From: a bacterium
GTDB lineage: Bacteria > UBP14 > UBA6098 > B30-G16
Length of the DNA: 45,207 nt
Reading direction: 5' to 3'
NCBI GenBank assembly: GCA_021162205.1
Contig: JAGGZE010000090.1
Span: forward strand, 1-45,207
Position numbers and translations under genes: made by a program. This document shows positions 1-45,207 of the stretch, one piece after another. The notes under the pieces were generated by a model. The model made no database searches. It had not been told where the DNA came from and saw only the letters and a list, made by a program, of their open reading frames with translations. Positions within the stretch are counted from its first letter, which is position 1. Each line of letters starts with the position of its first letter.

Positions 1-55
1 CTATTGTATTTTAAAAAAAGTATCTTAAATTTCATAAAAATTTGGAGGATATTTA

Positions 56-688
56 ATGGGAATATTATCGGTTAGTGCGAATCGAATGAATATGATGAAA
101 CTTCGGCGAAGACTCTTGATTGCTCGCAAGGGTCATAAATTGCTCAAGGACAAGCAGGATGAACTGATGCGCAATTTTCTCGAAATAGTCGATGAAATAA
201 AAGGATTGCGCGATAGAACCGAAAAAATTTTAATCGAGGCGCTGCAAAGATTCACTGTTGCAACAGGTTCACTTCCCCGTGAGGAAATCGAGGGAATTTT
301 CACGATACCATCCGTCAAAGCCAGTGTCGATGTTAAATCAGCCAGACTATTGAATTTGCGAGTGCCTCGTTTCGAGGTCTCATTCGAGGGCGATGGAATT
401 TCATACTCGATTGCACAAACTCCCGCAGAACTCGATGGAGCTATGGAGGATATGTCGGAATCGCTTAAACTTTTAGTCGTTCTTGCCGAGACCGAGAAGA
501 AATTAGAACTTTTGGCACGCGAAATCGATACCACACGCCGAAGAGTCAATGCTCTCGAATATGTGATGATTCCCGATTTAATCGATACTGTTCGATATAT
601 TAGAATGAAACTCGAGGAACTCGAACGTGGGAATTTAACGAGATTGATGAAGGTCAAAGACATCATCGCAGAAAAACGAGGATATTAG
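56..688 (+). CDS. atpD: V/A-type ATP synthase subunit D
   Basis: Central-stalk (rotor shaft) subunit of a V/A-type ATPase, which couples ATP hydrolysis or synthesis in the V1 head to ion flow through the membrane ring. The 210 residues match the family length. The N-terminus has the typical basic start (SANRMNMMKLRRRL) and the protein is predicted to form two long helices, about residues 5-70 and 125-205, enclosing a more globular middle. A strong ribosome site (TTGGAGG) precedes the ATG. It is the first gene in the window, and other ATPase subunits probably lie just upstream. The stop codon is followed directly by a degenerate copy of the terminator/nested-hairpin repeat. Family identification is from recognised sequence pattern. 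Confidence 0.93.
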   Translation: MGILSVSANRMNMMKLRRRLLIARKGHKLLKDKQDELMRNFLEIVDEIKGLRDRTEKILIEALQRFTVATGSLPREEIEGIFTIPSVKASVDVKSARLLNLRVPRFEVSFEGDGISYSIAQTPAELDGAMEDMSESLKLLVVLAETEKKLELLAREIDTTRRRVNALEYVMIPDLIDTVRYIRMKLEELERGNLTRLMKVKDIIAEKRGY

Positions 689-770
689 CACCCTTAAAGT
701 GTTTTCTTTGCAAAAGTTTCCTCCCAACAAGTCGGGATTCCCTATTGTGCCTCATAATCATAATGGGTTG
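689..770 (+). repeat. Nested-hairpin repeat copy A (degenerate)
   Basis: Begins at the base after the atpD stop. A decayed terminator arm (CAC...GTG, 689-701) is followed by TTTTCTTT. The outer stem is 710-715 with 745-750 (5 of 6 paired) and the inner stem 723-728 with 731-736 (5 of 6 paired). The downstream ATAATGGG is shared with the copy at 8238. The rest of 771-833 is AT-rich with no recognisable element. Confidence 0.6.
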
Positions 771-833
771 TGAGAAGTTTATTGATAATAGAATTCACTT
801 GTAGTTGATAATTTTACATTTTCAGTTTAAAAA

Positions 834-2594
834 ATGAAAAAAATTATATTAACAATACTTTTACTAATTATTCTTCTTTCCGCACAGGATAAATACTGGA
901 TTTATTTCTCCGATAAAGGGCTTTACACCGCACAGGATACGGTTGCGGCAATCGAGAAAACCGAAAATATATTGACAGAGCGATGTCTCACTCGAAGGGC
1001 AAAAGTTCTCTCGATAGACAGAATCGTCGATTGGCAGGATATTCCTGTATGTGTGGATTATATCGAACAGGTGAAATTTACCGGTGCGAAAATCGTTCAT
1101 ATAAGCCGATGGTTAAATGCCGTATCGGTTTATGCGAACCCCGATATTCTCTCTAAAATCGCCGATTTTCCATTCATTCAAAAAATAGATATTGTGCAAA
1201 AATTTCATCGAAAATTTATGACCGAGGACACTACCGATTATTCGGGCGAGGCGATTTATGGAATGACAAAGAATCAACTCGCTTTTATGAATATTCCTCC
1301 GTTGCACCAAATGGGTGTTTTCGGCGATGGCGTCCTATTATGTATCACCGACACAGGTTTTAATCTCGACCATATTGCGTTCACACATTGCAATGTCGAA
1401 GCGACTTACGATTTCGTCTCGGGCGATTCCATTGTCGATGTTCAGGAAGGCGATAACGATGGAATTGTTTCTCACGGGACAAAATGCTGGTCTGAAATCG
1501 GCGGACGAGTCGATTCATTATACTGGGGTGCCGCTCCGAATACATCGTTTTTGCTCGCTCGCACCGAGGATATCGATACCGAATGGATTATCGAGGAGGA
1601 CAACTGGGCGGCAGCAGCAGAATGGGCGGATTCGCTCGGTGCAGATATTATGTCGGTCTCGCTGGGATATTACGATTGGTATACTTCCGATGACATGGAT
1701 GGCGATACCCCCGTGATAACCGCTGCTGCGGATAGAGCGGTTTATCTCGGTATCGCTGTTTTCACAGCAGCGGGGAATAGTGGCGGTGGTGGATATCGCA
1801 CACTCGTTACTCCCGGTGATGGCGATAGCGTGATTACAGTCGGTGCTTGCGATGGCAATGGCAATCTTGCGGGATTTTCCTCGCGGGGACCTACCGCCGA
1901 TGGCAGAATTAAACCCGATATTTTGGCTCACGGTGTCGGAACGATTTGCGCGAATGGAATGGATGACTCGACATTTTCGTCAGCATCTGGGACATCTATG
2001 GCGACACCTATGGCTGCTGGAATCGGTGCATTGCTTCTTTCGTTGCGAACATCGCTTACGCCTATGGATTTACTCGATATTCTTCGTAAAACTGCCGACA
2101 ATTTCATTTCACCCGATTCGGCTTATGGATGGGGCATTATCGATGCTCGCGCCGCTGCAGCATATCCATTTCGCGATTCATCGTTCATATATTTCGAGCG
2201 GGGGTGGAATATCATCGCTTTGCCGGTAGATACTGTCCTGCTTGCCGATATTTTGCCGACAATTCCTTATGTATATTCGTTCGATGGCTCGACATTTGTA
2301 TCGGTCGATACATTGCAACCGGGAATAGGATATTTCGCATTTTTCACAGTCGATACATTTGCGATTTTAACTGGCAGACCGATTATCGATTTGAATATTG
2401 TGCTTCACCGCGGATGGAATCTTATCGGGGGGCTTTCGAGAACAACATTCACAACCGAATTGGAAACTTTGCCACTCACGGATAAATTTTTTATCACCGA
2501 AAACGAGGGTTACAATTTATCTTGCGGACTCATCCCCAGTCGTGGCGGATGGTTCTATGCAACATACGACCATACCGCTCATCTTGTAGAGTGA
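834..2594 (+). CDS. Secreted S8 (subtilisin-like) serine peptidase
   Basis: Exported serine protease of the subtilase family. A signal peptide (residues 1-18) is followed by the prodomain seen in FCB-group exported subtilases (KYWIYFSDKG, then RWLNAVSVY near 92-100). The catalytic triad is visible: Asp173 (ITDTGF), His214 (SHGTKC), Ser388 (GTSMATP), with oxyanion Asn315 (AAGNS). The last 130 residues hold two copies of a GWN(I/L)I module also found in the giant protein at 21497. Unlike its paralogue at 17481, it lacks a PNPF/FlgD-like C-terminal domain, so its route to the surface may differ. Substrate unknown. Likely monocistronic. Confidence 0.88.
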   Translation: MKKIILTILLLIILLSAQDKYWIYFSDKGLYTAQDTVAAIEKTENILTERCLTRRAKVLSIDRIVDWQDIPVCVDYIEQVKFTGAKIVHISRWLNAVSVYANPDILSKIADFPFIQKIDIVQKFHRKFMTEDTTDYSGEAIYGMTKNQLAFMNIPPLHQMGVFGDGVLLCITDTGFNLDHIAFTHCNVEATYDFVSGDSIVDVQEGDNDGIVSHGTKCWSEIGGRVDSLYWGAAPNTSFLLARTEDIDTEWIIEEDNWAAAAEWADSLGADIMSVSLGYYDWYTSDDMDGDTPVITAAADRAVYLGIAVFTAAGNSGGGGYRTLVTPGDGDSVITVGACDGNGNLAGFSSRGPTADGRIKPDILAHGVGTICANGMDDSTFSSASGTSMATPMAAGIGALLLSLRTSLTPMDLLDILRKTADNFISPDSAYGWGIIDARAAAAYPFRDSSFIYFERGWNIIALPVDTVLLADILPTIPYVYSFDGSTFVSVDTLQPGIGYFAFFTVDTFAILTGRPIIDLNIVLHRGWNLIGGLSRTTFTTELETLPLTDKFFITENEGYNLSCGLIPSRGGWFYATYDHTAHLVE

Positions 2595-2606
2595 ACAATC
2601 TCATCT

Positions 2607-2635
2607 AATATCCTATGGTGGATACTAAGGATATT
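2607..2635. repeat. Inverted repeat after S8 peptidase gene
   Basis: AATATCCT (2607-2614) and AGGATATT (2628-2635) form an 8-bp stem with a 13-base loop. There is no T-run, so it is at best a weak terminator or an RNA-stabilising hairpin. Confidence 0.4.
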
Positions 2636-2747
2636 CCATTAGAAAACCCACAATTTAGTCGAAATGAAAACTAAAAAAAATAACTATTTCTTGCATACTT
2701 TTTAATCTGCGATATATTTTTCGGTTCAAATGAAATGAGGTATTTAA

Positions 2748-4049
2748 ATGAAATTGAAACATTATATCGTATTACTTTTTGTGATGTTTGCTGCGGCATC
2801 CTGCGCAAAAACACCGACAATAACTATTTCACCCGAATCGATAAATCTGGGAACACTTTTGCCAGGTGAATCTGTCGAGGATACATTCTGGGTGAAAAAT
2901 ATCGGTAAAGGTGTGCTTTCAGCATCGGCAAGGTCCGGTTGTGATTGTATCGAACTGGAAAATGAATTGCCCGAATCGATTGCACCGGGGGACAGTTCAA
3001 AGCTTGTTTTCATCTATTATGCACCCGATTCGGCGACTATCGACAATAAGAGTGTTTTTGTTTCATCTAATGATAAAGAAAGCAAAATAAAAAAATTGAT
3101 TGTTAAAGCTACGGTTCGTGCAAGAAAATTAGCCAAGGGCGATTCTACGATTACATTCATTCCATTTGCATCGCAAGGAACGCAATTGACAAATGTTTCG
3201 GATAATATTATGCGAACATTTTTCAGCGATGTTAAGAAAAAACTGCACTTTACACCTGTAAATCCATCGAAAATCATTCAAAATATTATAACCGACCACA
3301 ATTACGGGAAAAAGCCGATAGCGGAAGTCATTCGCAAATGGGCATTGATGGATAGTGTTCGCTGGATTGTCGCTTGTCAGCTTTCGCTCGAAAAGGATTC
3401 GTCTGTTGTCGGCAAATGCTCGGTTGTCGATGGTTTCTCCGAGTTTCCGATGATATTTTCATTTCGAGCTAGAATTTCCCAAGCGGGTAAGGTATTTATC
3501 GACAGCTTGGTAACTTTTTTCGGCGACATAGGTAATCGGTATCGTTCTTCTATGATGAAAGGTATGCAGAGGAAATGGGCGAGTCAACGGAAAAGTGCAA
3601 TGAATAGACCGCTGCCGAAAATGGAATTCGTCGATGTCCGCACAGGAGATACACTCACCGAAAAATCTGCTGAGGGAAAAATATTACTGATGCACTTTTT
3701 TGGAATAAACTGTGAACACTGCGAAGAAGAAAGTCGATGGCTAACCGAATTGGAAAAAACTCATCCCGATAATTTGGTCATCTGGGGAGTTTCTATCGAT
3801 ATGGGAATGCCCGACAGCGTGGAAATATTCGCCCGACAGCATAAATTGCCATATCCAGTCGTTCTTCCAACCGTGGAATCTCATCGTCGATTGACGAGAA
3901 TTTATGGTGGAGCGACTCCGCAAACGATAGTCGCAGACAAGGATGGTGTTGTCAGGGAATTTTTCGTGGGATTCAATAAAGTGTTTGTCCAGCGGCTCGA
4001 ATCGCTCCTGAATTCGCTTACTAACAAACCGACCGAGCAGAAAAAATAG
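2748..4049 (+). CDS. Lipoprotein: DUF1573 domain plus thioredoxin-like (TlpA) domain
   Basis: Predicted lipoprotein with lipobox ending in Cys19 (AAASC). Residues about 25-125 are a DUF1573 Ig-like domain with the GCDC signature (Cys65, Cys67). Residues about 130-285 are unassigned. Residues about 290-425 are a thioredoxin-fold TlpA/redoxin domain with active-site Cys322-x-x-Cys325 (NCEHCEEE) and a cis-Pro region (GATPQTIV). It probably acts in extracytoplasmic thiol-disulfide exchange or maturation of exported proteins. The gene ends 4 bp before the lipoate-ligase gene, so the two are probably co-transcribed. The domain combination is seen directly; the physiological partner is unknown. Confidence 0.82.
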   Translation: MKLKHYIVLLFVMFAAASCAKTPTITISPESINLGTLLPGESVEDTFWVKNIGKGVLSASARSGCDCIELENELPESIAPGDSSKLVFIYYAPDSATIDNKSVFVSSNDKESKIKKLIVKATVRARKLAKGDSTITFIPFASQGTQLTNVSDNIMRTFFSDVKKKLHFTPVNPSKIIQNIITDHNYGKKPIAEVIRKWALMDSVRWIVACQLSLEKDSSVVGKCSVVDGFSEFPMIFSFRARISQAGKVFIDSLVTFFGDIGNRYRSSMMKGMQRKWASQRKSAMNRPLPKMEFVDVRTGDTLTEKSAEGKILLMHFFGINCEHCEEESRWLTELEKTHPDNLVIWGVSIDMGMPDSVEIFARQHKLPYPVVLPTVESHRRLTRIYGGATPQTIVADKDGVVREFFVGFNKVFVQRLESLLNSLTNKPTEQKK

Positions 4050-4053
4050 CACT

Positions 4054-5613
4054 ATGAAATGGCGTTCCATAGATACAGGATTGCTATCCGCTGCGGAAAA
4101 TATGGCTTGGGACCAGGCTTTGCTCATAGCTCAAAGCGAATCGGATAATCCTTTGCCACTCTTGCGATTTCTACAATTTTCACCATCCTGCGTTCTTGTT
4201 GGAAGGCATCAATCGCCATCGCAGGAAATTCGCATCGATTATGTTCGCAAGCAGCTATGGGATATAAACCGCAGAATTACCGGCGGTGGCACGATTTTTT
4301 TCGACCCATCGCAAATCGGCTGGGAAATCTATTCAACACGAAAACAGAATTGGGCAAAATGCTCACAGCCGCAACTGTATCGTAAAATTTCAGATGGTGC
4401 GATTGCTGGATTGAAAAAACTCGATATCGATGCGAAATTTCGTCCGAGAAACGATATCGAGGTCGATGGCAGAAAAATTTCAGGGACAGGCGGTTCATCC
4501 GAGGGCGATGCCTTTATGTTTCAGGGAACGCTTCTCGTGGAAAACCTCGCCGAGAAAATGCTTCGAGCATTACGAGTTCCCGCTGAAAAACTCGGCAGGC
4601 ACGGTCTAAAATCGATTAAGGAACGAGTAGTATTTTTGGATGAACTTCTCTCGCCAGTTCCATCGACAGATGAAATCAAATCGGCAATCGTTAGCGGTTT
4701 CGCTGAGATATTCGATGTCGAAATAGTCAGAGATGAACCGACATCACGGGAGCGTGAATTGTTCGATAAATATCTCGAATATATGTATTCAGACGATTGG
4801 ATTTACAAAATCGACAATCCATCGAATATGAAAGGGACACTCGTCGAGGTTTCGCGGCGGAAAGGGACCGTTCGAGCCGCTGCACAAATCGATGTCGGAA
4901 AACGAAGAATTTCGGCGGTTCAATTTTGGGGCGATTTTTTCATTGAGCCAGCACGAACTCTCAACGACCTCGAAGCATTACTGAAACACCGCAGGGCAAA
5001 AGTAGAATCGATAATTCCTGTGGTCGAGGAATTTTTTAAGAAATCCAAACCTCATTTTATCGGTGTAAATCCGGCAAATTTTGTCGAGGCAATCGCGAGA
5101 GCCGTATCGAAATTTGCACTAATCAAACAGGGATTCACATTCGACGAGGCAAACCGTCTTTATTTCGTGAATTTAGACCCATCGAATTGGCACAAATTTC
5201 CATTTACTCATTTTCTATTCCCTTATTGCTCGAAACTTGTCGGCTGTAAATTTAGACACACTGCAAATTGCCCGATTTGCGGACAATGCACAGTCGGCGA
5301 TGGCTATGAAATCGTTCGCAATGTCGGTCTCGAACCTTATACGATAACATCGTTCGAGCATTTGATGAAAACTCAAAGAAGATTGCGCAATGAAAATTCG
5401 CCGGGATATATCGGTTCGTGCTGCGAGGAATTTTTCGTCAAACATATGTCGAGTTTCAAAAATTCAGGATTGGGTATTGTTCTTGTGCGAATCGATTCCA
5501 CAACCTGCTATGATTTATCGCAGGAGCGAGCGGCATATCGGGGTGAGTTCGAGAGCCAGACCGAATTAGATTTGAATCTAATCGAAAAAGTAATTGGGAA
5601 ATGGGAAGAATAA
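4054..5613 (+). CDS. Lipoate-protein ligase A domain fused to DUF116
   Basis: N-terminal LplA-type ligase (about 1-230) with RRITGGG (73-79) and the lysine motif NDIEVDGRKISG (Lys141), which activates lipoate or a related acyl group for transfer to lipoyl-domain lysines. The C-terminal half (about 330-519) is a DUF116 domain with a cysteine-rich core (Cys392, 398, 406, 409, 412, 456, 457, 485) that looks able to hold a metal or Fe-S centre. Such ligases commonly accompany the LipS1/LipS2 radical SAM lipoyl synthases, and a LipS2-like gene lies at 14279. No clear ribosome site precedes the ATG, which is 4 bp after the previous stop, suggesting coupled translation. Confidence 0.85.
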   Translation: MKWRSIDTGLLSAAENMAWDQALLIAQSESDNPLPLLRFLQFSPSCVLVGRHQSPSQEIRIDYVRKQLWDINRRITGGGTIFFDPSQIGWEIYSTRKQNWAKCSQPQLYRKISDGAIAGLKKLDIDAKFRPRNDIEVDGRKISGTGGSSEGDAFMFQGTLLVENLAEKMLRALRVPAEKLGRHGLKSIKERVVFLDELLSPVPSTDEIKSAIVSGFAEIFDVEIVRDEPTSRERELFDKYLEYMYSDDWIYKIDNPSNMKGTLVEVSRRKGTVRAAAQIDVGKRRISAVQFWGDFFIEPARTLNDLEALLKHRRAKVESIIPVVEEFFKKSKPHFIGVNPANFVEAIARAVSKFALIKQGFTFDEANRLYFVNLDPSNWHKFPFTHFLFPYCSKLVGCKFRHTANCPICGQCTVGDGYEIVRNVGLEPYTITSFEHLMKTQRRLRNENSPGYIGSCCEEFFVKHMSSFKNSGLGIVLVRIDSTTCYDLSQERAAYRGEFESQTELDLNLIEKVIGKWEE

Positions 5614-5626
5614 AAATTATTCTCAC

Positions 5627-5654
5627 TTGACTTTTCCCGATTTTACAGTATAAT
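5627..5654 (+). promoter_or_regulatory. Sigma70-type promoter for zinc peptidase gene
   Basis: TTGACT (5627-5632), 16-base spacer, TATAAT (5649-5654), 44 bp before the start codon at 5699. Near-consensus spacing and boxes. Confidence 0.65.
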
Positions 5655-5698
5655 ATAAATTTGAAAATTAACTTTAATTATCTAATAATAATTGAGAT

Positions 5699-6373
5699 AT
5701 GTTTTTCTGGGACCCAACATTTATTTTGCTTATTCCTGCGATTGCTTTTGCACTGTGGGCGCAGTCACAGATTAAAAAATCCTATGCCGGCTGGTCGGAT
5801 ATCGATACGGATAGGAAAATCACAGGTGCCGATGCTGCCAAAATAATACTTTCTGCCAATGGTCTCGATGTGAAAATCGAAAAGATATCGGGCAAACTTA
5901 CCGATAATTACGACCCGCGAAGCAAAATATTGCATCTATCCGAGGGAGTTTACGATAGCCAATCGGTTGCTGCGGTTGGAATTGCGGCTCACGAATGCGG
6001 ACACGCGATTCAACATGCAAACAAATATGCACCGTTGAAAATTCGCAATTCGATTGTGCCTGTCGTATCGATTAGCTCTAATCTTGCATTCCCCATTTTC
6101 TTCATCGGCATAATATTTTCGATACCGATTATTTTGAAAATCGGGATTTGGCTTTTTGCCGGTGTTGTAGTTTTTCAACTAATCACATTGCCAGTCGAAT
6201 TCGATGCATCGCATCGTGCGCTCAAAACATTAGATAGAATGGCTATACTCTCGCCAGAGGAACTTACAGGCGCGAAAGAAGTCCTAACTGCGGCAGCATT
6301 AACCTATGTCGCTGCGGCGCTTATGGCAATAGTTAATTTACTCCGAATGCTTTTGCTCTCACGAAGAAGATAA
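5699..6373 (+). CDS. Membrane zinc metallopeptidase, YugP family
   Basis: Integral-membrane neutral zinc peptidase of the YugP type. An N-terminal membrane segment follows the MFFWDPTF start. The catalytic HECGH motif is at His98, Glu99 and His102, followed by Ala-Ile-Gln-His as is typical. Two or more membrane helices follow at about 118-160 and near the C-terminus. The 224 residues match the family. Substrate unknown; the family is linked to membrane protein quality control only by inference. The stop abuts the stop of the convergent gene at 6374. Confidence 0.88.
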   Translation: MFFWDPTFILLIPAIAFALWAQSQIKKSYAGWSDIDTDRKITGADAAKIILSANGLDVKIEKISGKLTDNYDPRSKILHLSEGVYDSQSVAAVGIAAHECGHAIQHANKYAPLKIRNSIVPVVSISSNLAFPIFFIGIIFSIPIILKIGIWLFAGVVVFQLITLPVEFDASHRALKTLDRMAILSPEELTGAKEVLTAAALTYVAAALMAIVNLLRMLLLSRRR

Positions 6374-6775
6374 TTACGCAACAGGTGCGTTCTCACTCTC
6401 AGCAAACCATTGTTTGCCCTCGTCGCTGAATAAATCGATAAGAATAATAATTCCGAGAACAGTCCCAATCGGGATACTAAAAAGCATTAGAATTGCGAGA
6501 ATAATACCGACAATATTAGCCCAATTTTTCCTATTAGCGATTCCTTTGGCAACCACAAAATATAATATACCGTAAATCACACTGAAAATTATTATTATAA
6601 TCCCAATAATAATGGTTGCTATAGTATGCTCACTTCCACTCGATGAGGATTTTGGAAATATACCGAGTACGAAAACAATAATTCCACCTAAAATTCCAAA
6701 TATGAGATATAACCAGCCAAGCACTTGAAAAATAATCTTACTGGTTTTGATTTTACTCGGTAGTATCTCGTTCAT
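6374..6775 (-). CDS. Small four-helix membrane protein, unknown
   Basis: 133-residue protein with about three or four hydrophobic segments (residues about 20-45, 58-85, 92-118) separated by a serine-rich loop. No family recognised with confidence. I chose the ATG at 6775 (MNEILPSK) over an upstream in-frame ATG because AGGAG lies 5-6 bases before it. It converges with the zinc peptidase gene without overlap, so a transcriptional link is unlikely. Confidence 0.65.
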   Translation of the reverse strand: MNEILPSKIKTSKIIFQVLGWLYLIFGILGGIIVFVLGIFPKSSSSGSEHTIATIIIGIIIIIFSVIYGILYFVVAKGIANRKNWANIVGIILAILMLFSIPIGTVLGIIILIDLFSDEGKQWFAESENAPVA

Positions 6776-6877
6776 AATTTCTCCTTGTTGGTATTTGTTA
6801 TTCAAATTTAACATATATTAGATTATCGTCAATATATTTTTCAGCACAGTCGATATAAATACAAAAGAAAATGGTAG

Positions 6878-7285
6878 TTATTCACCGAATTTATCGAGAA
6901 TATCGAGAATTTTTTCGAGGTCGTTCTCCGTCAGGTCGGATGCACGAAGAAATATTTTGTTAAGCATCTCTTTTTGGTGTGGTTCGACTCGTTTAACCTC
7001 GGCTCGTTCTGTAATTACGATGAAATAATCCTTAATATCTTCATCGAGCAGTTCATCGGAAGTAATAGCTTCCTCGAGCGAAAGTCTTCTTGTAAATAAT
7101 TCACATAAATGAGCCATTTTTTTCTGCGATGGTATCTGCCCACTTTCCCAGAACACAACTGTCTTACGAGAAACACCGAGCATATCGGCTATTTCCTGCT
7201 GAGAAAATGGTGTGCCTCGTGAAGCAATTCCAGCCGCTTTCCTGAGAAAGCGGATATTTCCCCCAAATAATTTACTTATAGTCAT
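6878..7285 (-). CDS. XRE-family helix-turn-helix transcriptional regulator
   Basis: DNA-binding regulator with an N-terminal Cro/CI-type helix-turn-helix (about 8-60; FSQQEIADMLGVSRKTVVFWESG). The C-terminal half (about 70-135) is acidic, predicted helical and of unknown function. Its upstream region carries a TATAAT box (7343-7348 on the minus strand) and two similar 17-bp palindromes, so it probably regulates itself. Target genes are not shown; the unknown gene at 7388 lies just upstream in the same direction. Confidence 0.85.
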   Translation of the reverse strand: MTISKLFGGNIRFLRKAAGIASRGTPFSQQEIADMLGVSRKTVVFWESGQIPSQKKMAHLCELFTRRLSLEEAITSDELLDEDIKDYFIVITERAEVKRVEPHQKEMLNKIFLRASDLTENDLEKILDILDKFGE

Positions 7286-7294
7286 AATAATAGT

Positions 7295-7372
7295 TGTAAC
7301 ATATTATTACATTTTAATCTTGACTTAATAATGTTGAAAATTATTATATCCACGAGGTAACATTGTGTTACA
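7295..7372 (-). promoter_or_regulatory. Promoter and paired operator-like palindromes upstream of XRE regulator
   Basis: Two related 17-mers, TGTAACATATTATTACA (7295-7311) and GGTAACATTGTGTTACA (7356-7372), share about 12 of 17 bases and dyad symmetry (GTAA/TTAC). Between them lies a minus-strand -10 box (TATAAT, 7343-7348); the second palindrome covers the -35 region. This is the expected layout for an autoregulated XRE repressor. Confidence 0.55.
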
Positions 7373-7387
7373 TTACGCTCTTTGATA

Positions 7388-7717
7388 TTATTTATTAAAA
7401 TCATCGATAAAACCTATTTGGTGTTCCGTTTCTTCCTTTGTGGTCGGCAATTCGGGAAAATATGCAATCGACGAAATAAATTCATATCGAATTAGAAGAT
7501 AAGCTTTCTGGTTTGAAAATCGGGTTGTTTTCGGGTCGGGATAAGGATAATCTGTGTGTTCAATCCAGATACCGAGTTCATCGGTTTCTATCACTTGTGC
7601 GGCAAGTGTAATCGTTTCATTCTCCAATATCTCGACTTTGGGACGCAACTGTCTATCCTGAAATTTTGGATTGTTAATCGTTATAATCACTCTCGCACCG
7701 ACTAAATTTTCCAGCAT
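7388..7717 (-). CDS. Conserved-looking hypothetical protein
   Basis: 109-residue soluble protein without signal peptide or membrane segment. It begins MLENLVGARVIITI and looks beta-rich; the alternating hydrophobic pattern would fit a small barrel (Sm- or SH3-like), but this is a weak inference. A very strong ribosome site (GAGGAGG) precedes the ATG, supporting a real gene. It is followed in the same direction by the XRE regulator. Confidence 0.6.
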   Translation of the reverse strand: MLENLVGARVIITINNPKFQDRQLRPKVEILENETITLAAQVIETDELGIWIEHTDYPYPDPKTTRFSNQKAYLLIRYEFISSIAYFPELPTTKEETEHQIGFIDDFNK

Positions 7718-7826
7718 AAGTCCTCCTCAAAGTTCAAAATTTGAATTTCAAAATCAGAAAATACACAAAAATCGTCTATGTAAAAAAATAGAAAAAAACA
7801 AAATGTCAAACAAAAGGAGTAATTAA

Positions 7827-8174
7827 ATGTCAAAAAAGAAAAAAGTGCGTCCGGTAAGTGTGATGGAGGTTCAAAAACTTCCCCCCGAAAAAGTCGAGGA
7901 ATTGTTCGAGGATTTAAACGATGGGAAAATTGCCCTAATCTCGATTTACCCCGACCGATGGGCGCAAATCGGACTTCACTCACCGACCTTGAAAAGATTT
8001 ATCGCCCGAAAACAAGGTCTACAAATAAGTTCAATTGCAAAAATGATGAAAATTTTATCAAAGGAGTGGCTCGATGAAGACGCGAAAAGAATATCTCAAC
8101 AGACGAAATCGAAAAATTCGAAAACTTTACAAACAACTTCGAAAACAGGGATTTGTGGCAAAAAAATGCTTTGA
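7827..8174 (+). CDS. Hypothetical protein overlapping a downstream small gene
   Basis: 115 residues preceded by AAAGGAG. Residues 1-85 look like a genuine basic, helical protein. The last 30 (rich in S, K and T) read like out-of-frame sequence, and they overlap another well-initiated ORF (8074-8247) in a different frame by 101 bases. Either the two overlap as coupled genes, or a frameshift has split a longer gene. No family recognised. Confidence 0.5.
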   Translation: MSKKKKVRPVSVMEVQKLPPEKVEELFEDLNDGKIALISIYPDRWAQIGLHSPTLKRFIARKQGLQISSIAKMMKILSKEWLDEDAKRISQQTKSKNSKTLQTTSKTGICGKKML

Positions 8175-8247
8175 GGAAATCGCCAAACTTACCGATGGCG
8201 AACTTTCTCCAGAATCTATCAAAAGAATCGTCTATACACACCTTTAA
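8074..8247 (+). CDS. Small basic protein (57 residues), overlapping start
   Basis: Starts at ATG 8074 with AAGGAG 8 bases upstream (8061-8066), inside the 3' part of the gene at 7827. The product starts MKTRKEYLNRRNRKIRKL and ends DGELSPESIKRIVYTHL: strongly basic, helical, plausibly nucleic-acid binding. The stop codon TAA lies inside the hairpin of a dispersed repeat. The frame is open upstream only to 8050, which limits where a frameshift joining the two reading frames could lie. Confidence 0.55.
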   Translation: MKTRKEYLNRRNRKIRKLYKQLRKQGFVAKKCFEEIAKLTDGELSPESIKRIVYTHL

Positions 8248-8301
8248 GGTGTTCTCTTTGTGCGACTTCCCTTCCGATAAAATCGGAATCCCTTGTCGCA
8301 C
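8238..8301 (+). repeat. Nested-hairpin repeat copy B (near-perfect)
   Basis: Terminator arm ACACCTT/AAGGTGT (8238-8252) overlapping the stop codon, then TCTCTTT. Outer stem GTGCGAC (8260-8266) with GTCGCAC (8295-8301). Inner stem TTCCGAT (8272-8278), loop AAA, ATCGGAA (8282-8288). Both stems are perfect. Confidence 0.85.
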
Positions 8302-8336
8302 CTGCATATATAATGGGAATAGAATGCTTTTAGATT

Positions 8337-10712
8337 CTATTTCAACTCGAGATAATAAGGCATAAGATACCAAAAATCCTCGTTCTGAATTTTTCCCAGC
8401 AATTCGGCATCCTGTTTCAATTTCAAAATTTCAGGTGTCAATGTAAATTTTCTTGCGAGTCCAAACAAATCGAATGATTCATAAGGACTGTAATTGCGGA
8501 TTTTATAATCCGAACCGAGTTCGAGATGTTTCGCAAATTTGTTCTGAACCTGCACTATTCCAGCGATACCATCGATGAGACCGATACTAAGCGCTTTTTT
8601 TCCTGTATGAACTTTACCCTGTGCAATTTTCTCCAGCGAATCGGGACTTAAATTATCTCTCCCTTGAATAATTCGATTCTTGAAAAGCGTATATGAACTC
8701 TCCATATTTTTCCGCATAAGTTCCCGCTGTTTCGTGCTGAATGTATCTGTTGGCGAAAATATATTCGCATTCGGCGACATATAAATCTGCTCTTTTCGCA
8801 GACCGAGTTTATCGTAAAGTCCACCGATAGTGAATTTCCCGCCAAGCACTCCAATCGAACCCGTTATAGTGCTTAAATCGGCGAAAATCGAATCGCCTGC
8901 GGATGCGATATAATATCCACCGCTTGCGGCATAAGAACCCATCGAAACCCAGACAGGTTTTTTCTTCGATGCTTTATCTGCCGAATGCCAAATCAAGTCC
9001 GATGCATAAGCCGAACCCCCGGGAGAATCGATTCGTAAAATTATCCCTTTAACTTTCGGATTTTTTGCAGCCTTTTCGATGAGTTTAACGATAGTTTTAT
9101 CACCAGCAGTTCTACCCGCGATAAATCCACCAGGATTCGAAGCTCCACCGACTATCGAACCCTCGATTGGAATAATCGCAATCATCGGTGGACTGTCCCA
9201 GCGATATGAAATTTCTTTATGCTCGAAAAGATAAGTGTTTATCGATTTCGACTTATCCCATCCCGAGAATTTCTCGAACTCATCCCAATATGCCACAGTA
9301 TCGATGATGTTAGCTTCTCGAGCGGAACTTGCCTGCAATGGACATTTTTCAATCCAGCCACGAACCGTATCTGCGGTAATATTTTTCCCGTTCGCAATTT
9401 CATTCACGATAATTGTATCGATATTTTGCAGCATCGTTGTGATTTCCTCGCGCATCTGCGGACTCATCGAATCGGCGACATAAGGTTCTGCGGCAGTTTT
9501 ATATTCGCCGATGTGTATCATATCAGCTTTCACACCGACTTTTTCAAAAAGTTTTTTATAATATGTGATGTCGGCACCGATACCGAAAAAATTCACTCCG
9601 CCAGCGGGCGGAAGACAGATTTCATCAGCAACCGATGTCAGATACATAGTGCCATTGCCGAGATATTCCGCAAATATTTTTATCTTGCCGCCACGGTTCT
9701 TAAATCGCTGCAAGATATTTCGCAATTCCTCATACTGCGCAAATGTGAACGATGGATTTTTCAGACGGATTATTAACTCGTCGACCTTGGTGTCATCGAC
9801 TATTTTTGAAATTTTACCAGCGAGCCGCGCGAAACTTTTCCCGCCGAAAAGAGATGGCGACTCGGAATATGAACCCGCAAGCGTAAATTTCAACGATTTA
9901 GCTCGATATGGAATAATCGACTTGAATCTTTTCTCTGAAATAATCACACCTGCGTTAGAAATATTGTTATTATCGTTATTGCTGTTACAACCGAACAGCG
10001 AGAAATGTCCAATATCGAAACGCAATCCAGCGGAAACCTGCTCGTTCTCGATATCATAAGAACCGCGCAGATGAATTCCCTTATATGGCATAATTTCTCC
10101 GCCGACAATTGCACTTTTATATTCGAAATCGCGATTAAAAATGGCATCGCCATAGATTGTTAAAAATTCGGCATTAGGTCGCAAAGCCAATCCCGTGCGG
10201 ATTTCCTGTCCGAGCGGTCTATTCATAACATCGATATTGAAATTGCCCGGCGAATAGCTCGAATCGATATTGCAATCCTCGCTGTAAGTAGCTCCCCATG
10301 AAAGCCATCTCGCCATCCGCGAAACTAAACCGACTCGCCATGAATGCCTATGCGCACCATCGCTGAAATAGTATTTATCGAGATAGCCGATACCACCGGC
10401 TTTCCCGCCGAGCGATAGTCCCCACCAGAACGAAGTGATACTTTCATCGCCATTACCGATGTCATAACTGGAGATGTCGAATCCGAATGGTGCGAAATTA
10501 TTTGCGAAAATGCCGCCGAATTTTTTAGCATCGAAAGATTTACTGTCATTTGCGATAAAAGCTTCGAACATAGAACCATCGATAGTAGAAAAATATCCAG
10601 GATTTTGCATCCCATCGACTGGATTTTCCGGATACGCCACCGAGAATTGCTGTGCCTGTGCAATCGCAAAAATGAAAAGAATCGAAATAGCAGCGAAAAA
10701 ATAATTACGCAT
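8337..10712 (-). CDS. sppA: SppA-type serine peptidase with barrel-like N-terminal domain
   Basis: Exported Ser-Lys protease of the SppA (S49) family, which cleaves leftover signal peptides and other membrane-associated peptides. Signal peptide at residues 1-20. Residues about 21-280 are glycine- and aromatic-rich alternating strands resembling an outer-membrane beta-barrel, unlike E. coli SppA. The tandem SppA domains follow: Lys405 (GEYKTA) is the general base and Ser597 (GSYAASGG) the nucleophile, with DSPGG near 562. I chose ATG 10712 (MRNYFFAA) because AGGGAG precedes it and a clean signal peptide follows. It probably acts at the cell envelope, perhaps anchored to the outer membrane. Confidence 0.85.
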   Translation of the reverse strand: MRNYFFAAISILFIFAIAQAQQFSVAYPENPVDGMQNPGYFSTIDGSMFEAFIANDSKSFDAKKFGGIFANNFAPFGFDISSYDIGNGDESITSFWWGLSLGGKAGGIGYLDKYYFSDGAHRHSWRVGLVSRMARWLSWGATYSEDCNIDSSYSPGNFNIDVMNRPLGQEIRTGLALRPNAEFLTIYGDAIFNRDFEYKSAIVGGEIMPYKGIHLRGSYDIENEQVSAGLRFDIGHFSLFGCNSNNDNNNISNAGVIISEKRFKSIIPYRAKSLKFTLAGSYSESPSLFGGKSFARLAGKISKIVDDTKVDELIIRLKNPSFTFAQYEELRNILQRFKNRGGKIKIFAEYLGNGTMYLTSVADEICLPPAGGVNFFGIGADITYYKKLFEKVGVKADMIHIGEYKTAAEPYVADSMSPQMREEITTMLQNIDTIIVNEIANGKNITADTVRGWIEKCPLQASSAREANIIDTVAYWDEFEKFSGWDKSKSINTYLFEHKEISYRWDSPPMIAIIPIEGSIVGGASNPGGFIAGRTAGDKTIVKLIEKAAKNPKVKGIILRIDSPGGSAYASDLIWHSADKASKKKPVWVSMGSYAASGGYYIASAGDSIFADLSTITGSIGVLGGKFTIGGLYDKLGLRKEQIYMSPNANIFSPTDTFSTKQRELMRKNMESSYTLFKNRIIQGRDNLSPDSLEKIAQGKVHTGKKALSIGLIDGIAGIVQVQNKFAKHLELGSDYKIRNYSPYESFDLFGLARKFTLTPEILKLKQDAELLGKIQNEDFWYLMPYYLELK

Positions 10713-10838
10713 AATAACACTCCCTGTTTTTATGTTTTCATAACATATAGACAAAATTTTACAAAAATTGTTTCACTTTTACAATATAATTATTAAAATA
10801 ATAATAGATTGTTTATTTTATACAATATTTGAGGGTAA

Positions 10839-10856
10839 CCCTTCTTAGAAGAAGGG
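10839..10856. repeat. Perfect hairpin upstream of plsC
   Basis: CCCTTCTT (10839-10846), AG loop, AAGAAGGG (10849-10856): 8 bp perfect, about 30 bp before the plsC start. Its CTTCTT core echoes the 15-bp hairpin downstream of the same gene at 11826. Confidence 0.55.
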
Positions 10857-10888
10857 CTTTCTCCCAAGAAATTTCTAAATTAATTATT

Positions 10889-11668
10889 ATGAAAAAATTT
10901 CAGAAAATATTATTGTCTATTTTCACGGTTTTGTATGTGTTGATTTACATTCCATTTTTCATTGCAATATTTTTGCCGCTTCCATTAATTTGGGCGACTC
11001 GAATTTTCGGGCAATCGTTTCATCGGAAAATGGTGAGCATAGTCCCGAAAATATGGGGGAAAATAACGATATATCTGACATTAAGCCCTGTGAAAATTAT
11101 CGGTCGCGAAAATATACCAAAATCTGCGGGAAATGTAGTCTATATCGTGAATCATCAAAGTTTTTTCGACATCCCGATTCTGCTCGGATGGGTCGATAAC
11201 AGAATTAGATTCGTTGCCAAAGCAGAGCTTTTCAAAATCCCGATATTAGGGCAATGGATGAAATTAATGAATTGCGTTCCAGTAAGCAGAAAAGTTTCTC
11301 GCGAGGAATTGAAAAAATTCAATAAAATAGCACAATATCTTTCATCGGGTGGGATAATCGTGGTATTCCCCGAAGGCACAAGGTCTGCCGATGGTTCGCT
11401 GCAAAAATTTCACCCATCGTCATTCAGACCTGCTCGAAATGCAAAATCGAAAATCGTGCCTGTGCGTATTATCGGAAGTTTCAAATTATTCCCGCGAAAT
11501 AGAAAATATATAAAACCATCGAGGATAATAGTCGAAATCGGAAAACCCGTCGAATTAGCAGAATATTCCAATATGACTCCCGCACAGCTTTCAGGCAGGT
11601 TTCGCCTGTTTTTTGTGCACCCGTCACCCGTTCGGGTGTTTTCTTTGCGTTGCGTCCCTTGCCGATAA
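10889..11668 (+). CDS. plsC: 1-acyl-sn-glycerol-3-phosphate acyltransferase
   Basis: Membrane acyltransferase that makes phosphatidic acid from lysophosphatidic acid. One or two N-terminal membrane helices (about 7-40) precede the catalytic NHQSFFD (His89, Asp94) and FPEGTRS (160-166) motifs. I chose ATG 10889 (MKKFQKIL) rather than an upstream TTG, as it begins a natural hydrophobic N-terminus. From about residue 235 the coding sequence runs through two terminator hairpins and half of a dispersed repeat, so the last 25 residues (ending RVFSLRCVPCR) are repeat-encoded. The ancestral C-terminus seems replaced. The core enzyme looks intact. Confidence 0.85.
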   Translation: MKKFQKILLSIFTVLYVLIYIPFFIAIFLPLPLIWATRIFGQSFHRKMVSIVPKIWGKITIYLTLSPVKIIGRENIPKSAGNVVYIVNHQSFFDIPILLGWVDNRIRFVAKAELFKIPILGQWMKLMNCVPVSRKVSREELKKFNKIAQYLSSGGIIVVFPEGTRSADGSLQKFHPSSFRPARNAKSKIVPVRIIGSFKLFPRNRKYIKPSRIIVEIGKPVELAEYSNMTPAQLSGRFRLFFVHPSPVRVFSLRCVPCR

Positions 11669-11716
11669 AATCGGCAATTCCTTTGCAACGCCTGATTAAT
11701 CAAAATAACATTTCAA
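11592..11716 (+). repeat. Nested-hairpin repeat copy C with tandem terminators
   Basis: First hairpin CAGGC/GCCTG (11592-11608) with six Ts, second CACCCG/CGGGTG (11625-11638) with TTTTCTTT. Then outer stem GCGTTGC (11647-11653)/GCAACGC (11685-11691) and inner TTGCCGAT (11659-11666)-AAA-ATCGGCAA (11670-11677), both perfect. A tail GATTAATCAAAATAA follows (11694 on). The plsC stop codon lies inside the unit. Confidence 0.85.
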
Positions 11717-11966
11717 AATTTCTGGGCAACAATGAATTGTCCCGACTTGTCAGTGGAAGGAAAGTCGCCCTTAAAAAAGAGCCGAATGGCTCTCCAGAAA
11801 TACTAAAGTTTTCTGGAAAGGGTTTGGGGAAACTTCTTTTTCAAAAGAAGTTTCCCCAGAAAATCTTTTCTTTCCTCTATCCGATATTATTTTAAGAATA
11901 GTAGGGGCGTATCGAATACGCTCTCATTCTATCGAGCGAACTCAATGCCCTGTTGCACCCGATTAG
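11717..11966. repeat. Composite repeat island between plsC and asparagine-synthase-like gene
   Basis: No gene. Holds, in order: a GGGCAAC...GTCGCCC outer pair (about 11729-11776), GAGCCgaatGGCTC (about 11781-11793), a perfect 15-bp hairpin GGGGAAACTTCTTTT (11826-11840) with its complement (11843-11857, loop TC), TAGGGGCGTATCGAATACGC (11902-11921), and the right half of a nested-hairpin repeat (about 11948-11975). This last element supplies the stop codon of the convergent gene. Confidence 0.7.
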
Positions 11967-13622
11967 TCAAATAAATTTTCGCCACAGTTCGAATGTTAGC
12001 CACCAGTCGAGAATGGATTTTTTGGTATCGTCGCCGGCAAAATATTTCTCGATAGAACTCTCGATGAATCGGTTATCATAGAAACCGACGGTCTTAAAAT
12101 CATTAGATGATAAAATATCGTAAATCCGCTCATGCAATTTGTTCATCGTTTTTCGGAAAAATTCATTAGTAATATGTGTTTCTCTGTTTCGTGTAAATGG
12201 CAGCCACATTTTCATCAGATATGGGTTCAAACCGATTTTAAATGGAAATTTTCTTCCCATACGAGCGAGTTTATATTTTTTCAATTTCGGTGCGAATTTC
12301 TCGATTGCACGCAGATGAACCGCAGAATTCCTACGCGCAGAATGAGATAATTGCAAACCAGCAGTCAACACAGTCGGCTGAACAAATGGCATAAAATTTC
12401 GCGTGAATTCATCGAGACGAGACTGTTCGAATCCCGAATAGTTTGGCAGACGAAACCATATCGCCCACATCTCGGCGATTTCATCGGCTCGCATACCGGA
12501 ACACATATTCAGCGCATTTTCGATATCGGCGAGAAAACCGCAACCGAATGATTTATGGACATCCTCGTTAAATATCGGTGGAAATTCCGAACCGATTAGT
12601 TTCTGCACTATTCTCGGCGTGAGTTTCATATTCGGCACGGGAGCGAGTCTGCGCAGAACACGCTGACGCAAAATCTCGCCGAGTCCACCATCGATTGTGA
12701 TAACATTCCGACCTGCCAAAAAATTCAGCGAATCCAAAAAAAGCGCGGTCGAAATCGGAATCGTAAGCATTTTTCTTGCGGAATGTTCTCGCAAAATATC
12801 CCATAATTCATCGGATGATGGTATCTCGACCTTGTGAAACTCGAACGGGAAAGTAAGCTCATCCGACATCTGTTCGACAATTTCGATATCGGGTTCGCTG
12901 CCGAGCCCAAATGAAAATGTTCGCCACCGTGTCGATGAGCCGAAAAGCAATGCCAAAAGTCCTCGTGAATCGAGCCCGCCCGATAATGATAAATATCTCA
13001 AAGTTTCGGGTTCGGCAGATACGGCAGCGGCAAGTATATCTATTACATCGTCGACAGAATAATTTTGCCCTCGCGGACGATGAAAGTAATCGTTCCCGTG
13101 ATGAACGAAATCGGAATTATTAAATTCGACAGTTGCACCTGGACCGAGTCGATGAATGCCTTTCACAAAAGTATCCCAGTGCAAAATACTCGGTCCGAGC
13201 CACAAGGAACCCAATTTCTCGAAATCGATTTCATTTTTATTAGAATATCGCGCAACCCAATCCATTCTCGATGAAATCACGAAACCATCGCCCAATTTTG
13301 CCCAGAATATTTCGCGCAGACCGAGAATATCGTTGCGAAATTTTATCTCGCCATTTTGCCATTGCACAATTATAAAATGCCCATCGGATGGCACTTCATT
13401 TTTGGCTATCGCATTTCGCCAGTCGGTTTCGTGCAAAATTCGCCAATTGTCGATACCGAGACCGCAAACAGCAAAACCGCTTTCATCATCGAAATCTGCA
13501 ATGCAGGTGCTTGGATTCCCACCGAGAAAAATATCGAAATTTTTATTATGGATACGATGAAGCGGTTTCTCATCGGGTTCGATGCGTTTCCCTAAATTAT
13601 ATGTGATAAATAGCCAGCTCAA
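11967..13622 (-). CDS. Asparagine-synthase-like protein lacking the glutaminase cysteine
   Basis: 551-residue relative of glutamine-dependent asparagine synthetase. The PP-loop SGGLDS (214-219) of the ATP-pyrophosphatase/amide-transfer domain is intact. The N-terminal class II glutamine amidotransferase-like fold is recognisable (GHFIIVQWQNG...RNDILGLREIFWA), but the nucleophile Cys2 is absent: the protein starts MSWLF. It may therefore use ammonia or adenylate another substrate. It starts at TTG 13622 with AGGTGA 7 bases upstream. The stop codon lies in a dispersed-repeat tail. Similar proteins occur in surface-polysaccharide or peptide modification, but nothing here shows the substrate. Confidence 0.75.
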   Translation of the reverse strand: MSWLFITYNLGKRIEPDEKPLHRIHNKNFDIFLGGNPSTCIADFDDESGFAVCGLGIDNWRILHETDWRNAIAKNEVPSDGHFIIVQWQNGEIKFRNDILGLREIFWAKLGDGFVISSRMDWVARYSNKNEIDFEKLGSLWLGPSILHWDTFVKGIHRLGPGATVEFNNSDFVHHGNDYFHRPRGQNYSVDDVIDILAAAVSAEPETLRYLSLSGGLDSRGLLALLFGSSTRWRTFSFGLGSEPDIEIVEQMSDELTFPFEFHKVEIPSSDELWDILREHSARKMLTIPISTALFLDSLNFLAGRNVITIDGGLGEILRQRVLRRLAPVPNMKLTPRIVQKLIGSEFPPIFNEDVHKSFGCGFLADIENALNMCSGMRADEIAEMWAIWFRLPNYSGFEQSRLDEFTRNFMPFVQPTVLTAGLQLSHSARRNSAVHLRAIEKFAPKLKKYKLARMGRKFPFKIGLNPYLMKMWLPFTRNRETHITNEFFRKTMNKLHERIYDILSSNDFKTVGFYDNRFIESSIEKYFAGDDTKKSILDWWLTFELWRKFI

Positions 13623-13688
13623 ATTTTTTCACCTGCGCAAATTGCGAAGATAAAATACGACTCGATTATATATAATTGGCAAACTACT

Positions 13689-14072
13689 TTATTCATTGTA
13701 TTCGGCGATATATTTCCCGCCCCAAGTTCTGAGTATCACCTTAACATTCTTGCCAGTCATACGATGAGCGATTTTTGCAAGCTCTTCGACAACATCGTTC
13801 GGACTTTTATCGACCTGTTTTTTCTGAACTTCTATCAAAATGGGAAGCTGATTTTTGGTCACCGTATAACCCTGTTTCTGAATATAATGCAAAAATGCAG
13901 TATTACCAGTAGGTTTTTGATAAAAATCATCCATATCGACCTCGGGTAATTTTTCGCCGGTATCTCTTTCCAAGGTAGGTGTCAGCATTATCAAAATTGT
14001 AGCGATAAGAATCGCCCACGAAATTTTCGACACTATTTCCCGTGCCGTAATATTTTTTTCCTTTCTTCTCAT
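13689..14072 (-). CDS. Membrane-anchored hypothetical protein
   Basis: 127 residues with a basic N-terminus (MRRKEKNI), one membrane helix at about 16-34 and an extracytoplasmic domain of about 90 residues (ending VILRTWGGKYIAEYNE). It looks like a single-pass anchored protein. No family recognised and no strong ribosome site seen. The gene has its own leader region and converges on nothing. Confidence 0.55.
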   Translation of the reverse strand: MRRKEKNITAREIVSKISWAILIATILIMLTPTLERDTGEKLPEVDMDDFYQKPTGNTAFLHYIQKQGYTVTKNQLPILIEVQKKQVDKSPNDVVEELAKIAHRMTGKNVKVILRTWGGKYIAEYNE

Positions 14073-14278
14073 ACATCAATAATAATATCGATAAATAAAT
14101 TTGTAAAGTTTTTTCGTCGGCATACCTCACTATATAAATTTTGTAAATATCCTCGATTATATTCAATATAAAAATATTTTTAGATTTGTCAAAAAGTGCA
14201 GACAAAATATTTGAAAAATATATTGCATTTTAATTATTGTAGAATAAATTTTAAGATTCAATAAAAACGGAGGGAAAA

Positions 14279-15379
14279 ATGCCGAATTCACCCGAATATA
14301 TACGAACCAGTCTCGCTGCGGCGATGACATTGAAATTGCGTGATGGACTGTTCTGGCGAGATGCGCGGCTTTATTGTATCAATTTGCTTTTGGTCTATGA
14401 CCGACCTTGCGCAGGGAACTGTGCATATTGTGGACTTCAAAGTCATCGGCGAGCGCCCGAACACGCACCTGCCGATACACGCGGGTCTAACCGTCCGGAT
14501 AAAACATTTATCCGTGTGGATTGGCCAGTGTTCGATACAGATAAAGTAATCGAACGAACCGTCGAACTCGAGGATGAGCAAAATCTCGGAAGAGTTTGCA
14601 TTTCGATGCTTACGAGACGAGAATGTGTGGACGATACTATAACGGTAAGTAAGCGTTATCGTAAATTAACCGATATACCGATAACGGTTCTCGCTTCGCC
14701 GATGGTTACTCGAAAAGACGATTTAGTTAGATTTCGTGAAGCCGGTGTCGATAAAATCGGTGTCGCTGTCGATGCCGCTACTCCCGAGTTATTCGATAAA
14801 TTCAGGGGAAAACCTCGTGGTGCACCGCACAATTGGGCTCGATACTGGGAATTTTATCGTGAATCTGTGGATGTTTTCGGTGTCGGTAATGTCGGAAGTC
14901 ATTTGATTGTCGGGCTTGGCGAGACCGAGAAAGAAATTATTTCATCGATTCAACTTTCCAAAGACCTCGGCGGAGAAACTCATCTATTCACATTCTATCC
15001 GGAGGAAGGCTCCGATATGGAAAATCATCTGCAACCGCCTATAGACCAGTATCGCCGAGTGCAGATAGCGAGATATTTAATCGATAAGAATATCTCGTCG
15101 ATGGACAGGATGAAGTTCGATGCACAAACCGGCAAAATCATCGGTTATGGTATTTCGCAAGCAGGACTGAATGAAATAATCGATAGCGGCGAGCCATTTA
15201 TGACATCGGGTTGCACCGGCAAAGATGGCAAAACTGTCGCCTGCAATCGTCCATTCGGCAATTCGAAACCTGGACCTGGATTACGGAATTATCCATTCGT
15301 GCCAAATGAAAATGATGTCGAACTTATACGAGCACAAATGGAAACAGGTTTAGAAATTCCATCGGGACATTATGAGTGA
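14279..15379 (+). CDS. Radical SAM enzyme, LipS2-like (lipoyl synthase component)
   Basis: 366 residues. The radical SAM cluster motif is Cys44-x3-Cys48-x2-Cys51 (CAGNCAYC). A second conserved site near the C-terminus, SGCTGKDGKTVACNRPFGN (Cys312, Cys322), followed by GPGLRNYPF, matches the biotin-synthase-related family that includes LipS2. In the LipS1/LipS2 route two such enzymes insert the two sulfur atoms of lipoate into octanoyl-lipoyl domains. The partner LipS1 is not in the window, but a ligase-DUF116 fusion is at 4054. ACGGAGGG precedes the ATG. Assignment to LipS2 rather than another member is inference. Confidence 0.7.
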   Translation: MPNSPEYIRTSLAAAMTLKLRDGLFWRDARLYCINLLLVYDRPCAGNCAYCGLQSHRRAPEHAPADTRGSNRPDKTFIRVDWPVFDTDKVIERTVELEDEQNLGRVCISMLTRRECVDDTITVSKRYRKLTDIPITVLASPMVTRKDDLVRFREAGVDKIGVAVDAATPELFDKFRGKPRGAPHNWARYWEFYRESVDVFGVGNVGSHLIVGLGETEKEIISSIQLSKDLGGETHLFTFYPEEGSDMENHLQPPIDQYRRVQIARYLIDKNISSMDRMKFDAQTGKIIGYGISQAGLNEIIDSGEPFMTSGCTGKDGKTVACNRPFGNSKPGPGLRNYPFVPNENDVELIRAQMETGLEIPSGHYE

Positions 15380-15430
15380 GAATAACTTGCCGAATTTATA
15401 GTTTCAGGATGTGATTTTATACGGATGATT

Positions 15431-15457
15431 ATTTAGTTATGGATTTTTTAACTAAAT
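15431..15457. repeat. Inverted repeat downstream of radical SAM gene
   Basis: ATTTAGTTA (15431-15439) and TAACTAAAT (15449-15457) form a perfect 9-bp AT-rich stem. The loop contains a T-run, so termination is possible but weak. Confidence 0.4.
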
Positions 15458-15496
15458 ACCATGTGCGTAAAGCAGACAAAAAAATAAAATTAACTA

Positions 15497-15524
15497 TTGA
15501 CATTTGAAAAATTATTCATATAAT
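15497..15524 (+). promoter_or_regulatory. Consensus sigma70 promoter of rpoD
   Basis: TTGACA (15497-15502), 16-base spacer, TATAAT (15519-15524): both boxes are exact consensus, 45 bp before the sigma-factor ATG. It shows that this organism's housekeeping promoter resembles the E. coli type. Confidence 0.75.
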
Positions 15525-15569
15525 CGCAATTCGTAAGTCGAAGTTTTTTAATAAAAAGTGAGGTGTAGT

Positions 15570-16418
15570 ATGGCGAGAGCACCGCGCAGAGATGTCGACC
15601 GCACATTAGACCTTTATCTGAAGGAAATCGGCGAGACAGCTTTGTTGAAAGGGAAAGAAGAAGTCGAACTTGCTCAACGGATACACAAGGGCGACCAGAA
15701 AGCACTCGAGCAACTTACCAAAGCAAATCTTCGTTTCGTTGTGAGTGTAGCAAAACAGTATCAAAATCAAGGACTTTCACTTGCCGACCTTATAAACGAG
15801 GGTAATATCGGTCTTATCAAGGCGGGGAAGCGGTTCGATGAAAAACGAGGTTTCAAATTTATATCTTACGCTGTCTGGTGGATTCGGCAGTCTATACTTC
15901 AGGCACTTGCCGAACAGTCGCGAATCGTGAGACTTCCGCTAAATCGAGTTGGAACACTTCACAAAATCGGTAGAACGGCATCGAGACTCGAACAGGAAAG
16001 TGGACGAGCTCCAAGCACTCAGGAAATCGCCGAGGAACTCGGTATAACTGTTGCTGAAATTACTTCTACACTTCAAATTTCAAATTCGCATCTATCTCTC
16101 GACCAACCATTCACCGATGGCGAATCGAACTCGTTAAAAGATGTTCTCGAGGATGAAAAATCGCCATCACCGGATGAGGATGCGATGAAACAGTCTCTCA
16201 AAGGTGAAATCGAGCGAGTCCTTGCAACTTTGACCGAGCGTGAAGCTGAAGTTATCACACTTTATTTCGGTATCAATCGCGATAAAGCTCTCACTCTCGA
16301 GGAAATCGGTGTGAAATTCGGACTCACTCGTGAGCGTGTTCGTCAAATTAAGGAAAAAGCGATAAAACGATTGAAACACACTACCAGAAGCCGAAATCTT
16401 CACGCCTATGTAACATAA
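15570..16418 (+). CDS. rpoD: Primary RNA polymerase sigma factor (RpoD/SigA family)
   Basis: Housekeeping sigma factor that directs RNA polymerase to -10/-35 promoters. At 282 residues it lacks region 1.1, like the primary sigma factors of Bacteroidota and Chlorobi. Region 1.2 (DLYLKEIG, near 13), region 2 ([31 protein letters not shown] and the [15 protein letters not shown] -10 recognition helix), region 3 and region 4 (LTREREVRQ-type helix-turn-helix, [17 protein letters not shown]) are all intact. I chose ATG 15570 over an upstream GTG because GTGAGGTG is its ribosome site. A consensus promoter lies upstream and a strong terminator downstream, so it is a single-gene unit. Confidence 0.93.
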
Positions 16419-16492
16419 TTATCTCGATGAAACTCACAAAGTCGGCGAATATCGAGGCGAGCCAATATTTTTTCGTATATGCTCGATTTATG

Positions 16493-16516
16493 AGGGCGGA
16501 TTCCCCGCCCTTTTTT
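16493..16516 (+). terminator. Rho-independent terminator of rpoD
   Basis: AGGGCGG (16493-16499), loop ATTCC, CCGCCCT (16505-16511) with a run of six Ts (16511-16516). A simple terminator without the nested hairpin seen at other gene ends. Confidence 0.88.
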
Positions 16517-16617
16517 GTTTTGCGTTCTTATATTTCAAAAATCCATACAATTTCAAATCCCTGCCTTGACAAAACATATTTATGTATTAATTTTGGAATT
16601 TAATCGAGGAGAATTTT

Positions 16618-17229
16618 ATGTCGAACATGGTCGAGTCTATACTTTGGATACCGGGACTTCTGCTGGCACTGACTTTTCACGAATACGCTCACGGAAAAGT
16701 TGCCTATGAACTCGGCGACCCCACTGCTGCACGAGCTGGAAGACTTACACTTAATCCACTATCGCATCTCGACCCGCTGGGAACTATCGCACTGTTTATA
16801 TTTCATATCGGCTGGGCAAAACCTGTGCCTATAAATCCATATTATTTCAAAAATCCCCGAAGAGATACCGTTTTGGTTTCGATTGCAGGACCCGCTGTAA
16901 ATTTTATACTCGCAATTATATCGGGATTAATACTTAAAATTATGTCGTCTATGGGATTATATAACACACCGGGCTGGAGAATGATTCTATACACGATGGA
17001 TATAAATGTAATTCTTGCGATGTTCAATCTAATACCTGTTCCGCCATTGGATGGCTCGAAAATTCTCTTCGGGATTGTGAAAATGCGAGATTCGACTATG
17101 TTTATGCTCGAACGATTCGGTCCGATGATTTTGTTGGGTTTGATTCTATTGGGCAGTTTTACCGGTTTTAATATATTACGGCTCGTTATTTATCCTGGAA
17201 TGGCAATTTTCAATGCAATTTTTATATAA
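16618..17229 (+). CDS. Site-2 protease family (M50) membrane metalloprotease
   Basis: Intramembrane zinc protease of 203 residues with HEYAH (His21, Glu22, His25) in the first membrane helix and the second conserved motif NLIPVPPLDGSKI (about 138-150) that completes the metal site. Five or six membrane helices are predicted. This short form, common in bacteria and archaea, has no PDZ domain. CGAGGAG precedes the ATG. Natural substrates are unknown. A small membrane-protein gene follows 12 bp downstream and is probably co-transcribed. Confidence 0.9.
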   Translation: MSNMVESILWIPGLLLALTFHEYAHGKVAYELGDPTAARAGRLTLNPLSHLDPLGTIALFIFHIGWAKPVPINPYYFKNPRRDTVLVSIAGPAVNFILAIISGLILKIMSSMGLYNTPGWRMILYTMDINVILAMFNLIPVPPLDGSKILFGIVKMRDSTMFMLERFGPMILLGLILLGSFTGFNILRLVIYPGMAIFNAIFI

Positions 17230-17241
17230 AAAGGTGCAGCG

Positions 17242-17451
17242 ATGATAAAATTTTCAAAATACCGCAGAAATTTCGATGTGAGTAAAAAAAAAGATAATAA
17301 TGAACAGGATGAAAATTTAGAATATGTTAATCTCGGGCGAATCGACCGTTCTAAATATCCGAAATCTATATTCTGGATTATATTTGCTGCTGCTGGAGTG
17401 GTGTTATTGTGGATGGTTATAAAATTCCTTTTTATACTTATGCAACATTGA
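17242..17451 (+). CDS. Small single-pass membrane protein
   Basis: 69 residues: a charged, lysine- and asparagine-rich N-terminal half and one membrane helix at about 47-66 (SIFWIIFAAAGVVLLWMVIKF). AAGGTG lies 8 bases before the ATG. Probably co-transcribed with the site-2 protease gene and a candidate partner of it, though nothing proves this. No family recognised. Confidence 0.6.
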   Translation: MIKFSKYRRNFDVSKKKDNNEQDENLEYVNLGRIDRSKYPKSIFWIIFAAAGVVLLWMVIKFLFILMQH

Positions 17452-17480
17452 TTTTTTATGGTTTTAGAAGGAGATAAAAA

Positions 17481-19421
17481 ATGTTTCGTAAAATTTTAAT
17501 AGCGATGCTTTTCAATATTTTAGTGATTTATGCTCAACCACAGAAGTATTTTATCTATTTCACCGATAAAAGTTCAGCTCGAAAAGCTAACTGGCAAGAG
17601 ATTGCGGCAAGCCATCTTTCGCAAAGAGCATTGGAACGCAGACAACGGCTCGGTATCCCATTAGATTGGTTCGATTTGCCTGTCGATGAAAATTATGTTG
17701 CGCAGGTCGAATCTCTTGGGGCACAGATTGTCCATAGATTGAAATGGTTAAATGCAGTTTCGGTGCGTTGCGAACCCACTGTGCTGAATGAAATTCACTC
17801 GCTGCCTTATGTTGTGTGGACTACAAAAGTTAAAACGATGCGTGGAAAAATTCCGCAGATTATTAAAATAAAAGGAGTCGAACCGGGGGAATCCTTTTAT
17901 GGCTCGGCATATCAGCAGGAAAATATGCTCGGTGTTCCCGCAATGCACGCTGCTGGCTATCGAGGCGAGGGCATTCGCATAGGGATGTTGGATTCAGGTT
18001 TCGATTTGACACAATCCGCATTCGATACGCTTATCGCCGATGGCAGACTTATCGCAAAATTCGATTTCGTCCACAACGATACATCGGTCGGATACGATTC
18101 GCTCGCAGGCGATTGGGATTTGTTCGGTTACCAGCATGGCACAGCGACTTTATCGTGTATTGCGGCATATGTTCCCTATGAAATGGTCGGTGTCGCCCCC
18201 GGTGCTGAAATCGCACTCGCGAAAACCGAAATTGTCGATACGATGGGCGTAGATTTCGAGCGTCGAATCGAGGAAGATAACTGGGCTGCCGGTATCGAAT
18301 GGCTCGATTCTCTCGATGCCGAAATAATTACAAGCTCGCTTGGATATTCAGATTTTCAAGGCGATAGTCAGGATTATAGTTTCGACCAACTAAATGGCGA
18401 TTATGCGATAACGACTGTTGCCGCCGATTTTGCTGCGAGTCGAGGCATAGCGGTTTTCAATTCCGCTGGCAACGAGCGTGGAAGCGGTTGGAACCACATA
18501 ATCGCTCCCGCCGATGGCGATTCGGTCTGCGCAATAGGTGCTGTTAATTTCGATGGCTCTTATGCCTCGTTTTCATCGCCAGGTCCTACCGCAGATGGCA
18601 GAATAAAACCCGACTTAGCCGCTCCCGGTGCTATGGTAACCGTATGGAGTCCCGATGCAGGTGCGCCATCCTACTCGAATGGAACGAGTTTTTCATGCCC
18701 GATTACCGCTGGTTCTGCGGCATTGGCGCTTCAAGCACTACGAGAAACCACCCCATCTATCGGCGGATGGAATTTAATCGAAACTATCAAATCCACCGCA
18801 GACCAGTATGATTCTCCCGATAACGACTATGGTTGGGGAATTCCAAAAATGCCTATCGCCACTGGAATTTTCGATGGTGTCTATGGAATTGTGAAAAACG
18901 CAAGCTCCGATGAATTGATAGTCGATGCTGAAATTGTAATCGGCAATGATACTATTTTAACCGATGCTCGCGGAAGATTTTGTGTCTACATTCCTGTCGC
19001 AGATACGAATATTTCAGTATCGACATCTATGACAGGATATTTTTCTGAGGACACGATTTTTGCACATAGAGAAAGGCAGCAGCATTATTTGAATATTATG
19101 CTAACACCCGTTGTCGGAGAAATTCACGATGTCTTATGCTACCCGAATCCATTTACAGATAGTCTGACAATTTGTTGGAAAAATGACGACCAAAATTTTG
19201 ACAATGCTTATGTTTGCATTTTCTCGGCATCGGGAAAACTTGTTAGGGAAATGCCTGTTGAAAAATTCGATGAATATGGTCATCTCATCTGGGATGGTAA
19301 AAATAACGATGGTAAATCGATTTCCGCAGGAATTTATATCGTCGTTGTTCAAATCGAAAAAGATTCCGAATGCTGTGTAGATGTTAAAACACATAAGATT
19401 AAAATTCTCTGCGTTCGATAG
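17481..19421 (+). CDS. Secreted S8 serine peptidase with FlgD-like C-terminal domain
   Basis: Exported subtilase of 646 residues. Signal peptide 1-18, then the FCB-type prodomain (KYFIYFTDK...LSQRALERRQRLGIPLDWFDLPV...WLNAVSV). The triad is Asp171 (LDSGF), His219 (QHGTATLS) and Ser403 (NGTSFSCP), with Asn331 (SAGNE). Residues about 475-540 are a carboxypeptidase-regulatory-like beta domain. The C-terminus begins CYPNPF (near 551) and continues as a FlgD-like/type IX-sorting-like Ig domain (HLIWDGKNNDGKSISAGIYIV). It is a paralogue of the protease at 834 but retains the sorting-type tail. GAAGGAG precedes the ATG. Confidence 0.9.
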   Translation: MFRKILIAMLFNILVIYAQPQKYFIYFTDKSSARKANWQEIAASHLSQRALERRQRLGIPLDWFDLPVDENYVAQVESLGAQIVHRLKWLNAVSVRCEPTVLNEIHSLPYVVWTTKVKTMRGKIPQIIKIKGVEPGESFYGSAYQQENMLGVPAMHAAGYRGEGIRIGMLDSGFDLTQSAFDTLIADGRLIAKFDFVHNDTSVGYDSLAGDWDLFGYQHGTATLSCIAAYVPYEMVGVAPGAEIALAKTEIVDTMGVDFERRIEEDNWAAGIEWLDSLDAEIITSSLGYSDFQGDSQDYSFDQLNGDYAITTVAADFAASRGIAVFNSAGNERGSGWNHIIAPADGDSVCAIGAVNFDGSYASFSSPGPTADGRIKPDLAAPGAMVTVWSPDAGAPSYSNGTSFSCPITAGSAALALQALRETTPSIGGWNLIETIKSTADQYDSPDNDYGWGIPKMPIATGIFDGVYGIVKNASSDELIVDAEIVIGNDTILTDARGRFCVYIPVADTNISVSTSMTGYFSEDTIFAHRERQQHYLNIMLTPVVGEIHDVLCYPNPFTDSLTICWKNDDQNFDNAYVCIFSASGKLVREMPVEKFDEYGHLIWDGKNNDGKSISAGIYIVVVQIEKDSECCVDVKTHKIKILCVR

Positions 19422-19431
19422 GAGGTGAAAT

Positions 19432-20145
19432 ATGAGGAATTTGAATCTTGAACGAATTTTAGCATATCCATTTCGTTTGAAAAGCAGGTTTTCACGATTT
19501 TCGATATTATTTTTTCTCACATTCATTCCGATTATCGGCTGGTCTGTTATAATCGGTTATATGCTTAAAATATCCAAAAGCTGGCTCGATGAGGATTTTG
19601 AAAAATATCCTTCGTTTTCGAAAATATTTGGAATGCTTGGCAACGGATTTATTATTATGCTAACACTATCGATATTTTTGATACCTGTATATTTACTATT
19701 GATGATTCCTAATATTGGCATAGTGATAGCGGATGTTTGGATTTTACTATTCATTTTCATTGTTCCATATTCGATTTCACGATATAGTGAAACTGAAAAA
19801 GTATTCGAGCTATTTAATTTTTCTATACTCGTAAAATTCATTCAGGAAAATACTCTTTACCTTGCCGCTGCATTTTTTGTTAATTTAATATCTTTGGTAA
19901 TAGTATCGATAGCACCATTTCTGCTGATTTATGCTGGAAGAATAATTATGCTATTTCCCCAAATCGGTGCGATATGGAAAATTTTCGGTGGACTATCGAT
20001 TGTGCTCGGTGTAATATTCGCAATAATCGGTTTGATATATTGGCTGCATATATTATTTTCGCTATCCGGAAATATATATGCTTTATGGCTTCGCACTCCA
20101 GAAACTGAAAAGAACCGCAGAACAAAAGTATCTCAAATCGCATAA
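19432..20145 (+). CDS. DUF4013-like integral membrane protein
   Basis: 237 residues with about five or six membrane helices. The opening (LNLERILAYPFRLKS...FFLTFIPIIGWSVIIGYMLKI) and general pattern fit DUF4013 membrane proteins, which have no known function. Strong ribosome site TAGGAGGTGA, 10 bp after the S8 peptidase stop, so it may share that transcript. The gene for the DUF2085 protein starts 5 bp after its stop. Confidence 0.7.
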   Translation: MRNLNLERILAYPFRLKSRFSRFSILFFLTFIPIIGWSVIIGYMLKISKSWLDEDFEKYPSFSKIFGMLGNGFIIMLTLSIFLIPVYLLLMIPNIGIVIADVWILLFIFIVPYSISRYSETEKVFELFNFSILVKFIQENTLYLAAAFFVNLISLVIVSIAPFLLIYAGRIIMLFPQIGAIWKIFGGLSIVLGVIFAIIGLIYWLHILFSLSGNIYALWLRTPETEKNRRTKVSQIA

Positions 20146-20150
20146 TAGAA

Positions 20151-20624
20151 ATGGAAGCTCTCGATAAAAATATCGGCAAAAAACTCGTGTATGGATTGAA
20201 TGGACTTTGGCTAATCATTTTAGTTCTTATCGTATTAACTCCATATCTTGCGAGTATAAGCAGTCCCTCGACTAAATATCTATATTTGCTTTTCAGACCG
20301 ACATGTCATCAAATGCCGCAAAGGTCGTTTTTTCTATGGGGACATAAAATGGCTGTTTGTGCAAGATGCACTGGAACTTACATCTCACTGCTTTTTTGTG
20401 GAATTATCTTCACATTATTTTTGACTTTCGGTAAGGTGAAATCGATTTCGACAATAGTCTTTTTTATTTTTCTCCTGCCGATTGCAATCGATGGTGGAAC
20501 GCAATTTGTGCATCTTCGCGAAAGCACGAATATTCTGAGATTTGTCACTGGTTTTTTCGGTGGACTGGGAACGATATGGTTCGTATATCCCCGCCTGTGG
20601 AAAATAGATGAAAAAAATTTATAA
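20151..20624 (+). CDS. DUF2085 membrane protein
   Basis: 157 residues with about four membrane helices. The DUF2085 signature is present: RPTCHQMPQRSFFLWGHKMAVCARCTG (about 47-74), with conserved Cys, His and the CARCTG motif that suggest metal or cofactor binding at the membrane. Function of the family is not known. No clear ribosome site; it begins 5 bp after the previous stop, consistent with translational coupling. Confidence 0.8.
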   Translation: MEALDKNIGKKLVYGLNGLWLIILVLIVLTPYLASISSPSTKYLYLLFRPTCHQMPQRSFFLWGHKMAVCARCTGTYISLLFCGIIFTLFLTFGKVKSISTIVFFIFLLPIAIDGGTQFVHLRESTNILRFVTGFFGGLGTIWFVYPRLWKIDEKNL

Positions 20625-20693
20625 TTTAGATAGAATCGAGACATTGGGATTAGATAAATGCCGTGCAAATTTAAAATAGATGACAAAATCTAA

Positions 20694-21182
20694 TTATTCA
20701 CAGGTTTCCACATTCTGCGCTATTACAATGAAAAGGTCATCTCCATCGGGGATTTCCATAATTTCACCGACAGTTCCGTGAGTTAAAGCCCAACACCATT
20801 GCATTTGGTGAGTTTTGTCCTTGCCGAGATATGTTATGCCGACCGACCTTACACCATCGCAGATGTGATTTTCATAATCATACATACTATGAAACGCATC
20901 CCTGCTGGGAGTCGGCCATTTATCGAGATATTCTGGAACGAGATTGAATGGAGCTATATTCGGGTTCACATCTGGAGGATAGCAGCCATAATCGTAATAA
21001 TATTCTTCGAGTGCCTGATAAATTCTTTTCAACCAGATTTTTGCACCTGCATATCTCGCTTTATCAGATGCAGTCCTATACATACTAACCGATAACGCCG
21101 CTAAAATCCCTATTATAACAACGACAATCATCAGTTCTATAAGCGTGAATCCTTTGCGATAATATTTATTTAAATATACCAT
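20694..21182 (-). CDS. Type II secretion/type IV pilin-like pseudopilin
   Basis: 162 residues with a class III (prepilin) leader: YYRKG-FTLIELMIVVVIIGILAALSVSMY, cut after the glycine at residue 11 by a prepilin peptidase, leaving N-terminal Phe and Glu5 of the mature protein. The C-terminal domain resembles GspG-type major pseudopilins (GAKIWLKRIYQALEEYYYDYGCYPPD) and has four Cys that may form disulfides. It could serve a type II secretion pseudopilus or a pilus; no other assembly genes are nearby. The start ATG has only a weak ribosome site. Confidence 0.85.
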   Translation of the reverse strand: MVYLNKYYRKGFTLIELMIVVVIIGILAALSVSMYRTASDKARYAGAKIWLKRIYQALEEYYYDYGCYPPDVNPNIAPFNLVPEYLDKWPTPSRDAFHSMYDYENHICDGVRSVGITYLGKDKTHQMQWCWALTHGTVGEIMEIPDGDDLFIVIAQNVETCE

Positions 21183-21364
21183 CTCACTTAATATACAGCA
21201 ATTTTTATACCAATTTCAATTGCCTTATACTATTGTGTTTTAGATAATTGTATAATTTTTAAAACTTTTTATTTTGCAAATTGCAAAAGTATTTTTTTAA
21301 AATCTATTTATTGCATTTTTATAGAATAAACTTATTTTTCATATAATCTTATTAAGGAGATGCT

Positions 21365-21445
21365 ATGATAAAAGAAATCGGTGGCAACTCTGAGTCAAAT
21401 TGCTATATTTCGACTATGGTTTTGGTTAAGACTTGGAGTAGATAG
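21365..21445 (+). CDS. Possible 26-residue small ORF
   Basis: AAGGAG stands 7 bases before ATG 21365 and a TATAAT box lies at 21342-21347. The product starts MIKEIGGNSESNCYIS and ends at TAG 21443-21445. It precedes the giant secreted-protein gene by 51 bp and might be a leader peptide or a spurious ORF. The rest of 21183-21496 is AT-rich with no recognisable feature. Confidence 0.35.
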   Translation: MIKEIGGNSESNCYISTMVLVKTWSR

Positions 21446-21496
21446 GTTATAAGCTGGATTTTAACTTGGGGTATAGACACTGTGAAGGAGGTTATA

Positions 21497-24400
21497 ATGA
21501 AAATCTTTTTATTCATCTTTTTATTACCTTTATTTTTATTTGCTCAAACAGATTCTATTGTAGTTCTCGATACCGAGAATTTTAGTCTCTGGCTGCCGAC
21601 TGGATGGACAGTTCTCGACCTTGCTGGCGCTGCGCCAGCGAATCATTGGTTTCCACTTACAGTGAGTGGAGATACTGCCGCAGCAATTACATATTCGGGA
21701 GACCGTTCAGATGATTGGCTAATAACTCCTATTTTGACTTTATCGAGTTTATCTGATTCGATTATGCTTTCATATTGGCAGCATTTTTCTCACTGGGCAA
21801 CCGAGGCAGGTTCGAGTTTTGTGATGTTTTCTCACGATAATGGCGCAACCTGGACAGATACACTCGTGATTTATCCCAAAGCTATGCCATCCGACGACCA
21901 GCTTGGAGATACCACGATTCATATCGAGACCGCTGGACCATTTACAGGAAATGAAAAAATCGCATTTTGGTATAACCATCGATATGGCAATTATTGGTAT
22001 ATCGATAATGTTCGCATCGTTCAATATATGTCGGAACCTGTTCCACCCGAGATTACTCACGATTCTTATTATCGTGCGGGAATGCCGTATTATTATGCTG
22101 CATTTCCAGAAACAATCTATATCTACGATATGACAGGATTGGACAGCGCTTATGTCTGTTATGATGTGGATTCGACAGATTCGTTTACTTGCGTAGCGAT
22201 GAATTATACCGGTTCCGACCCCGATAGAGTGGGTTTATGGGCGGGTTCGATTCCGATACAACCCGTTTGGAGTCGAATACGGTATTTTTTCTATGCGAGA
22301 GATTCTTATTTTGCCGACCCGAGTGTGGACAGCACCGATACATTCGAATTCATTGTTCAGGGCGAATATTATGCATTCGATAATACCGATTCCGACCCTG
22401 AAAGACCCGATACGGCATGGGTCGATATCGAGACGATGGGAGCGTATCGGATAGATGACTCGTGGACACTTGCCATCGATGATTCTGCTATCGCTTTACC
22501 GTTCACATTCAGATTTTACGGAATCGATTACGATACGGTGTTCGTGCATATGTCGGGATTTTTAAGATTCGGTGGACTCGGCACAATATTCGACCCTAAA
22601 GATAATCAAAATTTTCCCGACCCTATCGTTACCGGTCCCAATGGTTTAATCGCTGGAATGTGGGCTGAATTTCTTGCAACCGCTACAAATGGCGGCGATG
22701 TCTGGATATATGACAGCGACGACGATACTTTTATCGTTCTATACGATACTGTCGCCTGGATTTATCCCGGCGGTGGAATTCTCGATAATGTGATTACGAT
22801 GGAAATTATTTTAATAAGTCCATCTATTTGTTCCGAACCGGGCAATAATGGCGAAATTATTATAAGATACAAAGAACTTAACGATGACACGGTTTTATAT
22901 CACTGCACAGTCGGTGTCGAGAATGAAACGGGTGAACTTGGAACAACTTATCTTTACGATTATGTCTATTCCAGTGATGCCGCTGGAATCGAAAATGGAA
23001 GGGCAATTAAATTTACATCTACTCCGCCGTTGTATTTTGGGACAGCTTGCGTGGTTCAGGGAACCGCCGATTTGCGTGGAACACCTGCACCGGGGGATTC
23101 GGGGTTATATATCGAACTTATAAATTCCGACCTCACAGTTTATTCACGAACGAATGGATTTTATGAATTTCTTGGAGTTCCACCGGGGCAGTATTTTGTT
23201 CGAGGAAGACTTCCAGGATACAATTACGATGCTTCACCTTTATTCAATATCGCCGAAGGTGAAACAATCTTTTTGGATACATTATTTGTCACTCCAATTA
23301 CCGCTCCCAATAAGTATATCGCCGATTTTGAATTTACCGATGAACCAGGAATAGCAACAGGTGTATGGCAATGTGGTGAATTCGATATAAATTCATTCTC
23401 GTATTCTACAATTCCACCGCTTGCAAATCCTCCATTTTCGGCTCATTCTGGAACTCGTATGTGGGGAACGATGCTGAATTCCGAATATCCAAACGATGCG
23501 AATGGTTTTCTCGTGTTCCCGACGATTCCGACAATGGTGAAATTCTGGCATTACTACGAGACTGAAAATAGTGCCGATGGCGGACAAATATTATATTCCG
23601 AAGATTATGGCAAAACATGGTTATTGGCTCATCCTGTCGATGGCTATGACGATTCGGTTCATACACTGTCCGATTCTGGATTCACAGGTTCATCGGGCGG
23701 ATGGATTCAGGATAGCGTGAATTTGAATTCGACTAATGCAACCGATATCGGTTTTGTTTTCGTCAGTGATAATTCCACGACATATTCGGGATGGTATCTC
23801 GACGATGTATTTGTAGTTAATCTAAATCATTCGTATGGCATCATTCAGGGTTATGTATATAATAGCGCAGATTACGCTGGAATAAGCGATGCCATAATTA
23901 TTGCCGGGGGAACCGAAGGCGAAAGCGATGGCACCGGATTCTATCGATTAAACAATGTTGTAGTTGGGAATTATGACATCGAGGGGGATGCTTCAGGTTT
24001 TATTCCGACTCTCGTGCCTACTATAGTCGGCAAGGGCGATACGGTTATCGAAAATATTCCGCTCACTCGAATCGGTATCGAACCGACGGGGGATGATTAT
24101 CCCGAATGGGATTTTAATTATGGAACAAATGACACTTTGTATCTTACCATCACAAATCCTACCGATGATACAATCGATATTTTTGCCGATTTAATCGACG
24201 ATACAACATCGTTTCCCGAACTCGCAATCATAGATAGCATAGATATAACGGGCGTTTCATCGATATCTACCCCTATGGCTATCGGTTGCAGGGGCAAAAT
24301 TACAGGTTTCGATTACTGGATAACATCGGTGAATTTTGTATCGGGGAATCGTTTTAATGTCCAATTTAATCTCGATGGTATGCGAACAGGTGTTTTGCAT

Positions 24401-26518
24401 TCTACATTGTCATATACGGGATTTACAAATCTACCGGGGGATATGGCTTACGATGGACAATATATGTGGCAGACAGTTCCCGAAGCTCACACGATATATG
24501 CATGGGATGCGAATACTGGTGTGGTAGTCGATTCGATAGTCGCGCCAGTCGGTTCCGGCTGGGACAATCCCGATGTGCTTGTCTGGGGACTCGCATACGA
24601 CCTCGCTGGCGATGTATTTTATCTCGGCGATACTCTCGGAAAAATCTGGAAAGTCGCAGGTAAAAGCTGGACTATACCGGGCGATTCGATATGCAGCTGG
24701 CAGGTTTTTCAGCCATCTGGCGGAAATTATGAAAAAATTTATGGTCTCGCATTCGACCCGCAAAGAAGAACCATTTGGGCTTACGGCTCGGTTTTATACG
24801 GTATTCTCGCCGAACTCGACCCCGATTGCAATAGCTCGAACATCAGAATTATTTCTCAAACCGATATATTCTCAGATTATGAAATACATAGTCTCGACAT
24901 AAGCTATGACCATAAACTGTGGGGAGTATTTTATAATACCGTATCGGGAAGATACCAAATATATGCAATCGGGAATCTTTTAGCGGGAGCATATCCGGTC
25001 GGTGTTGGAATATATCCGCATTCGTTGGAAATCGCAGGTGGTGAATCGGGACAAATAGCGATTTTCACAGGTGCGAGCACACCAGCTGGTATTTATCCCT
25101 GCACATTGAGTATTTCCACGGTGACAGACGATTACAGTTTCAGCGAGCCGCTCGAATATCCATTGAATATAGTCGTATCGAAATCGCTGAATTTCGGATG
25201 GAACTTAATTTCGGTGCCTGTGCAGCCCAATTCGAATGACCCATATACGATGCTTTCCGATGATATAGTCCCATTTTTTAATGAACCCACGCATACAAAT
25301 ATTTATGCTTGGGACCCCGAAAGAGGAATGTATGTTGTGCCGGATACTTTCGCTCGCAATAATGGCTATTTCCTGTTTGCATGGCACAATAATACATATT
25401 TCGATATCCCCGGCGTGCCATATTACGATGCCTACACGATTACGATGCCGTATTACGAGACATCGCTATATCCTGGATGGTATCTTGTCGGCAATCCTGT
25501 AAATTATGCAATCGACTGGAACCAAATCGTGAACGGCTCGGGATTTTCAGGTCTTATGCCGATATATTATACACTAACAGGAGCTGGATGGGGAAGTTAT
25601 AGCCCGGGTTTTCCAGCCGGTGCCAGCAGATTTATTCAACCATACACGGGATTTTTCGTAGTGGTATATCCCGATATGACAGGAGTTCTGCCGATTGGAA
25701 CTAATTCGTTTATACCGGTGATGGCAAAAATGAATGCTATAAATTCCGATTTGCCCGATTTCACATTTAGGTTCGATGTTTTTGCATCGGATGATACAGC
25801 GAAATGGAACTATCTCGGCACACGAGCCGATGCAGACGACGATTTCGGCGATAGATACGATGCCGAAATTCCGCCGAATCCAATCGGTAAAAATAATATC
25901 GTCCATTTCATAAATAATAGCGATAAATTGATGCGCGATGTCCGTCGCACATTGGAAATCGGCGAATCGAAAATATGGACATTCGCTATCGACAATATCA
26001 CCGATGGTGAAACAGTCACTATTCACTGGAATAGCGACCATGAACCCGACGATTTCGATTGCTCGCAGGGACTGAATCAAATCGGTGCTAATTTCGATTT
26101 CGACCTGTTAGATATGCGAACTGGCACACATATAGATATGTGTTCGACCGACCATTATACATTCGCTCACGATGGCAGCAGGACATTTAATATAACGGTT
26201 TCAGCATTCGCATTAGATGCATCTGAGCAAACGAAACCCGACCGATATAGACTTATCAAAAACACTCCAAATCCATTCAATTCCGCCACTGCAATCGGAT
26301 TCGGTATCCCCGATAGATGCGAGGTATCGCTCGATATACTCGATATTTCGGGGCGAGTTGTCCGAAATCTTGCCGCAAACGAGTTCGATTCTGGATGGCA
26401 CAAAATCATCTGGGATGGCACGAATGATTTCGGCGAAAATGTGCCATCGGGTGTCTATTTATACCGATTGCGGGCGGGCGATTTCACCGCTATGAAGAAG
26501 ATGGTTCTACTGAAATAA
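21497..26518 (+). CDS. Giant secreted multidomain surface protein with FlgD-like sorting domain
   Basis: 1673 residues, start at ATG 21497 (MKIFLFIFLL) with GAAGGAGG upstream. Signal peptide 1-17. Domains visible in order: an anchor-J/MAM-like beta domain (about 20-185), a nidogen-like beta region (about 310-510), a carboxypeptidase-regulatory-like domain (about 515-580), a second anchor-J-like domain (about 610-780), a second regulatory-like domain (about 785-845), a propeller-like stretch (about 940-1150), a GWNLISVPV module pair (about 1230-1400), and a C-terminal NTPNPFNSATAIGF/FlgD-like domain (about 1580-1673). No catalytic motif seen, so probably an adhesin or structural surface protein exported by a type IX-like route. 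Confidence 0.85.
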   Translation: MKIFLFIFLLPLFLFAQTDSIVVLDTENFSLWLPTGWTVLDLAGAAPANHWFPLTVSGDTAAAITYSGDRSDDWLITPILTLSSLSDSIMLSYWQHFSHWATEAGSSFVMFSHDNGATWTDTLVIYPKAMPSDDQLGDTTIHIETAGPFTGNEKIAFWYNHRYGNYWYIDNVRIVQYMSEPVPPEITHDSYYRAGMPYYYAAFPETIYIYDMTGLDSAYVCYDVDSTDSFTCVAMNYTGSDPDRVGLWAGSIPIQPVWSRIRYFFYARDSYFADPSVDSTDTFEFIVQGEYYAFDNTDSDPERPDTAWVDIETMGAYRIDDSWTLAIDDSAIALPFTFRFYGIDYDTVFVHMSGFLRFGGLGTIFDPKDNQNFPDPIVTGPNGLIAGMWAEFLATATNGGDVWIYDSDDDTFIVLYDTVAWIYPGGGILDNVITMEIILISPSICSEPGNNGEIIIRYKELNDDTVLYHCTVGVENETGELGTTYLYDYVYSSDAAGIENGRAIKFTSTPPLYFGTACVVQGTADLRGTPAPGDSGLYIELINSDLTVYSRTNGFYEFLGVPPGQYFVRGRLPGYNYDASPLFNIAEGETIFLDTLFVTPITAPNKYIADFEFTDEPGIATGVWQCGEFDINSFSYSTIPPLANPPFSAHSGTRMWGTMLNSEYPNDANGFLVFPTIPTMVKFWHYYETENSADGGQILYSEDYGKTWLLAHPVDGYDDSVHTLSDSGFTGSSGGWIQDSVNLNSTNATDIGFVFVSDNSTTYSGWYLDDVFVVNLNHSYGIIQGYVYNSADYAGISDAIIIAGGTEGESDGTGFYRLNNVVVGNYDIEGDASGFIPTLVPTIVGKGDTVIENIPLTRIGIEPTGDDYPEWDFNYGTNDTLYLTITNPTDDTIDIFADLIDDTTSFPELAIIDSIDITGVSSISTPMAIGCRGKITGFDYWITSVNFVSGNRFNVQFNLDGMRTGVLHSTLSYTGFTNLPGDMAYDGQYMWQTVPEAHTIYAWDANTGVVVDSIVAPVGSGWDNPDVLVWGLAYDLAGDVFYLGDTLGKIWKVAGKSWTIPGDSICSWQVFQPSGGNYEKIYGLAFDPQRRTIWAYGSVLYGILAELDPDCNSSNIRIISQTDIFSDYEIHSLDISYDHKLWGVFYNTVSGRYQIYAIGNLLAGAYPVGVGIYPHSLEIAGGESGQIAIFTGASTPAGIYPCTLSISTVTDDYSFSEPLEYPLNIVVSKSLNFGWNLISVPVQPNSNDPYTMLSDDIVPFFNEPTHTNIYAWDPERGMYVVPDTFARNNGYFLFAWHNNTYFDIPGVPYYDAYTITMPYYETSLYPGWYLVGNPVNYAIDWNQIVNGSGFSGLMPIYYTLTGAGWGSYSPGFPAGASRFIQPYTGFFVVVYPDMTGVLPIGTNSFIPVMAKMNAINSDLPDFTFRFDVFASDDTAKWNYLGTRADADDDFGDRYDAEIPPNPIGKNNIVHFINNSDKLMRDVRRTLEIGESKIWTFAIDNITDGETVTIHWNSDHEPDDFDCSQGLNQIGANFDFDLLDMRTGTHIDMCSTDHYTFAHDGSRTFNITVSAFALDASEQTKPDRYRLIKNTPNPFNSATAIGFGIPDRCEVSLDILDISGRVVRNLAANEFDSGWHKIIWDGTNDFGENVPSGVYLYRLRAGDFTAMKKMVLLK

Positions 26519-26684
26519 TGATTTGGCATGGCAAACATTTACTCGAAATTCACATCTACGAAGCCGCAAATCGTTCGTAGGAGGTCGCGGTTCGTGTGTA
26601 GGAAGTCAATAACCATCTCGACTAATCGGGACAAGTTACGCATTTGAGCGGTAATCGCACAAACTTGCACCCGAAAATGAGATG

Positions 26685-26740
26685 TTCTTTCACACTCCAA
26701 AATACGCTCTCAGAATAATGAGAATTTTTCTTGCGAAAAG
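26685..26740. repeat. 54-bp direct repeat R1
   Basis: TTCTTTCACACTCCAAAA starts a 54-bp sequence repeated at 28170 with 49 of 54 identical bases and no gap. It ends TTCTTGCGAAA. It lies 53 bp before the HicB-like start. The remaining 26519-26684 carries two similar 10-mers (GTAGGAGGTC, GTAGGAAGTC) but no gene. Confidence 0.75.
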
Positions 26741-26791
26741 GTGGACGGGAAGGTAGATTGAGAGGAAGGAAAATTACAATACGGAGGTAAA

Positions 26792-27010
26792 ATGCAAAAC
26801 CAAACTTATAATAACGAAATTATCTTTCTTGTCGAGGAAGATATCGAAGGTGGCTATAATGCGAAAGCGATGGGCTTCCCTATTTTTACTCAGGCAGAAA
26901 CAATCGATGAACTCAAGGAAATGATAGACGATGCCGTTCGATGCCATTTCAAAACATTACCACAAATGATTCGGCTTCACTTTGTCAGAGATGAGGTTAT
27001 GGCAGTATGA
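26792..27010 (+). CDS. HicB-like antitoxin
   Basis: 72-residue HicB-like protein with the partial RNase H-like fold typical of HicB antitoxins (IIFLVEEDIEGGYNAKAMGFPIFTQAETIDELKEMIDDAVRCHF). It should bind and neutralise the product of the next gene. No C-terminal DNA-binding domain is present, as in short HicB forms. ACGGAGG precedes the ATG. The stop overlaps the start of the toxin gene by 4 bases (ATGA). Confidence 0.82.
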   Translation: MQNQTYNNEIIFLVEEDIEGGYNAKAMGFPIFTQAETIDELKEMIDDAVRCHFKTLPQMIRLHFVRDEVMAV

Positions 27011-27252
27011 AAATTCCCAGAGACTTATCGAGCAGAGAATTAATTATAGTGCTCGAAAAATTCGGTTACTCTGTGATTCATCAAACAGGCAGTCATATCA
27101 AGATTAGAACCGAGCAAGAAGGTGTTCACTCCATTACAATTCCAGCCGAACGAGAATTGAAAGTTGGAACATTGAACTCGATAATTCTCGAAATTGCCCA
27201 TCATTTTCAGATAACAAAATGGGAATTAATCGCTTCGCTTTTCGGAAAATAG
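27007..27252 (+). CDS. hicA: HicA-like toxin (mRNA interferase)
   Basis: 81-residue HicA/YcfA-type double-stranded-RNA-binding toxin that cleaves or blocks mRNA when free of its antitoxin. The family motif with the catalytic histidine is GSHIKIR, after LSSRELIIVLEKFGYSVIHQT; VPxHxx-like positions are replaced by ITIPAERELKVGTL. Its start overlaps the HicB-like stop (ATGA), typical of toxin-antitoxin operons although the antitoxin-first order is the less common one. Located in an accessory island between two 54-bp direct repeats. Confidence 0.82.
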   Translation: MKIPRDLSSRELIIVLEKFGYSVIHQTGSHIKIRTEQEGVHSITIPAERELKVGTLNSIILEIAHHFQITKWELIASLFGK

Positions 27253-27400
27253 TTACTAAAGATTAATTATTTCACATCATTTCATCATTCAATCAGTTAT
27301 ATCACTGGTTCAGAAACTGTTTTCTGCGTCTCTTTTCATCGAGGAAATGAATTACCCCCGACTTTATCGAGATATTCGACTCGCTGACCATTGTAAACAA

Positions 27401-27467
27401 GGCGGATTTGACAAAAATTCAGTGTGTGGTTTCAACCGTTCGGTTCGTAAATCCAAGTTAATCCGCC
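27401..27467. repeat. Large nested hairpin between toxin-antitoxin pairs
   Basis: Outer stem GGCGGATT (27401-27408)/AATCCGCC (27460-27467), perfect 8 bp. Inner stem AACCG/CGGTT (27434-27445). Same nested architecture as the dispersed family, without the terminator arm. Confidence 0.65.
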
Positions 27468-27484
27468 ATGAAAACATCCGAATA

Positions 27485-27540
27485 GGCAACAGGGAATCGA
27501 CGAAATCGAGGAAAGTTGCCCTGAAAACACCCGAAGCGTG
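27485..27540 (-). repeat. Nested-hairpin repeat copy I (reverse orientation)
   Basis: Read on the minus strand: terminator arm CACGC/GGGTG-like (27540-27528, one mismatch), TTTTC, then outer stem GGCAAC/GTTGCC (27485-27490 with 27515-27520) around a TCGA/TCGA inner stem. It is the only complete copy pointing left. Together with 27401-27467 it accounts for most of the 400-bp gap 27253-27654; no gene is supported there. Confidence 0.7.
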
Positions 27541-27582
27541 TCCGCGCCGATTCTGTTTCCCTAAAATTTTCTCAAAAATAAT

Positions 27583-27610
27583 TTGACATCTCATAAATAA
27601 TCCCTATCTT
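27583..27610 (+). promoter_or_regulatory. Promoter candidate for RelBE-like pair
   Basis: TTGACA (27583-27588), 16-base spacer, TATCTT (27605-27610), 45 bp before the antitoxin ATG. The -35 box is exact, the -10 box 4 of 6. Confidence 0.45.
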
Positions 27611-27654
27611 ATTCGATGATATGAAATTCAACTTCATTTCATAAGGATAAAACA

Positions 27655-27852
27655 ATGCAAATCGCAATAGACCAGACAACATTATATACACTCATCAAAA
27701 AAGCCGTGAAAGAAGCCATCGAGGAAGAGGAATACAAACTATTCCTTGCCCACATTCCCGAAGTCTCCGATGAGGAGATGCAAGAAATCGAGCGCATTCA
27801 TGGCAAACCCGGCGAGAAGGATGTCGCACATTCCGTTACGGTGCAAACGTGA
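27655..27852 (+). CDS. RelB/ParD-like antitoxin (small acidic protein)
   Basis: 65-residue acidic protein (TLIKKAVKEAIEEEEYKLFLAHIPEVSDEEMQEIERIHG) that fits the pattern of toxin-neutralising antitoxins: helical, with an extended C-terminal part to wrap the toxin. No DNA-binding motif is obvious. Identification rests mainly on position directly before a RelE-like toxin, with a 4-base overlap (27849-27852). ATAAGGAT lies upstream of the ATG. Codon use resembles the host chromosome. Confidence 0.72.
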   Translation: MQIAIDQTTLYTLIKKAVKEAIEEEEYKLFLAHIPEVSDEEMQEIERIHGKPGEKDVAHSVTVQT

Positions 27853-28121
27853 ATTGGAGTATCGAATTTTCGCCAAAGGTTCTAAAGTTTGCACAAAAAC
27901 ATGAAATCCTCGATGCCATTATCGACAAGATTACGCAGTTTATAACCGCCCGTGAAGGAAAAGCTTATGTTCCCGATGTGAAGTCTTTGAAGGGAATCTG
28001 GAAAGGATACTATCGCATTCGATACCGAAAGTTGCGGATTATTTTCGAGATATATGACGAGAACAAGACCATCTATATCGAGGCAATCGATAATCGGGCA
28101 AAAGTCTATCGAAAGAAATGA
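27849..28121 (+). CDS. RelE/ParE-family toxin
   Basis: 90-residue type II toxin. The typical RelE/ParE strand pattern is visible: WSIEFSPKVLKFAQKH at the start, then LKGIWKGYYRIRYRKLRIIFEIYDENKTIYIEAIDNRAKVY, where the YRIRYRKLRI segment holds the basic and aromatic residues used to bind ribosomal mRNA or a gyrase target. Which of these it attacks cannot be told from sequence alone. Overlaps its antitoxin by 4 bases. Confidence 0.85.
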   Translation: MNWSIEFSPKVLKFAQKHEILDAIIDKITQFITAREGKAYVPDVKSLKGIWKGYYRIRYRKLRIIFEIYDENKTIYIEAIDNRAKVYRKK

Positions 28122-28169
28122 AATCCTGAATTGCGCCATCCTTTTCTCCTTCATTCCGCGATTCTGGCT

Positions 28170-28233
28170 TTCTTTCACACTCCAAAACCCGCTCTCAGAT
28201 TAATTGGAATTTTTCTTGCGAAAGAAAAGCGGG
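28170..28233. repeat. 54-bp direct repeat R2 with terminal inverted ends
   Basis: Second copy of R1 (28170-28223), 59 bp before the HEPN-motif gene. Here the ends pair: TTCTTTC (28170-28176) with GAAAGAA (28220-28226). Inside lies CCCGCT (28188-28193)/AGCGGG (28228-28233). R1 and R2 are in the same orientation about 1.49 kb apart and bracket both toxin-antitoxin pairs. Confidence 0.75.
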
Positions 28234-28282
28234 TGGTGTAAATTTTGGGAAGAGAAAATGAAATAGGAGGGGAAAATGGATA

Positions 28283-29158
28283 ATGGATACTGAATTAAAG
28301 ATACAATTAGAGCAATATCTTAAATCTGGAAGCGATGGTTCGTATGGACAAAGGGTTCAAGAATCATTTGAGGAATATGAATCCTTTGATGAATGGAATA
28401 AAAGTGCAATTAAGTACATCAATGACTTGTTTAAGCCGAACCCAAGTGAATTGGAACAAAATATCATCGATTATACCTTTATTTTATGTAAATCCTTTAT
28501 TGCAACTTACTTAGAAACAAAAAAGAAAGATAAAGAGATAGCACATAGTTTCCTGAAATCACTATTCTTTGACTTTCCTGGGATTGATGAGTCAAAGCTC
28601 TTTAGCAAATGGCAATCTCTTACCGAAGCTTCTTTTGCTTTTCAAGCAGTTGCACATTCAAATAACTATAACTTAGTGTGGCAACAGTCCAAGACATTAA
28701 CTCGTGCCTATCAAGAATTTATCAATGGATTATTTGGATTCTTGATTATATGTTGGAGATGTATTAATGGTAAAACTCTAAATAAAAATGTATTTAAAAA
28801 CACTTATGGCTCAAAGATGGAAGAACTTTATAAACTCACAGATGGTGATGAAGGAATTTTCGCACAAATTTTTCACATTTGCAATCCCAAACTGAGAAAT
28901 GCAATTGCTCATGATAATATTTGGAACAATCCAGAAGCAGAAAAAATAGTCTATAAAAGTGTTGGACAAAATGTCTATCGTGGTGAAATAGACATTAGCA
29001 AATTCTTGCTTTTTGCATCGTTGGGTACTCGATTAGGGCAATCATACTTCGCATCGATTTGTGCAGTTCTGCTCATGGAAGAAGGAAAAGAAAACGAAAT
29101 AGAGCAACTACCTTCCCAATTGGTAGGAATGTTTTATAAGAAGATTAAAAATTCATAA
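28283..29158 (+). CDS. HEPN-motif protein, probably horizontally acquired
   Basis: 291-residue helical protein with the HEPN-type motif R-x4-H: Arg205 and His210 in KLRNAIAHDN, the active-site pattern of HEPN RNases. No other domain recognised. Its codon use differs from neighbours: Ile, Phe and Val codons before G end in T (ATT GAT, TTT GAG) where the chromosome uses C. AGGAGGGG precedes the ATG. It stands alone after direct repeat R2 in an island with two toxin-antitoxin pairs, so a role in RNA-targeting defence or abortive infection is plausible. RNase activity is inference; many HEPN-like proteins are inactive. Confidence 0.6.
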   Translation: MDTELKIQLEQYLKSGSDGSYGQRVQESFEEYESFDEWNKSAIKYINDLFKPNPSELEQNIIDYTFILCKSFIATYLETKKKDKEIAHSFLKSLFFDFPGIDESKLFSKWQSLTEASFAFQAVAHSNNYNLVWQQSKTLTRAYQEFINGLFGFLIICWRCINGKTLNKNVFKNTYGSKMEELYKLTDGDEGIFAQIFHICNPKLRNAIAHDNIWNNPEAEKIVYKSVGQNVYRGEIDISKFLLFASLGTRLGQSYFASICAVLLMEEGKENEIEQLPSQLVGMFYKKIKNS

Positions 29159-29224
29159 GATATAAAATTGATGTAAAATCATATAAACACTCTCTCCCAC
29201 AGCGACAACCAGAAGGAGAAACAA

Positions 29225-29335
29225 ATGGCGATGAAATTTGATAATTTTGATAATTTTGATGCGAATTATATAAAATTTAATATTTTCAAGGAGAAAAGAA
29301 AATGGGTTATCGATTCGATGATAAGGGATTTATGA
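29225..29335 (+). CDS. Possible 36-residue leader ORF
   Basis: ATG 29225 follows AAGGAG and opens a short frame (starts MAMKFDNFDNFDANYI) overlapping the start of the next gene by 34 bases in another frame. The repeated GATAATTTT in it may be slippage. A coupled leader peptide is possible; a spurious ORF equally so. Confidence 0.3.
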   Translation: MAMKFDNFDNFDANYIKFNIFKEKRKWVIDSMIRDL

Positions 29336-29802
29336 TTATCCCCGACCCTCGTGAGATTCGCCGTGAGCGTGAAATTGCCGAGACGAATAAAAATGAATGT
29401 ATAATCGTAAGAAAAGCTTTCTGCCCCAATGGGCATAATCTAATCGATGAATATGTGAATTTCAATGGATTTGCTGGAATTAGATTGAAAATCAGCCGTC
29501 CAAATGGCGATGAAGGCGAAATGGTGCTTTCTCCCATATTCGGCGACCAATCTATCGTTTATATTGGAATAAAACCACAAAATGGTGAAAAATTAGATAT
29601 ATTTTGTCCCGAATGCGGTGAGAAATTGCCGATTATTCAGCACTGTGAATATTGCGAAAATGGCGACATTATAGGTCTTTCGCTCGATGAGAAATTCGAT
29701 ATTACAAACGGGATAGCATTTTGCGATGTCGTGGGCTGCCCGAGTTCTTACATTGTCGATTCGGACGAACTAATCGAGAAAGCTTATCTCGAAACAAGAT
29801 AG
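29302..29802 (+). CDS. Hypothetical zinc-ribbon protein
   Basis: 166 residues. Two or three Cys pairs suggest zinc ribbons: AFCPNGH (near 41-47), IFCPECGEK (near 101-109), HCEYCENG (near 114-121) and FCDVVGCPS (near 142-150). No membrane segment. The role is unknown; ribbons of this sort occur in nucleic-acid binding or chaperone-like proteins. AAGGAG precedes the ATG. It converges with cinA, with 3 bp between stops. Confidence 0.65.
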   Translation: MGYRFDDKGFMIIPDPREIRREREIAETNKNECIIVRKAFCPNGHNLIDEYVNFNGFAGIRLKISRPNGDEGEMVLSPIFGDQSIVYIGIKPQNGEKLDIFCPECGEKLPIIQHCEYCENGDIIGLSLDEKFDITNGIAFCDVVGCPSSYIVDSDELIEKAYLETR

Positions 29803-29805
29803 CGA

Positions 29806-31068
29806 TTAGCAGAATTCGCCGCCATCCTCGAAAGGATATTTTTCGATATCACCAAATTGCAATGCGCACCAAAGCACATTAAGTCCCGCCGATACACTTC
29901 TTGTGCGAATAGCATTTCGACCGCCGAAGAAATTGTATTTGCGGACATAATTTCGTTCCCGTGTGGATAGAGCGACATATACGAGTCCAACAGGTTTCTT
30001 CGATGTTTCGGAAGAGGGTCCCGCGATTCCTGTAATTCCAATACCGTAATCTGTATCGAATTTCGATTTTGCACCGAAAGACATTTGCTCGGCGATTTGC
30101 CTGCTAACAGCACCATATTTCGATAAAGTTTTTTCATCGATACCTAAAATGTTCAATTTCGCCGAGTTAGCATAGGATACGATTCCGCCGAGAAAATAAT
30201 CCGAGCTGCCCGGTATATCGACAATTTTAGATGCAAGCATTCCGCCGGTGCAGGATTCAGCAACCGATAGTGTTTCATTTCGTCGACGAAGTATCTCGCC
30301 GATTACAGCCTCGATTTTTCTGCCCTCATCTCTTGCGAAAGTATATGGACTCAGTTTTTCAGATAGAATATTTTCAGCGGATTCGACATCGTCGGGATTG
30401 TCTGATGATATATATAAATCGACACCCATCAAAGATGGATAGAATGCGGTATCGATGGAATCGGGCAAAGTCATTTTTCCCACCCATTCGGCGATAAGCG
30501 ATTCGGGAATCCCTATTGTTCTGAATGTGGCATAGGATTTCGGTTTCAAATCGAGTTCCTTTTGCAAAATCAATCGAACAGATTTGAATACGGTCATCAT
30601 TTCGCTGGGCGGTCCAGGCAGAAGAAAAATCAATTTAGAATGATAATTGACAAAAATACCGGGAGCAGTGCCTTCATCGTTTTCGATTGGAACCGCACCA
30701 TCGGGAAGATATGCCTGAACGAGGTTATTCTCCGGCATTTCGAGATTTCGCTTGCGGAAAAATTCGCGGATTTTTTGAGCGATACGCTGATTTAGAACCA
30801 AATCCTTACCGAGAAAACGAGCGAGTCCATTTCTTGTGGTATCGTCGCGAGTCGGTCCGAGACCACCTGTGATAAAGATTATCTCCGCCATTTCGACAGC
30901 ACTGTCGATTCCAGCACAAACCCATTCTTCGGTATCGGAAAATGTATGGTGCACTGAAACCTTTATCCCTAAAAAATATAATTTCCTCGCAAGGTAGGCG
31001 AAATTCGTATCGACAATTTTTCCCCTTAAAAGTTCATCGCCTATGGAAAGAATTACAGCATTGTGCAT
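29806..31068 (-). CDS. cinA: CinA-family protein (nicotinamide-nucleotide amidase / ADP-ribose pyrophosphatase)
   Basis: 420 residues, full length for CinA. The N-terminal MoaB-like COG1058 domain (about 1-170; ILSIGDELLRGKIVDTNFAYLA, FITGGLGPTRDDTT) hydrolyses ADP-ribose in studied members. The C-terminal PncC domain (about 255-415; SVAESCTGGMLAS, FGAKSKFDTDYGIGITGIAGP) deamidates NMN to NaMN and recycles pyridine nucleotides. A GAGG site precedes the ATG. NadD, in the same NAD pathway, is encoded 3.4 kb away on the other strand. Confidence 0.93.
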   Translation of the reverse strand: MHNAVILSIGDELLRGKIVDTNFAYLARKLYFLGIKVSVHHTFSDTEEWVCAGIDSAVEMAEIIFITGGLGPTRDDTTRNGLARFLGKDLVLNQRIAQKIREFFRKRNLEMPENNLVQAYLPDGAVPIENDEGTAPGIFVNYHSKLIFLLPGPPSEMMTVFKSVRLILQKELDLKPKSYATFRTIGIPESLIAEWVGKMTLPDSIDTAFYPSLMGVDLYISSDNPDDVESAENILSEKLSPYTFARDEGRKIEAVIGEILRRRNETLSVAESCTGGMLASKIVDIPGSSDYFLGGIVSYANSAKLNILGIDEKTLSKYGAVSRQIAEQMSFGAKSKFDTDYGIGITGIAGPSSETSKKPVGLVYVALSTRERNYVRKYNFFGGRNAIRTRSVSAGLNVLWCALQFGDIEKYPFEDGGEFC

Positions 31069-31093
31069 AACGACCTCGTTTCGAACAAATCTA

Positions 31094-31504
31094 TTAAACA
31101 GGTATATCGGCTTTATCTAAAATAGCCCGATTTAATGCATCTATTATTTCCTGTGTGAATTTCTTATCCTCGGATGAATATGCAATAATATTGTTATCCG
31201 AAAAATTTAATTTTATGTAATATATCGGCTTTACATTAGCCCAGATAAAATTGAAAATTCCCAATGCAACAAATACAAGCCCGAGAATAGATACAATCGA
31301 TGCCGATGAAATGAGTCCAATGAGAATCAATATAATTCCGATTGCTGAAAGAATGAGAGCTTCACGAACTTTTTTCACACTTTTAACTAACGATATGGAA
31401 ACAATGTTCTCGACCATATATGGTTTCCCCGAAAGCAGCGCTTTCGTTTCGGTTATGAGAACATTATTAGAATTGAAATATATCTTTTCGTTTTTTTCTG
31501 TCAT
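31094..31504 (-). CDS. DUF6232-like membrane protein
   Basis: 136 residues. A cytoplasmic beta segment (KIYFNSNNVLITETKALLSGKPYMVENIVSISL) is followed by two hydrophobic helices (about 48-90) and a C-terminal soluble part. This layout resembles DUF6232 family proteins of unknown function. AGGAG precedes the ATG. It is transcribed toward cinA with a 25-bp gap, so the two may form an operon. Confidence 0.6.
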   Translation of the reverse strand: MTEKNEKIYFNSNNVLITETKALLSGKPYMVENIVSISLVKSVKKVREALILSAIGIILILIGLISSASIVSILGLVFVALGIFNFIWANVKPIYYIKLNFSDNNIIAYSSEDKKFTQEIIDALNRAILDKADIPV

Positions 31505-31741
31505 AGTATCTCCTATAAAATATTTATATACACTTTTAGTCGAAAATAATCCGCATTTTTTTATACAATATTAAAACCTTCAAAATCCCTCTAAAACAAT
31601 AATATAACCTTTCGATTTCAAAAGTAAAGCGATATTGTTATTTAACCGATGAGATTTATTTCGTAATTGTTTCTAAATTTTCCGTATTCGACCTTAAAAG
31701 ATATATTTCGATGAAATAAATTTATCGAGCTTAATATAATC

Positions 31742-31796
31742 GGCGGATTTCTGAATCCCGATGAAATCGGTGTCGATTTTATCGCCTTGTTTTTTA
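31742..31796. repeat. Nested-hairpin element without terminator arm (copy L)
   Basis: GGCG (31742-31745)/CGCC (31783-31786) around CCGAT (31758-31762)-GAA-ATCGG (31766-31770), followed by TTGTTTTTT. It is the only structured element in the 464-bp gap 31505-31968, which is otherwise AT-rich with a possible weak promoter (TTGAAA at 31911-31916) before the transporter gene. Confidence 0.55.
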
Positions 31797-31968
31797 CAAT
31801 TTAATATTTTTCTTTGGAAAATAGTGAAAAGTTATAAATTTCAATGAAGGAATATGTTCCTTTATTCATTTAGAAAACATTACAAAATGACCACGCTCCA
31901 TTGAAAGTTAGTGGTTAAATAATTTTACATCGATAATTTTACATTGAATTCTTTAATAAGGGGGTGCA

Positions 31969-33462
31969 ATGGTATTCGGCGAAAAAGTCTATTGGGATAG
32001 CAAAACCGCATTTGTGTTGGCGGCAATCGGCTCGGCAATCGGACTTGGCAATGTCTGGCGATTTCCATATATCTGTTACAAATATGGTGGTGGAGCATTT
32101 CTAATCGCATATTTTGCCGCTCTGCTTATCGCAGGGATTCCACTTTTGATACTCGAATTTTCACTCGGACAGAGAATCGGTGGTTCGCCACCTACAGCAT
32201 TGGGCAAAGTTCACAAAAATTTCGCATGGCTTGGATGGTTCGCTATTTTCGTAGGATTCATCATAACGACTTATTATTCGGTCGTGATGTCGTGGTCGGC
32301 GAACTATCTTGTGCATTCGTTTTCACTCGCATGGGGCAACGACCCGAAAACATTTTTTTACTCTAATGTGCTAAATCTTTCAGATGGCATTTTCAAAATC
32401 GGTTCGCCACAACCATATCTTTTGCTCGGGTTAATTATCTGCTGGATATGGATACTTCTCTCTATCTGGAAAGGTGCTCGCACAGTGAGTAAAGTCGTAT
32501 ATGTTACAGTAACTCTGCCGTGGTTGATTCTTGTAATACTCGTTATCGGTGGATTCACGCTCGATGGTGCGATGGATGGTATCCGCTATTATCTCACGCC
32601 GGTATGGAGTCAACTACTCGAACCCGAACTTTGGCAGGCGGCATTCACTCAGGTATTTTTCTCGCTATCGGTCGGTTTCGGTGTGATGATTGCCTATGCC
32701 AGTTTTTTGCCGCCGAAATCCGATATCGTGAATAATGCATTCATAATCGGTCTCGCAGATGCTGCAACCGCATTTGTCGCTGGATTCGCTGTGTTTTCCG
32801 CACTCGGATATTACGCAAACATTCAGGGTGTCCCTGTTTCCGAGGTTATGAAAAGCGGTCCAGAACTCGCTTTCGTAACATATCCTGCGATTATCAATAA
32901 TCTTCCGCTGGCACCACTTATGGGAGTGCTATTTTTCATTATGCTTTTGACACTCGCAATAGATTCAGCATTTTCGCTTGTCGAGGCCGTTGTCGCAGGT
33001 TTTATGGAAACTTTCGCAATCCATCGCACAAAAATTAACCTAATCGTCGGTGGAATAGCATTTATTATCGCAATTTTATTCACTACTCGTGCAGGACTTT
33101 ACTGGCTCGACCTCGTCGACCATTATATGACATTTTTCGGATTATTCACAGTGGCATTTCTCGAATCTATCGCTGTAGGATGGTTTTTCGATACCGAACG
33201 ATTGCGACAACGAATTAATGAGCATTCGCTGGTTCATATCGGTAAATGGTGGAATGTTGCGGTTAAAATTGTGATTCCACTTATTGCACTCGTTCTGCTC
33301 GTGATTTCGGTTATCGGCATTATACAGAAACCTTACGGCGGTTATCCTCGCATGGCGGAACTTCTTGGCGGATGGATTCCACTCGTGCTTGTTATTATAA
33401 TAGGTATTTTACTCGGAAATATCACAAGAAAGATTTTGCGTAAATCCAAAGTAGAGAACTAA
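31969..33462 (+). CDS. Sodium-dependent transporter, SNF (neurotransmitter:sodium symporter) family
   Basis: 497-residue LeuT-fold sodium symporter with about 12 membrane helices. The helix-1 signature is clear: FVLAAIGSAIGLGNVWRFPYICYKYGGGAF (about 16-45), with unwound segment and sodium/substrate contacts. Bacterial members import amino acids or related compounds; the substrate cannot be read off here. AAGGGGGT precedes the ATG. It has its own upstream region and is probably monocistronic. Confidence 0.9.
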   Translation: MVFGEKVYWDSKTAFVLAAIGSAIGLGNVWRFPYICYKYGGGAFLIAYFAALLIAGIPLLILEFSLGQRIGGSPPTALGKVHKNFAWLGWFAIFVGFIITTYYSVVMSWSANYLVHSFSLAWGNDPKTFFYSNVLNLSDGIFKIGSPQPYLLLGLIICWIWILLSIWKGARTVSKVVYVTVTLPWLILVILVIGGFTLDGAMDGIRYYLTPVWSQLLEPELWQAAFTQVFFSLSVGFGVMIAYASFLPPKSDIVNNAFIIGLADAATAFVAGFAVFSALGYYANIQGVPVSEVMKSGPELAFVTYPAIINNLPLAPLMGVLFFIMLLTLAIDSAFSLVEAVVAGFMETFAIHRTKINLIVGGIAFIIAILFTTRAGLYWLDLVDHYMTFFGLFTVAFLESIAVGWFFDTERLRQRINEHSLVHIGKWWNVAVKIVIPLIALVLLVISVIGIIQKPYGGYPRMAELLGGWIPLVLVIIIGILLGNITRKILRKSKVEN

Positions 33463-33522
33463 ATAGCTTTCAACAAGTCGAGAATTGTTAGTTAAATAAT
33501 CGATTAATCGAGGATAGTAACG

Positions 33523-34431
33523 ATGGATATTATAATTTCAATTTTAGCTTTAATCATTTTAATACTGCTTATTGTGGTCATCACCATTGTTTCACACAAG
33601 GGCAAACGCGATGATTCGCAGAAAATTATTCTCGATACTGCGAAAGAAATTCAGCAGGGTGCGCAAAAGATTTCCGAACAGGTTTCGCAAAGACTCGATA
33701 ATCTGAATCGTCAACTGGGTGCAATAAATAAAGTCGGCGACCAAATCGAGCAATTCCAAAAATTTCTACTCGCACCAAAAACACGAGGCAATATCGGCGA
33801 AACATTTCTTGAAGATATGTTGGTCAAGGTGCTTCCAAGAGATATGTTCTCATTGCAGAATACTCATTTGGCAACTGGAATTCGTCCCGATGCTATTATA
33901 GAAACGGCACAAGGGAAAATACCTATCGATTCTAAATTCCCTATCGTGAATTATCGAAAATTCATCGATGCCCAAAGCGACGATGAGCGAAAAATTGCGA
34001 TAAAAGATTTCCGAAGAGACATCCGCAATCATATTCAGGCGGTATCGAAATATATTTTACCGCAATCGGGCACTGTTAATTTTGCGATAATGTATATTCC
34101 CGCCGAATCTATTTTCGCACACATTCTCGAAAATGAACAGGGAATTATTCACGAGGCACAGAACAAAAAGGTGATAATCGCATCGCCGAACTCGTTTTAT
34201 TATTTTTTACAATTGACATTAATTGCAATGCGTCAGCAAATCGCCGGTAAGAAAGCGAAAAAAATAGTGGCAGGATTGGAGGGAATTGCGATTACCGCTA
34301 ATAAACTCGAGGAAAGTGCCGAAAAAACTCAAAAGCAAATTTATAATGCTCAAAAAAATTCTGATAATACGAAAAATTTATGCTCGGATTTAATTTCAAA
34401 AATCAATAAACTCGGCGAGATGGAGGAATAG
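33523..34431 (+). CDS. rmuC: DNA recombination protein RmuC homologue
   Basis: 302 residues, shorter than E. coli RmuC. An N-terminal membrane helix (about 2-25) and coiled coil (about 35-85) precede the conserved nuclease-like domain (GNIGETFLEDMLVKVLP, GIRPDAIIETAQGKIPIDSKFP, AIMYIPAESIF), with another coiled coil at the end. RmuC limits inversions at short repeats, which is notable in a chromosome rich in inverted repeats, though that link is speculation. The stop is 1 base before the nadD start, so the two are translationally linked. Confidence 0.88.
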   Translation: MDIIISILALIILILLIVVITIVSHKGKRDDSQKIILDTAKEIQQGAQKISEQVSQRLDNLNRQLGAINKVGDQIEQFQKFLLAPKTRGNIGETFLEDMLVKVLPRDMFSLQNTHLATGIRPDAIIETAQGKIPIDSKFPIVNYRKFIDAQSDDERKIAIKDFRRDIRNHIQAVSKYILPQSGTVNFAIMYIPAESIFAHILENEQGIIHEAQNKKVIIASPNSFYYFLQLTLIAMRQQIAGKKAKKIVAGLEGIAITANKLEESAEKTQKQIYNAQKNSDNTKNLCSDLISKINKLGEMEE

Positions 34432-34432
34432 T

Positions 34433-35017
34433 GTGAAAATAGGAATTTTCGGCGGCACATTCGACCCGCCGCATATCGGTCATCTGATACTCGCAGAATT
34501 TGTGCGCGATGAAATCGGATTGGATGAAGTGTGGCTCGTTCCTGCACTCGACCCGCCGCATAAACTCGACAGGCACAAAACGCCAGCCGATATTCGCTAT
34601 GAAATGGTGAAACTCGCCTGCGGTAACGACGCATTCATTCGTCCATCGGATATCGACCTCGTGCATAGTCGCAGACCATCTTACACAATCGATTTGCTCG
34701 ATGAAATAAGTCTAAATTTCCCCGATAATGAATTTGTGCAGATAATCGGCGAGGATTCGATTGCAGAATTTACACTATGGAAAAGTTGGAATGAAATTCT
34801 AAAAAAATATCGCATCATCGGACTAAGAAGACGAGGAATCGACCTAACATGCGTAAATAATGAGGTGATTTCTTCGGTCGAGATACTTAACAATCCTTTA
34901 ATCGAATTATCCAGCACCGAGATAAGAAAAAGAATCATTAACGGCAAATCTGTGCGGTATATGGTATCGGAGCGAGTTTGGGATTTTATTTTCAGCAATA
35001 AAGTATATAAAAAATGA
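34433..35017 (+). CDS. nadD: Nicotinate-nucleotide adenylyltransferase
   Basis: 194-residue enzyme converting nicotinate mononucleotide and ATP to deamido-NAD, a core step of NAD synthesis. The nucleotidyltransferase motif GIFGGTFDPPHIGHL (about 3-17) and the C-terminal ELSSTEIRKRI motif (about 157-167) are present. GTG start with GGAGG 6 bases upstream inside the end of rmuC. Two-gene operon with rmuC. Confidence 0.94.
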   Translation: MKIGIFGGTFDPPHIGHLILAEFVRDEIGLDEVWLVPALDPPHKLDRHKTPADIRYEMVKLACGNDAFIRPSDIDLVHSRRPSYTIDLLDEISLNFPDNEFVQIIGEDSIAEFTLWKSWNEILKKYRIIGLRRRGIDLTCVNNEVISSVEILNNPLIELSSTEIRKRIINGKSVRYMVSERVWDFIFSNKVYKK

Positions 35018-35098
35018 AAATAATGAAAACTTTGTCTTGACTTTTCTGTTAGAATTCTCAATATATTATTAAAGGGACTTTCTAAATAGGAGAAGGTG

Positions 35099-35806
35099 AT
35101 GGCACATAAGTTCAAATGGTTGTTTGGGTTATGTGTTTTAGAAATTGCGGTTTTAATTTCAGGATGCAGTCAATCGTCTATCTTGACAAGGCATAAGAGC
35201 GGTGGTTCTGGCGCTGGAAAAATATCCGCAGTTTCAAAAAAAGCAAAACCCCCGAATAAAGTTTGCGATTTAAGAGTTCAAGTCAAAATAACCGACCCAA
35301 TCGCTCCATATATGTCGGATTTCGGCACTGTCGATGTATATGGGAACGAAGGATTTCATATATCGAAACAATTCTCTGTCAGATTTGGCACACAACTCGT
35401 AACAATTCAGGAGCTCGAGGCAGGAAGATATTCCGTTCAAGTGAGTTATGGAACAATTGTCGCCACCAAATGCGTTATTCTCGGCTGTGTATGTATCGAT
35501 AATTGGAAAGAGGTTTTCTCGCAAGCCACAGCTAATGAATTGCGAAAGGAAATCACATCCTGCACAGGTTGCTCGAAATATACAAGCACAACGGGTTGGG
35601 CATCGGGGAACTACGGCTGGACAGGTGGAAACACAGGTGGAAAATATTGGAATCCAAAAAGTGGAAATTCAAATTTCGGTGGATGGGGTTCGGAGCAGAA
35701 AACTCCAGAATTAAAAGGTTCTGGCGAATTGAAAATGCCATGCTCGACGATTACGCCCTGCGGAAGAAATGTATCGTTCGAATTTCCGAAGGATGCGAAT
35801 GAATAA
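35099..35806 (+). CDS. Lipoprotein with glycine/tryptophan/asparagine-rich tail
   Basis: 235 residues. Lipoprotein signal peptide with lipobox LISGC (Cys near 24). A carboxypeptidase-regulatory-like beta domain may occupy about 55-130 (LRVQVKITDPIAPYMSDFGTVDVYGNEG...). The C-terminal 70 residues are low complexity (GNYGWTGGNTGGKYW, NFGGWG). I chose ATG 35099 over GTG 35096 because AGGAGAAGG is better spaced to it. The stop codon overlaps the first base of a nested-hairpin repeat. Function unknown. Confidence 0.7.
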   Translation: MAHKFKWLFGLCVLEIAVLISGCSQSSILTRHKSGGSGAGKISAVSKKAKPPNKVCDLRVQVKITDPIAPYMSDFGTVDVYGNEGFHISKQFSVRFGTQLVTIQELEAGRYSVQVSYGTIVATKCVILGCVCIDNWKEVFSQATANELRKEITSCTGCSKYTSTTGWASGNYGWTGGNTGGKYWNPKSGNSNFGGWGSEQKTPELKGSGELKMPCSTITPCGRNVSFEFPKDANE

Positions 35807-35872
35807 CGGGCTTTGCCCGTTTTTATTGTGCGAATTTCCTTGCCGATGAAATCGACGATTCCCTTTCGCACA
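35806..35872 (+). repeat. Nested-hairpin repeat copy D, terminator of lipoprotein gene
   Basis: ACGGGC-TTT-GCCCGT (35806-35820) with a T-run, starting in the stop codon. Outer stem TGTGCGAA (35827-35834)/TTCGCACA (35865-35872), perfect 8 bp. Inner CGAT-GAAA-like loop-ATCG (35844-35854). Confidence 0.85.
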
Positions 35873-36000
35873 GCGGAATTATAAAGGAAATGATACCGTG
35901 TTTAGTTTAATTGATAATTTTTCATTTAATAATGGACAAGGCAGATATTGCCTCTACTATCGACTGATTTGAACTTTGAATTTTATATAGGAGGATTGAA

Positions 36001-37428
36001 ATGAAAAAGATATTTCTTTCGCTTTTGATTGCGAGCTGTCTTGTATTTTCACAGGGCAATGCAATTTTTAAAGTTACCGATTTCCCCGATAACGAACTTT
36101 GTCCACGTGTGTCGCCCGATGGTCAAAGATTGGCTTATGTGGACTTAAAATTTAATGGTCCATTTCCAATTGCTAATATTAGAGTTTCAACTGCCGATGG
36201 GCAAAATTCTATGCTTGCCACAACTGGGCAAAGTCCTCAAACGGGGGGGGTTCCAATAGATAATCAATACCCGAGTTGGTTTCCCAATGGCTCTCAGGTC
36301 ATTTATGAAAGACTCGTCCCAATAGCTGCGGGAACGGAAACCTATGAAATTTGGTCGGTGCCGTTCAATTCATCCAATGGGACGAGACTCATTCAGAATA
36401 ATTACAATTTTTCGATTATGCCCGATGTATCCGTAAATGGCGATGTCGCATTTGTTACATCGGGGAATCTTCAGTCTCCATTTCCTGGCTATCCGATGAC
36501 ACGATATGGCAATGTGCCTCCACCAGCCGCAGTTATGAAAAACTTTATGATTGCGATTCAACCTGCTGGACAGGCTGTTGTGCTAAATTCTATTCCTGGA
36601 TTGTATCCTCACTGGAATCCCGATGGTAAATTAATCGCATACAGTTCATGGAATCCAACTACTGGATGGGATATTTTTGTAGCAGATTATACGATGGAGA
36701 GAGGTCTTACGAATTTCAGACAGATTACATCCGACCCGGGCGATGAATTTGTTCCGTCCTGGTCTCCCGATGGCAAATGGATTGCTTATGCTTATGCACG
36801 ACCGCAATCATCATCTCCTGTGAATATTTTTGTCATCAATATATTCGATGGCACGAGAATTCAGGAGACATTAGAGCCTAACTCGATTATCACTATGCCC
36901 GATTGGACTAAAACCGCCGATGGCAAGGAATATATATATTGCTGCTCGAATATGGATGGCGATTTCGATATATATCGTCTTGTGCCTCTTCTCGGCAATA
37001 CATCACCCGTATCGAGTTCATCGCAGATGCCACCCGCTCCTGGTGGAATGATTATTACACCTCAACAACAGCAACAAAAGAATGCAGGCAAAGTGCGAGT
37101 TATTGTCCTTAACACATCTACAGATAAAACTGCCGATATTTCTCAGAGTTTTGCCAGTAAAGTCGCACAGAAAATAACCGAATGGAACGATAGTATATTT
37201 GTTTCGAGTGTGATAAACGGCTCCGATTCGGGTGAACCTCATGTATATTATTTCAGCGAAGATTTCAAAAAGCTTGCGGATAATATTTCACTATTTCTCG
37301 ATGGTTTAATCAATAATGAAATTTTATATTCTGAAACCGAATACAGTTTTTTCCCATCGGAACCGTTAAGCAATTCTCCATATAAGCTTAACAATGTCGA
37401 TATACTTATCGAGGCACCCGCTAATTAA
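36001..37428 (+). CDS. Secreted TolB-like beta-propeller protein
   Basis: 475 residues with signal peptide (1-18). Several PD40/WD40-like blades of the TolB type are readable: RVSPDGQRLAYVDL (near 37), YPSWFPNGSQVIYE (near 97), YPHWNPDGKLIAYSSWN, FVPSWSPDGKWIAYAYA, MPDWTKTADGKEYIYCCSN. The C-terminal 130 residues (after a P/Q/S linker with a QQQQQ run) form another domain of unknown type. It is probably a periplasmic scaffold. AGGAGG precedes the ATG. The protease gene at 37470 follows by 41 bp and may be co-expressed. Confidence 0.85.
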   Translation: MKKIFLSLLIASCLVFSQGNAIFKVTDFPDNELCPRVSPDGQRLAYVDLKFNGPFPIANIRVSTADGQNSMLATTGQSPQTGGVPIDNQYPSWFPNGSQVIYERLVPIAAGTETYEIWSVPFNSSNGTRLIQNNYNFSIMPDVSVNGDVAFVTSGNLQSPFPGYPMTRYGNVPPPAAVMKNFMIAIQPAGQAVVLNSIPGLYPHWNPDGKLIAYSSWNPTTGWDIFVADYTMERGLTNFRQITSDPGDEFVPSWSPDGKWIAYAYARPQSSSPVNIFVINIFDGTRIQETLEPNSIITMPDWTKTADGKEYIYCCSNMDGDFDIYRLVPLLGNTSPVSSSSQMPPAPGGMIITPQQQQQKNAGKVRVIVLNTSTDKTADISQSFASKVAQKITEWNDSIFVSSVINGSDSGEPHVYYFSEDFKKLADNISLFLDGLINNEILYSETEYSFFPSEPLSNSPYKLNNVDILIEAPAN

Positions 37429-37469
37429 TTTAATTATGCACATTTGAACATAATCGAGGATTTACTCTG

Positions 37470-38921
37470 ATGTCACAAATGAAATATATAATCGCAGCTG
37501 TCATTTTACTTATGTTAGCTATGGTTTTGGGTGAATCTAACGGATTGGGTTTCATTCCGCAGAAATTTCCAGATTCACTTGTGAACCAAGAACTTCCGCT
37601 ATTATATCGAACTGTTACTTTGCCAGACCATTTCGATTGGCGCAGTGTCGGCGGAGTAAATTATATTACATCGGTCAAAAATCAAGGCACTTGCGGTTCC
37701 TGCTGGGCGTTCGCAGCACTCGCTCAATTCGAATCTGCTGTCAGAATATATTCTAATTATCCATTGATTCCAATAGACTTCTCGGAACAGGAACTCGTTT
37801 CCTGCCATCCCGATTACTATGGATGTTATGGTGGTAATTTCCCGACAGATTATCTCGAACAAAACGGTATCGTCGATGAGAATTGTTTTCCTTACGATAC
37901 CTTACAGAATATTTACATATATTTTCCCTGCGATTCTATTTGCGACGATGCGAGTTATAGAAAAAATTATCGCCTCGATGTCGATATAGTAAATACTCAT
38001 TTCAATATTCAGACGATAAAGGAAGCGATATATGTCAGCCCGATGTTTTTAGGAATGGATGCCTTATCGTCGTTTGCCAGTCTCGGCACTGTTTCATCCG
38101 ATTATATTTGGCTTCCCGATTCGACGGATTCTAACGAAACCAGTGTCGGCGGACATGCTCTGTTGTGTATCGGATGGGATGACAGCTTGCAATACTTGAT
38201 TTTCAAAAATAGTTGGGGAACAAACTGGGGCGATTCGGGTTTCATTAAAATCGGCTACCGTGCATTCGATATGAATTTTTCTAAAAATATATGGCTTTCT
38301 CCCAATACCTATGAAACATACATTTTCCCTGTGAATAAAATTTCTGCGAAACTAATCGAAAACTGGGTAATCGGAGAAAATATTATAAAATCTGAAACAT
38401 CGTTTGTGCCTATATCTGTTTCAGATTCGACTGAAATCGTATCGAATAGGTTCTTTGCATCGACAGGACAATGGTATATGGTGCAAAATTGGAACTATAC
38501 AAAGGATTTAATCGATACTATATTGTTTCAAAATGGCGATGGCAACACACTTTCTGTGATATACGATTCTCCGATGGAAATAAATTGGGAATGCGCCGAG
38601 ACCACCGCTGTTGCGACAGAATGCCTTTCAAATGAAAATATTATCGCATATCCAAATCCGTTCATTCTCGGCGAGGATAATATCACTATTTCATTCAAAC
38701 TATGCCAAAGCGGTATTGTTGGAGTAAAAATTTTCGATGTAGGATACAATCTTGTGAACGATATTGTGTCGGGCGAAAATCATCAGGCAGAAAGTGTAAA
38801 TATTTTGTGGGATGGTAAGGACCAGCGAGGTAAATTTGTTGCTCCCGGTGTCTATTTTGTCGTAATCGAAAGCACTATGGGCGAACACGGAGTCGCAAAA
38901 ATCGTGGCGAGGCGAAAATGA
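37470..38921 (+). CDS. Secreted papain-like (C1) cysteine peptidase with sorting-type C-terminus
   Basis: 483 residues. Signal peptide at about 1-22. The mature C1 domain starts LPDHFDWRSVGGV; active-site Gln72, Cys78 (NQGTCGSCWAF), His229 (GGHALLCIGW) and Asn247 (FKNSWGTNWGDSGF) are all present. It has no long inhibitory propeptide. The tail (about 395-483) is a YPNPF/FlgD-like domain (NIIAYPNPFILGEDN...VNILWDGKDQRGKFVAPGVYFVV), as used by type IX-like export. The stop overlaps the next gene by 4 bases, tying it to an outer-membrane protein that may aid its export. Confidence 0.9.
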   Translation: MSQMKYIIAAVILLMLAMVLGESNGLGFIPQKFPDSLVNQELPLLYRTVTLPDHFDWRSVGGVNYITSVKNQGTCGSCWAFAALAQFESAVRIYSNYPLIPIDFSEQELVSCHPDYYGCYGGNFPTDYLEQNGIVDENCFPYDTLQNIYIYFPCDSICDDASYRKNYRLDVDIVNTHFNIQTIKEAIYVSPMFLGMDALSSFASLGTVSSDYIWLPDSTDSNETSVGGHALLCIGWDDSLQYLIFKNSWGTNWGDSGFIKIGYRAFDMNFSKNIWLSPNTYETYIFPVNKISAKLIENWVIGENIIKSETSFVPISVSDSTEIVSNRFFASTGQWYMVQNWNYTKDLIDTILFQNGDGNTLSVIYDSPMEINWECAETTAVATECLSNENIIAYPNPFILGEDNITISFKLCQSGIVGVKIFDVGYNLVNDIVSGENHQAESVNILWDGKDQRGKFVAPGVYFVVIESTMGEHGVAKIVARRK

Positions 38922-39895
38922 AAAATTTTCATAATACATTTTTCTGTATAGGGGTAATTATTTTAACGATGGCAATGTTTTCATCGGCATACTGCACTGT
39001 CCCCGGCGGCGATGCAGGTGTATTTCTCGAACTGCCACCATCGATATCATCGGCGGCATTCGCGGGAGCTTGCTATACTTTTAATCCCGAACCCGATGCA
39101 ATTTTTATCAATCCCGCAAATCTATATAATTCGCAAGCTATTTGTGCTGGTGCATCTTTTGAAAGTTATCCGCTTTCGGTGCAAAGGTATTCCATTGCTG
39201 GAATTATCCCGTGGAGAAATTTCAGAATCGGTGCTGGAATGCTGCAGCATTCGATAGGCGAGATAACAGGCAGAGACGATGTCGGCAATTTAACATCGAC
39301 ATTCGGATATAATTATATAGCATATTCATTCGGTGGAACTTATGGAATTTCACGCGGCAAGATGAAAGATGCCTGCAAAAGTCCTTTCTATGAATTTTCC
39401 GCTGGGTTCGCAAGCAAATTGCTCACTCAATACGAAGCCGATTCGATTGCCGGCACAGGATATACTTTCGATATGGGTGTTTCAGGAAAATATACATTCA
39501 TTCGATATGGTTTGCTTCTGCGGAATGTAACGAGTCGAATTATCTGGAAAGACGCTGCTGAAACCAAAAATTCACTGCCGACTTCGATTATTATGGGAAT
39601 CGGTTTCGAATATTGTGCATCGAACTGGTTCGAACTATCTGTCGAAAATAAAGTCGCAGATAGATTCCATTTCCGCGCAGGTGGACAATATCTTGCGAAC
39701 GATTGGGCAGGTTTCCGAGCGGGACTCGATTTCCAGACAGGTTCGCCGACACCATCGAATGAGTGGAAATTAGCATTAGGTGGAGTATTCTATCGAAAAT
39801 TTGTCCTGCCATTAGAGATTTCCTATTCGATGCAATATATTGCTGCAATCGATGGCTTCTCATTAGGCATCGGGCTGAATTGGAATACTTTCTAA
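38918..39895 (+). CDS. PorV/PorQ-family outer-membrane protein
   Basis: 325 residues with signal peptide (about 1-27) and FadL/PorV-like barrel pattern. The family opening is recognisable: GDAGVFLELPPSISSAAFAGACYTFNPEPDAIFINPANL, matching the PorV/PorQ consensus of an early GGA...NPAGL motif. In Bacteroidota, PorV shuttles type IX cargo to the attachment complex; PorQ and others have related roles. Its 4-base ATGA overlap with the C1 peptidase gene, which carries a sorting-type domain, fits a cargo-and-shuttle pair. It might instead be a general barrel; core type IX genes are not seen here. Confidence 0.78.
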   Translation: MKNFHNTFFCIGVIILTMAMFSSAYCTVPGGDAGVFLELPPSISSAAFAGACYTFNPEPDAIFINPANLYNSQAICAGASFESYPLSVQRYSIAGIIPWRNFRIGAGMLQHSIGEITGRDDVGNLTSTFGYNYIAYSFGGTYGISRGKMKDACKSPFYEFSAGFASKLLTQYEADSIAGTGYTFDMGVSGKYTFIRYGLLLRNVTSRIIWKDAAETKNSLPTSIIMGIGFEYCASNWFELSVENKVADRFHFRAGGQYLANDWAGFRAGLDFQTGSPTPSNEWKLALGGVFYRKFVLPLEISYSMQYIAAIDGFSLGIGLNWNTF

Positions 39896-39931
39896 TTTAG
39901 CTTAAATATTTATAATTAGAAAAGATTATTT

Positions 39932-40135
39932 ATGAAAGCATTAAATCTCGTTTTTGGGATAGTCTTAACCTTAATATCGCTGAATTATTGGATAACAGTC
40001 GGTGCTTCATCAAAAATATCGAATGTTCCAATTTTTTATGAATTCACATTTAAGCTATTTCCATATATGGATGTTATTATTACTATCATTGCAATATGGC
40101 TCGTAATAAAAGGTGTCAAAGATATTATTAAATAG
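39932..40135 (+). CDS. Small two-helix membrane protein
   Basis: 67 residues with two hydrophobic helices (about 4-24 and 44-62). No family recognised. GAAAAG lies upstream as a weak ribosome site. It stands between the PorV-like gene and tRNA-His and may be co-transcribed with the former. Confidence 0.55.
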   Translation: MKALNLVFGIVLTLISLNYWITVGASSKISNVPIFYEFTFKLFPYMDVIITIIAIWLVIKGVKDIIK

Positions 40136-40210
40136 CGATAATACCGAATAAATCCGCTGTCTCTCTGCAATCGATAAAAAATCGATTATCGAATTTATAA
40201 AAAAAATGAT

Positions 40211-40238
40211 TTGACACTCGAAATCATTCCAATAAATT
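40211..40238 (+). promoter_or_regulatory. Promoter of tRNA-His
   Basis: TTGACA (40211-40216), 16-base spacer, TAAATT (40233-40238), ending 15 bases before the tRNA. Same 16-base spacing as the rpoD promoter. Confidence 0.6.
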
Positions 40239-40253
40239 GTTATGAAATTGAAT

Positions 40254-40328
40254 GGTGGGTGTAGCTCAATTGGTTAGAGTGCTGGACTGTGGATCCGGAG
40301 GTTGGCGGTTCGACCCCGCTCACCCACC
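40254..40328 (+). tRNA. tRNA-His (GTG anticodon)
   Basis: Complete cloverleaf: acceptor GTGGGTG/CACCCAC, D stem GCTC/GAGT, anticodon stem CTGGA/TCCGG with loop CTGTGGA (anticodon GTG), T stem GGCGG/CCGCT with TTCGACC. The extra G(-1) at 40254 faces C73 (40328), the identity element of tRNA-His. The CCA end is not encoded (CCT follows). A terminator hairpin starts 6 bases downstream. Confidence 0.95.
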
Positions 40329-40333
40329 CCTTC

Positions 40334-40421
40334 CAGGCATTCGCCTGTTTTTATCGTGCAACTTTCCTTTCACCAGAGTGAAATTCCCTGTTGCACCCGA
40401 TTAACCAAAATAATATTTCAA
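40334..40421 (+). repeat. Nested-hairpin repeat copy E, terminator of tRNA-His
   Basis: CAGGC-ATTC-GCCTG (40334-40347) and five Ts. Outer stem GTGCAAC (40356-40362)/GTTGCAC (40390-40396), perfect. Inner TTTCAC (40368-40373)/GTGAAA (40378-40383), perfect. Tail GATTAACCAAAATAA follows. Confidence 0.88.
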
Positions 40422-40439
40422 CCAATTGAAAAGCACCGT

Positions 40440-40513
40440 GTAGGGGCGTATCGAATACGCTCCTAAGAAGAACCGAAGGTTCACCCGCAAATCGCACCCG
40501 TTCGGGTGTTTTT
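40440..40513 (+). repeat. TAGGGGC palindrome, GAACC hairpin and terminator (copy H)
   Basis: TAGGGGCGTATCGAATACGC (40441-40460, with CTCCTA completing an 11-bp stem with one G-T), then GAACCgaaGGTTC, then CACCCG (40495-40500)/CGGGTG (40503-40508) with five Ts. The nested hairpin that should follow is truncated. Confidence 0.7.
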
Positions 40514-40559
40514 ATCGCATTCCGCATGATATGCCTCCTGTTTGTTTATTGCGGTGTCG

Positions 40560-40591
40560 TTGTAAGGGTTCAAAATTTTGAACCCCTACAA
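40560..40591. repeat. 20-bp perfect palindrome
   Basis: GGGTTCAAAATTTTGAACCC (40566-40585), extended by TTGTA (40560-40564) and TACAA (40587-40591) after one mismatched pair. It could be a protein-binding site, a miniature-element end or a cruciform; no T-run follows. Confidence 0.7.
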
Positions 40592-40654
40592 TCAATTGTT
40601 TTTCTCTATCTTTCATAATTCCAACAAATTACATTTTCTAACCCATTATTTTGC

Positions 40655-40843
40655 CTTGATTTCTTAGGAAATTGCCTTGCTTTCCCTGTCATTTGTTGAC
40701 ATTTCCTTATATTTTGCGATAATTTCCTTAGAAATTGCCTCGCTTTCCATGGAAATATGTTCCGTCTGCTTGGAAATTGCAATAATTTCCATAGAAATCA
40801 TTTCAGTTTCCATGGAAATTATTCTAATTCCCTTGGAAATCTA
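40655..40843 (-). repeat. Nine-unit 21-bp tandem array encoding degenerate heptads
   Basis: Unit centres fall at exactly 21-bp steps (40665.5 to 40833.5). The core is TTTCC-NN-GGAAA-like, perfect as TTTCCATGGAAA in two units. On the minus strand the units read as heptads of consensus I-S-x-E-x-x-A. ATG 40813 to stop 40664 gives 49 residues (METEMISMEIIAISKQ...). The heptad pattern continues past a stop at both ends, suggesting a decayed coding repeat. No ribosome site is evident. Confidence 0.75.
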
Positions 40844-40866
40844 AACAAAATAGTGACCCTTTCCTG

Positions 40867-40894
40867 TGAACAAGGGATAGATACCCCTTGTTCA
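40867..40894. repeat. Perfect 10-bp hairpin beside the 21-bp array
   Basis: TGAACAAGGG (40867-40876) pairs with CCCTTGTTCA (40885-40894) across an 8-base loop. No adjacent T-run on either strand. Confidence 0.55.
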
Positions 40895-40908
40895 GATATG
40901 GTTCGGCG

Positions 40909-40998
40909 ACAGGCGTTCGCCTGTTTTCTTCGCATTGCTTTTCTTCCGACAAAGTCGAAATTCATTGCAACGCCTGATTAATCAAAATAATATTTCAC
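40909..40998 (+). repeat. Nested-hairpin repeat copy F
   Basis: ACAGGC-GTTC-GCCTGT (40909-40924) and TTTCTT. Outer GCATTGC (40932-40938)/GCAACGC (40967-40973), 6 of 7. Inner TTCCGAC/GTCGAAA (40944-40960), one mismatch. Tail GATTAATCAAAATAA. Confidence 0.8.
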
Positions 40999-41065
40999 CA
41001 CCTTTCAGGTGTTTTCTTTGTGCAACTTTTCTGACAACCGAGTTGTCGCACCTGATTGATCAAAA
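40999..41065 (+). repeat. Nested-hairpin repeat copy G
   Basis: CACCT-TTC-AGGTG (40999-41011) and TTTTCTTT. Outer GTGC (41020-41023)/GCAC (41048-41051). Inner GACAAC-CGA-GTTGTC (41033-41047), perfect. Tail GATTGATCAAAA. Confidence 0.8.
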
Positions 41066-41071
41066 TTTCTC

Positions 41072-41155
41072 GGCGACAATGAATTTCACTCTTCTGAAAG
41101 ACCCCGATTTTATCGGGATTAAGAAAAAAGTCGCCCATAGAAAGAACCGAAGGTT
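41072..41155. repeat. Second-type nested hairpin (copy J)
   Basis: Outer GGCGAC (41072-41077)/GTCGCC (41130-41135). Inner CCCGAT-TTT-ATCGGG (41103-41117). Followed by GAACCgaaGGTTC (about 41143-41155). The same order (GGCRAC, inner stem, GTCGCC, then a GARCC hairpin) occurs at 11729-11793. The remaining bases of 40329-41272 show nothing else. Confidence 0.7.
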
Positions 41156-41272
41156 CCCTGATATATTTTGTGAAATCTCACTATTGAAATTAAAAATAAT
41201 TTTGAAATATGTGAAAATATTGCAATAATGAGCATATCAATAATTTTTGGAATATCTTTTTTCGATTCGATT

Positions 41273-42946
41273 ATGAAAGTTAAAGTTGCAAAAAGTGCGG
41301 GATTTTGTGTCGGTGTGAAACGAGCTGTCGAGCTTGTTCTTCGCATTGCCGACGAACATCGCAACCGCAGGATTTTCACTTATGGTCCGCTGATTCACAA
41401 TCCTCAAACTATCGAGATGCTTACCGAAAAGGGAATTACACTTCTCGAACCTGAAAATCGTGGAAACGAGGGCGATATTGTCGTTATTCGTTCACATGGA
41501 GTATCTCCCGATGTAATAGGGCGATTGAAACATGATGGATACAGCATTTTCGATGCCACTTGTCCCAAAGTCGCTTTCGTTCACAAATTGGCGAAAAAAT
41601 ATTCCAGCGATGGTTATGCGATAATAATTATCGGCGATAAAAATCATTCCGAAGTAATCGGTATCGAGGGCGAGGTGTTAGGTGATGCTGCGGTTGTGAA
41701 TTCGCCCGAACAGGTAAAAAAATTACCCGATTGGGAAAAAGTTGCGGTTGTTGTCCAAACCACTATGGACAGACAGACTTTTGAAAATGTAATCGAGGCG
41801 ATAAAAAATAAATTCGATGAAGTCGTTATAAACAACACACTTTGTTCGGAAACCGCATATCGTCAGGATGAAATCGTCGAACTCGCAAAAGAATCTGGTG
41901 CGTTCGTTGTAATCGGTGGGAAAAACAGTGCCAACACAAAGCGTTTATACCAGCTTGCATCCCAAACAGGTCTACCGACATTTTGGGTCGAGACAGTGGA
42001 TGAGCTTAATCAAGATGATTTCGAGCAAATCGAGCAGGTTGCAGTAGTCGCCGGTGCATCGACTCCACACTGGATTATCGACAGGGTTGTCGAAAAACTC
42101 GAATCGATGAACCGAAATTTTTTGCCACCCTGGCGATGGCAATGGATGAAATATTTGGCTTATGTGATTTTGCGAAGTAATTTTTGGGCATCGTTCGCCG
42201 CAGGTTGTTTCGCCGCTGTGATTGCCGCACAACTAAACATTCGATTTCCAGTATTGAATGGATTAACTATTATTTTTATACTTTTTAGCGTCCTCAATGT
42301 ATATGAATACAAAGAATGGCAGGGATTGGCGCTTATGGACCCATCTAAAGTTCGATTTGTCAGAAATTCGAGAAAAATTTTGAATCCACTCTCTATTATT
42401 TCGTTTGCAACCGCTTTGATAATGTCGTTTTCCCTGAATAAATTTCTCGGTGCGACTGCAATTGCCATTATAATATTAACATTTGCTTATTGGAAAATTC
42501 CAATTCTTGAAACCATTTTCCCAGCATTCATCAAGGACAGCGCTATTTTAGGTTTATGGATTGTTCTCATCTGGGCTTATGGATGCAATTGGAATTTGAA
42601 TTTGCTTATTCCACTGACGATGTTCGGTGTTCTTCGAGGACTTACGATGGGATTGAAAGAGTTGGAAACCGATAGAATTCTTCAGCGAAAATCGATAACT
42701 TCAGCACTCGGAGAAAAAACATCGGTTTTCTTAGGACTCGTTCCATTATTCGTCTGTATTTTCACTTTGATTATATCGAAAAGTGCGAGTAATTTCATCG
42801 GGATAATTCTCGGTTCGGTTTCGATGTGGTTTCTCGCTATACTGGTCGGATTCCGAATAATCCGCAAGGGCAGTTATGTCGAATTTTTGGCCGACTCGAT
42901 AGTTCTAATATTTTCGATTGTTCAGTGGTTCAAAGTATTCTCATAA
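41273..42946 (+). CDS. ispH: IspH (HMBPP reductase) fused to a UbiA-like membrane domain
   Basis: Residues 1-280 are IspH, the [4Fe-4S] enzyme that makes IPP and DMAPP in the MEP pathway. Cluster ligands Cys12 (AGFCVGV), Cys97 (DATCPKV) and Cys191 (NTLCSET) and substrate histidines (IHN, SHGV) are present. Residues about 290-557 add about eight or nine membrane helices resembling the UbiA prenyltransferase fold, with degenerate counterparts of its Asp motifs (NVYEYKEWQ...D and GLKELETDR...ITSALGEKT). ATG 41273 (MKVKVAKSAGFC) matches IspH starts better than the upstream ATG at 41228; no good ribosome site is seen. The 3' end overlaps the convergent gene by 17 bases. Confidence 0.85.
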   Translation: MKVKVAKSAGFCVGVKRAVELVLRIADEHRNRRIFTYGPLIHNPQTIEMLTEKGITLLEPENRGNEGDIVVIRSHGVSPDVIGRLKHDGYSIFDATCPKVAFVHKLAKKYSSDGYAIIIIGDKNHSEVIGIEGEVLGDAAVVNSPEQVKKLPDWEKVAVVVQTTMDRQTFENVIEAIKNKFDEVVINNTLCSETAYRQDEIVELAKESGAFVVIGGKNSANTKRLYQLASQTGLPTFWVETVDELNQDDFEQIEQVAVVAGASTPHWIIDRVVEKLESMNRNFLPPWRWQWMKYLAYVILRSNFWASFAAGCFAAVIAAQLNIRFPVLNGLTIIFILFSVLNVYEYKEWQGLALMDPSKVRFVRNSRKILNPLSIISFATALIMSFSLNKFLGATAIAIIILTFAYWKIPILETIFPAFIKDSAILGLWIVLIWAYGCNWNLNLLIPLTMFGVLRGLTMGLKELETDRILQRKSITSALGEKTSVFLGLVPLFVCIFTLIISKSASNFIGIILGSVSMWFLAILVGFRIIRKGSYVEFLADSIVLIFSIVQWFKVFS

Positions 42947-43730
42947 AACCATCGAGTGCCGTTGCAAGTTTTTTCGATGCAATTTTAGCAGAATCGAGAA
43001 CTTCTGCGTGATTCGAATGCGCACCCGATTTATTCGTAACCAATGCTACTCCGACACATCGAATTCCTGCCGAGTTCGCTGCGGTAACATCGGGTGCCAT
43101 AGACATAGACACGATATCTGCACCGGCAATTCCGAGCATATTCACGGTGGCGAGTGTTTCGTAAGTCGGTCCAGTTAAAAATGCAGCGATACCAGTTTTT
43201 ATATAAATTCCACTTTTTTCGCCAGCAGAGATAATCATCTTGCCGATTTTATCATCGAATGGATGAAATTTTTTCGATTCGACCGTGCAAAGTTGAGAAT
43301 ATTTCGCTGTCCATATTCCGCCGAGCGAGATAATATCTTTCAACAGCACGAGGTCGCCGGGTTCGATATTGTCGCTAACCGCTCCCATCGACGATGTGAA
43401 AACACCGATTTGTGCACCGATTTCAGCCATAACCTTGGATATGAATAGTGCTTCCTCGACACTGCCCTCGTAAATATGTTTTCGCCCGAAAATCAGATAT
43501 AATGGTATTTTGCCATCGAATTTGCCATAAACTATTTTCCCATTATGACCTTTGACAGTCGGGGTAGGAAAATTTGGGATTTCACCGAAAGAAATATTTT
43601 TAACATTTCGACAATCAGCAGTCATCGAGCGTAAATCGACTCCCGAACCGAGGACAAAAAATATCTTCGGTCTGCCGAATTTATTCGCAAGAAAATCTGC
43701 GGTTTCTTTAACCGAACCATCGTTTAGCAT
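42930..43730 (-). CDS. Purine nucleoside phosphorylase (family 2/PNP-I)
   Basis: 266-residue phosphorylase that splits purine nucleosides with phosphate in salvage. Motifs seen: phosphate-binding FVLGSGVD (near 25), FGRKHIYEG, GAQIGVFTSSMGAVSDNIEPGDLVLLKDIISLGG, TGPTYETLATVNMLGIAGADIVSMSMAPDVTAANSAGIRCVGVALVTN. The pattern is that of trimeric inosine/guanosine PNP. It lies 20 bp after the phosphoglycerate mutase gene on the same strand, so the two are probably one operon, and its end overlaps ispH by 17 bases. Confidence 0.92.
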   Translation of the reverse strand: MLNDGSVKETADFLANKFGRPKIFFVLGSGVDLRSMTADCRNVKNISFGEIPNFPTPTVKGHNGKIVYGKFDGKIPLYLIFGRKHIYEGSVEEALFISKVMAEIGAQIGVFTSSMGAVSDNIEPGDLVLLKDIISLGGIWTAKYSQLCTVESKKFHPFDDKIGKMIISAGEKSGIYIKTGIAAFLTGPTYETLATVNMLGIAGADIVSMSMAPDVTAANSAGIRCVGVALVTNKSGAHSNHAEVLDSAKIASKKLATALDGFMRIL

Positions 43731-43750
43731 ATTCGATTCCTTTGAAAAAT

Positions 43751-44956
43751 TTATGCACCGAATTTTTTCAATTTACCAGCGTCAGCCATCATCAAAAGGA
43801 TTATAGCTTCGGCTGGGATATGCCCGATTATTCCCTTTGCACACTCGCGCTCTGAAAAAGTTTTCGCATCGTCGGCAAATGTATATTTCCCTTTCAAAAG
43901 CAACGGCACAGGATGCCAGCTATGAGATTTATGAACCGATGGCGTGCAATGGTCTCCTGTAATAGCGATTACATCGGGTTTCAAATCGAGCAGCATCGGC
44001 AATTTCTCATCGACCTCCTCGATTTTACGAACCTTGCCATCGAAATTGCCATCTTCACCATAAGAATCGGTTTTTTTGATATGCACAAAAAAGAAATCGT
44101 AATCGTTCCAAACTTTTTTCACCGTCTCGAATTCGTCCTCGGTAGTTTCGCCGGGCAATTGTGGAGTATCCATTCCGACTATTTTCGCTAGCCCACGATA
44201 CATCGGATACACAGCGATACATACAGCGCGCATTCCATATTTTTCTGTCGATGTTTTAATGTCGGCGAGTTTTGAATATCCCCGCAGAAGCACAGTATTT
44301 GCGGGATATTCTTCGGCGAGAATTTCTGTCGCCATCTCGATGAATTTATTCACTATTCGAGCAGTTTTCTCGGCGATTGGAGAAAGTGGCATCGCCTTTA
44401 TAGGTCGTTTCCCAATTGTCTGAGGGTCTGCATCGGATATCATTGCAGAAAGAGCATCCCCGCGCAAAACAACAGCGAACCTATATTCACGCCCGGCTTT
44501 AATATCGATTTTTATATCCTCGATTTGCTGAATTTTATTTTTTAATTTTTCCACAAGTTCTTTGCATTTGTCGGTTGAAATTCTTCCTGCGCGGCGGTCT
44601 GTGATAATACCATTCTCCATTGTGCAGAAATTCCCGCGCATAGCGAGGTCACCTGGATTGACTTCCATATCTACACCGAATGCCTCGAGTATCCCGCGCC
44701 CGATTTGATATTTAATCGGATTGTATCCAAAAAGTCCGAGATGACCAGGTCCGCTGCCAGGAGTAATTCCATATCCCACAGGACGATGCAGTCCCGCCGA
44801 ACCAGATGAAATCAGCGCATCCATATTGGGTGTTCGAGCTACCTCGAGTTCGGTAACTCCATCTGCATTCGTCGTTCCTCCAAGACCATCGAGAACGAGG
44901 AGAACGAGTTTAGTATTGTTCGTGTTTATCAATTGTGGTAAAATTTCCTCATACAT
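43751..44956 (-). CDS. apgM: Cofactor-independent phosphoglycerate mutase, archaeal type
   Basis: 401 residues of the alkaline-phosphatase superfamily: interconverts 3- and 2-phosphoglycerate in glycolysis and gluconeogenesis. Metal-site motifs VLLVLDGLGG (near 20), RTPNMDALISSGSAGL, and the phospho-acceptor region TPGSGPGHLGLFGYNP (near 65-80) are present, with late metal ligands ITGDHCTPSVHKSHSWHPVPLLL. This is the archaeal-type enzyme (ApgM), shorter than bacterial GpmI. AAGGAGG precedes the ATG. First gene of a likely operon with purine nucleoside phosphorylase. Confidence 0.92.
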   Translation of the reverse strand: MYEEILPQLINTNNTKLVLLVLDGLGGTTNADGVTELEVARTPNMDALISSGSAGLHRPVGYGITPGSGPGHLGLFGYNPIKYQIGRGILEAFGVDMEVNPGDLAMRGNFCTMENGIITDRRAGRISTDKCKELVEKLKNKIQQIEDIKIDIKAGREYRFAVVLRGDALSAMISDADPQTIGKRPIKAMPLSPIAEKTARIVNKFIEMATEILAEEYPANTVLLRGYSKLADIKTSTEKYGMRAVCIAVYPMYRGLAKIVGMDTPQLPGETTEDEFETVKKVWNDYDFFFVHIKKTDSYGEDGNFDGKVRKIEEVDEKLPMLLDLKPDVIAITGDHCTPSVHKSHSWHPVPLLLKGKYTFADDAKTFSERECAKGIIGHIPAEAIILLMMADAGKLKKFGA

Positions 44957-45207
44957 TTTATTCCTCCTTTTTATTCTAATTTAAGTCTTCTATAAAAATT
45001 ATAACTTATTGTGTTTCATAATATTATGATAATAATATTCTTTACTTTTCCTCATGGCTTGCTACGGTGTCGGTCGAGATGGTTATTCTCGTCGAGCTAT
45101 GCTTAGCATTTATCGTGAAAAATCTCGAATAAATCAAAAGGCACCGTTTCACTAAACACATTTATAATCGATTCCAAGCCGGTAATGGCTGCAACGCAGG
45201 AGAACAA
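44957..45207. other. Gene-free stretch at the right edge
   Basis: AT-rich leader of the phosphoglycerate mutase operon, then about 150 bp with no supported ORF. Part of a longer gene or repeat may lie beyond the edge. I see no terminator or tRNA. Confidence 0.4.

Follow-up and report, generated by a model that had tools for sequence, protein, structure and literature searches.

At positions 8238–8301 of the 45,207-nt window (the whole stretch of DNA that was analysed) lies a terminator-like hairpin followed by a nested double hairpin, and both the sequence and the folding agree with the description given of this locus in the initial sequence-only reading. The unit, approx. 65–75 bp long, consists of two separate hairpins, the second of which is nested. 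In order, it comprises hairpin 1 with its T-run, a 7-bp outer stem, within which lie a pyrimidine-rich internal loop with a conserved sequence and an inner hairpin that varies greatly, and an AT-rich tail. The stems of hairpin 1 are short (5–7 bp); in the 8238 copy this hairpin has the form ACACC-TTTAA-GGTGT (8238–8252) and is followed by TCTCTTT. Folded as RNA, this copy gave z-scores of −7.7 on the plus strand and −5.3 on the minus strand.

A blastn comparison of the 8238 copy with the whole genome produced 52 matches besides the query itself, with E values down to 1e-15. A covariance model (R1) was built from an alignment of 51 copies (A1), in which the structure (terminator hairpin, 7-bp outer stem, inner hairpin) had been fixed by hand. 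The parts of the 8238 copy and the other copies found in the window with R1 are as follows:

8238–8311, plus strand: whole modelled element unit (R1 76.2 bits, E 1.5e-15; fold z −7.7)
8238–8252, plus strand: hairpin 1, intrinsic-terminator-like, ACACCTTTAAGGTGT then TCTCTTT (terminator scan, sequence)
8260–8266, plus strand: outer stem, 5′ arm GTGCGAC (sequence; outer helix 97% paired in the family)
8274–8286, plus strand: inner hairpin CCGAT-AAA-ATCGG, the variable module (sequence and structure; 88 forms in 172 parsed copies)
8295–8301, plus strand: outer stem, 3′ arm GTCGCAC (sequence)
688–760, plus strand: degenerate copy directly 3′ of the ATP synthase subunit D gene (56–688; Pfam) (R1 39.6 bits; fold z −0.02)
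11625–11701, plus strand: copy with outer stem GCGTTGC/GCAACGC (R1 78.3 bits)
11714–11792, minus strand: inverted copy, tail-to-tail with 11625–11701 (R1 57.4 bits)
27474–27541, minus strand: copy with outer stem GGCAAC/GTTGCC (R1 39.5 bits)
35806–35881, plus strand: copy beginning at the stop codon of ORF 35096–35806 (R1 64 bits)
40334–40406, plus strand: copy 6 bases 3′ of a tRNA gene (40255–40328, plus strand; tRNA by Rfam) (R1 75.9 bits)
40495–40544, plus strand: partial copy, hairpin 1 and part of the outer stem (R1 23.2 bits, E 0.007)
40910–40983, plus strand: copy with outer stem GCATTGC/GCAACGC (R1 77.8 bits)
40998–41061, plus strand: tandem copy in direct orientation (R1 49.5 bits)
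41061–41157, minus strand: inverted copy with two inner hairpins, tail-to-tail with 40998–41061 (R1 33.8 bits)

Of the loci named in the sequence-only reading, the one placed at 27485 lies on the minus strand and spans 27474–27541, and the one placed at 11592 is real but begins at 11625 (a separate hairpin is located at 11592), while the minus-strand copies at 11714 and 41061 had been missed. That reading also held that the loci share an architecture but differ in sequence, which proved incorrect: the copies form one sequence family, sharing the T-rich spacer and the internal-loop motifs TTYCCTT and AATTCMHT, and it is chiefly the stems that vary.

Other repeats were also found in the window. 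A third palindromic repeat (GTAGGGGCGTATCGAATACGCTCCTAA) adjoins the element at 40438–40470, and similar copies follow element copies in loci L006 and L014. AT-rich overlapping inverted repeats of the TTTCCATGGAAAT type (detected with a repeat finder) lie between element copies at 40770–40840, and a 54-base direct repeat (91% identical) occurs at 26685–26738 and 28170–28223, approx. 1.5 kb apart.

Scanning of the genome with R1 revealed at least 150 places with E ≤ 1.4e-9, and 286 matches were obtained at E ≤ 0.1 from 100 fetched sources. After merging of overlaps and removal of weak matches, the 2.57-Mb genome was found to contain at least 251 unique copies at approx. 111 sites, some of them in tandem arrays, although both the arrays and the copy number are approximate, since the genome is split among 185 contigs and is apparently a metagenome assembly. 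A large share of the copies is located at contig ends (e.g. of C126, C60, C81, C96 and C100), so that the repeat is a probable cause of assembly breaks, and more copies than those counted probably exist.

This high copy number is confined to one lineage. The first R1 scan, of 61 genomes, gave matches only in two sister genera of the same family (five in G005 and two in G001; E 4e-8 to 1e-3). With laxer limits these numbers rose to seven and three, and single doubtful matches appeared in G003 and G007. The copies in the sister genera are few and divergent, most relatives within the family lack the element, and no match was obtained in the 53 genomes from outside the family. The dispersed family proposed from the window alone is therefore real and, as the blastn and R1 E values testify, far beyond chance. 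It had not been recognised as a named family, and indeed no Rfam family matched it at the gathering score, the sole match in the window being the tRNA. A strict exact-pattern scan of genome contigs and viral contigs, which divergent copies would escape, identified no carriers.

The single-stranded motifs of the element are better conserved than its stems. The T-rich spacer takes the forms TTTTCTTT, TTTTTATT and similar, and the internal loop carries TTYCCTT on its 5′ side and AATTCMHT on its 3′ side; these loop motifs are identical in G001 and G005, although the stems there differ. The two sides of the loop are strongly coupled in alignments A1–A3 (TTTCT with CATT, TTCCT with CCCT, TCCCT with CCTT; chi-square p ~1e-37, and 1e-12 inside one stem class) and Watson-Crick pairing does not account for this. 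The coupling may reflect sublineages or recognition by a protein. A scheme in which the other strand forms tandem G·A pairs across its internal loop was considered and dropped, as it does not fit some of the loop classes.

We analyzed the position of the copies relative to genes predicted with a simple codon-usage script, so that all distances are approximate. The neighbouring gene on the 5′ side is on the same strand in 94 cases (in 58 of which its end is within 20 nt of the copy) and on the opposite strand in 47. Among the 76 classifiable sites, 28 are located between convergent genes and only two between divergent genes, compared with a baseline of 19 divergent arrangements in 156 gene pairs of the same loci. 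Adjacent copies are arranged directly (73), tail-to-tail (54) or head-to-head (13). All six tRNA-adjacent copies of this genome (at the window tRNA 40255–40328 and in L007, L017, L191, L195 and L201) lie downstream of the tRNA, on the same strand, at a distance of 0–15 nt, and three more copies in G001 and G005 are placed 3′ of a tRNA on the strand of that tRNA.

A terminator scan called hairpin 1 in several copies. At the level of sequence, this hairpin has the features of an intrinsic terminator (a GC-rich hairpin with a T-run immediately after it, in sense orientation, 3′ of genes), which suggests that it may serve as a putative terminator of the preceding gene.

Copies were also identified inside genes (approx. 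10 overall), all in antisense orientation and, with few exceptions, in C-terminal sorting domains of type IX secretion, for which 68 matches were found in this genome. The element had been suspected to be REP-like, and its distribution, 3′ of genes with occasional in-frame copies within them, bears this out. Directly before the motif (T)LKV[YF]DLRGN a copy is present in seven sorting domains (L215, L216, L218, L226, L227, L231 and L238), and copies in a second linker occur in L026 and L238. All nine in-frame sorting-domain copies of this genome are antisense to the gene and leave the frame open to the normal C-terminus. This bias fits the loss of sense copies, which would stop transcription. 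Elsewhere, an antisense copy adjoins the same domain in L063 of G005, where the frame is broken, and another (L192) overlaps the start of a gene.

The copy-free paralogs of these domains read SSxxITAPAGAEVEIYDLRGN and lack the segment encoded by the element. These paralogs differ by replacement and not by simple insertion, and so offer neither a clean empty site nor a target duplication. Nearly identical copies occur in L215, L216 and L218, and these may stem from one event via duplication of the domain; more generally, the seven sorting-domain copies may derive in part from domain duplication or gene conversion. Hairpin 1 is present in the in-gene copies (as ACCTTAAAGGT and AGAACCGAATGGTTCT), and the terminator therefore belongs to the unit. 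The alternative, that hairpin 1 is part of the target gene and that the element inserts after hairpins, was rejected: the element-free paralogs lack the ACCTTAAAGGT hairpin.

In L215–L244, many sorting-domain linkers are encoded in frame by dispersed repeats, among them SPDRDNRHREMSP, which comes from a repeat family with GTAG feet (see below), while GATRWVAQEKGDASHR and others resemble additional repeats. It seems that repeats have a general landing zone in these linkers. Their construction in frame from dispersed repeats represents a route from repeat to protein sequence.

The outer stems had been described as covarying, and this was confirmed. In the alignment fitted to the model, pairing of the outer helix reaches 98.5%, with both-side changes in six of the seven pairs. 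Because the seed copies had been picked by pairing, the test was repeated with a base-pair-free model (R2), which recruits copies by sequence alone. In the copies recruited in this way the outer stem is still 97.0% paired. Double-changed cells numbered 175 versus 50 in shuffles, counts that are not independent, since only a few classes of arms occur (GTGCAAC/GTTGCAC, 87; GCGTTGC/GCAACGC, 16; GCATTGC/GCAATGC, 13; others rarer), so that few independent outer-stem events underlie them. The covariation score was 0.52 versus 0.24, and sliding of the partner abolished the signal. The inner hairpin is far more varied than the outer stem, and most of its forms are self-complementary.

Covariation had been taken as a sign of selection on structured RNA (or single-stranded DNA). 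In a fold that is kept as RNA, one-sided changes that leave G·U are expected to outlast those that leave A·C. Among the one-sided mismatches of the outer stem in the sequence-only set we counted 16 G·T and 18 A·C, and over all three stems 37 G·T and 35 A·C, the latter two counts from a set whose filtering favoured G·T. Moreover, the folding z-scores revealed that both strands of the element fold equally well, and in a sense copy the terminator hairpin of the element precedes the nested stem, so most transcripts should lack that stem. These three observations argue against upkeep of existing copies at the RNA level, and selection on RNA is therefore not supported. The equal numbers of G·T and A·C mismatches point to drift of copies once they have inserted, and not to maintenance of an RNA fold, and the data fit a palindrome that is maintained at the DNA level, its complementarity being preserved or re-established during copying of the element.

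Di Nocera and colleagues took the frequency of G·T pairs in REPs as a sign that these repeats function as RNA (PMC3733652); the present element, in contrast to their REPs, does not exhibit such an excess. If our interpretation is true, it calls for caution, as covariation within a repeat family can reflect upkeep of a DNA palindrome and not an RNA function. The balance of G·T against A·C among one-sided changes offers a cheap test for covariation-based RNA discoveries in repeat-rich genomes.

The explanation that we favour, with a probability of approx. 0.72, is that of a mobile palindromic element of the REP/RPE kind, non-autonomous, specific to one lineage and equipped with a predicted intrinsic terminator of its own. 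Such an element could move as a folded single strand, or by replication-linked copying that needs or restores the palindrome, and either route would account for stems that remain complementary while the loop motifs are fixed. New copies would be purged wherever the terminator or the insertion harms a gene. Such purging would spare sense copies after stop codons and tRNAs, copies arranged tail-to-tail where genes converge, and in-frame copies that run antisense in tolerant linkers, and many of the survivors that follow a gene may now act as its terminator.

A bolder extension can be put forward only tentatively: that this selfish palindromic element is a mobile transcription terminator, which for many genes and tRNAs provides the functional 3′ end, is tolerated within genes only in antisense, has its inner hairpin freely replaced, and by its movement continually rebuilds terminators and the linkers of export domains. 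If this is true, the terminators of many genes in one genome derive from a mobile repeat.

It is conceivable, at odds well below even, that the covariation is purely mutational, i.e. that template switching copies one arm of a palindrome onto the other and thereby generates paired changes without function in otherwise inert repeats. According to published accounts, this is an established mechanism (PMC8794818, PMC7202029), and template switching alone can yield compensatory changes in palindromes (PMC8794818). The discrete whole-arm changes with few intermediates, the diversity of inner hairpins and the lack of strand preference among mismatches are all in line with it. However, on its own it leaves unexplained the high copy number and the conserved internal-loop motifs, as well as the coupling of the two loop sides and the orientation bias at genes. 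Template switching can also act jointly with mobility of the element.

We consider it unlikely that the element is a REP proper, mobilised by a RAYT-type Y1 transposase of this genome as REPs of E. coli are by TnpAREP. In favour of such a partnership, the element is palindromic, extragenic, clustered and located 3′ of genes, and the genome encodes three Y1_Tnp genes, one of which (on contig C129) has an element copy close by, on its upstream side (L031:1881–1976). However, the tags expected at the stem feet are missing: neither GTAG nor CGTC occurs at the 5′ foot in any of 166 copies, and at the 3′ foot GTAG/CTAC was found in two and CGTC/GACG in none of the 166. Homologues of the C129 gene, of similar size, are present in relatives both with and without the element, and in the element carriers G001 and G005 no copy flanks them; the C129 transposase is therefore unsupported as a partner. 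Mobilisation by a transposase encoded elsewhere in the genome, suggested in the sequence-only reading, thus gains no clear support from these Y1_Tnp genes.

A second repeat family (GTAGGAGAGGTCTCCCGACC ... GGAGATGTCTCCTAC), with GTAG at its feet and 27 matches in the genome, is located on both sides of the Y1_Tnp gene of contig C149 (L033:1330–1370 and 1810–1885). This gene and the GTAG repeat look like a canonical REP/RAYT pair, so that the C149 gene has a better partner than the element.

Less probable still is a functional 3′-UTR RNA module, in which a transcribed terminator and nested hairpin protect or regulate mRNAs and which has spread by selection and not by mobility. The strong covariation of the stems, the sense position immediately 3′ of stop codons and tRNAs, and the conservation of both loop motifs across genera could all be read in this way. 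Such a module, however, would hardly have its nested stem beyond its own terminator, where in sense it is mostly untranscribed, nor does it agree with the absence of a G·T preference or with the antisense copies inside coding genes. The copies also follow unrelated genes and tRNAs, occur in tandem arrays and are absent from most relatives of the same family.

That the copies are attC-like recombination sites of an integron is highly improbable, and this identity was rejected. They do follow stop codons in sense, possess a 7-bp outer stem, an unpaired spacer in the centre and a terminal part that varies, and GTGCAAC/GTTGCAC is one base per side off the RYYYAAC/GTTRRRY consensus. However, this consensus is not matched, and in approx. 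one third of the copies the arms are GCRTTGC/GCAAYGC or GGCGAC/GTCGCC, which lack the G-TT cleavage site. The copies are spread over 80 contigs, where they follow housekeeping genes and tRNAs and do not make up a single cassette array, and no integron integrase in the genome scored over the curated cut-off (weak matches were found as in all 14 control genomes).

The mobile palindromic element that we favour can be compared with several known types of dispersed repeats. ERIC, RUP, NEMIS, BOX and Bcr1 are bacterial MITE-like repeats of 70–200 bp, which are intergenic, structured and modular and can influence neighbouring genes. The element shares the intergenic location, the structure and the modularity. 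Unlike these repeats, it bears a terminator at one end and has a replaceable inner hairpin, and we saw in it no terminal inverted repeats of known insertion sequences.

Double-hairpin elements are dispersed genomic units of two hairpins or palindromes, in which respect the element resembles them. Those of organelles, like organelle palindromic repeats, are not known to have a terminator module or a preference for gene ends, and the element described here differs from them in being bacterial. Publications on such organelle repeats include PMC5910586, PMC7218506 and PMC4524435.

The element is also similar to REP, BIME and REPIN sequences (PMC3733652, PMC3116915). These, too, are short palindromic extragenic repeats that number in the hundreds, reside mostly 3′ of genes where the neighbouring genes are co-directional or convergent, form dimers and clusters, have some copies within genes, and are distributed patchily across species. 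The element differs from them in that it lacks the GTAG/CGTC tag, is approx. 65–75 bp long (versus 20–40 bp), and bears both a terminator hairpin with a T-run and a second, nested, highly variable hairpin. It acts like a REP or an RPE but falls outside REPs proper in tag and size.

Rickettsia palindromic elements (RPEs) are palindromic repeats that occupy intergenic positions as well as in-frame positions within protein genes (PMC3733652), and by this description the element, with its intergenic and in-frame copies, is likened to them. In contrast to RPEs, its in-gene copies gather in the linkers of type IX sorting domains, where all of them are antisense and carry the terminator.
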